A stretch of 64,000 bases of DNA from Hericium rajendrae (lineage: Eukaryota > Basidiomycota > Agaricomycetes > Russulales > Hericiaceae), in assembly GCA_033439255.1 (NCBI GenBank), contig CM065891.1, positions 868,001 to 932,000 on the forward strand, given 5' to 3'. The notes beneath the pieces are model-generated. The model had not been told where the DNA came from and searched no databases. It saw only the letters and a program-made list of their open reading frames with translations. Position 1 is the stretch's first letter, and each line of letters begins with the position of its first letter. Positions 1 to 64,000 of the stretch are shown here, in pieces. A program made the translations under genes and the position numbers.

Positions 1-389
1 CGATTGCTGCGTTTTGCCTTATTACACGACTACAGGACCGATGTGAAGCGTTACTATAACCCAACAAAAATGGCCGCCTTGTGGATCAACATACTAGATG
101 CGAGTAATCCCGAGTTTCGTCCTACCTCCTCATCGCACCAGCAGATCAGTTGACACGTAACGCCGGCAACATCCCTTCATCAGGCTATGGCGCACACGAA
201 AGCAGTACTTCCCGTGCGTCCACATACGGAGTGTCTGGGCCCTTCCAATGCTAGGACAGATAGGCGCTTCGGGCGCTCACGTATAAATGCCGTATCTCGC
301 GATCCTTGGCTTCCTTATCGCCCTTGGACCCATCTTCCTTGGTCGACCTGCTACATATACTTGACCTTGCATGCTACGCAGTGACCGTC
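1..389. other. Upstream region of the ZZ/BAG gene
   Basis: No gene is supported here. The only short open frame (187-384) shows no family resemblance. The stretch probably holds the promoter and 5' leader of the gene starting at 390, including the TATA-like site listed separately. Confidence 0.5.
282..287 (+). promoter_or_regulatory. Possible TATA box (TATAAA) of the ZZ/BAG gene
   Basis: A perfect TATAAA lies about 105 bp upstream of the ATG at 390, a reasonable distance for a core promoter with a short leader. No transcript start is known, so this is positional inference only. Confidence 0.4.
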
Positions 390-3300
390 ATGTCTTACGG
401 TAAGCTTGATCCTATATGCGCCAGCATGGTATCTAAGGCCTTTGTACGTTTTCCTTAGATTGGCCATCCGGGCCTGTACGAGACTTGACTTCCACCGCAT
501 CGCATCCAACGACGCGTGGGCTGTTTGGTCCCCGCACTCCGCTGCCGCCGCCCGCTGGAATAGCGCAACCAGCGGAAATAACGCAGCTCAAGCAGAACAT
601 CGATTCTGCGCTCGACCGTCTGCACTCTAGCATCGAAGCTGCCTCGCGCGAGAGTGCCTCGCGCGAGGCTGAGAAAGCCGCTCAGGCTGCGCAGGCGCGT
701 GCACTCACGGAGGCGCTCGCGTCATTCCGCGAACGAAAGGCGGCCTCTGAGCAGGTCGTGAGAAGACTATTCGACCAGTCGGCCAGTGATGATGACGCCT
801 TCAAGCATGTGATGACGGCGCTCTTAGAAGAGCGGCAGGAGCGCGAACAACAGATGCAGAAGGAGGTTGACAAGGTGTTCGTTGATAGTGCGGAGTGGGT
901 CGCCGGGCTCGAGCAGGCTCTGAAAGCAATCACCGGTGAAGCGGAGGAAAGCAAGCCGCGACGAGTAAGCCCACACTGACTTTCAAAGCCAAGCACTATT
1001 GTCTAATGCGTCTGTTGATAGAGTGCATGGCAGCAGTTGCAACCAACTTTTCCGAGTGCACCCATCGACATCGCAGCCCCTTCGACGGCGCCGCAACCGA
1101 TCACGGTCACCGAGAGCCAGTACCTGTCCGGCCCGGACCCTGACTTCTTTGACTTCTCGTCGCTCATGCTGCGTCCGGCGAACACGTGGAATGACGGTTC
1201 TGGTTCGAGTCCACAGGAAACAACAGACAGCCAGTCGTTCTCAGTCCCAACGATCTCGGGGGCGTCCAGCCCGTCCGTGGTCATGCAGCCACCGCAACCC
1301 GGTTGGCCATTCGATCACAGACCGACTGGGGCACGGGATCGGGATCTCTGGGATATTGTGCAGCTGGAACGCATCCTTGCTAGTCCTCACGGGAGCTATA
1401 ATACTTCAAGCCCGGCACCAGCAGAGCAGAATGAGGGCAACCCTGCCCCTGTGCATGTGAATGCCGTCGAATCTACGCAGACGGTCCCTTCCACATTACC
1501 GAAGCACGAAGGTGTGCGATGTGCATAGTACGTTCTTTTAGTTGCATCCCCTTGCCACCAGGTGCTCACGGACTGCATCATAGCTGCAAGATTGAGATCA
1601 CGGGAGCTAATTGGCAATGCATTACTTGCACAGACGTGAACATTTGTGTAGATTGCGAGGCCGCCGGTATCGTAGAACCGTTGCATGCAAAGCACACATC
1701 CAGCCATTTCATGATGATGGTTGGTACTATGAGGCACTACATCTCTTCACTTGCTAACTGTACATCTCCAGCTGGATAGCAGCGCAAACTGGACGCCACC
1801 TCAGCAGCAGCATAACGCAACCCCCGCAAGTCCCAAAGCGGCGTCATCCCAACCGCCCCCATCTCACCCGATGCCAGTCCCGACCCCGCCTCCGGTCCAC
1901 ATGCGGACGGGGAGATCTCGCTCAGACGACTCAGTTCCTTCGCTCAAAACAGTTTCAGATTCGTCATTTCGTTCTTCCACGCGCGATGGGCAGAGCCCAA
2001 CGCCCGCTCCTGCGCCCCCTGTTGAGCGTTCATGCAGGCGCGCGGGGCCCATGTTACAGCAGCCACCGCGCTCAATGAGCTCTGTTTGCTCCTCGTCGCC
2101 GTCCATCCAGCCGCCGGCCCCGGTCAGGGCCCTGCCCGTCCCCAGCTCGCGTCCGTTGACGAAACCACAGCGAACGACTGTGCGTAGCGAGTTTTACTCC
2201 CCGCTAGACAACCCTACGCCGCGACCGCTACCTACGCTCTTCATGCTCCGGCAACCGCCTTGCCCGCCGGTGCCCCCGCCGACCTTCATACCACGGGACG
2301 TCCGGCCTCCGATCGACCGCAGCAACTTGCCTGGCAGCTATGCGGCCTGGCCCCTGCCACCCGACTGGCCACACGATGTGCGTGCCCCATCATCTGAGCC
2401 GCAACCCCCGTGCTCGACACGCTCTGTGCACCGCTCGTCGCCCATCGTTCGGGAGCCGCCCTCCATCGTCCGGGAGCCGCCCTCCATCGTCGGGGAGCTG
2501 CCCTCCATCGTCCAGCAAGCGCCAAGCTCACCCGTCGCCAATTCGCGTCCGCAGACTATCATAATGTCGAACCCGCGGACCCCAACAGTACACAGCGGCT
2601 ATTCCACTTCCCCAGACAGTCCCGCATCGCGGCCGCTTCCTGTTCATTCGCCGTGGCAATGCGTGCCCGCCGCGCCATCCAGCGGCGTACTGCCGCCCCC
2701 CGTATCGGTTCGTGCGCAGTGCAGTTACGGTTGGGAACGTTCGATGCCCTCAAGCTCGGTAGGGTCAGACGGCAGGCCGCACAGGCTGAGCACGATCTCT
2801 TCGAGGTCGTCGCAGAGCTCTGTATCGCCACTTTATCAATCGGCGCCATCCGTCAGGACGCCGCCGGCGCAGCAACAGCCAGTGTTGTCGTCCTGGGGAC
2901 CTCGCAAGCCACCGACAGCCATCCCGCCGCCTCAGGCAATGTATCCTCCGTACTGCCCGATCAGCGGAAATGACATGCACACCAGTCCTCAGCCGGAGCG
3001 CACGCTCAACGAGACACAGGCCCGTGTCTCACTATCTTGTCTGCATACACGCCTCGACCAGCTCAAGGACGATTTCCGGTTTCCGCGCCGCGTAGAGCTG
3101 ATATTTGGCTTCGGCAACGTGATCATCGACGTCCCGACTGGCCCAGCTATGCTCGACGGCCTTGCGCGCATGCCAATGAACACGAACCACATCGGATTCG
3201 CGGAGCCGAGCAACTTGAACTATCCGCTCTACGACCACCTCAGACAGCTCCACGACGTCCTCGTCCGGTTGCGTGATGTCAAGCGTTCGTGTATAAGCAA

Positions 3301-4162
3301 GATGTCAATTGCAGATGTGCAGACGGCGGTCGAACGTGAGATCGAGCGCGTGGAGCGGTGGAAGGATATGGTGCGCGTTGCAGGGACTGCATGGATGCTC
3401 GAGCAGGCGGCCTTTATTAAGGCGGCCGATGCGGAGGTTGTGCGCACGCCATCGCCATCGTTCAATGACAGCCCTACGCCGTTCTACCCCTACCACATTC
3501 CACCGCCTATGCCTCTGACACGGCCTTTGACAGCATGTAGCGACTCCCGAAAATCGTCCCACTCTGTGCCGCAGTCTCAAGAGATTGTCCCACCGGCCTC
3601 AAGGCCATTCTTTCCCCCGTCGCTAGGACGGATCCCTGCCTCCACCTGCTGGGGTTGGCCCCAGTCGAGCGTGTGGGGTGGCATCAATGCTCAGCCAAAG
3701 CGGCACGAGCTCCCCCCTCTGAGCCCATCACAGGCGCGCGATGCCTTGGAGTACGTTCATGCGCAGCTCGCAATCCTCAAGACCCAGTTCTTCTTCCCCT
3801 CCATAGTGGATATACAGATCGGCTTGAGCACTATGGCGTTCTCGGTTCCGACAGTCCCTAACTCGACGGCGCTCGACGTGCTCGCACAGCTGCCACTGGA
3901 CAATAGCCGCATCTCGTTCCCCAAGGACACCAGCAACAATCGCCCGTTCCAGTCGCATCTGGAACAGCTCGACGAAGTGTTGAGCACGGTGCATGGTATC
4001 AAATGCACCACGCCTGATGCAATTGCCGAGCACCGCTCGCGTGTGGAGGATGCGGTCTCAGAGGAGATCGAGCTCATCGAGCGGTGGAAGCGCATGGTGC
4101 GTGTCGCTGCCGCCGCGTGGCTGGTCAAGCAGACAGCCGGTATCAAGGAGTCTGTGTCATAG
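390..4162 (+). CDS. ZZ-type zinc finger protein with two BAG-like domains
   Basis: Five exons: 390-399, 459-964, 1022-1527, 1584-1719 and 1772-4162, giving 1182 aa. The first exon is only 10 nt (M-S-Y-D), joined by a GTAAGC donor. Residues about 30-165 are Glu/Arg/Ala-rich and probably coiled coil. A ZZ zinc finger at about 335-385 is assembled across the third intron and shows three C-x2-C pairs (CAYC, CITC, CVDC), followed by HAKH and SSH histidines. A long Pro/Ser-rich linker follows. Two related blocks of about 145 aa lie at roughly 796-942 and 1032-1179. Each has an F-x-FP helix start, a conserved middle, and an ending like E-x-E-R-W-K-x-M-V-R-V-A. The blocks resemble fungal BAG domains (Hsp70 nucleotide-exchange modules); that assignment is by eye. 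ZZ fingers usually bind proteins or N-degrons, so a chaperone-linked quality-control role is inferred, not shown. Confidence 0.85.
2441..2515 (+). repeat. 21-bp coding tandem repeat, about 3.5 units
   Basis: Units at 2441-2461, 2462-2482 and 2483-2503, plus a 12-bp partial unit, encode a repeated P-P-S-I-V-R-E heptapeptide in the disordered linker of the ZZ/BAG protein. Units differ by only one to three bases, so the expansion is recent. Confidence 0.85.
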
Positions 4163-4535
4163 GGATATGCGGAGTGAATGGAGTAAACAATATACCAGAA
4201 GAAATGCACTACCACTTGTATGCTAGAATTGTTTCGGTTGTACAGTATTTGGATATCGAGATGGACGTGCCAGTAGATGTATGGTATGGGACGATGCTTT
4301 CAGTAGGAAATGTACACTATAAGCGACGTATAGAACAAAGCGAGATGATATCGCGAGACGAGTAGTTGGATATAGAAAGAGAATATTGAATATTGTCGTC
4401 GGGGCGAGATACCATTGTTCGAGTTGCCTGCAAAAACTATGTAGGAGATACCGATAAGAGGACTAGAGAAGATAAAACGAGGATTACAACGAACAAATAT
4501 ATCGATGATAAGTATTAAAAATGTCTTTGCTCGCC
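4163..4535. other. Convergent 3' flank between ZZ/BAG gene and GEN1
   Basis: AT-rich spacer between two genes that end toward each other. It should hold both 3' untranslated regions. No gene or structured RNA is visible. Confidence 0.5.
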
Positions 4536-7500
4536 TCAGGTGAGGTCTATCATCACCGACACGTCCGACATGTCTACAAGCCCACTCTCTTGCGAGGACG
4601 TAGGCTCAGGGATATATCGCCGACCGCGAAGCGAGTCCCGCTGGGACATCAGCTTCTGCGCCTGAACTGAGTGCACCGGTCTGGGTAGAGGACGGCGAGG
4701 AGGGCCGTCAGAGTCGCTGGATAGGTCGATAATGTCCGGATCCACGGGAGGTCGCGCAGGTATAGTTTGTGGAGGGTTGTGTTGTGAAGTACTAGGCTGC
4801 AGCTGCACAGGTATAGTATGGGTTCGAGAGGCGTGAGTCGTCTTGCTCTTCTTCGCAGGGCTCGCAATCTGTAGTTCAGCAGATCGTGCTGGGGGAACAC
4901 TGGCACTGGCTGTAGAAGCAGAGATGGATTGACGTGGTCGTTTGGTGGTGCTTGTAGACGGAGTGGGTCTAGGTGTCTGAGTGACGCCCATGACCCGACC
5001 GCGAGGTTCGGTGTCATGGCTGGGGCCAGCCCGAGGAGGGTTGTTGTCATCCTCCGAGGCGCTGAAGTCGAACGTGAAATTCGCCCGATCAGTCCGTCGA
5101 CCCGGTGCTCTGCCTCTGACGGAACGCCTGGCGTCACCGGGCACCCGTGGGGCACGAGAACTTGAAGCTGTGGCGACTATAGACCTTTGAGAAGGTCCCG
5201 GAGCGCTGTTGGAATTTCGTGAAGGAACGTCCTCATTGTCCGAGTCGGCAAAGTCGTAGGTGAAATTCGCTCGATCCGTCTGGCGGCCACGATTTTTGCC
5301 TTTGGAATGGGCACGACCAGCGGGCCGCGATCCTGCGGAGTTCCCAGCATTTGTTGACGTAGCAGATCTTTCGGAATTGATGCCCATTATGTTGTCGAAA
5401 AAAGGGTCCCAATCATCCCGAGGAGGCTCCGCAGTGTGATCGGGTAGTGGTAAATGGTCGTAAGTTGCAGTGACGGGCGCCGAGCTGGATGCGATGGTAC
5501 GAGGATGGACAAGACGGGGAGAAGATGATCCCACAGATTGAGGAATAGTTTGGACGGACGGTGGAGCGAAAAGGGTACGAGGTGGCTGAAGAGGCGGTGG
5601 TATAATTGATGGCCTCGTCTGGGGAAGAGGTAGACCGTCCTCCGGTATCAGCATATCTGGATCATCTGGATCAGGGAACCAGAACAAGAAACCCTTTGGT
5701 GTTGTCGGTAAGGAATGCTCGTTTGGCAGCGGGCTCCTTGGAGGGAAGTTTGTGCTTCGTGACAAAGGCGCATCGCGAACCGAGCTCTGAGATGACGTCG
5801 TCCCGCCCACGAGGGGGATTTGGGATGTACTAGATGCCGGCCTAGTGAAATCGTCCAAATCCTCGTCCGAAGGGATTGTGCGGGCCTTGCCTTTTCCCTT
5901 CGCTTTGCGAGACCTTTTGGCTGCCTCATCGGCTTCGTAGTTTTGGACTAGCTCGGGGTGCACTTGCTGAATCATACTTGCAGGCAACCACATTCTCATA
6001 ACGCTCTCCGGGTCAGGTGGCAATTTCGTTGGATCCTTTGGCGCTCTCCTCTGCGACGAAGGTACGAAGTTGACGTCGAAGAGATCGTTGTTCTGGCTAG
6101 AAGATGCGGATGGTTCAGGCCGCTTGCCACGGATCCCCTTTCGGGCTAAGGAGACCAAGAGAGACGGGCACAACTCGATGCGATACTCCAGAATTCGATC
6201 AGTGGAGACGTGTTTGCGAGACCCAACTATCTCCATCTTGAGCGCATTCCTGTCAATGGTCGTCGGGTTTGGAGCCTCAGGCCCTTGATTAACAAATGCT
6301 TCTCGCCGACGATCCGCGCCATTCATGTCGAGACAACGTCTCACAAAAGCTTCTGGAATCCCCACCGCTTCGTCTACGGATGGCCTGAGTGGACCACGGA
6401 TGGATAGATCCCGCGACCCAGCGTTTATCCGCTTTGTCTTCTCCTTTTCATCTGCCTCGAGCGCTGCACGTCGGAGGATATGCATTACCGCTGCTTCCCA
6501 TATGAGATCGCGGAATCGCTTGATGATCGCAGACGCATGGCCCCATTCACCGAAATGAGTCTCGCAAAAAGCAGCTAGACGCGGAAGGCTCATATCACCG
6601 GTATCGCGTATTGCCCCACCACCTTGGCGACCGTTTTGCGCACTGGTTACTGGGGATACGTAGAACTTCAAGATATCCCTTGGTGGAAAGTTCGCCGGCA
6701 GAACGCAAGATGGGCATCGCTTTGGCAAGAAACCACGAGAGTTTGTGCGGAGCTCCAGATGAACGTCTTCCCGCCATTGAGCTAGACGGGTGTCTTCCTG
6801 TGCCCGAAGATCAACTATTTCTAACAAGCGATCTCCGAAACCGCAGCGCGCCAGGCCATAAGCAATACTGGGACCGAATCTTTCAACGCCCTGCACAGCT
6901 AATGTCAGAACGGCAAGAAAGTCCAAGGGAATATAAGGCACATACATCATGATAATCGCCCCCAGACAATAAGGCTATCAACACCAGTCCAGCTCTGGTC
7001 AAATGGACTTGCGGATGAGTTCGCACAGCATCTGCGGTGCACATCATGACATGATTCTTGCTTGCTTTTCCATCAAGATCCATGGCGGGGTTCGCTTTGT
7101 TCCCCGTAAGTTTAAGACCAGGACTGTGGCAAATATAAGCCAGAATATCTCTTTAAAGGGAGATCGGTCTTACTTCTTGATTATGGTCAAAGCGCCAAAA
7201 ACGAGCGCGTCCACGTCGTCAGTCAATACGGCGTCGATGACTCCCGATCTATTCAAGTGCGCGAGTTCTGCTTCAGCTTCACCGGGTGCCTATGATTTGT
7301 TTCACAATGAGCCACAAAGATGCAAGGAGTGGGAAGATTATACCAGTCTCCATTCGATGCCAAAGATCTCCAGAAGTTTCTTCATCCCCGCCATTAGATT
7401 GTGGGATCCAGACTTCCCCATTTTGCTCCCTCTCTTGACCTTTGGACGCTCGTGACCGTCGAACACGAAGAGGAGCGAGAAGGGTAATTCTGCCCAATCC

Positions 7501-7764
7501 CTAAGCCGGAAGAAAAGTAGACGCAGCTCCGGGTTTTCTCCGCCCTTGCTGTAAGCAGCGTGCTTGAACCAAATGCTGGCATCTATGCCGACGCGATAGG
7601 TGCGTTTACCTGATCCATTATTTTCGAAGCCATTCACTACAGCGAGATGAGCAAGTGATCGTGACTGGCCCGCCTTGCCAATGATCTGGAAATGCCAATT
7701 AGCACTTGATACGCGAAAACATTCGGGGAACACTGCTTACATCCCAGAGACCTGACACGCCCAT
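4536..7764 (-). CDS. GEN1: Holliday junction resolvase, GEN1/Yen1 type (XPG family)
   Basis: Five exons: 7764-7741, 7685-7344, 7289-7174, 7123-6946 and 6890-4536, giving 1004 aa. The start MGVSGLWD is the classic GEN1/XPG N terminus, which must be free for catalysis. The XPG-N domain contains G-I-D-A-S and V-F-D-G. The XPG-I domain contains E-A-E-A-E-L at about 126-131 and D-D-V-D-A-L at about 146-151. The acidic G-G-D-Y-H-D at 215-220 is followed by G-L-A-R-C-G-F-G-D, diagnostic of the fungal GEN1 branch. All expected metal-binding acids are present. The enzyme resolves four-way DNA junctions in the nucleus. The long tail is Ser/Pro-rich, with a basic stretch and a hydrophobic-acidic I-I-D-L-S-S-D-S-D at about 939-947 that looks like a SUMO-interacting motif. 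RDH54 lies directly upstream on the same strand. Confidence 0.93.
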
Positions 7765-8316
7765 GATCACTGGATGGGCTTGATCGAAGGTCTGAAGAAC
7801 AAAAGATGTCGGCGTGCGTGAGCAAAAGCAAGGAGGGAGCCTTTTGTCAGGCGGCACAAATGGTATTCTTTGTTCAAGTCGTTGAACTTCAAAGTCAAAC
7901 GCGCCTGTCACGTACCACGTGATCGTGATACTGCGCGTTGGTGGCCGGTTCGTCGTCACTGTGGTCCCACTGTGTCGCGCACTCGTTGCACCCTTCTTGA
8001 GCCCAATACATAAGCATCACTATACGGTGTTGTTGGTTCGTAAGGACCTATACGGCAACACTCAACAGCCCGCCATCCAGATCGAGGCTGCTGGACAGAG
8101 GAGGCTGATGGACACAGGAATCTGCTGTATCATACCTACTCTCGCCGTGACCTAGAACTTTCTAAGCATGGACTCTCATATGGACTCCTTCAGAATATTT
8201 GACCTCGATTACAACCATGCCCTGCCTCTTTATCCCCATCGACATTCTAGGGTAATTCTTTATTCTAAAGTCCGTCGGGCATACTGGATGTCCCGCCTGA
8301 AAGCCATTGCCCAAAT
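7765..8316. other. Spacer between RDH54 3' end and GEN1 5' end
   Basis: Holds the 3' flank of RDH54 and the promoter of GEN1. A palindromic CACGTG at 7916-7921, about 150 bp before the GEN1 ATG, could bind a bHLH factor. No ACGCGT box like that of RDH54 is seen. No gene is supported. Confidence 0.45.
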
Positions 8317-11300
8317 CTAATGCGCGTCTACATCGCCCTCCTCTTCGTCGTCAACTGACAACCTTGATCCTTTCTCAAATAAGAATGATAATGTACCTCC
8401 AGGCACAACATCCACAGGTACGGAAGACGTTTGATCCGCTCCGAGGAAATTGTCTAAATCCACGGCATCCAATAGAGAAGTTATCCGCGCTTTGGAGCCA
8501 TTTGCCTGTGCTTCAGTGAGAACTTTGACGCTGGCGTCTGGGGTATAGACCAGTCTCCGCAAGATGTCATCGCCTATACGATCCCTTGCGCCAGGTCTTA
8601 GACAGTTTATATGAGTCCATTCTCCGAGCGCAGCCAACTCAGCGCGTTTCTTCTTCATATACTGTGGAAATATTGTGAATTCAGCACGAAGAGGCTGTGT
8701 CAACCGGCGAGCTCACCGCTTTATCCATCTTTTGAATTTTCTCTGCTTTCACTTGCGATGCGACGACGAAACCAATATTGTTGTCACTGCCATCGTCTTC
8801 AGACACCGAGCCGTCGGATATCTCTTCTATCTCCGTATTCATTGCGCCGGCATCACTGCTACCTTGATCACACGGGCATTCAAGAAGATCATGCGTATGA
8901 CATGCCGTTTGGGGATGTATGGTGAAAATGTCTCGCAGCTGAAGAAAGTGGTTGGAGCGCGGATCGTCGGTGACAAGCGCTGAAACTTACTTCTTTATGA
9001 CTGAAAGTATCGGACTTCGATTCCGATTTACCCTGTGGGATGCCTGTGTCAGAAAAAAATATACGACAAGGAATGGATGCGGTCACATTTCCCATGAGCG
9101 CTAGTTCATAATAGTCAAGTTGAGTTCACTCGGACGATGGACTTGACTTACTGCTGCTCAGTCCGAGTTTTGTTACTTGGCGCTGGTAAATCTTCTCTGT
9201 CCGGAGGTCAGAATCATGTTAACCACATAATTGTCACGCGTACCATCGATGGTTCCAGCGGTTAAGAAACGGTAGATGAAGACTTCTCTCTTCTGACCAT
9301 CTCTGCAAAAGGCTTGTTAGTCGTCACCCGGCTGATTTCTGGAGCGGAGAGCATACCGATGGATTCGGGCCATGGACTGGAGATCATGGCTATAATCCGC
9401 GATAGTCAGACAAGTTCCCAGCACGCAGGCATACCATCCAGTCGTACCTTGGATTCCAGTCAGAGTCAATGAGGCACAATCGTGAAGCGCCAATGAGATT
9501 GAGTCCGACCCCGCCTGCTTTGGAGCTCAGCAAGAACACGACTGGCGCGCGGTTCAGGGCGATTTCAGCGGAGGGTCTCATGACAGTACAAGAAAAGTTG
9601 AGGCTCACAGCAGCGCTCTTGCGAAGTCTTGTTGAAAGTGTTCACATGCTCCTGTCTCTTGGCGGTGGGCGTTTGTCTATGATAGAAGGATCAACACCAC
9701 GATGTCGCCTTCATCTAGAAAGCGCTGACCCGTCTAATCGAAGATAACTGTACGATTTCTTCTTGCAGAAGGCCTCGAGGATATTGAGAGTTGACGTGTA
9801 GTGGGAGACAAGGATACACTTCTCTTCTGTATTCTGCAGGTGGACTTCGTCAGTGTGAAAAGAGCAGAAAACGTGTTCATTTACCTTGCGTATGGCTCTG
9901 AGTAGATTGGCGAGCGCAGCTAGTTTTCCTGAAAAAGCGAGCGTCGATAAGTGGGGTGGAACTCATGGTCTCATGAGCACGAACCGCTTAAAGATACATC
10001 CTCAACTTGAGCTTTGTCGGGTAATAGCTTGACGGCCTCCTCTACGACCGTCGTCCTGGCTCTGTTGTCCACGCCTTCCCTTACTTTAGCCCTCGCCTTA
10101 TCGGCCACAGCTTTCAGGAGTATGGGACTGTTGCTGATCTTTGTAAGCATATTGATAAGGGCCAGCGATTCAGCAGCGGAATCTTGGATGATATTATCGA
10201 GTTTGTCCGGATTTAAAATTTTTGAGAAGATGGACAATTGCAACTGAGTTGGCGTAACAAAAACCACATATTCGTCTGTGCTTGGATATCAGAGGGTGTA
10301 AGATAATAAGCGGCGAGAGGCTGACGTTTGGGGGGCAGATAACTCTTCAGGATACCAGCGTCTCTCCTTAAAACAAAGCTTCGTGAAATGGCTTGCAGCT
10401 AATTTTGCACCGTCAGTACGGGACAAAGTTCCGCCTACGGCCACCTACTTGGGCAGAGCGACTCTCGCCAACTTCAGCTTCTTTGGTAGAGCATCCTGGA
10501 ACCCGACTACGCAGAATGGGGACCTCATAAACTCGGCGGAACGTATTGTAATCATCTGTGGATCAAGGTGAGCCTTGGAAGTCTGAGCGTTGCTGACATT
10601 TACCTAGCAAACCAGGGTTACAGAAATTGGCCTAGAAAGATGCGTTTAATAATGCCTTTCTAAGGGTAAAAGCCTGTTACCATAGCGTGGAACTCGCTTA
10701 AATCATTTTGTATCGGTGTGCCGGAAAGGATTATTCTCTTCGGGGTTCTAAGTGCCTCGAACATGGTGGAGGTTTTATTATTTGCGCCCTTGAGCCGGTG
10801 ACCTGTCGGTTGCAGGTCGTATATACCCACATTCCGGAGAATCAGGCGTACGCACCTTCATCTGCGATGATAAGGCCGATCGGAGGACTAGTTGCCTACA
10901 TTAGTGCTCGAGAAAGTACCGCAAATTCACAGGGTAACCTACTTGCAATACGCCAAATCACCGCTGCCACGAACCATCAATCAAACCGCGATATTGATCG
11001 ATCGAATTTATGCACGTACATAACAGTGCGAAGTCTCTCATAACCAATGATGAGGACCTGGTGGATCCTCCTGTCCAAGCGTGCGACGTGTCAGATAGAA
11101 AAGTGTTTTTAAGAAGAGTGGCAGAGCTGACTAACGTATTGATGAATTGTTTGATTGTCGACTTGTCCTTGTCCCCGGTGAAGACGCCGACCCGATCGCG
11201 GCCCAACCTTTCATGGAATGAGAATTATTTTGAGAAATGTGGGGATAGATATACCATTTGTGAAACTCGTTCTTCCAATTCTGCAACGCGAAAAATCAGG

Positions 11301-13322
11301 GGTGAGAGCACCCAAAATATTCCGATTGCTCGAGACGCACGGTTATGAGAGAGACTGGGCAAACAATAAGGACCTTGCCAATCACAGGGCCAGCTCCAGC
11401 GTACGGATTTTGCTCTGCAGTTCATCGATAATTGAGACCTAAAAAATTGAGAGAGCGACCGCTACATACTGAGTAAAGTCCACACCAGGGAAATGGTCTG
11501 GAAAAATGATTTCAACAAGGCAAACGCCGGCAGTGCCGAAAGTGCCCATTACCTGGAGAGTTTTGCCCATTCCCCTACGGAGATAGACGAGTAAGCGCTT
11601 AACTAGCGAAAAGGCGAGAACCCCACCCACATCTCATCAGCGAGAATGCACCCTTGCCCTTCGTGTCTTCGCAAACCCATGACACATTCGTACATGAATC
11701 GGACGCCTGTCGTGATCAGAAGTGGTTAGTATGTGGGTGCCCTAGCAGCCTGGGTCATACCTTCTATCTGGTGCGGCCTCAAGCGGCGCGCCAGTATGGG
11801 GTCTACCACCACAGGAACCACGGGCAGGTTTCTGGATGGAATTTAGCATGCGGTCCTTCAGCGCTTTCGCGACAGGAACGACCCACTTCTTGTTGAACCT
11901 GTTCATGTGTTCCTGTGTGGGCGCTTTCAACACAATCGACCCTTCAGCCTCAGGGTCATGTCTAATGCCAGCCCGATCTATCAACACCTGAACAGCCTCA
12001 GTGTAGAGGAGCTAAGCACTTACAGCGGCCCTTTGGGCTTCGGCTTCGGAGGCGGCTTTGCGTAGAATGAGGACGGCGCGACATATTTCTTGGAAGTGGG
12101 TGGGGAGTTCTTGATAGGCGACTCCGGCGTGTCGGCGCCTAGCTTTGGAGCAGGTGAGCTAACATACAAGACGGGTGTATCCGCGAACGCGATGTCGCTG
12201 TCATTGTGAGCTTCGGCTTCGAGGGATGAGCCCGTAATCTTAGGCAACTGTGAAGACGGAATTTCGGCGTCTAGTTCTATCTCCCGGCCTCCAATGAATG
12301 CCTTTTGACCTGAATGTGGCCGCGATCCCTCCCACGTCTTGGATCCGATACTAATCGCAAGCGTCAGAGAATCCCTAATGAGCATACATTATTCAAATAC
12401 TCCACATTTTTCCGCTCTCGGAAACCAACGTGAGCTTCCCGCCACGTTGAATGACGAATGCATCGCCGTCCCATGTCTTGTGTTTCTTCTGTTGCGGCCG
12501 CCTCCTGCATGATAATCCCCGTCATTATCGGATGCCGGAAGATCCGGTAGAAAAAAATTGGACTAACCAGTTAGCAGTCCAAAATGATTCTGATGTGCTT
12601 GCGCCTGGTGACGATGATGGGTGCAGGGACGAGGACTGGGATGGCGGAGATATGAGATTGACCGGCTCTAGCTCCACATATTTTCGTTGCGAGCTCGAGG
12701 CCACTGGCTTCTGCAGCACCTTTGAGGCGTTCAAGGTAAGCGGCTTTAGAGGTACAAATTTCTTGGTCAAAGAGCCCGAGTTTGACATGCTCATAGAGGA
12801 AAGTAATGCTGTGCCACGGCCGAAACATTCTCCCGACATATATTCAGACTGAGGGATTGCACGGTCTATCTCCAGTTCTTTATTGCCGACCGTGAGGTTG
12901 GTGCCCTCGCTGATACCTTGTGAGCCAACCTTGCCTGACGTGAGTCTGAATGGGTAATGAGTGTCACGCGCCGAAAGAAGGAGCATATATCGAGGAAATC
13001 GCGCGCATACAATTTACCCTCGAGGTCGAGGAGCGTAGCCTTGGGTCCGTTGACAACGAGCACGCCGTCACCCTCCCAAGTCTTGTGCTTTCGAGCTTGC
13101 GGAGCCCTCCTACATCCAAGCTGTTAGGTCTCTGTCTTCTTCACGAAAAGACGCGCACCATTGAACCATCCAGTATTTGCCCCCACTGTCGCCGCCACGC
13201 CCGTCTGCGATGCCGCCGCCGGTCGCTTGTCTCTTACGCGGCGCCTCCAGATCATGACCATCAGTCCTGCGCTTCTGAGCGCTTGATGACTGAGAGAGAG
13301 ATGGATTCTGGAACGCCGGCAT
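8317..13322 (-). CDS. RDH54: Rdh54/Tid1-type Swi2/Snf2 DNA translocase with two ZGRF1-like modules
   Basis: Thirty-two exons give 1095 aa: 13322-13159, 13109-13018, 12934-12568, 12504-12406, 12350-12024, 11961-11887, 11831-11761, 11706-11631, 11574-11553, 11497-11470, 11414-11341, 11280-11255, 11207-11136, 11070-11020, 10963-10943, 10887-10856, 10802-10681, 10631-10604, 10555-10449, 10398-10326, 10275-9985, 9928-9885, 9833-9730, 9676-9609, 9541-9448, 9389-9357, 9302-9244, 9196-9152, 9100-9087, 9032-8991, 8938-8717, 8661-8317. All junction phases agree. Motor motifs: Walker A D-E-M-G-M-G-K-T (about 422-429), D-E-G-H (531-534), then L-D-G-Q-T, G-G-V-G-L-N-L and H-R-D-G-Q-K (about 853-858). Sequence around the motor matches Rdh54 rather than Rad54. 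Two N-terminal modules, about 50-115 and 203-275, each carry W-R-x-P-Q-x-x-K-H-K-T-W, as in ZGRF1/Mte1 (DUF2439). The protein remodels Rad51-DNA filaments in recombination. The least certain junction is the 14-nt exon 29. Confidence 0.92.
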
Positions 13323-13393
13323 GAAAGTCTAAAGGATATGTGCTGCACGGAGTGAGACGACTCGAATGATGAGCGTCGCGCAAGCGCGTCTCG

Positions 13394-13409
13394 ACGCGTC
13401 GCGACGCGT
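13394..13409. promoter_or_regulatory. Paired MluI cell-cycle boxes (ACGCGT x2) upstream of RDH54
   Basis: Two perfect ACGCGT sites at 13394-13399 and 13404-13409 have starts exactly 10 bp apart, one helical turn, and lie 72-87 bp before the RDH54 ATG. ACGCGT is bound by the fungal MBF (Mbp1/Swi6-type) complex, which drives G1/S genes including many DNA-repair genes. S-phase induction of RDH54 is inferred. Confidence 0.6.
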
Positions 13410-14850
13410 TATCGTGGGAATCATGACAAATCACCCGAAAAAATCCTTCAGGAAATATTGGGCGCTAATAGCGGGCGCTCAGATAACCTGCAACGATCGC
13501 TCACCTATGCCAGTCTTCTGCTACTCTCGATTGGTTCTCGATCTCTTCTGGTGCGGTGACATAAATGCTGTTAAGTGTATTTCGTCTGACCTTTTCTGAT
13601 TCTGAGCTTTCGCCCAGGTGGCCGTGAGGCTCCGTGGCACTAGTATGAAAGCGTTCAACGCCATTTCAGTGTGCTCGGGACTAGTCACTGTAGCGTGCTC
13701 TGCGTTTCACTCATCTGTCCACTTACTGTTCACCAGACTGCGGAGCGCTGTGCGGGGTGTTCTTCGCAGGGCTGCTGAGCAGTTCCATGCGGATTTTGAT
13801 CCCCTCTAGCTATTCGCGGACGTCCACTAGCGACAATGGAGTGTCAGTCAGTTCTGTATGACGATCCCCCTTCAAGATCATATAACCCGAGTTGTGCACT
13901 TGGATCCACCGGAGGGCTGCCTCACATTTGTGCATATGTGTCCCGTTGAAGGTTGAAACGCACCGTACAATCTACTTATGTCCGCGAAACACCCCGCTCT
14001 TTCCCCACTGTACCGCCTCCAGGGTTCAACGCCGTCCTGCGCGCCATCCGACATGAGCGTGGCATTGTGATCTGGGCGCCAGAAACATGTCGCTCCGCCA
14101 TCGGAATACGCTTATTCGACCCGACAGACGTCTGTTCCGCTCCGTCGCCTCAACTCCGATCAGTACTTACTGAACAATCGGACGTCAAGACTGAAGTGGG
14201 ACACTCGGTCCATGGGTGATCCGTCCCTAGCAGTTCTTTATTCCTTTAGGAATGTGCAGGCGCATGATAGGCTTCTTCTGTGGATTATTATGTACCTACC
14301 ACCCTCTGTTCTGTCTACGGCAGGGTCGGGTGGTATCAAGGACCGTCGAGTCCCTCTGATGATGGTGGTTTCTGTTATTCCTGGCAATATACCTGCATCC
14401 GATATGCCGGAAATCCTGATAAGAAAGATCTGCTTACCGCTGCAGCCAAGAAGAGTTATGATCAGGCTCATCCCCGTACCCTGCATGGACAACAATATTC
14501 CGGGCCCACTCCGCGCACGGCAGCAAAACGGGCGTCACAAACCTTCTAGTCTTCTCGGCCCTGATGCATCGCGAATAGGCGCCAGTCGAATTTCGACGTA
14601 GAACAAATGATATGGAGAACGACGGCGTGCTAATCGTACACAACGCAAGAAAGAGGCTAGTACTTGCAGCGACCGCACCGGGCGATGTATGTGGTATACC
14701 GGGACTGGGGAGAAGATAAATGATCCATGTCGGCGGGCAAAGGCAACCGTTCGACCGTTGAACGGGGCCGGCATGCCAGCATGAGACCCCGACCCTCTTC
14801 AACGCCCGAATAGGTCTGAGAGTGATCTCATTTCGCTAGCCTGCCAAACC
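13410..14850. other. RDH54-amidohydrolase interval with an unassigned open frame
   Basis: No family is recognised. From 14071 to 14601 the + strand stays open for 177 codons in one frame. An overlapping frame (about 14325-14549) encodes a hydrophilic segment containing DKKDLL and AAAKKSYD that looks coding. GT/AG sites could link them (for example a donor at 14207 and an acceptor near 14328), but no single model is convincing. The first part, 13410-13970, shows nothing beyond promoter-like sequence for RDH54. Confidence 0.3.
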
Positions 14851-17557
14851 TTACAACTCGCCGTACACGGGCTTGCCGTCCAGCGCCGTAGCTACTACCT
14901 CGGTCTCCAGGATCTCCGCCGCGGGGACCGTCATGATATCCTTGGACAGCACGACGTAGTCCGCGCGTTTGCCTGGCGTCAGCGTACCCAGCTGGTCGTC
15001 CGTAAATGATGCGTAAGCGGGATCGATCGTCATGCCTGCAATAGGAACATGAGCCGTCGCGCGCCGGCGCTAAAAAAGGTATGGACTACGCACCTCTGAG
15101 CGCCTCCTCTCGGGTTAAGCGTTGCTCAGGGAACCTGAATGATTGTAGCTCTGAACATGGGATGCGTGGAGAAAATCGATGGAAAAACCCACCAGCCGTC
15201 GGGCCCCTGCGGAGAGGTACCATCGGGCGCCACTCGGGTGATAGCTGCGAAGAACCCATACAAGGGATTCATGGTCTCGACTGGAGCGTCCGAACCAAAG
15301 GTGATCCTGGCCCCATGGTTGATCATGGAACGGAAGGCATACAGGAGCTTTACGCGTTCCGGGCCCTTTCATACGAGTTGGTCGTGGTCGGACTGTAGGA
15401 ACGGATGCTGCTCACCAGGCGTTGTTCACCGAACAGCATGTCACTTGTCCTAGTCAATAAACGCGGTAAGAATCCGCGTTTTGAAAACGCAAAGGATAGC
15501 TTACGCATGGGTTGGTTGGATGCTGGCAATGACTGGACATTCTTCATTACTTAAAGCATTATTATCGGATGTAGGAGGAAACGAACCGCCGAGCTTCCCT
15601 AAACGTTCCATATCGACATGGCGCATGATCTGGGCGTGCTCGAGGCGCGGCCGCAGAGCTGTCACATTGATTCCCTTCAGCGCATGCTCGAAGGCATCGA
15701 TGACCAAAGCGTTTGCCCTGTCGCCGATGGCGTGGACGTTCTGGAAAGCGGCATGTTAAATTAAGCCTGCAGGAGATAGACTATGACGTACCACTTGCCA
15801 TCCGTCACGCAGGAAACGCGGAATCCACGCATTGAGGACTTCGGGCTCGATACGCATGAAACCACGTGTACTGGGGTTGTCGGTATAAGGCTCGAACAGC
15901 TATCATAGGACCATTTCAGCATAAGCAATGGGTTTGACTGGGCGACATCATGTCAAATGAACTTACAGCTGATCCACCGGAGCGCAATGCGCCTACATCA
16001 TGTGCGTAAGTATACTAGGCCGCCGCCGAAAAAGAGACATCACTGACCATCTGCGAAGATTTTGACGCTGCGGGCCGTGAAGCGTCCACCAGCGGCACCG
16101 ATTATGGGCTGGACTTTATCGCCCCAATATTCGGCCGTTTCGTCGAAATAGGTCATGCCGTAAATGCGGATCTGAAACCGTCTCATTCTATGAATACCGG
16201 GATGGTGGTGAAGTTAGGATAGACGCACGGGAAGCTTGTCTGCAGCCGCGAGTCTAGGGAACGGTTTAATAACGCGCACATAACACCGAAGTGTATTAAC
16301 TCACTCCTTGAAGAACTCCAGGGACTTCGGATCGAACCCAGCATCGTGAATGGATGTGAGTCCGAATGAGAGGGCGTCGTCTGTCACGAGCTTGAAGCGT
16401 TTCTCCAGGTCTTTCTGGGTCGGAGGCGGGACAGGAACCAGGTACTGCGCATTGTCGAGGAAGCAGCCTTGAGGAATTGGATCGTGAGACATGCTTATAT
16501 GCACAGGATGAACATTCGATCGCTACCGGTTGGCTTCCCTGCGGCATCCCGCACGATGATACCGCCCTCGACCTCATCGGGGATAGTCAGGGTATCAAGG
16601 ATTCTTGAATTGACCCAGATAGCGTGGCCATCCTTGCTTTGTAACACAACCGGACGGCTTCGAATGACAGGGTCGATATCAAGATCAGCCTAAACAGCGC
16701 GTCATCTTCCTGTAACATGCACTTCGAATTCGCAGGTACGCACGGCCGTGGGGAATTCCTGAACAGGCCACTGGGTGTGGTCCCATCCCCATCCTTCCAC
16801 ATACTTGTGTATATCGGCCTGTGTATCCTTGTCTGTAAGAATGAAACGCCGCACAGCAGCAACGGCGTCTATGGCAGCGCGAACAACGCTCAGCACTGAC
16901 TCGTTTCGTGCTTCGCACGAAACATGCCTACCTGGAACAGTTTTCGCGCTCTCCAATGGAATCAGCCGGCTGGCGCCATACTCTAGCATATGTGCATGTG
17001 AGTCTGAAGCATTCTGATGAGGCGTCAGGATTTCAACATTGAATATTTAGCGCTAACCGCTCATGCCAGGGACAACAATTGATCCCGATTTGATGAATCG
17101 TATCTCCAGGCGGGGTCGGACGAATTCGTCTTTGGGCATGTTGAGATAAATGAAATCTGGAGACTGCCAGTAGCGATGGACTTCCTCTAGCTCAAACGGA
17201 CATGCATGAGCGACATGTCGCGCGAGTCGCGTAGTTGAACTCACCTAGCGATCCGATGTATTCGATCCTCTTGTCCCGCACTAACATGCATTGCACCTGC
17301 GGTCGGTCTGGGTCAACCGTATAAATCATGGCCCCATCCTTCGAGCATAGGGCGTAGGCATCCGTGACGAATGCGGGCCTGGAATGGAAGTAGATGAGGT
17401 AGCATAGCGCGAACGCTGCTGACAGGAAGTAAAGCAGCCTGGTCAAGAATTTCGAGTCCGAAGGGTCGGGGAACGTCGGGGCAGCGGCCTTGAGCTCATC
17501 TGCCTTGGGGAGGGGTGCCTTCGCTGAGGACGGGGAGCGGTTGCGTAAATCAGACAT
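14851..17557 (-). CDS. Membrane-anchored amidohydrolase family 3 (YtcJ-like)
   Basis: Sixteen exons give 613 aa: 17557-17245, 17186-17058, 17003-16932, 16868-16744, 16689-16527, 16467-16305, 16253-16229, 16171-16048, 15992-15967, 15899-15795, 15740-15587, 15532-15505, 15449-15416, 15347-15193, 15134-15094, 15035-14851. A single hydrophobic span at about 38-57 should anchor the enzyme as a signal anchor. The amidohydrolase part carries H-A-H at about 150-152, S-I-H-D-A-G, V-H-A-I-G-D, E-H-A-Q and F-G-S-D-A-P, matching the metal-dependent hydrolase fold. It ends in the usual L-G-T-L-T-P-G-K-R-A-D block. The family hydrolyses C-N bonds; the substrate is unknown. An in-frame ATG at 17599 would add 14 residues; the one at 17557 was preferred because it starts close to the Ser-rich cytosolic tail. 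Confidence 0.9.
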
Positions 17558-18503
17558 GTGCTCCAAGCTGTGCGCACAGGTGGCGGGGAGATGGGACACA
17601 GCAAGCGAAGGCAGACGGACCTGCTTTTATAACGGAAGGTCTGTGAAAAACTGCCGATGGATGTACAAGATTGGACGATTGGAATACTGAAGAATGACAA
17701 GGCTCGAAAATTTGGGGATCTATAGGAAGGGGATCGAGTTGCAGGTCCGAGGCGCTTACCTGTCGGGCGCTTTCCCTGTCCTTCGGCGCCTCTCTCCGGA
17801 TCCTTGGTCGTCGTGTCGCGCGTCTATCCGCGTCCATTGCTGTCTCAGCATCTTATGGTCCACAGCTTCGAATTCTAGCTTTCTCGAAACTTACTGGTCA
17901 TTTTCGCTTGTGGCTCAACCTGGCAAGCATCGGAACATCATTCCCTGCTGATGAGCTCGAGCCTCAAGCTCGAACGGAGGTATTTCACTCCGGGTAGGCT
18001 TGTGAAACCGTCGGGTCCGGTGAACGTTGTTAGCGTTGCCTGGCACAGGCCTCGCTTGGGCCGTCGCTAGCAAAGGATATAGCGTTGATAATCGTAGATA
18101 CGGACTCGCAGGTGACGTAGATATATATCGAGCAGTACGTACGTGAGCGTAGCGGGACCAGTGGGCAAAGAAGTAGGTCCTGGCAGACTTCGAGATCGAC
18201 TACACCAGAAAAGCCAATCTTAAAGCATTAGGCAGCCCATTTGAAGAGCGTCCGAGATCTGGTGTTCGAAGTACATGTCGGGGGAAAGGACGACCGTATG
18301 CAGCGAGACGCTCAGCAGCATATTGTAAGCGACTGACACGTGGCGCTTGTTCTCTAGGCGCGCGCGTCAGTGGCCAGCGTTCAGCCACGTCTGTATCATC
18401 TAACGTTCACGGCAAGCATACTCTACAGACACAACTCGCTCTGCACTCTGGCGGTCTCTGGTGCTCACCATTGTCGCCGTCGTCTCTGGCATCCCCGAGA
18501 GTC
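17558..18503. other. Divergent promoter region, amidohydrolase and HRD1
   Basis: The 946 bp between two divergently transcribed genes must hold both promoters. Open frames here are short and unlike any family. No RNA gene is seen. Confidence 0.5.
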
Positions 18504-21500
18504 ATGCCCGCCACCGACTTTCTACGTCCGGGGTTGCACTCGTTAGCAGGCGGCGTGATTTCGCATCGCGTGTTACTCTACACACTCTTGTCTGGGATCG
18601 CGCTCTCTGTCATCATCGGAAATGCGCTTCAAACGCATAGTAATTTCTACTCGGTCACTGTGTACCTTTCAAAGAGCGGCAGGAGTGTTCTGGTGAGCAG
18701 CGATCGCTTGCTAGTCAGCTCTCGCTCAGCCATCTGTGTCTGCAGGTGCTCGCCAATTTCGCCCTTCTTGTGGCCCTGTTCTTCGGGCGGGTAGTCCAGC
18801 AGATATTCTTTGGCTCTCTGCGGGCGGTAGAAGTCGAGGTACGTATTTGGCGCGCTCCCGCTTATTTCTTTCGTCTGACCCTCCGTAGCGCTTGTATGAT
18901 CGAATGTGGTTTTTTGTTACGGAATCTCTATTGGCATTCACTATCTTTCGAGATGAATTTGACATTCCTTTTGCCGTCATGTTTGGGTTTCTGTTGTTTG
19001 TCAAGTCCTTTCATTGGTTAATGGCAGATAGAATCGAATGGGTATGTCTTTGCGCATCCCTCGTTTGTCCATTGCTGAGTTTCCGTCAGATGAATCAAAT
19101 GCCTTACCCTGGGCCTCCTCTCTTGTTCCATATTCGAATCAACAGCCTGTTCTTCCTTCTCTGGCTTACGAACTTGGTCATGTTCGCTTTCGCCGTGGAA
19201 AGTATACTGACAAATGGGGTTGGGGCGATAGTCTTGTTTGCGAGCGAGGTAAGTGAGGATTCTGATCCTGTCTTCAGACTCTCATACCGAGTCTTATCAG
19301 TATGCCATTCTCATGGCAAGCGCTATGAACTCAATGGCGAAGTACACCCTGGCTGCATACGAATTCCGTCGTGCCGCTTCCAGAGGGGGTGAGAACGCGC
19401 CTCCGTGGGAGAACAAGAGTATATGGACGTTCTACGTCGATCTAACGACTGGTACGTACGTTTAGCGTGGATGTCCGCGGGCGGTAGCTCAGGATTGATT
19501 TCTAGATTTCTTGAAGCTCATCACGTACCTCGCGTTCTTCACCATCATTATTACATTCTACGGAGTTCCATTGAACGTGGTTCGCGATGTCTACATCACC
19601 GCTCGGTCCTTCATCACACGTCTTCGTGACCTCCTTCGGTATCGCTCCGCGACCCGAAATATGGACCAGCGCTATCCGAACGCTACCGAAGAAGAGATGA
19701 CGGCCATGAGCGACAGGACTTGCATAATCTGCCGAGAAGAGATGATATTGCCAGCTACTTCAGGACCCGCTGAACATGTTGCAGGTGCTCCCACACCTCC
19801 GGCGCCTCCACAGGACGGTCCAAACACGACGCCGAAAAAACTGCCTTGCGGACACATTTTTCACTTCCATTGCCTGCGTTCCTGGCTCGAGCGGCAACAA
19901 AGCTGTCCGACATGGTCAGGATCAGATTATTGTCTTCAATTGATCACAGCTGACAAAATCACTAGCCGCCGTCCCGTACTCACGTCGCCACCAGCTGGCA
20001 GACAGGAGGCAGGAGGCGCTGCTCGCGGTCCTCAGCCACCAGCCGCTGCAGGGAACCGACCCGGCCCTCCTGGCCAGCATGCTCAGGCTCTCAATTATCT
20101 TCGCGGCTTGTTCGGAGTCGCACAGCCCCAGCAACCCCCTCCACCACCACCGTATGCGGCAGGCCAGCTGCCTCCTCCGCAGTTCCCTCAAAATTTTGCG
20201 TGGGGTCCAGCTCCTGTGCCGCAAGGCTTCGGTTATCCTCCTGTCCCTCAAGCTCCACAACATCTTGCCCCACCGCCCGTGTATCAGGGCTTTATTGGGC
20301 CAGGCGGTGTCTGGCATCCTTGGGTTGATCAGAGATATGCCAATCCGCCACCGCAGCAGGCAAATCAGCCGGGCAGTGCATCTTCTGGTGGATCCACTGC
20401 CACGTCTCCACAAGCCCCCGTCGTTCCTGTCTCCCCGTCATCTACTCCGGGAGATGGCCCTACTATATCTGCGCCAACTCCGACGCTTGTCTCCACTCCT
20501 AGGGACGCAGCCGCTCTCGCCGCTCTGCGCAGGTCTGGTTCCAGTTCCTCCAACCCTCAATCATCCACAATGCCGGGCGCCTCCCGAAGCACCCCCGGAA
20601 CAACACCGACGCCAACTGTGAATGGCACCGGACCCAGTCCAACCCCCGCGAACACGCCTTCCGAAGCGTCATTTGCTCCTTCATCTGGACCACCACCAGT
20701 CGCGCCGCCGTATGGGCCAGCTGAGCGCCATGAACTTCCTCCGCTGATTCCAGTGTCCGACTATTCATCAGTCATGCGGAACCTGCCCTATCCTATTCCT
20801 GGTTTTAATGGCTCGCCCCCAGTCTATCGAGGTCAGGATCCGTCCGGAGCGCGTCCACCTCAGCCTCCGGGCCAGTGGCCACCTCAACCCCAGCAGCCTG
20901 CAGGCACGAGCCAGCGCGCGTCTTCATCTGCGTCGGCCCTACGACCTGCCACGCCCGCCCATTATCCCTTCAGAGGTGATCCGCGATTTCAGGGACGCGG
21001 GGGCGCTGCGCCGTCAAACCGGCTGCAGCTGCCGCCGACGCTCACAGACGAGCAGCTGGCACGCCTCGACCGGCTGACACGCGACTCGATCGATGAGCGG
21101 CTGCGCGTGCTCGAGGGCGTCTCGATCACGGTATCGCGCTGCATCGACGAGCTGACGCGCGTGCGGAGCGTGCTGCCTGCGTCCTCGACACCCCCCGCCC
21201 AAGGTCCGATATTTGGTCAGAGTCCGATGCCCGGCGCCGGCCCATCTGCCCATCAGGCTCGCCCGAGCTCGAACGGGCTGTTCTCGGGCCCTGCACGCCC
21301 AGAGATGCCGAAGAGCGGGTCCTCTTCCTCTTTCCACGAGGCTGTGCAGCAGCTGTCCATGGGGTCGTCATCATCGGGTTCTCAGCAGGCGGCCGAGAGC
21401 ACCGCGCCGTTTGGTCTGGCTCAGGGCTTGGGCGATGCACAGGCCCCGCCATCGGCCGAACCCGCGTCCGATGGTGGGAGCTCATCTGCGGATTCGTCCG

Positions 21501-21547
21501 CGGATCCTGAAGGCGAAGTTGTCGATGTACAGGAAGCTGTCAATTGA
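18504..21547 (+). CDS. HRD1: ERAD E3 ubiquitin ligase Hrd1 (synoviolin)
   Basis: Seven exons: 18504-18692, 18746-18838, 18889-19041, 19090-19248, 19301-19451, 19506-19914 and 19966-21547, giving 911 aa. The first 270 residues form the multi-span membrane domain, with typical Hrd1 blocks such as S-N-F-Y-S-V-T-V-Y-L and M-A-D-R-I-E-W. A RING-H2 finger at about 321-388 starts C-I-I-C, has C-G-H-I-F-H-x-x-C-L and ends C-P-T-C-R-R-P; an insert of about 30 residues sits between the first Cys pair and the His/Cys core. The last Cys codon is split by the sixth intron. The tail of about 520 residues is Pro/Ser-rich, with a helical L-T-D-E-Q-L-A-R-L-D-R-L segment that could bind partners. Hrd1 ubiquitinates misfolded ER proteins for proteasomal degradation and is the core of the retrotranslocation channel. 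Confidence 0.95.
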
Positions 21548-22751
21548 TCCACGGGAAATGGCGATTCTCTTCTCTACTCTGTTTTAGTTCATGATATTCG
21601 CACGTCTCTTAACTTACACAGGCTAGCATTGTAAAATCAGTTGCAAATTGCGTATACCAGCTAGATGGACGGAAGGATACTTACGCGGCAGATGAAACGC
21701 GAGGCTATTTTGCGAGCTGAGGCAGAGCAAAGATGATCCGGTAAAGCGGGATGGGATGCCTCAGGCTGGACATGTCTAGGGCGATCTTCAGCGACGATGG
21801 CGCGATGGGACACACTTGCACCATCTGTTAGAGTACACACAGGTCCCGGCAGACGCCTGATGACGTCGAGGAGAACAATCAGAGCAGCTTCCTTGATGCG
21901 TACCTTTCTTCGTACTGCAGGGTCCTCGAACGATAAGCCATTTGCGACTTGCGCAAAGGTGGTGTTGCATGAGCAGAACCATTACCTATTCGCGGGGCCC
22001 GGAGGCTCAATGCCTCCGAGTGCTTCGACTGCTTCGACTGCATGCAGGGCGCATTGCTATGCCCCAGGCTTTGATCTTCATGTGCAACTTTCGCGAGTGC
22101 GTGGTGCGACGTAGATATGATACCTGGAATGTTCATCTTTGGATTGGCGAAGGCAAAGATGAGCAATAGTCCTACTCAATTTCTGCTTTTTGCGCTGCTT
22201 TTGACTGCTGCTTTTTCGAATATGCCTGATGCCAGTAGCGGTAAGCAACGGCAAGCAGTCAAGATGCAGCATCAAAATGCAGCACCAAAAAGCTGAAAAG
22301 AAGGACTAATGGGTGTTGCTTTTACCCACAAGGTCTGCTTCTTCGCCGGAAACCCGAAAGAATCTACTAGAGTTTCAGGAACAGCTTTGCCTTGTGGGCG
22401 GATTGTTGTCCTTCTCTTCCACGGTTCTCAAGATCTTTGACGAAGATCCTCCTACGCCATCTTTAGGAGCACACGTGTGTGCCAATTCAAATCCAAAGGT
22501 TGGATATGCTGTTTGACACGGTCCTGGGGATTCTTCGGAGACAACGGGACGCACCTCCAATAGTATTCCCTAAGCTGACCTCGAGGAAGTCGAAGACATA
22601 ATTCATACGTCCAAAACCGTCGGACGCATGATTCGAGGCCATAGCTTCCGTGTTTCAGCTCCCTCGCATTGAGTAGTGGTCCGCATAGCTATGCGCAGTG
22701 TGCACGCATGCAATAAAGTAGAATATGAAAAGACATGGCCGCGCGGGTGCA
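21548..22751. other. Convergent spacer between HRD1 and AIM41
   Basis: 1.2 kb between two genes ending toward each other. Open frames are under 110 codons on either strand with no family match, and no tRNA-type A/B boxes were found. Nothing functional is visible beyond the expected 3' regions. Confidence 0.45.
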
Positions 22752-23534
22752 TTAGCTGCTAGCCAAGAGAGCTGCCACCCTTGCTGTGACGAGTTGAGGA
22801 TCGACTGTGGACCGGTCGACTTTAGAATAGAAGGCCTTCATCACTTTTCCCATAGCCCTTTTGTTGTCTTCTCCTTCTGCGCGCTGCTCGGGAATTATAG
22901 TTTTCAACACCCGGTCTATATCCGCTTCGGAGAGAAGCGGCGGTAGAAATGCATCCAGCAGATTAGCTTCGAGCTCCTCTTTTTCTGCCAGGTCGGATCT
23001 TGAAGCTTCCTTGAACTTAGAAGCGGCGTCAACCTAGCATGCGGCGTTAAATCCTGAGAAACGCGATTAAACATAGAAAATACGTACGCGACGAGTTTTG
23101 GCTTTCCGGAGGAGAGAGAAAATGGTGGTTGAAGGAACTTTTCCTTCCTTCGCTGTTTTATCTGCTGCGTACACTTCTGCCAGAACGGACTGCAAAAGCA
23201 TGGTCGTTGGTTAGTGAGCGACGAAGCACGCGGCTCGCCGCCAGGCACTTACGCGGATGGTGGTCGCTGTAACTGTGTCTTTGCTCTGAGAGAAAGTATG
23301 AGACAAATACTCGTCTGAAATGATGCGATTACCTTCAATGAAGCCTTGAGATCAGCCTGAAGGCGAGACCGGATGTCTGAGCAGTGAATGTGCATGAACA
23401 ACTATCGCTCCCGCGAGAAAATCAGTACATGACTCACCATCTGTAACGGCTACGCTCATGCGCCGACAAGGTGCATCTTTCATACTCCATGTCTTCAATC
23501 TGGGGCAGCTTCTAGAGAAAAATGAGCGATACAT
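22752..23534 (-). CDS. AIM41: Mitochondrial GatB/YqeY-domain protein (Aim41)
   Basis: Five exons: 23534-23438, 23376-23333, 23285-23253, 23189-23088 and 23033-22752, giving 185 aa. The N terminus is Arg/Ser-rich without acids (M-Y-R-S-F-F-S-R-S), a typical matrix-targeting presequence. The rest is a complete YqeY domain: R-L-Q-A-D-L-K-A-S-L-K, a T-I-R-S-V-L helix, a basic L-L-R-K-A-K-T-R-R stretch, F-L-P-P-L-L, then M-G-K-V-M-K. YqeY resembles the tail of the GatB amidotransferase subunit; yeast Aim41 is mitochondrial but its role is not settled. It is divergent from the queuosine-salvage gene, with starts 338 bp apart. Confidence 0.9.
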
Positions 23535-23871
23535 CTTGCCTTCTGAGGTTGCCAGCAAATGTCGGAAGAACAAGCGGGTGTGCAGCGGTGTCGAACATAC
23601 CGCCGGCGTACCCCGAGATCTTATCTTATCTCGGTACTTATGACGCGAAGGTTGCGTAGGGACTCAGCTCAGCTTGACTTGCACCCTTACCCTGGCCCAT
23701 ACGTTATTCGTGGTGGTCTCGCAGAACTCCAGCCTCTGCGACATTGTAGTGAGAGGTATAAAACCAAGGTATTCCAATTTGCTCGCCGCTGAAATGTCCA
23801 GTTTTGCTAAGTCTGTGGTCCTTATATGGTCTCTTTCTCAGTTTGAATCTGTCTTGCTGCATTCGAATATA
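23535..23871. promoter_or_regulatory. Bidirectional promoter, AIM41 / QNG1
   Basis: The 337 bp between two divergent start codons must carry both promoters. No TATA box stands out. Shared control of a mitochondrial protein and a tRNA-modification enzyme is possible but unproven. Confidence 0.5.
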
Positions 23872-25659
23872 ATGGACCCAACATCAGTCCCCCTGCCTCC
23901 GTCAGGATATTTTAAGGCCATCCGCGAATCTTCTCGACGTTTGAGAGAGGCGCAGAACATCAATGTGCGTTCAATTTGCCTTCGCTGCTGTAGCCACAGG
24001 CGTCTCGATATGACGAGTCTCCGCCCGAATGAGAGCCAACATTTCTGGTGGGCACTGACGATACGCCGCATCTCTCATCTTTGTTCTCGCGCCATGGCGT
24101 GCTTTCTCTCATAACTTCTCCACGGGCGGAGGATTTCCCTCTCTAGACGTACCTAGGACCTCGGAAGCATCGTTAGATGCAGGGATGACCGGTAGCGTGA
24201 GGTCTTGCCGTCGGAAATAGACGCCTGCAGCGCCCAGTGTTTCCTCGCAACGTTCTCCCGTTACCGAAGACGTTCTTTGACTGCGCTCGTCGGAGTGCCA
24301 GCGTATTTCCCGAGCAACAGCTGCCAGCTCAGCGTCTAATCACATTTCTAAATTTCTATGGCCGTATACTCGATCCTGATGCTTACTATGAACCTGATTT
24401 CAGATATCACCGACGAGCATTAGGCGCTTACTGCTTTCGCCGGCACTCACGAGCACCTATCACCGCATCGCATCGACTTCACATGGTCTCGCCTTCCCGC
24501 TGAACTTTCCCTCTCCGCTCGTAGAGCTCAATCTTCTATCGATTCTTGCGCTCCTGAACATTGGTTCTGGCTATCGTGTTCCTTTGCATCAACAGACAGG
24601 CCGGGGCGCATGGGATTCTATCCGTGCACTCGTGTTCGGCCTTTACCTGTCGTCTTCCACCGGCTCAGATGATCTTATGAGCGCTCAAGGCATGAGAGAT
24701 ATCACTGATATGAAGATAGCCGAGCTATTGGGAGTCAGTGTGCACGTTGAACGGCCCCACGAAACCATCCCTGGCGTTACTGTGGGCGAAATTGGAGGCC
24801 CTGGATGGGAGCTGGTACAGTTGATCAAGGAACTCATGACAGGGACAGGGAGTTTTTTGGTCGGTGCTGGATACAAGGACCTAGGCAGCTTTGTTCTCGA
24901 AGCTTTGAAACAGAGCGGAAAAGTAGATAAAGAGGGTAGGGCGGAAGTTGTCCTTGAGCGGGTATGTGTAGACTTGATCTCGGTGGTCATATTCCGTGCT
25001 AACTGGAGATGCAGTTGGTCCGTGCCATTCCCGGTTTCCAGGATATGGCGTTTGTAGATGGCCATCGTTAGTATTTCGCCAGCTTTCTTACCCTGCTAGT
25101 ACTAAAACATTGCTTTTCCTCAGCGATCTACTGCTTCAAGAAGGCGCTCTTTCTCATTAACGGCGTGGCTATCCGATTCGGCTCCAAGTCACCACCGCCT
25201 TTCCCCCTTCCTGAGACTTCTCATCTCCCTGTCTTCTCGGACAATGTTCTCCCGTCCATTCTGATACACCTGGGAGTGATAGACCTCTCTGCCTCGCCTA
25301 CATTGTCAAGTCTCTTCCCCGGCGCAGGGTCCGAGGATTCTCTGACCACCCTGCTTGCGGAAGCTCCCGAGCCTTCCACGCCTTCTGAGTTGGGCGCTGA
25401 GAAACAAATTCCGAAGGAGGGTCCAGAAGTCACTGCAGAACAGGCATACATATTGCGGGCGGCGTCCATTGACGCCTGTGAACTAATCGTGGAATACGCT
25501 CGGTCTATGGACATTGCTGAACTCAAGGAGAAGAATCTCGAATGGATAAAAGATATCCGCCTTCCAGACCTGGATACTTGGATTTGGGCAGTCGCGAAGG
25601 ATAGGCCAGATTATAGGAGGCTGGAAAGATTTGTTCTGCGGAATTCGCTTTGGTTCTAA
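23872..25659 (+). CDS. QNG1: Queuosine 5'-phosphate N-glycosidase (queuosine salvage, DUF2419)
   Basis: Four exons: 23872-23964, 24404-24961, 25015-25066 and 25124-25659, giving 412 aa. The DUF2419/Qng1 fold is shown by F-P-L-N-F, then G-S-G-Y-R-V-P-L-H and G-R-G-A-W-D-S-I in the first half. D-G-H-P-I-Y-C-F-K-K-A-L-F-L and L-P-S-I-L-I-H-L-G follow. The C-terminal block ends L-P-D-L-D-T-W-I-W-A-V-A-K-D and R-L-E-R-F-V-L-R. The enzyme frees queuine from queuosine 5'-phosphate so that tRNA anticodons can be modified; eukaryotes cannot make queuine. The first intron is 439 bp, roughly eight times the local norm, and is discussed in the findings. The exon 1-2 join restores a family-like I-S-P-T-S-I-R-R-L-L-L-S-P. 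Confidence 0.88.
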
Positions 25660-28600
25660 AAATCGGTGTGTGTAATTGTTCGGCTGCATTTGTACAACGC
25701 ATGTATGCTTTGGCTCAACCTGAGAGCGGATCCACGCAATTGCCTTAATTTTCACGGCCAGCGTGCTTCGACATCTCTGCACGGCGCTTAGGTGTGAGCA
25801 GCACTATCCCTAGTCTCGCCACCTGATTTACGTGTATCCAAATCCATCAATCGTCCAGTCGAAAGGTCCTGTACATCATTCACTTAGACTCGGCCACAGC
25901 TTTCGCGCTGACTTCATGTCATTGGAATCCCTAGCTTCCATGTGTCATTTGCATAGGTGTCTACGAGCGCCAGAGACCCGATATTTGGATGGGTCATGCT
26001 TGGTGCCGTCTATCCGAGACGCGTACGAAGACGGAATTTGAGGTACGGATTGGAGACCCTCTTACGGTCCATGATGGTCCCTGCGCGTCCGCAGATTGTC
26101 TATGGGCAAAATCTGCCTCGTTCCAACTATTAAACCTCGTGTCGATGGACCAAGATAGGTGGGCATTGTTGCCGAACCCTGGTTGGAAGACTTTTACTAT
26201 TAAGGACGGCAATAGCTATCTTGTCAAATCTTTCTTTGGCGCACAAGGCGGTTCCTCAAGCCTCATGCCTCATGCCTGACCTTGAGATCCACGTCGCCTG
26301 AGGACACATATGCAATTCGCAGAGTGCCGCCAGATGGATCTTCCGCTGGACAAGCCCCGCGTTATCAGAAAATTCTCAAGCGCTGACGCCGACATGGAAG
26401 TCAGCGTCGTCTCCTCTGGATAATATTCTCAGCAAACAGCCAAGATGGATTGCACCATTCTACGCCGAGCCAATCACGGGCCACTGTTCGTTCAAACCAG
26501 GTGCAGGGCCTGTAGTCGAACGGTCAAAATCTCGGCGGTCTTCATACAGTAGTTTCCGAGATTCCTCAGGCTAAGGCTATTCTTCCACTCGTCCGTGACA
26601 GCGGGGAGTCTATCTTGGCGCTCGCTGAGGAATGAAATTGTCGTTGCTGTGCTGAATTTTGTTCTCCCTGTCCCATTGAAGTGCGGTACAGCCTGATTTA
26701 TTCCAAGGCCATCCATCCACTGCTCGTCATGTTACGTGAGAAAGGACTGAAGCGGTCCCGGGTGGAATCCCTTACTGGCGACATAATGAAGTCTCACGGT
26801 TTTTCACTTGTCCAAGCAGCTTCTTGATCTCTTCCTAGAAGCACTCTATCCTCGCCTGTCATCCCCACTTTCGTCCGAGGAGAATCAAGTTGACATCTCA
26901 TCTAGAATACGCTTCATGCCGAGGACATGCGTCGGGCAGAGCGCTGAAACGGTGTCACCACTGTCACATCAATCCGGCTTTTCTGACCATCAATAGGCTA
27001 TGAGTTTTAGGTTCGTCTCAGTCCATTTTTTTCATCCCGGAAATCAGAATGAGTCGTTTAGCTCCATTATCATGGCTTAAATGACTCTCGATCTCCAAGG
27101 AAAATAGGCATCTGACGTTCTAAGGACTGCGCAAGCAATGTTTTGAGGCGCGGGACAGTCAAGCAGCCGCTATCAACGTCATCCTAGTCAGCTTGTTGCC
27201 TATCTGTCTCTCTTCACATCCACGGTTTGCTCACTCTGTCAGTTCCAGCATTTGTAGCGCTCGTATGATGTCTAAGCTCGATTCAAACATCGCCTAAACC
27301 CAGTTGAAAGTGACTTGATTGATTCTACACGCCTGCGTCCAGTTTGGTATGTCACGGCCCCGGTCGGCGATGAAGGTCACAGTAAAGAGATCATCGCTTT
27401 TGCGTTATCCCATTCCGGACGAGCTGGTAAATTGGTGAGTCACCAGGTTCTGTGCGCTAATAGCTTTCTATAGCTCATCGACATTCTCTTACCTCAATCG
27501 AATTTTCATATTCACACTTTTAGCTTTCTGGCTGCAACACGACACATTCCATACTACCCCCCGTTCCTCGATGCTTGACCGTGGTTCTGGCGCAGCTATT
27601 CATGTTACCACCTCGAATCCTTCCTTTGTCCAGGTACAGATCTAGACCGGGCATTCATCGCGCTTGTATGCGCCCTTCGTTATCTGGCTCTCGTACGAAC
27701 CCCAGCAATTATAGTCAGCCCGGGTTCCACTCGGCATGGTTCCAGATATACACTGTTGTCGGTTATTACGTCTGCTTGTGAGCTTATTCGCATTCTATCA
27801 GGGTTTCTGACGAGCAGCACAATCGTAAGGCTGTTTTTCGCCCGCGAAGATTACCGTCGTTCCGCGCTCTCGCGGTGGTTTCGACGTTCAATGCTCTATT
27901 TCATGTCAGCTCAGTGCAGGGAATATGAAACATGCTTGTTTCATGTGCTCCATTGAAGACCTTTGCCGCCCGGCGTTCATCTTCCTCTCATCCATAACTC
28001 CACAAAGTCTCGGTAACCATTTCCTTTGGCCAGAACTCAAGCTCAATCTATCCCCAGAATCCATCTGTACAGATACAATCAACAATATGTGCGTTTCAAA
28101 GCGCAGTCATCCTCGGCGGTCGGTCATCCAATCGTCTTCTGATCATCTTTCAGGCAAGCTCTGCTCGTCCTATCGCAGACGGCCAGACCGGCTGATTTCC
28201 TGGTGTGCTGCCTTCGGAATCTCATCCACCACAGCTCTGATGGGAACACCTATCAGCAGATAATCATCATTCCACATCGCCACGAAGTATCGCCCATCCA
28301 ACATCATCCATGTCAGACTTCAGATCGTTCAGATCCACCATACATAGGATATCTATCAAGAACAGAGCCCCGCACCCGTGACATCCGCCCGTTTCACCGT
28401 CAAAGTCGTTCTGATGCTGGCAGCCGTATCTGATCTCGAGCCCAAGGTGCTCGCCCGGGGCTATGTAGGCCACGCGCACGGTGCGGGTGTGGGCTCGACT
28501 GATGCATGCATGGCTGAGCTCGATCGCTGCTCCGCGGTATCTGGCTCAATGCATGATATTGCTCCTCAGTCAGATCTACTCCCACAGATACGCCCGGTTT

Positions 28601-28920
28601 TTCTGATTCGGTATCGTATAGCAGTGCTCAACGAGCGCATGCATTTTGTACAATTCACGTGTACTATGGGTCTATAGACTTCCACATCTCGAAAACATGT
28701 ATCGTCTCTACTACCCGAGCGCACACCACCGTGTATGGAGACTATCCTGCATCGTACATACCACACCCCATCTCGTTTATCACCATAAATGCGTACAAAT
28801 CCCATCCCATCCTGTATATGCCCAACGTCAACATGCCAAATCTTGCGAATGCGAAACAAACAGCCACAGCGATCCCAAAGCGAAGAAACCAGACCTCTAA
28901 ACCAGACCGAACATCGCATC
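25660..28920. other. Gene-poor interval
   Basis: 3.3 kb with only short open frames. One weak spliced candidate (27349-27645) is listed separately. Base composition is ordinary, no long repeats or tRNA-like boxes were seen, and the right part should hold the 3' flank of the NAD kinase gene. It may include decayed genes that can no longer be recognised. Confidence 0.4.
27349..27645 (+). CDS. Candidate two-exon small protein, unknown
   Basis: An ATG at 27349 opens a frame that joins through a 39-bp GT-AG intron (27435-27473, containing CTAAT) to a second frame ending at 27645, giving 85 aa. The product has a basic N terminus, R-Y-P-I-P-D-E-L-V-N-W-C and a hydrophobic F-I-F-T-L-L-A-F-W-L. No family is recognised. 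The intron is shorter than its neighbours, and another GT (27634) could extend the gene. It may be a real small gene, a decayed one or chance. Confidence 0.25.
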
Positions 28921-31900
28921 CTACGCCGCGTCGCTGTCGCTCGCATTGCTGTCGCTCTCGTCGTGCCCCCACACCGCAAACGCGCGCGGGTGCCCCGCGC
29001 CGCCCGCCTCCTCGCGCTCGCGGCTGCGCCGCTCCTGCGCGCGCTGCCTCGAGCGCGCCCGCGCCGCCACCGTCGGCGTGCGCAGCTCGTGCGCCTCGGG
29101 CCCCCCGACCGTGACCGTCGTGCGCCGGCCCGGGCGCTCGAACGCGACGTGCCGCGGCGGGAGGTGCGGGTGCGGGCCCGCGAAGCGGTCGGGCGTGTCG
29201 ACGCCGGAGCGCAGCCCGCCGCCGAGCGCCTCTGCGCGCGACTCGGCCGCGCTCACGCCCATGAGCGCCTCGGCGGCGCGCTCGGGCGTCTCGGCGCCCG
29301 TCGAGTCGTCGATGTCGTACGTCTCCTCCTCTTCGTCCTCCTCCTCCTCCACGCAGACCTCGTCTTCGTGCTGCGCCGCGGCCGGCTCGCCCCTTTCGCC
29401 TTTCTCGCGGCGCTTGGCGGGTCCCTCCTCGACGACGACGAATGACTTTTGGCGCTCGCGCTCGTTCCATTTGAGCGTGCGCGAGATCGCGTGGAACCAG
29501 TCTGTGCTTTGCTTGTCCGCGCATACAGTCGGGAAGGGGTACATTGATGCCGTCACCTTGATGTGGTCGCCCTCTGTAGGCATATAACACATCAGTCAAC
29601 AGATTCTACAGCGAGAAAAGGGAGCCGCACGCTTCAGCTCGACGCGCCCGCGGCCGTCGAATGACGCCCAGGCGGTGCTGCGCGAGTTGTATGGTACGCA
29701 CACGCGCACCTCCATGCTGTCGGGGAGGAGTATCGGGCGGAAGGAGAGTGTATGCGGGCAGATCGGCGTGACCAGGATGGAGGGAATCTCGGGGTGCACG
29801 AGGGACCCGCCCGCGGAGAGCTAAGCGGTACAGAAGATAAGTATGCCAAGCGATAGTAGGCTGAAGAAGGACGCACGGAATAGGCGGTCGAACCAGTGGG
29901 CGTAGCGATTGTAAGGCCGTCACCTTGAACGGTTGTCATATGGTGCTCGTCGCCTGCATATCCAAGGTCGTCAATAACCCCGTCGACAAAGAAGCGCAAT
30001 GAGACCCACCAAACAGCTCCAGCATACTGACGTACGGACTCGGCCCGCGGTCGACCACCAAGTCATTGAGCACCTCGAAGCTCTCCACCGGTCTGGTTGT
30101 GAAGCACATAATCTCCTTATCCTTCCTTCCCATCTTTCCCTGCCGCTGCTCGCCAAATGTATACCCGCCCTCAAGCGCCTCCCAGCCGCCCTTCTCGACA
30201 TTGCGCATCATGATCTCGCCCGTGTCCGCCTTCTTGACAGCCTTGCGCCCGCCCTTGGCACGCGCGACCGCGTCGCACGACTCGACGGCACGATAGACGG
30301 TGCATGTGAAGCGCATGCGCAGGTTCACGCGGATGCCATTCTCGATTGCGCTGTCCATGACCGCGCGGTGGTCCGCGAAGTCAAAATTAGTGAGGAAGCC
30401 GAGCGAGCCGAGCGCGAAGGGCAGCACCGGCGGGACGATGCGCTGGAACAGCCAGGATGTGAAAAGCACGGTGCCGTCGCCGCCGAGCTGGGTATATGCG
30501 TCAGTTGATTTGGCTCAGGAAGAGGAGGGGGGACATACTGTAACGACAAAGTCAAACAGGTGCGGGCTGCGGGTGCATAGATCCGCAGTCCAATACCTCA
30601 GCTGCCCCTCGTCCTTCGGTTCCTCATTCGCATTGCCATTTGCCGGCGTGAATCCAAAGCCTGCCAACGATCCGGACGACGACGCAGACGAAAGCGAGTT
30701 ACTTGAGGACGAGCGGCGGCGCGGGCACGGGACGAAGAGCTCGGGGTGGTCGCGCTGGATACCGGCGGCGTCGAACCGGCGGGACGTACGCAGCTGGTTG
30801 TCGACATAGACGACCACGCCGCGACCGCCGCCCCGTGGCTTCAGCATGAGATAGAGCGCGAGCTCGCGTGTGAGCTTGATGAGGCGGTTGTCACGGGCCT
30901 TGGTAACGATGAGCACGCTCTGGATATTGGACTTGATGCGGGCACGGCCTGAAAGGGAGAGAAATAAGGATCGGCAGGTAATGGCGACGTGAAAATGTCG
31001 GCATGTCTAGAATCTGCAGGTACAGGACAGGAACACGCCCTCTCCTAAAGAGGCGGCTGAGTCTATCACTATCCAACAATAGATAGCCCTCGCGCAGGAA
31101 ATCGAGGAACAGGCAGCCTAAAATGAGAACGAAAACATGGACAGATAACTTACCTAGCTGCTTGCTCATCTCCCTGACCCCTACAGCCGTCTCCGCCAAC
31201 TGTTTGGTCAGACTTGTCCGTATACCATCCTCATCCTCCAGCCCGCTGTCATCCAGGATCGCATACCCGTCGCTATCGCGTTCCATATCAATCCGCTTTC
31301 CACATGGCTGATTGCGAAAGTCGGCTTTGAGTGCCTTTGCGACACCGAGATTAGGATTGGGACTGCCATCAGCATGATGGTGCTTCTGCCTCAGCCATTC
31401 GGAGAAGTTGTCGAGATGCGAATGCACAAAACACGGTGACGTCATGGGGGCTGGCGAAGGCTGTGAGTCGTGCAGATATTGCACCTGCGATTGGGGGCGC
31501 GAGTGCTGTGTGGGCATCGCGAGGGATGGAGCGGGAGCGATGGAGTTCGATGACGATGACGAGGGGTGGGCGGCCTCGGCGGTGTAGCCATAGGCGGTAA
31601 AGGCCGGCGCAGCTGCGTTTCCATTCGCAGTGCTTCCGTTCGTGTACGAGGTGTGGCTGCACGCATTCGTCATGCCGTTCACCACGGTGGCGGAGCTCGA
31701 GCACGAACTCGAGCTGGCATGGCCGAGCGAAAGCCTATTGGTGCTGCCGAGAGAGCTCGTGCTGGACAAAAGGGGTGGGCGGGCCCTGGGCGTGGTTGGG
31801 CGGGCAGGGCTGATGGCGCGGCCGTTCCCGTACGCTATCGGCGGCGACTGGGCATCGTCGACCACGATCGGATCGTTCCACTCGGTCGACGGACGGTGGG

Positions 31901-32069
31901 AGAGGTGCAAATTGGTAGGGCGGCTGGTGCGGCGCGTGAGGGATGGCTTGATCGTACCATCAGCGGGGAGGCGGTTTAGGGGCAGTGGTGTGCTGGGCGG
32001 TGTCGAGAACAGCTCGACGTCGGGCGACGTGGGGACCTGCCCGTGCAGCGACGACGCAAGGGCGGGCAT
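28921..32069 (-). CDS. NAD(H) kinase (Utr1/Pos5 family)
   Basis: Six exons: 32069-31154, 30948-30539, 30487-30010, 29953-29877, 29820-29631 and 29573-28921, giving 907 aa. The catalytic core starts with [10 protein letters not shown] and has the ATP-binding L-G-G-D-G-T at 443-448. It continues with the family blocks [29 protein letters not shown] and H-P-E-I-P-S. The enzyme phosphorylates NAD(H) to NADP(H). About 300 residues of Ser/Thr/Pro-rich sequence precede the core, and a Ser-rich insert sits between its first two motifs. The tail after about residue 700 has an E-rich run and Arg/Glu repeats. No mitochondrial presequence is evident at the chosen ATG, so the enzyme is probably cytosolic. 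The frame is also open upstream to 32306, so the start is not certain. The first intron is 205 bp. Confidence 0.92.
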
Positions 32070-34493
32070 GATGGTGGGGAGGGCGGGGACAGGAGGACAG
32101 GCTTGTAGGATAGTAGAGATACAAGGTGTTATATTCTGGCGGTTGCTGTCCTGATTGGCTGCCCCCGCAACGTGTTCCTCAAGCGACGTCGCCAACTCAA
32201 CGTCTCTTGACTCTCTCTTTCTCACATCCCTCTCCGGCTTCATCTTTCCCTTTAACGACTTTGCTTCTGTGCCTATCAAAATAGCCGCAAATGCCTGCAA
32301 ATGCACGTGGACATTTCTGCAGCAGGAGATACTTGCCCGTTCCTTGTCTGACGGCGTAGCTGTGTTTGTCAGTAACCAACTTCGGCCCTTCCGAAGTTGT
32401 CTGCATAAGGACCCTCGGCTTCGGCAGAAACGCGTACGCAGCCGCCCGTCGGACGTAGGTTCTTGTAGGCTACGGCGAGTCGGCGACGGTTCATTGCTTC
32501 CAGAACTGTCTTACAATGGGGCTGCTCAATGTGCACCAGCCTCGTCATCCGAGAAGCCGCCCACGGACGCTATTGCCCATTTCTCTGCCTCTGATATCCC
32601 TGCCAACCAACAAAGTAGGTGAAAGTTTGTCTGGCAGTTCGATGTTTCCATGACCGTCGTAGCCATGCTGAATTCTGCAGTCAATTGATGCTTCATTTCC
32701 AGTGACAGCTCGCGCGCCATCACCAAGCCCTTCCACGTCAACTCGCCATCTCGTCGGCCGAACAATCACCGCTCACACCAAGTTATCACCCTGCACTCTT
32801 GCTCTGCATCGCGCACTTTTGTTTCTCAGCATGCCCGATGCTTCGTGTTGGCGGTTCGGCACGTCGTTCTGGTCCGCCTTTCCCAACCCACCTGATTGCG
32901 ATGGGAGACTTCGACGACTCGCAAAGTTTCTTGATCTTCACATCCCGCACTGCGTTGATCTTGAATCAAGTACTTCGGTAGGACGTCGGATTGCACATGT
33001 CTGCATCTGATCCATTCATGTCCTCCATCAGCCACCTCAGCCCCATGATTCAAAAGTCGAGCATCCGTCGGCCCGTCTCGCACTGCATCCAGTCGATCAT
33101 CCTGCATCCGCATATATTGGCGTCTCACCAGCGCACATTGGGCTGCCCATCCTCGTGGTACATTATATGGCCCAATGCTGGGTGTGATTATCCTATTTGC
33201 ATCTACAAGGCGTCTCTTCGATCCGTGCACGCCTCGAGCATCTCACGTGCAACGGGCTCAAATCAAGGAGGCGATGGTGATGGCGTATCGTATCGGCTCC
33301 AGCTCGGCTTCCGCTATTTTGTTACTCTCGTAGCCTGTGTCTACATCCATCTGGACTGGGCATACGGTTCTCACTCGTTTTAATCTTCGGCCTCTAGATG
33401 GTCTCTTCCTCTATCGGACGATGACAGCAGCACGGCATCCGCACTGTCTTGATTCCGGGCAGCCGATCCACAGCGGCATCCAATTACAGCCTATCAAGCA
33501 CCTTATCTGCATTCAACGGGGATTGAGCGGCGTCTTTTGAGTCTTGGGTCTAGATTGTATTGTGGGCGCGCGCATGCTCCGTACCGAAGCTTTGTGGTCC
33601 AGTTGCTGACTGTACTGCGTTCTTCCCCAATTGACGATTGCTGCAGCGCATGTCTGGACCCAAGCCGAGCGCAGACTGCGCTCACGGCTTTCGCCACAGC
33701 TCTGGGCGCGAGCCAGTGGCAGCGCCGTGTAACTCACGTCTAGCGAGCGGCTTGGGCACGGCGTGCGTCGCCTCGGTCATCTGGAAAAGGGCGCTCTCCA
33801 GGTTCGCGGGGGTTTCTGAATCGTGCACCACCTCTCCGTTGCATCGGACAGCTGCGCTGCGCTTGCGGATCCCAAGCAATCTGGGGGAGGTATGACTACG
33901 GCCGGCTCTTCATCTGCGCTGATGCAAGCAGAGCTGAGCTGTCGTAGTGCTCTCTCCCATTCCATTGTTTGGGTTTGTGGTGTGGTGTAGCTGTTGAGCT
34001 GGGAGGTTGTCATTTCTGATGGACGTCGGCTTCTTGCATGGTCTGCACCGCACGTCTACGCAAGGGAGGCCCCACGTCTGCGTTCTTCTGGTGGATCGAT
34101 ATCAGCTGCCGGCTCACGGCGTATTCACGCGGTGTCCGTACAGCTATGGTGGCCTAGCCGGCCGTACGCGCCATCATTCATATCGTTCTCTGGGATGTCC
34201 AATCTTCTGTTCATAATTGCGACTCACGCCTGCATGGAACTATGCATCGTGTGTAGGGCCTCGCGGTATCATATGCCAACTCGTTCTTTGCAGGGAAGGT
34301 TGGCACTGTTATGAATGATGACGCCCATCTGTGCTCATCCTTCACGATTCATTCCTGCGCAGCTGAAGAGGATGGCAACATAAAGGTTCGCGCACCTATC
34401 ACTTTCCACCTCATCAATCGAGCTCTTACCAGCACCCATCTTAGAATTATTCGGTTAACAATCCTTTTCTGCGTAGTATCTCTGTATATCATC
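32070..34493. other. Spacer between NAD kinase and small five-exon gene
   Basis: 2.4 kb with no recognised family. A 79-codon ATG frame on the minus strand (32526-32765) and another at 33777-34013 are the best candidates. The latter is listed separately. The rest looks non-coding. Confidence 0.4.
33777..34013 (-). CDS. Candidate small ORF, unknown
   Basis: An ATG frame of 78 codons on the minus strand, divergent from the gene at 34494. The peptide is polar, with no known motif. An overlapping minus frame (33879 down to 33682) reads a hydrophilic segment ending near a GTGAGT donor, so this may be part of a spliced gene. No consistent model could be made. Confidence 0.25.
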   Translation of the reverse strand: MTTSQLNSYTTPQTQTMEWERALRQLSSACISADEEPAVVIPPPDCLGSASAAQLSDATERWCTIQKPPRTWRAPFSR

Positions 34494-35066
34494 ATGGATT
34501 TGACGAACGCGTCGGATGCGCCTCAAGGAGGACATGTGCCGTCGGTCAGTATCAACGTACTCTACGTCACTCAGAGAACTGATGACGATGCCAGGGGGAT
34601 ATATCCCAGCTACAGAATTCTGCGGAACTCGAAGCGGACGCTGGATATGGAGCCGAGCAGGTAAGCTCTGTCCGCTATGCCTTCATCATGGGCGCGCTGA
34701 CGATATGATGGTCGATACAGCCCGGCGTGCTTAACTCTGCAGTCGATGTGGTCAAGGATACGGCCGCGAAGATGATGCCTGGGGGACTCAACGTAGGACA
34801 GGTTTGTGCGGATCTGTCGTGATTCTAGCCTCTTGCTTATAGCTCGACTCACTCAGAGCGGGGAAGATAACCAGCCCAATAGCGACGGCGCGGCGGGTCA
34901 AGAGTCGCCTGCCCGCGATGACGAGTCCAGCGAGGTATGTGGCGTTTCGTCATAGTAGATGACGTCTAAGAATCTGGTGCAGATACCTTTGGGTGAAGGC
35001 CCGTTGGAGGTTGCTAGCTTGAGGAACTCCGAGACGGGCAGGCCGGAGGAGGAGGATGGGAATTAG
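34494..35066 (+). CDS. Small acidic protein, five exons, unknown function
   Basis: Exons 34494-34544, 34595-34660, 34721-34801, 34857-34934 and 34983-35066 encode 119 aa. All four introns (48-60 bp) have GT-AG ends and all are phase 0, which would be unlikely by chance. The product is polar and acidic, with a central helix-like V-L-N-S-A-V-D-V-V-K-D-T-A-A-K-M and an acidic end E-E-E-D-G-N. No signal peptide or membrane segment is present. The family is not recognised; the amphipathic centre could bind lipid or protein, but that is a guess. Confidence 0.7.
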
Positions 35067-35673
35067 CGATGCGTATGCGAGTGCATCCTCCGTCTGTATG
35101 CGTGCCATCATTTCAGATATAATAGAATGATGTCTTGATTTGTTCCGTTGATTTTTCGAGGAAGTGCATGGAGAATCGTATCTTGACTTGGTTTCCAGTC
35201 CATTGGTCGCTCTGGGACTAGAGAAGCGCCTATATGCATCCTCGGCTAAAGCCGAACATGATTCCTGCTCGACGCTTCGTTCCTCAAGCTTTCAACTAGA
35301 CGTCCATCTGACAGTCTGCAGACACTCATTCGAATCCACTCAGCCTCGACTTCATACGCAGGAGATTGCGGAGCGTACCAAGGCTCCAAAGAAGTTGCAA
35401 TTCGTGAGCATCCAACGCGACTTCAACTTCTGTGGTCCCCATTTAATTGTTCATCGAGACGCGTAGTATTTTTCCCGATTCCAATCCCGAGCAGAAAGCT
35501 ATTCAAGTCCTTCGCAGAGTTCAATCTACCGGAGGTAGGCTAATGCTTCGCGTGATAAACGCCGACCGCAACTTACACGCGCATATAGGCCAATAAGAGC
35601 ACCGGATTCGTGTTTGGGCCTTACCTGCTCGCGGAGGCGTTGCGGATCGCGCACGGGTTTCTACAGCGTGGAA
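35067..35673. other. Spacer with coding-like fragments before F-box gene 1
   Basis: From about 35470 the + strand shows a frame reading F-K-S-F-A-E-F-N-L-P-E up to a GTAGGC donor (35534). It continues after a TAG acceptor (35588) with G-F-V-F-G-P-Y-L-L-A-E-A-L. The donor, acceptor and spacing are good, but no ATG or known family was found. It could be a decayed neighbour or missed 5' exons of the next gene. Confidence 0.35.
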
Positions 35674-37427
35674 ATGACAGGACTATTGTCAGTGGCTCTC
35701 ACTACAGAATATTTTAATATAAGTGGATACTGACTCCATGATCAACGCTCTACAGATCGTCTTCTTCGCTGGCCCCAGGCGAACCCGATGGTCCTGCGCC
35801 TATTTCGCGCCTGCCCCCAGAAATCCTTGAAATCATATTTGCCTACCTGGTCCACAGGAAACTGACTTCATGGTATCACAGCATTTTCTGGTCAATAGCT
35901 CGTCTGGAGTTGGAACGGTCATCTCTATTGGGTCTACGTCCGGCTGTGATAGATGTTAGCCAAGTCTGTAGACAATGGCGTCAGGTCGCGACACGGAGTT
36001 CCAGGCTATGGACAAATCCTCCATTGGACCTCGGGTCTACTTGGACAAAGGCTTTCCTCACGCGGTCCGGCTCTGCCCCGCTTACCATAGAAGCACACCC
36101 TGATGGACCTGTCCTCGTTCCGGAAATGATACGTCAAATTCAAGCGCAAACATCCCGCATTCGATCCCTCGACGTCTCAGCCTCATCTGATACTCTTGAC
36201 CAGCTACTGGGCGGATTCGATAACTCTGCTCCCATGCTCGAGAATGTGACGTTCGAAGCACGACATGTATCACCTGCCATGCCCGTTTTGGTGCGAATAC
36301 CCGTATACTTATTTGCTGGCAACCTCCCTGGTCAATGTTCGGTCAATCTGACCAATTGCATCATTCCTTGGGACTTTCTCATTCTACGCAACCTTACGAC
36401 GCTGTTCATTCGCTTTCCGGATGCCGACCAGGCGATGTTATATGAGAATGGCCAAGTCGGGTTTCGCCTCCCGGCGCCGCGCCGCGCGATACTTCCTACA
36501 ATGTCGCAGCTCCTCAATGTTCTCAAAGCCAGCCCTTCCTTGGCTTGCCTCACTCTAATCAATTCCCTTCCCGCAGTGTCGTTACCAACACAGCCTGGTT
36601 ATCAGGATGATGCACTTGGTGTTGATGTCTGCTTGCCTGATCTTGACGAACTCTCCCTTGCTGGATATGCCCGTGACTGTGCGGACCTCATGTCACACCT
36701 CATCCTACCGTCTTCTCCTTCTCTTTATCTCGAACTGTCATTCCAACATGACGAGGGCGAAGAACTACAATGTGCTGCAATTTTGCATGCTCTCAAAGCC
36801 CGTTTCTTTAGCTGCGAGTTCAGCTGGTATCGTATGAACACAGTGGACTTTGCCGAAAGAGTTGGTATCGTAGAGATCACCACGGGCGCACTTGAGATCA
36901 CCATCCCCACACCAAGTCGTTTCAAGACTTATACAGACTTCCTTCGGACTTTATTTGCCATCCATCCTATGGCTGAATCAGTCAATCTGTCCTTTGACGA
37001 CGACGATGAGTCCTTCTCGCCGACTCAACTCTTAGATATCTTTGCGCACAAACACGTGGACTGCATACGTTCGGTGTCTTACCGAGGTTGCACGCCTGGT
37101 GCAATCTGCGAGGCGCTCGGAGTCAGACGAAATGGCTTACTTGCTCAACCAACTTCAGATCCGACATTCCTCATGTTCCCTCATCTTGAGAAGCTCAAAT
37201 TCGACGGACTGTATGATCCTCGTACGTTCAAGGACGATGATCAGATCATGCATTTGGAAGATGTTCAGACCAACCTGATCGATTTGCTGGTGGCACGCAA
37301 GCAGGGTGGTTTTCCAATCCGAACACTGGAGTTTAATCGTTGCTTCGGTATAGATCAGGAGTGGTGTGACGCCTTCCGCATCGTTGACGAAACTGTCGTC
37401 CGTTTCCGTCCGCCGCTCGTCAAGTAG
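35674..37427 (+). CDS. F-box protein with leucine-rich C-terminal half (copy 1)
   Basis: Two exons: a 14-nt first exon 35674-35687 and 35756-37427, giving 561 aa. The short first exon is the weakest part of the model; the main exon is certain. The F-box is at about 21-37 (P-I-S-R-L-P-P-E-I-L-E-I-I-F), followed by V-C-R-Q-W-R and L-W, the usual basidiomycete F-box start. The rest is a run of Leu-rich segments such as L-P-D-L-D-E-L-S-L and F-P-H-L-E-K-L-K-F. F-box proteins bring substrates to Skp1-Cul1 ubiquitin ligases; this target is unknown. The C terminus contains P-I-R-T-L-E-F-N-R-C, a block shared with the other copies. Confidence 0.8.
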
Positions 37428-38579
37428 TGCATCCTGGATAATGACAATGCTTCTCATGCCGACATCTACTGTCTGGTGACCCCGTATTCTTCTCCTCATC
37501 TTGAATCTTCTGAAGACAATTTGCTGGTACAGATGTGCTCTGCCTTCAAGTTCGTCAAGCCATCCCTTGCAAGCCTTGTCATCTACAGCTATCGGTTTCT
37601 GCATCTTACATCCACCCGCCGTGTTGTCGCCATTGTTCTTGATCAAGAAGTGGCTTCGCGCATCTCCTTTCTGTTGACACTTTTCTCTGTATGCCGCACT
37701 TTATCCATTCCCCATCATGATACGTTCAACCCATGCACCAGCTGGCATCATCTTTATTGTTCGACACCACTGTCATCATCCGACCGAGTTTTTCCTCGCA
37801 CGTTTTGTAGCCTGTCCCTCGAAATTTATTACCGATCGCGTTTTATGTCTGTCTGCAGTGCTTTATGTGATTCAATTCATGAGGCTCAAATGCTTTAATA
37901 CACATTGCAATTGCATGCAGATATGTGACCTGTGCTTACATGAGATCGGCGTCAGACCAATACACAGTTCGAGGATTAATGCATTTTTGCCAGAGAAGTC
38001 CGGACACCTTACCTACGAGAATAAGGTCTACCGGCATGCTGATATCTACAGTACTTAGCCCCGTCTCTGCGCCTAGTGCTGCCTAAGTAGATATTCTACT
38101 GCTGCATGCTCGTCCTCTAGGTCCAGGTAGACGAACCGACAATTTCCTTTTGGGGCGCACCAGCCAGCGCACCGGAGAAGCGCCGAATAGCCGCCGCGTT
38201 CGAGTTTGGAGTCCTTCGCTCTCTCTTGACATTCTGCTTGGTAGTCTAGCTCCACCGCGGTTACTACTCGGCGATCTGTTTTGGCTCGAGTAAAAAATTC
38301 CTTGTTTCCAGACTTGGTGCGTATCCGTGCCTCATTGACGCGCATGTTGTTCACCTTGGTACTTTCTTTATACTAGCCGACGCGTAATGACACGCCTTTA
38401 GCTGAAACTTCAGGATCTTGCCCAAGGCGGATACTCGTTCTCGTATCTCTGCAGTGTCGATATTAGTTTATCTTATTTCTGTAAGTGGTGAAGTTTGTCT
38501 GAGGTTTTCTTCCAACCATGAAAAGCTGAACTTTGCCGGGTTACCGCGTTAGCAGGATCCTGCTTCATTGGTATCGAAT
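37428..38579. other. Spacer between F-box copies 1 and 2
   Basis: 1.15 kb containing the 3' flank of copy 1 and the promoter of copy 2. The only notable item is a clean ATG frame on the minus strand at 38073-38354, listed separately. Confidence 0.45.
38073..38354 (-). CDS. Candidate small ORF, 93 aa, unknown
   Basis: Single open frame with an ATG start. It encodes a charged peptide with two Cys residues in a C-A-G-W-C context and an acidic end (D-L-E-D-E-H). It is not antisense to a known gene. No family is recognised; it could be a small gene or chance. Confidence 0.3.
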   Translation of the reverse strand: MNNMRVNEARIRTKSGNKEFFTRAKTDRRVVTAVELDYQAECQERAKDSKLERGGYSALLRCAGWCAPKGNCRFVYLDLEDEHAAVEYLLRQH

Positions 38580-40313
38580 ATGAGCTATCCACGGCTGTCC
38601 TTGCGACCTCCTCGAGGTTCAAAAGAAGTCGAGTTAGAGCGGCAGCGGATTGAGGATGAATACGCGCTGCTGGCTAGCACGCCAAAGTCCGTCATCCGAG
38701 CCGTGAACCGACAACGACTTAATGCCCTCGCACCAATATCATATCTACCTCTGGAATCCCTCAGCTACATATTCTACCTCCTTATGGATGACGAAAAGCC
38801 TCAGATGCAGGATCTAGACGAAGGCTATTTTTGCGTTGACGTCTCCAGAAAGGAGCCAAGACTGGGCTGGATAGTTGTGACTTACGTTTGTAGTCATTGG
38901 CGGCGTGTCGCCGTCGAAAACTGCTCGCTTTGGCGCTACCCTCTGCTCACGTGGGATCTCAACTGGATACAGACTTTCCTTTCACGTTGCCAATCCGCAC
39001 CGCTCTCAATCTTGCATGATGAGCATGATGATGACGCATGCGAAGGCTTCACAGCGATCCTCAGCTCGACTGTCATTCAATCCATCCATGATCACCTTTT
39101 TCATATTCAGGATCTTCACATAGGGGGTTTACGACAGACTGTCGATTCTTTATTTTCAGGACTCGTCAAGGTCGCACCTTTACTCAGATCAGCAACGTTC
39201 GCGGTCCACTCCAGTGACTCATCTCAAAAAGATGTGTCGCGGATCCCTCGAAACCTGTTTGACGGGAGTGCACCCAACCTAACGGAGCTAATCTTGACCA
39301 ATTGTGTGGTACCCTGGGATTCTCCAAGTCTTCGTCACATCATTCGCAATATTACACTCTTAATCATTACCTTCCCAGACTGTGACGAGCTTTGGTCATC
39401 AGAAGACCCACATACTCCAATCTTGCGGCACGATACCCTCCCGTCGATCGCACAGCTCCTCGATGTCCTGGCCGCAGCTTCCTGCCTAAAGGCTCTTTTC
39501 TTAGACGGAGGGCTTCCGAGTTGTTCGCCACAGGCCCATCCTAGCTCTCACGAAATGCGGGTGGCCTCCCTTCCCCACCTTGGCATTTATCAACTGATAG
39601 GAAATGCCTTTGATTGTGCAGCTATCTCAAGGCACATCTATGCAGGACCTCGAACACAACTATCATTCGTATGCACCATCCATGGAGGTGAAATCGAGGC
39701 AGAGCTCTCTGCTGTCGCTGCCACATTGAAGGATCATGTATCTCGTTGTGACCAAAGTCCAACATTCTTCGAGTACATTTGTCTTCAGACTTGGCCTGAT
39801 TGTCTTTCCATCGCAAGCAACTCATATAGCATCGAAATGCCAAGCCAGGTTGACACAATGTTCCAGCGCGTGGGCTTTCTCCGAACATGTCTTGCCCTTT
39901 GGCCAGTCTCAACCCCTACGCGTCTTATCATCGACGAGAGGCTGGCTTTCACGAAGAGGGATATAATTCGAATCTTCGACGTTGAAACTCTGTATTGCAT
40001 CGACAGGGTGGAGCTCGAGAGCGTCAACGTACGAGACTTCGTCAATGCCCTCCGTGAACAAACCGAGTTTTCAGATTTCCGCGTTCTGCCTGGGTTACAA
40101 GATATTTCTATCAAATCGGCCCTCCTTGACAAATCGACCCTGCTTTCGATTCACGACGCTTTGGCGTTCCGCAAACAGTCCGGGAGGCCGATTCGAAAAT
40201 TACGGATGGAGCGATGCTCTGTGATGAGTAGGTCTTGGTCCGAGAAACTCCAGTCCGAACTTGGAGTCGAGCTTTCGTGCGATGAGTTCACGCAAGAGCA
40301 GAGCATCCCGTAG
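38580..40313 (+). CDS. F-box protein with leucine-rich C-terminal half (copy 2)
   Basis: Single exon, 577 aa, starting at the first in-frame ATG (M-S-Y-P-R-L). A basic/acidic helix R-Q-R-I-E-D-E-Y precedes the F-box at about 52-68 (P-I-S-Y-L-P-L-E-S-L-S-Y-I-F). Then come G-W-I-V-V-T-Y-V-C-S-H-W-R-R-V-A and L-W. Leu-rich segments follow, with the landmark N-C-V-V-P-W-D-S-P and a C-terminal R-P-I-R-K-L-R-M-E-R-C. It is a clear paralogue of copies 1 and 5 (shared L-N-x-L-A-P-I-S and V-V-P-W-D-S). Likely an SCF substrate receptor of unknown target. Confidence 0.85.
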   Translation: MSYPRLSLRPPRGSKEVELERQRIEDEYALLASTPKSVIRAVNRQRLNALAPISYLPLESLSYIFYLLMDDEKPQMQDLDEGYFCVDVSRKEPRLGWIVVTYVCSHWRRVAVENCSLWRYPLLTWDLNWIQTFLSRCQSAPLSILHDEHDDDACEGFTAILSSTVIQSIHDHLFHIQDLHIGGLRQTVDSLFSGLVKVAPLLRSATFAVHSSDSSQKDVSRIPRNLFDGSAPNLTELILTNCVVPWDSPSLRHIIRNITLLIITFPDCDELWSSEDPHTPILRHDTLPSIAQLLDVLAAASCLKALFLDGGLPSCSPQAHPSSHEMRVASLPHLGIYQLIGNAFDCAAISRHIYAGPRTQLSFVCTIHGGEIEAELSAVAATLKDHVSRCDQSPTFFEYICLQTWPDCLSIASNSYSIEMPSQVDTMFQRVGFLRTCLALWPVSTPTRLIIDERLAFTKRDIIRIFDVETLYCIDRVELESVNVRDFVNALREQTEFSDFRVLPGLQDISIKSALLDKSTLLSIHDALAFRKQSGRPIRKLRMERCSVMSRSWSEKLQSELGVELSCDEFTQEQSIP

Positions 40314-41009
40314 TTCTTCTCCCTTGCTGACGGCTTTCTGGTGACGGTGAGCATCTCGCCCTCCAATTATAATCTTGACCAGTTTATTTACAGTCTGCTT
40401 TCTAGTATGCAAACGCTGCACGTATGGGAGCGACGTCACGAATCTCATTCTGATTTGAACTGCACGGCGAACTCGCTTTAAGTGTTTATCTCGCCGATTC
40501 ACATCTTGAATACATATCATCCGTTTGCTTTATCCTTGGATGATTTTTTTCGACATCACATATCTTCTATAAAATTCACGTGCCTATCTTTCGCTTTTTC
40601 TGGCAAGGTCGCCACGTACCGTACTAAATGAGGTATACTTCGTATGGCCGCGATGACATTGGAGGGGAGATGGATACCGTCGCGGGAACGTCGAATTTGC
40701 GAAAGCTTTATTGCATGATGCATTTCCTGAAGTTACTGTTCTGTCACTGACCCGGACGTTGCAATTGTCAACGTTGTGGTGTGGAGCGCAAATCTGATGA
40801 CGAGGCAGTGCTTACGACACCAAACTATGACGACTCGGAATTCTCTACCATGCCTCCAACCTTCTACGAGCTCGTACACACTCTACTCTTTACTCTGGAG
40901 GCTGCCAACAGCTGTCTGGACCAGCCTTTCGTCTTCAGAGGTGCACATCTTAAGTTGTCACCTTGTAACCTCCGCCGTTGAAGCTATCTGCTAGTGCACT
41001 CAACGCGTC
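40314..41009. other. Upstream region of the FIT2 gene
   Basis: Contains the 3' flank of F-box copy 2 and the FIT2 promoter. A 43-codon ATG frame at 40850-40981 ends 29 bp before the FIT2 start and could act as an upstream ORF if transcribed. Nothing else is seen. Confidence 0.4.
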
Positions 41010-41916
41010 ATGCCCGACCTGCGTCACATCGCTCTCGTCCTCACCTTCCTTACCGTCCTTCACGGTACCATCCATTCCATAATAAATAACAGCTATCTCG
41101 ACACCTCGAACCCTCTTCTTACCGCTCTTCCTCATCCATTACACGAGACGCACTATTTCGCATCGAAATTGAACCCTCTGAACACGGTCTTCCTCAAGCG
41201 TGCATGGGCCTGGACCTCCGCGGCCTTCCTTGCGGACATAATAACGTCGCCACCAGAAACACACCGATTCCGGCGCACAGTGCAGTACATCATCGCAACC
41301 GCGGCCTGGCTCGTGTTCACGAGCTGGTTCTTCGGCCCCGCGCTCCTCGAGCGCGTCATCGCCGCGTCCGGCGGCGTGTGCGTTCTGCACCTGCCCTCGG
41401 GCGCGTATCTCCCCGTCCCAGAGCAGCTCTGCTTCGATCGAACCCACATCTCGTCTGCCTCGCATCCTCAGCTCTTCCCCGTTCCATTGCTGCTCGCTCC
41501 AGAGATTTGGAAGGGCGGTGTGCCGCGTCTGCGTCGCGGCCATGACGTCTCGGGCCACGTCTTCCTTGTCACGCTATCCATCCTGTTCCTCGCCGACCAG
41601 CTCCGCGCATCATTTGCTTCAAAGAAGCCGTGGTCGCCTGCACACAGGATCGCGGTGTTCGCGAACAGTGCACTTCTCGTGCTATGGCTGTTTGCGAACT
41701 GGATCACGAGCGTCTATTTCCATTCTCCAATGGAGAAGGTCTCCGGATTTTGTGAGTGAGATCGGACGGTCTGCTCTTATGCAAAGGACTGATATTCTGT
41801 CCTTTCTAGTGCTTGGCGTCGTCAGCTTTGCAGCGACGCAAATACCAATCTGGCTCACGGAGACATTGCCATCGAGGCGAACGGACTCTAGAGAGCAGAG
41901 GCCGCACCAGAGTTGA
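41010..41916 (+). CDS. Fat-storage-inducing membrane protein FIT2/Scs3
   Basis: Two exons, 41010-41751 and 41810-41916, give 282 aa. Hydrophobic spans suggest about six membrane helices. The family signature is present: G-H-D-V-S-G-H at about 176-182 and a later Y-F-H-S near 236. These carry the two histidines known to be catalytic in FIT2 proteins, which act as acyl-CoA diphosphatases at the ER lumen and are needed for lipid droplets and phospholipid balance. The last exon adds a final membrane segment (G-V-V-S-F-A-A-T-Q-I-P) and a polar tail. It sits inside the F-box cluster, so its position there is probably incidental. Confidence 0.9.
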
Positions 41917-42242
41917 TCCACTTCCCGATGAGCTCCAGTAATATACCTCATCACGACCATGTAAGTTCGCAATCTGTAAAGGTGAACGAGGAAGAAAGCT
42001 GACCTTGCATCGTCTAGTACGATTCCGATTTACACGATAGGCGCAATCTAGCGAGTTGTAATTGTGTTACTGTAATCAAGCGTGCGGTCATATTCCGACT
42101 AATCTAATGCGTTCCATCTGATTGCCCTGCCCGTCGAGACGTATGTGGATCTGGGCAATGTCTGTATCAATACCCTCCGTCGACTCTCTTCTCTCCTCAA
42201 ACCAGCCGCTCTACGTCCGGACGGTGCGCTCACTCTTTCCGC
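41917..42242. other. Convergent spacer, FIT2 and F-box copy 3
   Basis: Short 3'-3' interval, no gene or repeat seen. Confidence 0.5.
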
Positions 42243-43937
42243 CTAGGCGACGCCATCGGCCTCTATAGACTTCGCACGGACGGTCGTCTGATGGCCAGCT
42301 GCCTTCGCCGCCAGATCCTCATACCAACGCCTGTCCATCCCCTTCCAATTCTTCAACTCTAGTCTCCGAACCGGTTGTCCCACTTGGTTCCGTGTATCGA
42401 GCATCCGAAGGATGACTTCCTGGCAAGTGACGCACTGATTCGGCCGCAGCCCCTCGAAGTTGAACGAGTCGATGCAGAGCGAGCTGAGCAGAGGCAAGAC
42501 GGTGGGTGGCGCGGCCTGCTGATCCGCTTCAAGGGCGGCGCAGAGCTCCTCTAACACGAAGCCCGAGTCGAAGCCGGTGACCGTCAGTGAAGTGATCGGT
42601 TTAACGAGCACCGGGTCTTCACGGATCCAATTGGTGCCAAGCATCATTATCAGGGCGTCAGCGTCGACTCTGGTGCGGATGTTCATGTTGAGGATGGTAG
42701 ATGCTGCGAGTGGAAGTGCATAAATGGATAGTTGAATCATCCAATCCCGGTCGGACTCCCATCCCTCAGGAACTGGTCCTTCGACGCTACAGACACCCTC
42801 AACAGAAAACTTGATGTGGCAATCATCGATCTCGATGTCCACCCGAGACGAGAGAATGTCCGGGCTCCGACGGGAGGTGTGTTGCGTCAGCGCATCTGAG
42901 AGAAACGTGACATATCCCAGAACAGGATTAGGGGAGTCCATAAAGTATTGTATGCCTAGAAAAATGTCGGGCTGGGTATCCACGATATTTTCGCTCAGCG
43001 TTAAACACCTCCGAAATCCTCCCGCGAGCATCAAAGATCGGAGGTTCGGGAGAGAAACCTGTTCAAAATGATAATTATCGATACTGGGGACATTTCGCAC
43101 TTGAATGACCTCCAGCAGAGGCATTATCCTGAGCAGCAGGAGAAGGTTCTGCAGATTGAGGTCTAGATTCTCCCATTGGCGGAAGTCGGACTGGTCTTCG
43201 GGGCCGAGTCCGGTCTCATCCTTGGTTAGAGTGAGATGCAAGGTGGTGAGATGGTCGCAGAAGATCTGGAGGGCTAGGCTGTCCTTAGGGAAAGTGCAAT
43301 TGGCAATGCGGACGTCACGCAGCAGAGGTGCTTCGCCGTCGAATAGTGTCTCTTCAACCTGTGGCATATCCAGCAGGCCGACCCTGGAATCGTTTGAGTA
43401 AAGCGTCAAGGACCTCAATAGAGGAGCCGGTTCTGTGAGGCTTTCTAACAAGGCCTTGATGGTGTCCGGCTCCGCTGTGACATGGATGTTTTGGATACGG
43501 GACAGGAATCCAGTAACAGGCTGAATAACTCGTAGGTCAAGTGGGGAGTGTGCCACAACTGAGATGGGATGCGAATGGGGTCGGGAAAGCAGCGCCTTGG
43601 TCCAGCTCGGCCCGAGGTTTAAGGGGATGCATGTCCATAGCGCGGGATAATCGATTGCCATGTTTCGCCAGGAGCTGCAGACATGGGTCACGGCGATCCA
43701 TTTCAGCACCGTCTTTTGAATGTACTCAGAATAAGTCGAAAGATTTTCCTCCGAATAGGCGTCGGGAAACACAGAGTCGTCACGGAGATTAGAAAGAATT
43801 AACTCCAGTATCTCCGGAGGGATGGAGGAGGCGCGGCTTTCAGTGAAATGAGACTGATGCTCAAGAGCAGGATGGGAAAGTAACGATTCGGTGTGGGTGT
43901 TTAGGACGATCGTTTCATCGATACTGTAATCCGCCAT
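42243..43937 (-). CDS. F-box protein, second subfamily (copy 3)
   Basis: Single exon, 564 aa from the ATG at 43937 (M-A-D-Y). The frame stays open upstream to 44024, but only a GTG lies there, and the sister gene at 46851 starts at the equivalent Met. The F-box is at about 38-55 (S-I-P-P-E-I-L-E-L-I-L-S-N-L), followed by W-I-A-V-T-H-V-C-S-S-W-R and L-W. Leu-rich segments follow, with the landmarks L-N-L-G-P-S-W-T and H-S-H-P-I-S-V-V-A-H-S. The C terminus has R-R-L-E-L-K-N-W-K-G-M. Very close to copy 4, in tandem on the same strand. Probable SCF adaptor. Confidence 0.87.
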   Translation of the reverse strand: MADYSIDETIVLNTHTESLLSHPALEHQSHFTESRASSIPPEILELILSNLRDDSVFPDAYSEENLSTYSEYIQKTVLKWIAVTHVCSSWRNMAIDYPALWTCIPLNLGPSWTKALLSRPHSHPISVVAHSPLDLRVIQPVTGFLSRIQNIHVTAEPDTIKALLESLTEPAPLLRSLTLYSNDSRVGLLDMPQVEETLFDGEAPLLRDVRIANCTFPKDSLALQIFCDHLTTLHLTLTKDETGLGPEDQSDFRQWENLDLNLQNLLLLLRIMPLLEVIQVRNVPSIDNYHFEQVSLPNLRSLMLAGGFRRCLTLSENIVDTQPDIFLGIQYFMDSPNPVLGYVTFLSDALTQHTSRRSPDILSSRVDIEIDDCHIKFSVEGVCSVEGPVPEGWESDRDWMIQLSIYALPLAASTILNMNIRTRVDADALIMMLGTNWIREDPVLVKPITSLTVTGFDSGFVLEELCAALEADQQAAPPTVLPLLSSLCIDSFNFEGLRPNQCVTCQEVILRMLDTRNQVGQPVRRLELKNWKGMDRRWYEDLAAKAAGHQTTVRAKSIEADGVA

Positions 43938-45060
43938 TGGCTGAGGCAATCGGTCAATGAAAGCTTGAACAGAACGAGAGACGAGAGTACGCACTGCGAC
44001 TCGAGCGCGTTTCGAGATATCCACAGCAATGTGTGATATTCTAGTCTCTCATTGGTAGAATTGAGAGAGATGATGAGTGGATCTCTCGGATCAAGATGGT
44101 AGTTTGCAACTGGACTGACGAACACCGTGGGGACGAGTTGAAGGTCGACTTGTAGTTGTCACTAGCGCGATAGGCGGCTTGCGCCGTACAATATTGCAAT
44201 GAAAATGCACCGTCCCACACGTATAGTAAAGACGAGCTACCATCATTCATCAGACTAGAGGGCTTGAAGTCAAGGACAAACTCACCTGAGATCCTCCGAG
44301 CAAGTTCAAACTTGGCCGCAAAAGGAAAATTTGAGTTCCTCGGCGAATGTCAAGTGCGGTTCTTCAGCTCGGCCTTCGAGATTTCAAGCTGCAGCGCACT
44401 GAGAAGCTGGAGCAGAGACTCTCATCTCCCTTATAAGTACAATAGTGGTCGAAAGAGCCAGGAAGACGTCGTGGGACACGAATGACGGACTCCACCCACT
44501 GACGTGCGCTGCCATCGCAACTCCCCGGTCACGCTTGTTTCGCCGACTCCTGCCATTCAACTCGACTTTGCAGCTGATTTAAGCTTTGCATCATGAACTC
44601 TCATCCCGACTATGCCTCAAAATTCTCCGCTCGACTTACATGTGAAATGAGTCCATGTATTTCGCGACGGACGCTTCACCGCACTAACGATCAAATGATC
44701 TAGATATTCCGTTGACCGCCCAGGACGCACGTCCCGTCTTCAAGATAATCACCATGGCTAACGCCCATTGCTAGCTTCCATGCCGAAACATTGATGTGAC
44801 ATGGACTACCCGCGATTTTCTTTCAAAAAATGCCGTATGACTTCGGCCGATCTCTCTCCTCGGATACGTACGCCTTGCACGCTGGGGCCGACGGTTTTGC
44901 ACGCGCCGTGGCACTTTTCTTCTTCGTCCCAAAGCCATCTCTGCGACCAGCGCAGCAGATCCATCAATCTTGGTCCTCGCTAGCTCCAACGCCCTCGATC
45001 TCCTCTTCGTCCTCACGCGATGATAGGCGCGGTGTTTGTCGGCATATCCTGCACGAGTGT
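43938..45060. other. Spacer between F-box copies 3 and 4
   Basis: 1.1 kb holding the promoter of copy 3 and the 3' flank of copy 4. Open frames are short and unrecognised. Confidence 0.5.
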
Positions 45061-46851
45061 CTAGACGATGCTGTGTCTCGCCGTGAAGTCATCCACGCAG
45101 ACGGTTGTCTGAACGTCAGTTGCTAGAGCTGCTAGTTTCCGATACCAACTCCTGCTCATCCAGTCGCAATTCTTCAACTCGAACCGTTGAATGGGCTTTC
45201 CGGCCTGGCATCGTACATCAAGCATATGGAGGAGCTGTCGCTGAAAACTATAGGATGGAGGCCAACCAAAGCTGAACGATTCTATGCAGAGGGAGCTAAG
45301 CTCGGGTAAAACAATGAACGGCGAAGCATGCTGCTCATCGTCGTCGGATTCTCGATCAGTATCAACTGTTTGAAGGGTGGTGCAGAGCATCCCAAGATCG
45401 AAACCCCAGCCAGTGACTGTCAATGAAGTTATGTTTTGAACGAGTGACGCCTCGTCATAGACGAGATCATTGCAAAGCATTGTTATCAACGCGGCAGCAT
45501 CGACACTACAGCAGATGTTCATCCTCAGGATTGTAGAAGCTGCGAGTGGAAATCTGTGAATAGATTCTTGAATGGCCCAGTCCCGATCAGTTGCACGTTC
45601 AGACGGGAGTCGCGCTTGAATGCTACAGACATTCTCAGCAGAAAGCTTGAAGTAGTCGGCATTGATCTCGATATCAACACGAGACGAGCAAATGCCCGGG
45701 CCAAGGTGGGAAACGTGGTGCCTCAGACACCGTGAGATCTCGGAGATATCCTCCTCAGACCCATCGAAGGGGTCTATATGGCACTGCAGATTTAGAAAAA
45801 TGTTGGGTTGAGTATCGACAATACATTCATTGAGCATGAAACACTTGTGATACCCTCCCACGAGTGTTAAAGACCGAAGATTGTGGAGGGATACGCCCAC
45901 AAGACTATTAGAATAAATGCCAGGAGCACCTCGTACTTGAAGAACCTCCAATAAAGGAGTTTCCTTGAGCAATAGGAGAAGGTGTTCCAGTCTGGGGAGT
46001 AGAAGATACCGGTTGTCCATGTCGTCTTCATTGTCTTCGTCAATGTTGGCGCCATCGCCAATCCCAAAATTCAGACCGAGATGCAAGGTGGCGAGATTAC
46101 GGCCGATGATATGAGGGGTTGTGAGATAAGGGATAGTACAGTTAGCAATACGGACATCATCCAGTAGGGGTGCATAACAGTTGAATATGGCCGAGTCAAT
46201 CTGTGGCAACTCTAACACATCAGTCCCGCTAGCATTGGGATAGAGAGTCATGGATTTCAGTACAGGAGCAGATTCTGTGAGCTTTTCTAACAGCGCGCGA
46301 ATGACCTCTGGCTCCGCTGAGACGTGAATGCTTTGGATACGGGAAAGGTATCCGGGAACAGACTGGATAGTTTGTAAATCAAGCGCGGAGTGTGCCACGA
46401 TTGAGACTGGATGTGAGTGAGATCGTGAGAGAAGCGTGTCGGTCCAGCTCGGGCCTAGATTCAAGGGGATGTAAGTCCATAGCGCGGGGTAGTTGATTGC
46501 GACTTTTCGCCAGGACCTGCAGACATGGGTCACGTTGATCCGTCTCAGCACTATCTGTTCGATAAACTCTGGATAGATTGAAGGATCTTCCTCCGTACTG
46601 TCGTCAACGGACACAGGATCGTCGAGGAGATCAGAGAATATATACTCCAGTAACTCCGGAGGAATACATGAAACGAGTGAGAGAGCGGGGGTATCGGGAC
46701 GGGAATATCTAGCGATGATTCCAGCCGTGAGATCTGCTGTTTCGTCGAACGTCTGCTGACGTTCTGCCTTAGCAGAGACCGATGCGAGAGCAGGGCGTGA
46801 AGGAAAAAGGCTGGTGTGCAGGATAGCAGCCGTCTCGTTGTGATCCTCCAT
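45061..46851 (-). CDS. F-box protein, second subfamily (copy 4)
   Basis: Single exon, 596 aa, ATG start (M-E-D-H-N). The F-box is at about 62-79 (C-I-P-P-E-L-L-E-Y-I-F-S), then V-T-H-V-C-R-S-W-R and L-W. It shares L-N-L-G-P-S-W-T, L-S-R-S-H-S-H-P-V-S and L-S-R-I-Q-S-I-H-V-S-A-E-P with copy 3, so the pair is a tandem duplication. An acidic insert (D-E-D-N-E-D-D-M-D) near the middle is absent from copy 3. Probable SCF substrate receptor. Confidence 0.88.
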   Translation of the reverse strand: MEDHNETAAILHTSLFPSRPALASVSAKAERQQTFDETADLTAGIIARYSRPDTPALSLVSCIPPELLEYIFSDLLDDPVSVDDSTEEDPSIYPEFIEQIVLRRINVTHVCRSWRKVAINYPALWTYIPLNLGPSWTDTLLSRSHSHPVSIVAHSALDLQTIQSVPGYLSRIQSIHVSAEPEVIRALLEKLTESAPVLKSMTLYPNASGTDVLELPQIDSAIFNCYAPLLDDVRIANCTIPYLTTPHIIGRNLATLHLGLNFGIGDGANIDEDNEDDMDNRYLLLPRLEHLLLLLKETPLLEVLQVRGAPGIYSNSLVGVSLHNLRSLTLVGGYHKCFMLNECIVDTQPNIFLNLQCHIDPFDGSEEDISEISRCLRHHVSHLGPGICSSRVDIEINADYFKLSAENVCSIQARLPSERATDRDWAIQESIHRFPLAASTILRMNICCSVDAAALITMLCNDLVYDEASLVQNITSLTVTGWGFDLGMLCTTLQTVDTDRESDDDEQHASPFIVLPELSSLCIESFSFGWPPSYSFQRQLLHMLDVRCQAGKPIQRFELKNCDWMSRSWYRKLAALATDVQTTVCVDDFTARHSIV

Positions 46852-47270
46852 TGGCTGGACGGAAACTAAAATAAGACCTTGTGAAGAACGGACAGCGGAA
46901 TGAACTACGTACTGCGTCCATTCCGTACTGCAGAGAGGGCTCGTTTACGAATATCGTCAATAGCTTTCCTCTGAAAAGTCGAACGAATTCGCTGGGGGCC
47001 TGCGCAAGCCTACGACGTGTAGTCGGTTGATTGTCTGCGACGGGACCCGGACTACGACGAATACTATGCGAAAGGCGACAGTATCATTATGAGCTACTGT
47101 CATCTGGACATCAAGCAAGAGGACTCGACGAAACGCACCGGAGAGTTCAGGTTGAAACTTGCGATGGCCGCAAAAGGAAAGCCGAAATCAGGCCTCGAGG
47201 TCCGGGTCTTCATAGCACGGCCCTCCGGGCACCACCTGATCCCGACGATAGTTCTTGTTGGATTTTAGTT
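46852..47270. other. Promoter side of F-box copy 4
   Basis: About 420 bp upstream of copy 4. No gene is supported. Confidence 0.45.
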
Positions 47271-47573
47271 CTACTCATCGTACATGGCTGTCTTAGCTAT
47301 ATAAATGTAATGGCCCTCGATTTCCGTAGAGAATTTGTCGTAGTAGTTATTAATCATACCAGGTGCGCAGTGAGAGGAACGGCATGTAAGTAAGGAGACG
47401 ATAGGGGGAGAGTTTTTTGTTTCTGCGAGTATGGTGAGGAAAGCATCTTCAAAGTGGTGTCGGTCGGCGTCATTCGTCGCTGGTGAAGGTAGGTTATAGG
47501 TGCGATCGCCGTGGGTGGTGATGGCCATGTCACATGTTAGCCATTGTATGTGTGTTGTGGTGACGAGGTGCAT
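47271..47573 (-). CDS. Candidate ORF next to the Helitron fragment
   Basis: A 100-codon frame on the minus strand begins just past the stop that ends the Helitron-type frame and is in phase with it. It is polar, with H-F-E-D-A-F-L-T-I-L-A-E-T and S-H-C-A-P-G-M. It does not match the Helitron segment expected here, so it is either a different fragment brought together with it or a diverged continuation behind a stop codon. Confidence 0.3.
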   Translation of the reverse strand: MHLVTTTHIQWLTCDMAITTHGDRTYNLPSPATNDADRHHFEDAFLTILAETKNSPPIVSLLTCRSSHCAPGMINNYYDKFSTEIEGHYIYIAKTAMYDE

Positions 47574-47956
47574 AAGTTGGTTCTAAGATCGTGTTAGTAT
47601 TGCTGATATAAGTTGTAACTCGTGAATGCTCGCGGTCCGAAACGCGTCACGCACGTCCTGAGGGATTGCTTCATGCGCGTAATACTGAAAATTTGCAAGA
47701 GCATCAACAGGCTGCTCTCCTCGATCCAACGACGAAGCACACGATCGACAAACATTGCCATTTGCAATGTCGAACGGATTCTGCAAACCTGGAGAATACA
47801 GAAATGCACGATCATGCATGCGGAAATCATACTCCGTCGGCCATAACTCACACGGGATGTTCTCATTTCGCAATAATCTTAGAGGCATGTCACGAAGCAA
47901 TCTCACAGAAATTTCATGCGCTGGTTTTCCTTGCCCACATACACAGCACGGCTTTA

Positions 47957-48302
47957 TTGCTGTTTGCAGAAGTGTTTGCCACAAGGCGCGACGCGTCAAA
48001 AGTGTCCACACGCGGCTCCTGGCGGCCCCCACAAAGATATTATCGTAGAGCTTCAACCACGTACCATAGACAGAAACGAATGACATGTTCTTGTTCAGAA
48101 AATTCTCCTCGTTTTTCTGATGCTCTTTGCAGTACAGTTAGGCCGCTTTTCGACTTTCGGGTCTTGCAGGCAAAAATGCTCCATATCTCGAGAACGAAAA
48201 TAGCTATGGACAAACGAAGGCCACAGAACATTGATAATAAAATTGTCCTATATGTATGTGAAGTTTCGCGAATTTAGGTGCAGCCGTTGTGTCGCTGCGT
48301 GC
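47957..48302 (+). repeat. Left inverted-repeat arm
   Basis: Matches the reverse complement of 49481-49826 over its full length. The arm is open for about 105 codons in the direction of the longer ORF at 47666-48277, because both copies share the same sequence. Confidence 0.85.
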
Positions 48303-49480
48303 CCGTGTCGCAGGACCAATGGCTGCGAGACGCGGGAATCGTCTCTTGCTCCAGTACACATGCCTCGAGGTCGCAACTGCTCCAAGGATCTCAGCTTCAC
48401 CATCGTTCACATGCTCCCGATGTTCGTCTTATGATGATTTCTAAGCTTATATTGGCCTTAGGAACTGAAATATCCGGGACATCCACTATTACTGGCGGCG
48501 CACTGGAGTGCCGTGGGTTGCATGAGCAACTCAAGGAATGGGCCATCCCCATGCTCTTAGACCCGAACATACTCATGTAAGTTCTGAATCCCATTCAGAG
48601 CTTCATTTGGCTCATGAAGTTGTAGTATCTGCATGGCCTCCTTGAGTGAAGTTGTGACATGTACCTCGATGAAATGCAGAGCGCCTTAGCGAAGAATTGC
48701 GGAGTGCGAGTCGTGTCAGTTTGGAGGTTTTTGAGGTAGTCCAACTATACAGTGAAGAAGGTACGTACATTCCCAGCGTGCTTCGAGTGGATCATGCTAG
48801 TATCATCAAAATAGCAGACGTCGCCAGGCTACGCAGCCTCCTATATATCCCACTCTGCCTCCTGACCCACTTGCCTGTCCTCCACATCCTCATCTTTTAT
48901 TTCAACATCCACCGGTGGGGAACACTGGTATGATGGTGGGCTGACTAATCCCGGCAGCAAACCAGCTGCGCTCGCGTCCGAAGGCTCCAAGATCCATTGA
49001 TGAGCATATCCAGCAGGAGTACGACTAATCGTGCTGTTCACATAAGTGGTCGAGACGGGTGTTGGAGGAGTTTCGGAGGCGTGTGTGGGCGCAACCGCTC
49101 ACAGTGACTCGGCCCTTGTAAGCTCTTGTATCGAGACCCTTGGTAGGCTCAGATGCGGAGGCCATTGTTGATGCATGCACAAGTCGCACCTTTACCTTTT
49201 TCTTCTGCGAGTTGCCGCTTTCTGCATTCCCAGTTTATGTTGATGATCCAGGTGTGACTTCGATCTAATTCTTCGGCGGATGCCCAGGACCTGGCTTCTT
49301 CCGAGTCTTTGGAACAGCAGGAGGGTCATGGTGTTTTCATCGGGTTTTTGGGTATTAGAATGAGCGGGGTGTGTGGGTACTCTTAGGATAAGATGTAGTC
49401 AAAAAACAAATGAGACTCGTAGAGAGTAAAAAGATGGCTGCCTTGGTCCGACCATGTTGGGACAGAGCTGCACGGCATAT

Positions 49481-49826
49481 GCACACAGCGACACAACTGC
49501 TGAACCTAAATTCACAAAACTTCACGTACATGTAGGACAATTTTATTATTGATGTTCTGTGGTCTCCCTTTGTCCATAGCTATTTTCGTTCTCGAGATAT
49601 GGAGCATTTTTGCCTGCAAGACCCGAAAGTCGAAAAGCGGCCTAACCGTACCGCGAAGAGCATCAGAAAAACGAGGAGAATTTTCTGAACAAGAATATGT
49701 CATTCGTTTCTGTCTACGGTACGTGGTTGAAGCTCTACGACAATATCTTTGTGGGGGCCGCCAGAAGCCGCGTGTGGACACTTTTGACGCGTCGCGCCTT
49801 GTGGCAAACACTTCTGCAAACAGCAA
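49481..49826 (-). repeat. Right inverted-repeat arm
   Basis: Partner of 47957-48302. Differences are scattered substitutions, so the arms have aged since they last matched. Confidence 0.85.
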
Positions 49827-50585
49827 TAATAACCACCTACTATCATCGAAATAGTCCTGAAATTCTCTGAGTATCTCATTTCGTCGACTACTATCGCAAG
49901 GATTCGGAAATTCGTCGCCATCGGAAAGAGGAAGACTCTCCTGCGAATGAATTGTCGGACCACTTCCAAAATCGAACCCAAAAGATGCAGTACCCGGCTC
50001 ATAATACCGGAAACGCTCGCGACCTTCGCCGTTGACATCCATTCGCGCCCGTGTCCTGTTGTTATTAGCTTCGTACACTCGAGGAGCAAAGAGATATCTA
50101 GTATGCAAACAATGATCAGTACAAGTATGATCGCGGCACAAGCGCTCCGTTATTTCTCTTTTACAAGTCGCTGTCGAAATCTGAAGACCATGAGCATACG
50201 CAATATCTCTCAACTGCGCTCGAGTTACTTTAGATATGCAAGACAGTAACAACTCCACAGACACCGAAGAGACAAGAATGTGATCTGCACGAACCACGTC
50301 TGATGACCGAGAAACGTTGCAAAAGGAATACCACTGCGAAAGATGACAATCCCGCACAACAGTATGACCGAGAGCATCACCGTCATGTAAATCATGCTCT
50401 GTCCGAACCAAAGAATAGCACAGTTCTGTGGCACATGAAATGACCATTGTCCAACAGACCATATGACCAATTGACCAAATTGCGACCCAACAAGAATGAC
50501 GTACGCGAAAGAGAGAGCATCCACCAACACAGAAATTAACCCCCAAAAAAAGACAGAATTGTATCAGCATGGAAAGCCATAACAC

Positions 50586-51139
50586 ATAAAACCCAAAAAC
50601 GAACCGTCGCGTTCTGTACCAATAACAGCGTCAACCTCCATAGCCATTGAGGAACATCCAACATCTTGGGCATCGCGGGTATCTGCTTCTCAATTCATGT
50701 CAACTCGAATAATCGTAATACAACATTATCAAACGTACAATGTTCTGCACATATGTCAGACCGACGAAGAGGAGAAGCATCCACGTCTTCAACCTCTTCG
50801 AGCGAAACACCGCGAAACGTAGACGCATCCACAGCTGGACTATCAATTCGCATTGGAAGTTGACTAGTAGAAGCAACCGGCGGATGATCAAAGGACGACC
50901 GAGGACGCTTATTCCACAACAAGTCATCAGGAGACGCAGCACGTTTGCGAGAACACATAGCGACAGACAATGTCAGACGAGAGGAAGAACAAGACCCACA
51001 CAAATCACACAAAGGCGACAAGGAACGTTCTAGAAATTTGCCTATTATGGGTTGGACATGAAAGATTTCCTAATGAGGAAAAAAGTCGAGAGAGAAGACC
51101 TGCTCCCTGTCGGGACCAGGAATCAGCTCTTTTCAGCTC
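50586..51139. other. Upstream of Helitron fragment and promoter of QRI7
   Basis: Includes a minus-strand frame (50695-51021) reading S-R-K-R-A-A-S-P-D-D, which may be the N terminus of the Helitron-type protein in a separate exon. The right end should hold the QRI7 promoter. Confidence 0.4.
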
Positions 51140-52655
51140 ATGCAATCTCTTCTTCGTCGGCGACTGCCAGTGCCCCGATCTTTCGCTCAACGTGCACGGC
51201 GAACGTGCCCATTTCTGAAGCGACATTTCACTGTGTTAGCGATAGAATCGTCTGCTGACGACACAGGCGTAGCTGTGGTCACCTCGTCACGGGAGATCTT
51301 GGCCAATGTCGTGACCAAACAACATTCCATGTGCGTGCTGTTGCCTTGTATTCATACTCTGGAATCTGTGCGTCTCAAACTTATGTCTTGTTACTTATCA
51401 GACACGAAAAATTCGGTGGTATACAGCCATATGAGGCCGCTCAAGCTCACCGGCGGAACCTGGTATGCAATTCATTTGCTGGTCACTTTGCATGAGCTCA
51501 TGATCTTATAGCCAGGTACTATGCAGGAGGCACTCAGGCGCGCTCAGCTCACCATGAATGATGTCGATGGTATAGCGTTCACGCGAGGACCGGGTACGCT
51601 TTGCCTACGGTGCTGAGGCTCCTTGCCCTGACGCGCTTTTAGGAATGACCGGTTGTCTCGCAATCGGCGCTAGCGCGGCGCAAACTCTGGCAGCTGCTCT
51701 GAACAAACCTTTGATAGGAGTACACCACATGGTATGTTTCTCCTCCATCTCTCTGTGCCATGTCTCATGAAGATCGCCAGCAAGCTCACGCCTTGACACC
51801 TCTTCTCACGTCGCCAGAAGATGACCTTCCGGTCTTCCCTTTCCTGACGCTCCTCGTCTCGGGCGGGCATACATTGCTCCTCCTTGCAACGTCGCTAACT
51901 AACTTTCGCATCCTTGCAACAACCTTGGATGAAAGCATAGGACGCGCAATCGACAAGGTCTCTAGGTTGCTCTGCCTTTCGTGGACAGCTTTGGGCCCAG
52001 GTGCAGCTCTCGAAGAGTTCTGCCAGTCGGATCCGAATTCAACAGCAAGTGAAGCGGGGGCTATCTCTGACGAGTTTCCTGCCCTTCCAACAGTCATGCC
52101 AGGGACTCTGTGCTTCTCCTTTTCCGGGATCCACTCCAACGTCCAACGCTTCGTAGCCGCTAGAGGTGGAGGCGCTGCGCTGGACGAGACAACAAAGCGG
52201 GCAATCGCACGTGAGTTCCAGCGGGCGGCGATCGGTCAACTGGAGGCGAAGCTGCAGCTCGCCGTCAAGTGGTGTTCGATGCGCGGTATACACGTGCGGC
52301 ATGTTGTCGTAAGCGGAGGTGTCGCAAGCAATTCGTATCTTCGAGAAAGGTAAACAATTTCCCCTGTATTGTGACATAGCGTCTGACGTCTGATCGGAAG
52401 GCTGCGTTTGTGTCTTCACAATGAAGATCCAGAGGAGGCAATTTCTTTGGTGTACCCACCGCCATCGCTTTGTACAGGTAATGTTGTTCGGACCGGTCTG
52501 TCCCTATCAAGCTGAAATTCTGGATAGATAATGCGGCTATGATTGCTTGGGCATCTATGCATCGCTTTCTCGCAGGCGAGTCGGACGAGTATTCGATAGA
52601 CATACGGTCGAAATGGAGCATCGAGGATCTGGCTCGGCCATCCAGCGACAGCTAA
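51140..52655 (+). CDS. QRI7: Mitochondrial tRNA N6-threonylcarbamoyladenosine synthase Qri7 (OSGEPL1)
   Basis: Seven exons: 51140-51330, 51402-51462, 51512-51593, 51643-51731, 51781-52349, 52401-52477 and 52528-52655, giving 398 aa. The N terminus is Arg-rich without acids up to residue 30, a mitochondrial presequence. The Kae1/TsaD domain starts V-L-A-I-E-S-S-A-D-D-T-G. It has the metal-binding H-M-Q-A-H (about 140-144) after G-V-H, then L-V-S-G-G-H-T, L-D-E-S-I-G-R-A-I-D-K, V-S-G-G-V-A-S-N-S and T-D-N-A-A-M-I-A. The enzyme makes t6A at position 37 of ANN-decoding mitochondrial tRNAs. Confidence 0.94.
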
Positions 52656-53428
52656 TATATGGCCATTCTTCTGCGTTCGCCGATGCGTTCATATCCTCTT
52701 CTTGACTTCGGCGTTAACTCCTCCAGACATCTTTAATACCACTCATCAAGTAATACAGCAGTATAATACCGCGCGGAGTCTCTTCGGATGTCCGTTTTTA
52801 ATAGAAGCCTCCTTTCAGCCTTCCCCGATCTCCATGAGTCCATGTCCTCGCTCTTTGCTGACTTCACTCCGAAGATATCACGTACATCTTCAACGTCAGT
52901 GATCTGTCGATCAAGCAAGCCTTCACGGGGGGATACATAGTGCAAACTGGGGATCGCAGCACCGTCATGACAGGCCATTTCCAGATAAGTACGACCCAAG
53001 TACATCCCACAGATAACAAGAGGCGCGGACACCTCGTTGGAAGAAAGATCCGAGCGTGCTGGACATCGCTCCATCCAAGCGAGGTCGACCATGCATTGAA
53101 AAGCTGGTTTGCAACGCAGCCAGCTTCCGCGGCCCAGTGTATGCGCTCCCGCCGTGTGTTGCACGGACGAGCTGCACGGCTCTGACTTCCCCACACCGGT
53201 CAAGGGCAGGCAAGGAACGCGCCGTCCGAGGACACAGCACCTGTCCATCTTCCTATCACACTCAGCATCTATCTCGGCACAAGGCCCCCTCGTGCTCGAT
53301 CGCGAGCAGGCATATACGGCCTGGTGTAGTCATGGCCCGTATATAATTCGGTAAGCGGGTGCGCCAGATGCGATAGCCCCCACGATCTCGACAAGGTTGC
53401 ATAGCGCACACTCCCTTCGTCTTGTCCT
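52656..53428. other. Spacer with one long minus-strand frame
   Basis: A 171-codon ATG frame lies on the minus strand (52733-53248), but no motif is recognised. Several + strand frames cross it with possible splice sites. No model is preferred; the right end holds the promoter of the Smr gene. Confidence 0.35.
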
Positions 53429-54481
53429 ATGTCCGTATCGAACCATGTCCATGTACCGCCGCCACCGAGCGCCATGTCGTATTTATCTTTGCCGCTGTAT
53501 GGCCAGACGATAGCACTGCCGAAGCACGCGGTCCCCGCGCTCTTGAGGCTCCTGCAGACCACGCTGCGCAAGCCCGCCGATGCGGTGGGCATCATCGAGG
53601 GCTTCGTGCGCTCGCTACAGGCGGGCGATGCGCAGGCGCCATCATCCCCGCCACCGTCGTCAGCGTCATCGGCGTCGCTGTCCCCGACATCTTCGCCTGC
53701 GTCCTCGCCCTCCACCTCACCGTCCACCTCGCCCACCACTTCACCACTGCCCATACCAGAGCTCACGCTCAACGCCCCACAGTCTCATGTAGAACCCGCG
53801 CCTTCGCTGCGCGAGCGCGCGAAGGGCATGCGGGACCGCATGGACCGGGCCCTCGATGCCTCGCGGCAGGCTATGGCGCGCGGGGACGCCCGCCTGGCGC
53901 GGGAGCTGCTGGCCGGCGCGACGCTGATGAGGGAGGAGATGCAGCGGCTGGACGCCGCTGCGTGCGAGATGCTGTTCCTGGGTGAGTGGCCTCTCTGTAG
54001 TCAGAACTATCTTTGCATGTACTGATACATGGGGTTTGCGTCTGGAAGCGAACAATAAGGTGAGGCTGATTTCGTGTATAGGAAGTCAGGATGCTTACTG
54101 GCGGGTTCAGCATCGACAGCCGGGCCAAGTTGATCTGCATGGTCTGAAGGTGAAGGAGGCGATTCAGTACGTTGACCTGTGCCTCGCGGAGGCAAGGCAG
54201 AGGGGAGACGCAGAAATCCAATTCATTGTTGGTCTGTATCTCTTAGACAATCTTTCACGATATGAAGGCTGACGACGGACGACCGAACAGGCAAGGGCTT
54301 GCATTCCGCAGATGGGACTTCAAAGCTCAAGCCGGCGATCGAAGGCGTGCTTAAGAAGTGCGTACCTTGTATAACGTACCGCACATTTGACTGACTTCTG
54401 CGAACTAGACAAAACCTCGTTACGGCCCTGCATCCGGGAAATGCAGGAATGCTTGTGGTCCAATTGAAGGACCAGAGTTAA
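53429..54481 (+). CDS. Smr (MutS2-related) domain protein with DUF1771-type helix
   Basis: Five exons: 53429-53981, 54049-54059, 54111-54231, 54291-54357 and 54409-54481, giving 274 aa; exon 2 is only 11 nt. The N-terminal part is hydrophobic/Pro-rich with a Ser/Thr/Pro run at about 75-110. A basic helix with R-E-L-L-A-G-A-T-L-M-R-E-E-M resembles DUF1771, usually just before Smr. The Smr domain has V-D-L-H-G-L at about 195-200, G-K-G-L-H-S at 229-234 and a final H-P-G-N-A-G-M-L-V-V. Smr domains bind or nick nucleic acids; the H-G and G-K-G-x-H residues are intact. The cellular role is not shown. Confidence 0.9.
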
Positions 54482-54760
54482 TTCTAGTCTGCGATCCGCG
54501 CAGAAAAGCACTATCCGCGAAAGAAAACCCACAACTCATTATTTAAACATGCGTTCTCCGCAGCTAGGCCATCGTAGGGTGGTCGTGACGTTGCGGCGCG
54601 CGCTGTATATGCCTCGTTTGTTATCTCTGTCGTTGTCACGGAGAAAAATAACGCATTACTAGGATAATGTATTCGGAAACGGAGCACGCAGAAATCTCTG
54701 CGAGGAAATTATTGAGTTAATGATATGCCAGTGTTCAACGTGAACTTACATTACAAAATT

Positions 54761-55545
54761 CTATGACGCCGGCTGCGCTTTCTCTGGTAGCGAGACGTCA
54801 TCCTCTGGAGCAGCTAAAAGGTCTTCGTCGCTCTTTGAGGTTTTCCGTGTCAACTTCTCGCTTGGCGCAGTTGGATGGTTTGGGTACGGATGTGCCATTT
54901 CGTTGATAGACTTCCTCCTGGCGAGGTTGGTCTGCAGTACTAGAACACCCAAAGCCTGCGTTTTGTGAGCGAGCGCAGATGTCACGTATAATCAGATTTG
55001 GGACGATGCGGCATCAAACCTACTCACAACGACGAGTGATCCCAAGATGATCCGGTCCTTCCATCTATCATCATGCGGAACGTATAGGTTGTCCGCACGT
55101 TGTCTCTGCTTCGCCCTCCATATGGCACTGCTCAAGTCATGGTAGTCGTTCCTGAGAGTGGGGCCCTCGTCTTCCGAGGCGAGACTGCGGCGCCGTCCGC
55201 GCAAGACATCGTACGCTTTGCTGATCGCGTGGAAGCGAGCTTGCGAGACTTCGGGTGAATACGCCCGAGCTACGACTGAATCCGGATGATAGATCTTCAC
55301 GAGTTCATAGTCTGTCAAAGCGGAATCATTAAATACAGAACGGTACAGTCGGTAGCTGAAGCTCACGGACATCTGCTCTTCACGTCTTTCGGAGACGCGC
55401 TCGTGGGGAGGTGAAATATTTGGTGAGGGCTGGGATTCGTGTTGTTCGGGTATGGGAATGGGTTGCTGCTGGTCGATGCATGTCGGACAGCATAGAACAA
55501 GCTGAGACGTACTCGTGAGCAACCTCTGGACAAAGCAGCGTGCAT
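54761..55545 (-). CDS. Mitochondrial J-domain protein with one membrane span
   Basis: Three exons: 55545-55371, 55311-55028 and 54955-54761, giving 217 aa. The N terminus M-H-A-A-L-S-R-G-C-S-R-V-R is a likely presequence. The J domain starts P-S-P-H-Q-I-F-H-L-P and carries Y-Y-E-L-V-K-I-Y-H-P-D with the H-P-D triad at 67-69, essential for Hsp70 stimulation. It ends with I-S-K-A-Y-D-V-L. A hydrophobic span I-I-L-G-S-L-V-V-A-L-G-V-L-V crosses the second intron near 150-165, followed by an acidic tail. It probably works with mitochondrial Hsp70 at the inner membrane, like the Jid1-type proteins. An upstream in-frame ATG was not used because it would mask the presequence. Confidence 0.88.
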
Positions 55546-55887
55546 GGTGGTAAGGAGAGAACAGCGCGGGCCGGCATGTTCCGGCAATCCGTCGTCCAAA
55601 CTTTGCGGCATCTTGATCTTCCTGCACCTGTACGCTTCGAACCTCCCAAGAATCGACGCTCGGTAAGCTCTATCGTTGAGGTTGATGCTGTTATACGTCT
55701 ATCTAAATGCTTCGCCCACTTTAGAGGGAGGAGCGCGATTTATCACCTAAGTTGTCGTGCCTTTATGTGCATTATCAAGTAGATCGGGTCACAAGTAAGT
55801 CTGTTTGCCTCCAAACGTGTTCCCTAATTTGCTAATCTTTGTAAGTTGATTGACAAGGAACCAACAAGCACATCAGTTTCCCTGAAC
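55546..55887. promoter_or_regulatory. Bidirectional promoter, J protein / F-box copy 5
   Basis: 342 bp between divergent starts. No clear TATA box is seen. Both promoters must lie here. Confidence 0.45.
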
Positions 55888-57564
55888 ATGAGCTGCCCAC
55901 GTCCACCTTGTCATTCCTCTGTTCCAGGAGACACTATCGCTGATCGCCATCGGCTCAATACCCTTGCTCCGATTTCACGCATCCCCTCAGATATCCTCAT
56001 CACTATCTTCTTCTACATTCGAGGAGATGAGATGCCTGAATACATAGAACCGTATCAGCATACCCCACCCAATATCGTCATTCCTAAGAGAACGACCGCC
56101 CTTGGCTGGATAGTTGTTACTCACGTGTGCAATTATTGGCGGCACGTCGCTATTCAAGCCTGCTTGCTCTGGTCCTATGTTCCGCTTACCTGGAACTCCG
56201 ACTGGATGTGGACTATCTTGCCTCGTTCTCAGTCTGTGCCATTGTCTATCCTGCAGCCTACCGACGAAGGCCTCACCTCGGACGCCATACGTACCATACA
56301 AGAATACGCCTCTCGTATTCAATGGCTTCACATTTCAACAGACCCAATGACAATGGAGATACTGTTCTCGAAGCTTTGCGGGCGCATGCCATTGTTGAAG
56401 ACTGTGACATTTGCAGCCTGCGATGAGTACGGGTGGCCTATGGTGTCAAGAATTCCGCCAGCTTTATTTGACGGGGACACACTCGCTGTTAGTAGACTGT
56501 CCTTGATCAATTGTGTAGTCCCATGGGACTCGCCAAATTTTTGCAATTCGGTCCGAAACCTCACTTCGTTGCACATCACTCTCCCGTTTGACGATTTATT
56601 ATGGTCGACGGCGGATTTTGGTATCTCACGAAGCGAAATAGTCCCTTCTCTAACACAACTCCTCGATCTCCTGCGACTTACCCCTCGTCTAGAGCATCTG
56701 ACACTAGACCACATTCTGCCAGAATACACCGCGGAGGACTACCCTCACCGGGACCGCGACGAAGCTGTCTCTCTTCGGAATCTCAAGGTCTGTCATCTTT
56801 TCGGGAACGCCCTTGATTGTGCTGCGGTTGCAAGGCATATCTATCCGTGGCACGATGCTTTTCTAGATCTGGAGGTGACTTTCGAAGATGACGAGCAAAT
56901 GGAAGTATTGTACGCCGCTATAGCCGCGGTTTTGGAACATCACGTTTCCTGCCGGACGCAAAGCACACCGACTCTATCGAAGACTGAAATTAACATGGAC
57001 CTCAGCACAAGCCACCTTTCCATTCATTCCAGCGTCTACCATGTGTCCATCTACACCATTTGGAATTCCCATTGCGATGCCTTCATACGGAGGTGTGTTG
57101 CCTCACTGCATCCTCCCGCGCCCACTACACTCCTATTTCGCTCCCGCGGCGGTGCCCAGCCAGATCCGATCCACATCTTCGGCACCAACAGCCTGCTCGG
57201 CGTGACCGAAGTGGTGCTGACGCACGACGATGAGGATGGATTCAATAATTTCTTCGATGCTCTGTGCAAGGATTACTCGCCCCAAGTGGTTTCTGCGGAC
57301 GGAGTAATCCAGCAGGGTCCCATATACATTTTTCCCGAGCTTCGGACTCTGTCCTTGAAGACGATATCGTTTGATGAAGTCGGTCATGACTGGGTGTCCT
57401 CCCTATGGAGCGCTGTCGCAATGCGCAAGAAGTTTGGAATGAAACTAGAACTGCACGATTGCCTTGGCGTGGATAGAGCCTTGTTGGAGCAGCTCCATTC
57501 CATCTCTGGATTGCAGATCGTGTACGACGAGGAGACACGAAAGAACAACGATTTAGAGCCTTGA
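55888..57564 (+). CDS. F-box protein with leucine-rich C-terminal half (copy 5)
   Basis: Single exon, 558 aa from the first in-frame ATG (M-S-C-P-R-P). The F-box P-I-S-R-I-P-S-D-I-L-I-T-I-F lies at about 28-41, followed by G-W-I-V-V-T-H-V-C-N-Y-W-R-H-V-A. Landmarks shared with copy 2 are L-N-T-L-A-P-I-S, I-P-P-A-L-F-D-G-D and N-C-V-V-P-W-D-S-P. It is the closest relative of copy 2 although they are about 17 kb apart, so the cluster has been split by other genes or by a later move. Probable SCF substrate receptor. Confidence 0.87.
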   Translation: MSCPRPPCHSSVPGDTIADRHRLNTLAPISRIPSDILITIFFYIRGDEMPEYIEPYQHTPPNIVIPKRTTALGWIVVTHVCNYWRHVAIQACLLWSYVPLTWNSDWMWTILPRSQSVPLSILQPTDEGLTSDAIRTIQEYASRIQWLHISTDPMTMEILFSKLCGRMPLLKTVTFAACDEYGWPMVSRIPPALFDGDTLAVSRLSLINCVVPWDSPNFCNSVRNLTSLHITLPFDDLLWSTADFGISRSEIVPSLTQLLDLLRLTPRLEHLTLDHILPEYTAEDYPHRDRDEAVSLRNLKVCHLFGNALDCAAVARHIYPWHDAFLDLEVTFEDDEQMEVLYAAIAAVLEHHVSCRTQSTPTLSKTEINMDLSTSHLSIHSSVYHVSIYTIWNSHCDAFIRRCVASLHPPAPTTLLFRSRGGAQPDPIHIFGTNSLLGVTEVVLTHDDEDGFNNFFDALCKDYSPQVVSADGVIQQGPIYIFPELRTLSLKTISFDEVGHDWVSSLWSAVAMRKKFGMKLELHDCLGVDRALLEQLHSISGLQIVYDEETRKNNDLEP

Positions 57565-58064
57565 CAGGATCTTTCCCTCTCAGTGAATGTAATATTTACG
57601 GCGCGTTCTTGCTACGGTTCAGGTTGCATCGCCTCACGGTCATGCCCGGCTCTTACAACCATGCATAGACATCGCGAAAGGGGTCATTTGTGCGCTTTGG
57701 TTTTCTAAACTGTCAACTTCGTACAGCCACCATTCATCTTGAGTGTCTGTTTTCATCGTGTCTGTATATACCTGTTACAGTGATCCCGCACGAACGTACT
57801 TTTTCAATACCCTTGTTGCACTTGTCATAGCTCTGCCGAAGCAGTAGTTTAAATCGGGAATATCATTCCGTGTGGATAAAGACGAATAGAGCAGCAGTGC
57901 CAATAAGATCATTAAAAGGAATATGTGAATGTTGAGTAAAATATGGGGCGGTATCGTATCGTAGGGTGTATGCCAAAAAGCTATCTCAACTACGTGCACA
58001 AGTTCTATCCTTCAGCACACTAAACATGAAGCTCTATATCAATCTGCCTAATCACCGACGCAAA
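57565..58064. other. Convergent spacer, F-box copy 5 and the Cys-rich F-box gene
   Basis: 500 bp 3'-3' interval, AT-richer than the flanks. No gene seen. Confidence 0.5.
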
Positions 58065-60155
58065 TCACCTCGCGTCGGTTGCGACTATCCAGAGGATCTC
58101 TGCCACGGCTCGAACCGTCTTCCGACTGGACCTGCTGTCCTGCAAGACCTGAAGATGCTGAGTCGAAGCATGCACAACCTGCCCCCGGGAAACGCAATGA
58201 GCATCAGTCAGGACGTGGAAGCACTGCAGACATACCGCCGTGCGCCAGCCCATGGGCTTCTGGTCGCCCGGACCACACGCGCCGCACCGCACCTTGACAT
58301 TCGCATTGTCCAAGTTGATAGCGTTGCCTGCCACGGGGTCCACCCCGCACGCGCGCATCAGCGCAAGAACGCGCTCGGACGCAGGATGCACGCGGTAGCG
58401 TGCCCCGGGCGCCCAAGGCTCGCAGCCAAACCTGCGCTGCACGGCGCCGGCATACAGCGGTCTCGGGACAGGCTCGGTCTCGGGAACAGGCGCCGATGAC
58501 ACCATGGTGTAGGAGCAGATGTGCATCACGGCGAGGGGGTAGCGCAGGTCCGTGGCGGAGCAGGAGGTGCACATGAAGTGCGCCGCGGGGTGCGCGAGCG
58601 TTTTCTGCGTTTTGAGGATCGCGAGGAGCGTGTCCGCTGTGGGGCCGATGGAGAGGAGTAGGCGCTCACAGCGTTCGTACATGTGTCGTTTCCACACGGC
58701 TGGCACGATGTGGCGAAGGTCCCGCGTGTGGGGGGAGCATGGCTCTGCGGGCTTCGCGGCGTGTCGACGCGGCGGGTGCTTGCGCTTGTCCGGGGTGTTG
58801 ACGACTGCTTTGACTTCGGGCAGGAGGAGCAGGTCGACGAAGACGGGGGTGGTGAAGCGTGCGGAGAAGGAGCCGTCGAGCATCATGCGCTCGATGATTT
58901 CCTTTGCGATGGAAATGCGCTTGTCCAGGGCTTTTGCTGCTGCGTGCTCTGCTGCGATGGACTTCAGCCGGTCGATGTGCTCGACCAGAACAGGTTTCAT
59001 TTCCGTCCATTCTGAAGAGCGTCATCAGGGTGGCGTTGCGTCGGTTGGAAAAGACACTCACGTGAAACGGAGAGCAAGCCACGTTCCCGCACTAAAGGAT
59101 GTTCATCCCAGTGTGGGACAGACGAGACATCTAGATCGCATGCGTCTTTCAACAGATGCGCTATGCTAGGTACCATATCCGTTAGTCAGCATCAACCGGT
59201 TGAAGAGAAGAAATGCAAAATGGACTGACTTCGCTTTTCGCTGGCGCAAAGCGGACAGCTCATATTTCTTCATATTTCTGAGCTTGTTCTGAGGTATTCG
59301 TTTCCAACGATCTAACGACCATGTAGTATGCTCATTCAGGCGCTATTTTAAATACGTTCAAACAGACGACGCCTAGATGATTGTATGATCCCGTACCTCA
59401 TAGAAGATACGAAAGTCTTGTCGCATATGCGTACTCCACTGTTGCTGTAAGGTAGGAGGAAGGGCGAGGAAAGTCTCTTCCAGTTTCCAAACAAGGGCCT
59501 TGCTCCACAGACGTTCGGTGGAAGGCGAATGCTTGAAGTTCTTCAACACTCTAGAGCTCGCAATAATTTCTATCATACTTCGCCAGTTGCGATGTACCGC
59601 GACAATTCCAGGAGGAACCACAGGCACCGAAGGCGAGTAGCTGGGGATGGAGTCAGAATGTGCGACAGACGAGCAGCTGAGGAGAGTATGAGCACTCAAT
59701 GTATATGCAACGGTCGCACAAGCGCAGTTTAGCATTCCAGATGATGGGGCATATCTCGTCGTCCTTTCCGCACCGCTGGAACAGACGTACAATACTGTTT
59801 ATCGTCGAGTGACCTAGCATGCAACGAAAGACTTACTTTACACCAGAATTCGCACACAAGACTCGCGTATTGGGGCTCAGGCATTTCTGGAGGACATTTT
59901 GGGAGTCCTTCATTGCGGAGTGCGTATGACCAGAGGCCGAGGGAGATCGCTGAGCGGCGGAGCAGAAGACGGCGCAGCCACTTGCTTGTTCTCGATACTG
60001 CGATAAGCGAAGTTGCAGGGAGCCAAATCAGTATCTGTTAACGCAGTCGGTGGGTTAATCTAACGGCTCAGAGCAGCAGCTATCAGATGACTTACATCGA
60101 GCCAGACGTCAACGGGGATAGCGAAGGAGAGGGGGACGGTGTACTGCAGACCCAT
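58065..60155 (-). CDS. F-box protein with Cys-rich C-terminal region
   Basis: Seven exons: 60155-60096, 60034-59837, 59775-59696, 59640-59397, 59282-59230, 59165-59062 and 59011-58065, giving 561 aa. The F-box starts I-P-V-D-V-W-L-D-I-L-I-W-L-P-A-T-S-L; its first intron falls inside the F-box. A Cys cluster C-E-F-W-C-K-R-C-G-K-D-D-E-I-C and C-D-R-C follows at about 80-112. A helical middle (L-R-N-M-K-K-Y-E-L, I-A-K-E-I-I-E-R) precedes a second Cys region with C-T-S-C, C-G-A-C-G and C-L-Q-C-F-H. The paired C-x2-C motifs could bind zinc, but the fold is not recognised. It is unrelated to the five Leu-rich F-box copies. Intron 4 is 114 bp, longer than its neighbours. Confidence 0.85.
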
Positions 60156-60686
60156 CCTGGGCCCGACTTTGGACGCGCGTCAGCGGACGTGGCAGCAGAT
60201 ATACAGGGACGGTGCGAGGCGAATGCGAGGCGAAATTGACCCGCACTGGAAACACTAAGGAAGCGACATGAGGTACATGAATGTTATACTTCACATAGTC
60301 ACGAATTAAACAAGCGGGTGGATCCCTTAAAAACAAAAGGCTGTTGATTGATATCAGTCAGGCTGTAGCTTGCTATAGCCTCAATCTTGACGAGAATCAT
60401 TTCAGAGCGCATGGTTGTTCGCGTCAAGATGAAGACGACAATTGCGGTGAAACGCGTGAACGGGCGCCTAGATCACGTGCGGGGTGAATTTGCAATTACG
60501 CGTCTGTGGCGGAGGCAGCTCTATTGTCTTTTCCACCTTTGTTCGAGGCATCGCCGGGGCCCTGCAGGGCTTCCCATCGAACTCTTTTGTTTTTCTATAT
60601 AGACTCAGGCTTTCTAGTCATGATGTTTGCATCTTACCTTCCTACACCCACCTCGCTTTACCTTTTCTTGATATCGCAGCCATTCA
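60156..60686. promoter_or_regulatory. Divergent promoter region, Cys-rich F-box gene / P450
   Basis: 531 bp between divergent starts. A TATATA at 60596-60601 is about 86 bp before the P450 ATG and is the best core-promoter candidate for that gene. Confidence 0.4.
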
Positions 60687-62828
60687 ATGGCTGTATTTCC
60701 GTGGTCGCATGCTGACCCGACCCCGACATCATGGCAACTCTCTCTGTACAGTCTTCTGGCAGTCGCGTTCGCTTATCTTGCTTACCAAGTCTATGCTGCG
60801 TTCGCTCGCAAAGCCCTGAACGAGCTTGACGGACCCCCAGTAACCAATATATTAGGCGGACATATGCCTCTAGTCCTCGAGTACGTCCTAATGACACCAC
60901 CCCTCGATTCCCCCTTGACATCTGTCATGACAGCCCGCGGCATTCGCCAAGCACGCACGAGCGATTCGTGAAGCAGTACGGCAGGAACGTGCGGATACGA
61001 GGTGTCACACCAGTAAGCCCAGATCTTCACACGCGCAAAGACACCTACAGATCACATCTTATAGTGGGATGAACGCCTGCTTCCTATGGACCCCGTGACG
61101 TTGTCCCATGTCATGAAGCATTCCATGATCTACGAGAAACCATGGCAATCTCGAAGGCTCATTACGGGCCTCATCGGATGCGGCATGCTTGCTGCTGAAG
61201 GGCAGATGCACAAGCGACAGCGCCGCGTGGCTACGCCCGCCTTCTCTGTTCAAAATATGAGGGCACTTGTCCCTCTTGTCTTCGGGAAGGGCGAGGAGCT
61301 GCGCGATAAATGGATGGAGATCATCAAGTCTCAAAGTGGAGACAGTGAGAAAGCGCCCGGCGGCGGCGGCGTTATGCTGGACGTCTGTCGCTGGATCAGC
61401 CGTGCAACATTCGATGTCATTGGCGTCGCCGGTATGGAAGCTCGAGATGCAGTTTTTACCACTGCTCACACTCTTTGATAGGCTTTGATTACCAGTTTAA
61501 CGCAATTCAGAACGAAGATAATGAGCTCTTCTGCGCGTACAAGGATATGTTCGAAGTTGCTGTCTCTCAAGGGCAGTCATTAAAAGCAGTACTTGGCCTT
61601 TACTTTCCTATCTTGGACCGCCTTTTTGTGAGTAGTTCAGCTCTTGCCATCCATATGTGATCTCATTACAGCGGTTCTCAGCCTGATAGACGCACACGTG
61701 CAGTGGACCGCGGTCAAGCGACTATTCAAAGAATAGCCAGTGAGCTTGTCCAGGACAAGAAGCGCAAGCTCAGAGAAGGCGAACAGAGCGGTAAACTGTA
61801 TGAGGGCAGAGATCTCCTGACACTCCTGCGTGAGTTCCTGTTCCCCACTAGACTTACTCCTGGGTTCTCATCGCTTGCAGTCAAATCCAATGCCGCCACA
61901 GACCTCCCTCCGGACCAGCGCATTTCTGATGAAGACATCCTCCATAATATTAACACCTTCATGTTCGCCGGCTCCGACACCAGCTCACTCGCTCTCACCT
62001 GGATGCTGATTCTGCTCGCCAAGCACCCAGAAATCCAATCGCGTCTCCGCGCAGAGCTTCTAGCCGTCAAACCCAGCACCTCACAAGCGAACCTCAGCGA
62101 AGAGGAGATACTCTCGCTGAATGAATCGCTCTCATCGCTTCCGCTGCTGCACAACGTCTGCCGTGAATCACTCCGGCTCATCCCGCCCGTGCACTCTTCC
62201 CTCCGCGTCGCAGTCAAGGATGACGTCCTGCCCGTGTCACAGCCGTTTAAAGGCCGCGACGGCAAGATGCACGACTCCATCTTTGTTCCGAAGGGCACGT
62301 TTGTGCATGTACCCGTGGAAGCTATGAGCTTGGACCGCGAGATCTGGGGCCCGGACGCATGGCAATTTGTGTAAGTCTCCTCAGGCATTGTAACTCACTT
62401 GCGCTCGACGGCTGATTGCATCGCAGGCCCGATCGCTGGGACAGCCTTCCGGAAGCGGTCTCCGCCTTGCCAGGGCTCTTCTCCAATATTCTTGCCTTCT
62501 CCGCGGGCCCACGCGTACGTACTCCCTTGAGCACGTCCGATCCAATGCCTGATTTCGTCACTTTAGTCCTGTATCGGACTGCGGTTCTCCATGATCGAGA
62601 TGAAGAGCTTCCTTTACATCCTGCTCACGAACTTCGACTTCCGGGATACCGACATGAAGGTCGTCAAACTTAACGTGTGAGTCATGCTGCCCATCGCGCT
62701 GTGATCTCCCGCGCTCATGGCTCGACTCCAACAGCGTGCTGACGAGGCCGTATGTTTCGGGGAAGCTCAAGGACGGGAGCCAGTGTCCCTTGATTGTTAC
62801 GCCGTTAGCCCTCGGAAATGATGCTTAA
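60687..62828 (+). CDS. Cytochrome P450 monooxygenase
   Basis: Nine exons: 60687-60880, 60934-61012, 61065-61431, 61482-61627, 61682-61829, 61881-62370, 62427-62514, 62567-62676 and 62735-62828, giving 571 aa. An N-terminal membrane anchor lies at about 20-40. P450 motifs: W-Q-S-R-R (C helix region), A-G-S-D-T-S in the I helix (about 341-346), E-S-L-R (ExxR, 407-410), and the heme loop F-S-A-G-P-R-S-C-I-G with Cys 506. The oxygen-binding threonine and heme cysteine are intact, so the enzyme should be active. It is ER-bound and needs a reductase. The basidiomycete subfamily and substrate are not identified. No biosynthetic partner genes sit beside it, so a secondary-metabolite cluster is not supported. 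Confidence 0.93.
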
Positions 62829-63211
62829 TCACTGGCATTGCACTGTGTTTTCACTAATTCGTTCTTACGATACCTATTCTTGATTATTCAATGTTTTCGT
62901 GTTGTCGGACACACGCTGCTCTCATCTAGGAAAGAAAACAATACAATTGAGCATTCGTGGATGTGATACAGCCAGAATCGTCTCTATAGACACGGAGAAC
63001 GATAACGTGGTCCAGACAAACAGAGCAAATGAAGCGAAAATGCAAACGAGCGACTAGTACAACTTAAGGGGCTTGCTGCAGCTGAGCTAGCGAACGCCAA
63101 AATTAGCACGCGACCCACAACCCAAAGTCGCAAGGCGCAACTCACCATCCAGAGTAGGCGCACGCCCCGCAAACTGCAAACCCACATTTCAGACACCCCG
63201 CACCCGCCTCT
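62829..63211. other. Convergent spacer at the P450 3' end
   Basis: 383 bp between the P450 stop and the end of the partial minus-strand gene. No gene is seen. Confidence 0.5.
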
Positions 63212-64000
63212 CTACGCCTTCTTCCTCTTCCCAAACAGCCCTCTGCGCGGCGACTTGACCTCCTCCTCCGACACCGAGAACGACGACGACTTCTTGAAGT
63301 TCGGCTCCGACACGCCCGCAGCATGTAGTGCGCCCGCGGGCCCGCTCTTCTTGGCCTTCGGCTTGGGCTTGGGCCGTGCCTGGCGGAACGAGACGACGCT
63401 GAAGCCCATCGGAGACGCGGCGAGGTTCATCATCATGTCGGGCGAGTATGCGCGGCGCGCGGGCTTCGGCGCGGGCGTCGCCGCGCGGGGTTTCGCCTTC
63501 TCGAGTGATGTCTCGCTGCCCTTTGCTTTTGGCTCGCTCGTGTCCGTCGAGAAGCTAGATGTCGATTGCGCGGGCTGGTGCGTGTTCGCGGGCGCGGGCG
63601 CCGACTTCGTTTCTGAGCTGCTCTGGCTCGGCGGCGAGGAGCGCGCGGGGCTCGCGTTGAGATATTCGTCGGGGCGGCCGCCCGGCTCGAGCGTCGCAGA
63701 TCGTTGCGGTGCCCAGCGCTCGGGCGGGGTAATGTCGCGCTCGCGCTCCGGGTACTCGGACGGCGCGTCCGACTGCCGCGACTGCCGCGGCGAGAACGCG
63801 TCCACGTCGCCGCGCGCGCGGTACTCGAGGTACTCGCGGTCGTCGTACAGTACGTACTCGCGCTGTGACGCGCCCGAGTGTGCGCGACTGCGCGCCCCTG
63901 GGCGCGGCGTGGGGTAGTACGCGCGTGCGGGCAGGGCGCGCTCATCGTCGGGGTGCGGCGGCTCGCGCGAGACGGGCGTGCCGCTGCCGCTGCGTGCGCC
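63212..64000 (-). CDS. C-terminal part of a disordered protein, 5' end outside the window
   Basis: The minus-strand frame is open from the window edge to a stop at 63212, 262 codons. It is rich in Arg/Ser/Pro/Ala, with R-E-Y-V-L-Y-D-D-R-E-Y-L-E-Y, then M-M-M-N-L-A-A-S-P-M-G-F and a basic end K-P-K-P-K-A-K-K followed by L-F-G-K-R-K-K-A, a likely nuclear-localisation type tail. No domain is recognised. The protein start lies beyond 64000. GC content here is above the window average, so the opposite strand also has a long frame (63255-63917), which was treated as a shadow. Confidence 0.6.
   Translation of the reverse strand, partial: GARSGSGTPVSREPPHPDDERALPARAYYPTPRPGARSRAHSGASQREYVLYDDREYLEYRARGDVDAFSPRQSRQSDAPSEYPERERDITPPERWAPQRSATLEPGGRPDEYLNASPARSSPPSQSSSETKSAPAPANTHQPAQSTSSFSTDTSEPKAKGSETSLEKAKPRAATPAPKPARRAYSPDMMMNLAASPMGFSVVSFRQARPKPKPKAKKSGPAGALHAAGVSEPNFKKSSSFSVSEEEVKSPRRGLFGKRKKA

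Follow-up and report, generated by a model that had tools for sequence, protein, structure and literature searches.

In the portions of the literature on which we draw, elements resembling the one analysed here have been described from two mushrooms. The account of Pleurotus ostreatus TIR_1 presents a Tc1-mariner family with a DDE3 (pfam13358) transposase, terminal inverted repeats (TIRs) of 214 nt and a TA duplication, found as putative autonomous and truncated non-autonomous copies in a genome that also contains Helitrons (PMC4905642). For Marasmius oreades, MarorTcMar-18 is reported as a 3,972-bp mariner and MarorTcMar-21 as its 1,120-bp non-autonomous derivative, a new insertion of which was caught in the laboratory (PMC9674265). 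As to gene content, Tc1 elements are given a single open reading frame and their ciliate relatives several (PMC7325037).

Here, we analysed a window of 64,000 nucleotides from Hericium rajendrae (C14:868001-932000; positions without a contig refer to the window), together with the genome to which it belongs (46.77 Mb, 19 contigs searched). The window holds a 1,870-bp element which, with high probability, is a decayed, non-autonomous member of a long-TIR Tc1/mariner transposon family (DDE_3; DD34E as counted in a relative), which lacks its catalytic part and was pasted into a TTAA of a Helitron-type gene with duplication of the TA, its movement having most likely taken place in trans.

The element and the gene it interrupts

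The element spans exactly positions 47957-49826 (Table 1). Terminal inverted repeats, one of the marks of Tc1/mariner elements, are present as two arms that the earlier note had put at 346 bp and, by eye, at about 93-95% identity; when aligned, they match without gaps at 327 of 346 positions (94.5%). The outermost 61 bases of both arms are identical, transitions account for 16 of the 19 differences, and the likeness ends sharply on the inner side, with 7 matches in the next 28 bases. The dinucleotide indices of the element lie near those of the window (TA/AT 0.69 and 0.61), and we make no claim of RIP-like decay.

Table 1 Coordinates of features in the window and of two coding relatives elsewhere in the genome
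Feature	Position	Strand	Remarks
Downstream part of interrupted Helitron-type gene fragment	47583..47954	-	paralogue likeness stops near 47602
Left copy of duplicated TA	47955..47956	.	target TTAA
Left terminal inverted repeat, 346 bp	47957..48302	+	327/346 identical to right arm
Transposase remnant piece 1, 19 aa	48366..48422	+	47% identical to C1 relative, 24.6 bits
Transposase remnant piece 2, helix-turn-helix region, 49 aa	48433..48579	+	49%, 51.6 bits, 3 stops
Transposase remnant piece 3, 49 aa	48626..48766	+	51%, 53.1 bits, 2 stops
Possible scrap of second, convergent gene	49252..49383	-	tblastn E 0.005, 27% over 44 aa; controls reached 6e-5
Right terminal inverted repeat, 346 bp	49481..49826	-	327/346 identical to left arm
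Right copy of duplicated TA	49827..49828	.	adjoins element end
Upstream part of interrupted Helitron-type gene fragment	49829..50585	-	paralogue and homologue matches
C2 relative, about 4.2 kb	C2: about 4366637-4370830		DDE_3; outermost bases of left arm missing
C6 relative	C6: about 2856588-2860418		DDE_3; one end found

The same note had described TA borders at both ends, which indeed lie directly outside the element, and had proposed that excision together with one TA rejoins the interrupted frame. Removal of the element and one TA does yield an open frame of 391 codons on the minus strand, whose protein reads EFQDYFDDSRWLL up to the junction and KPCCVCGQGKP beyond it; by itself, a restored frame would be expected by chance about 1 time in 3. 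A comparison at the DNA level is offered by a paralogue on the same contig (C14:238961-239913); its stretch C14:238961-239314 is 82% identical to the left flank, and its stretch C14:239318-239913 is 72% identical to the right flank. The joined flanks, CGGCTTTA followed across the junction by ATAACC, align with CGGCCTTTGCAACC in the paralogue without an indel at the junction, so that the net gain in the window is 1,872 bp, or 1,870 + 2. By this length, a TA target-site duplication, a second mark of Tc1/mariner elements, is present. The paralogue, an empty site only 72-82% identical to the window flanks, has itself diverged at the target (TTTGCA where the window has TTAATA) and, because no TA is left there, it supports the length of the insertion and not the letters of its target. 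Two other placements of the ends were considered: a 3-bp target duplication, inspected by eye, fits neither way, and if TTA...TAA were counted into the TIRs, without any duplication, the resulting empty site would fall 4 bp short of the paralogue.

That the element came in as a unit, as had been proposed, is upheld by the 2-bp duplication and also by a protein search with a 158-aa query spanning the junction. This search gave 21 matches, two of them the halves of the window copy, which alone is split into two pieces; the 19 elsewhere, a lower bound as only the best candidates were scored, all run over the junction in one piece with no stop inside (19/19). These unbroken homologues and the indel-free paralogous empty site, together with the presence of the same ends at other places in the genome, speak against the view that the arms arose by a local inverted duplication or an assembly error, with TA flanks there by chance, and leave it a very remote prospect.

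The label 'Helitron-type' given to the interrupted gene is supported by its homologues. Several of the homologues that cross the junction do so within a single open frame of some 2,000 aa in which Helitron_like_N (PF14214) is present as well, examples being found on C11 (2,054 aa) and C13 (2,006 aa). No Pfam match to a Helitron domain was obtained for the window fragment itself, and all 67 PF14214 hits in the genome lie outside the window, the copy there being no more than a 5' portion of such a gene. The joined fragment is identical to the paralogue at 237 of 338 residues, with dN 0.179 and dS 0.965, and these values therefore indicate that the two diverged mostly under constraint. The copy also looks truncated, as likeness to the paralogue ends near 47602 and the stretch beyond matches another place (47362-47452 against C14:211482-211572, 82%).

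Elsewhere in the window, two minus-strand open frames of 593 and 596 aa (42243-44024 and 45061-46851), each with an F-box-like match below cut-off, are possibly a tandem pair, and a minus-strand frame of 804 aa (4536-6950) carries a GEN1 C-terminal domain (Holliday junction resolvase, E 1.4e-25).

Related ends, target site and coding relatives

Further TA-flanked copies with related ends, the existence of which had been put forward as a check, were found when the genome was searched with a degenerate 25-base pattern (end plus TA) built from the first hits, allowing up to 3 mismatches. This returned 27 related ends, 26 of them with TA, whereas a reversed-pattern control returned 0. Fourteen of the 27 ends belong to 7 distinct two-ended insertions; among the other 13, 4 had no complete second end on inspection and 9 were read to 1.5 kb. 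Beside the window element, the two-ended elements are a relative of 4,149 bp (C1:4236182-4240330), one of 1,989 bp (C1:2275399-2277387), one of 792 bp (C15:690266-691057), a pair of 761 bp each (C13:1684218-1684978 and C1:2751394-2752154) and a 391-bp element on C7, counted as one insertion with its C12 copy, which lies in a segmental duplicate. The arms of the window element are about 70% identical to those of other copies (85% for one 57-base end), and a single copy of its 1,178-bp interior turned up in the genome, so that no second jump of the exact 1,870-bp element is seen.

Between the two 761-bp siblings, 100% identity extends over 767 bp, covering the element with T-TA and TA-A, and stops there. 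Because these identical copies sit in unrelated flanks, this sibling family has moved recently and precisely. The arms within each sibling are 95.3% identical to each other; since two identical copies thus have arms differing by about 5%, arm mismatch travels with the element, and TIR-to-TIR mismatch cannot serve as a clock to date an insertion.

All 7 distinct two-ended insertions have the form T-TA...TA-A, with the duplicated TA lying within TTAA, as compared with 77 of 2,404 TAs in the window as background. At the level of single ends, a T stands outside the TA in 24 of the 26 ends that have TA (the one end with CG in place of TA was omitted, and the independent number is below 26, as several ends share flanks), against a window background of 443 of 2,404 TAs that follow a T; the two ends without the outer T are those on C7 and C12, which share one flank. 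The 4,149-bp C1 relative also lies within a Helitron gene, beside a PF14214 hit (C1:4241153-4241779), and once it is removed with one TA, an open frame of 400 codons runs over the junction. A Helitron gene is thus the target in 2 of the 7 distinct two-ended insertions, for which a chance of 0.002 is obtained if Helitrons are assigned a guessed 1% share of the genome; with this share guessed and the count made after the fact, we make no claim of Helitron targeting.

Three relatives with related ends, on C1, C2 and C6, carry DDE_3, and both ends are complete in one of the three, that on C1; for the C6 relative, no inverted arm was found in the stretch read. Minus-strand frames of the C1 relative encode a DDE_3 domain (E 1.3e-19) and a helix-turn-helix region; the latter matches HTH_23 (E 0.0059) below the curated cut-off, and the helix-turn-helix Pfam matches in the relatives generally fall below it too. 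The DD34E/DD34D spacing typical of Tc1/mariner is seen in this C1 relative, in which 34 residues, counted by eye and with a presumed intron omitted, separate the second D (MDNCRIH) from the E (NPIEL).

A transposase remnant and the timing of its decay

The earlier note had called the window element a foldback element that carries no transposase, and in this it was mistaken. Between the arms, at 48366-48766, three pieces of stop-ridden sequence are collinear with the N-terminal transposase frame of the C1 relative, and the longer two score far above the controls (best 28.5 bits with the first query and 20.4 with the second in 200 dinucleotide shuffles; best 24.3 and 22.7 bits in 32 other window stretches). 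Taken by itself, the 19-aa piece does not rise above noise; it counts only through its place in the line. Together, the pieces hold five stops and one frame change, piece 2 being one frame off from piece 1; the 46 bases that separate pieces 2 and 3 probably represent an intron, and a GTAAGT was noted by eye at 48577-48582. A domain search found no match to the DDE_3 catalytic domain within the element.

Foldback elements have long inverted repeats with internal subrepeats and are unrelated to known transposases. The long arms and short non-coding interior would suit a foldback element unrelated to any transposase, but the remnant stands far above the shuffles, and the ends and TTAA context are common to elements that bear DDE_3; nor did a direct-repeat search of 47400-50400 yield a repeat family with both copies within the element (2 two-copy families were found). 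We consider this reading to have a negligible chance of being correct, and the remnant marks the element as a decayed Tc1/mariner transposon that has lost its catalytic part, rather than a foldback element free of transposase. MITEs are short, have no coding sequence and occur in many copies, and the 1,870-bp element, with its coding remnant and an interior found once, does not belong with them; the 761-bp and 391-bp siblings are closer to MITE size.

The lesions in the remnant bear on the order of events. While about 115 remnant codons contain 5 stops and at least 1 frameshift, the interrupted Helitron frame shows 0 lesions in 338 aligned codons and 0 stops in 391 codons. If all lesions had come after the insertion at equal rates, the chance of this distribution would be about 0.0003, a figure that assumes equal rates, treats the 46 bases between pieces 2 and 3 as intronic and relies on a reference relative about 50% identical. 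We infer that most lesions of the remnant predate the insertion. The presence of a transposase remnant, and of a 4,149-bp relative of the same plan, could also be accommodated if the element had arrived longer and self-sufficient and had lost its interior and frames in place afterwards. The Helitron frame should then have decayed alike, yet it has no stop in 391 codons against at least 6 lesions in about 115, and shortened siblings move as such, as the two identical 761-bp copies show; decay in place is, in our judgement, improbable.

Under the favoured reading, the transposase gene of the element would already have been a broken N-terminal remnant before insertion, the transposase of a longer relative would have recognised its ends in trans, and cut-and-paste into a TTAA within the Helitron-type gene would have duplicated the central TA. 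It is because its own transposase gene was apparently such a remnant already that mobilisation of the window element in trans appears likely.

A second gene, and comparison with known elements

In the C1, C6 and C2 relatives, a second, convergent gene is represented by frames that run on the other strand from the transposase. Pieces of this gene match between C1 and C6 at 28% over 109 aa (E 5e-13) and 32% over 163 aa (E 1e-20), and in a third pair at E 0.005; none of the C6 pieces matches the first piece of the C1 gene. The C-terminal domain occurs at three places in the genome, all of them in the C1, C6 and C2 elements. Of four pieces of the gene compared with Pfam, none passed the cut-off (best E 0.011, AASDHPPT_N), and the C-terminal pieces matched no PDB sequence at E up to 1. 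By eye, the C1 copy has an AT-hook-like start.

These relatives may belong to a two-gene Tc1-like lineage, in which a transposase and a convergent second gene each start near one long TIR and the target is a near-fixed TTAA, with damaged beginnings of both genes perhaps surviving in the window element; this is a tentative proposal, to which we give somewhat less than even weight. No fungal precedent for a two-gene Tc1 element was found in the literature searched, which covered few subscription journals.

The window thus offers a clean example of one mobile element inside another, with an empty-site paralogue, although of a fairly ordinary kind. Similar mushroom elements have been published, and the window element adds a member to a kind already known. 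With TIR_1, as described, its family shares a mushroom genome, a DDE3 transposase, long TIRs, TA duplication and shortened copies, whereas the complete coding relative here measures 4,149 bp and has a second gene, against 1.6 kb for TIR_1, the two being compared by description only (PMC4905642). Like MarorTcMar-18 and -21, the Hericium elements combine a mariner element of about 4 kb with a shortened non-autonomous form; whereas MarorTcMar-21 is reported to have no protein domains, a broken N-terminal part survives in the window element, again in a comparison by description only (PMC9674265). Membership of the Tc1/mariner superfamily, DD34E and TIRs of several hundred bases are shared by the family described here and Minos, of the Tc1 family, as that element is presented (PMC7325037). 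What is unusual is the second, convergent gene in the three coding relatives, which, should it prove general, would be a departure from the single open reading frame that the same account describes for Tc1 elements (PMC7325037).
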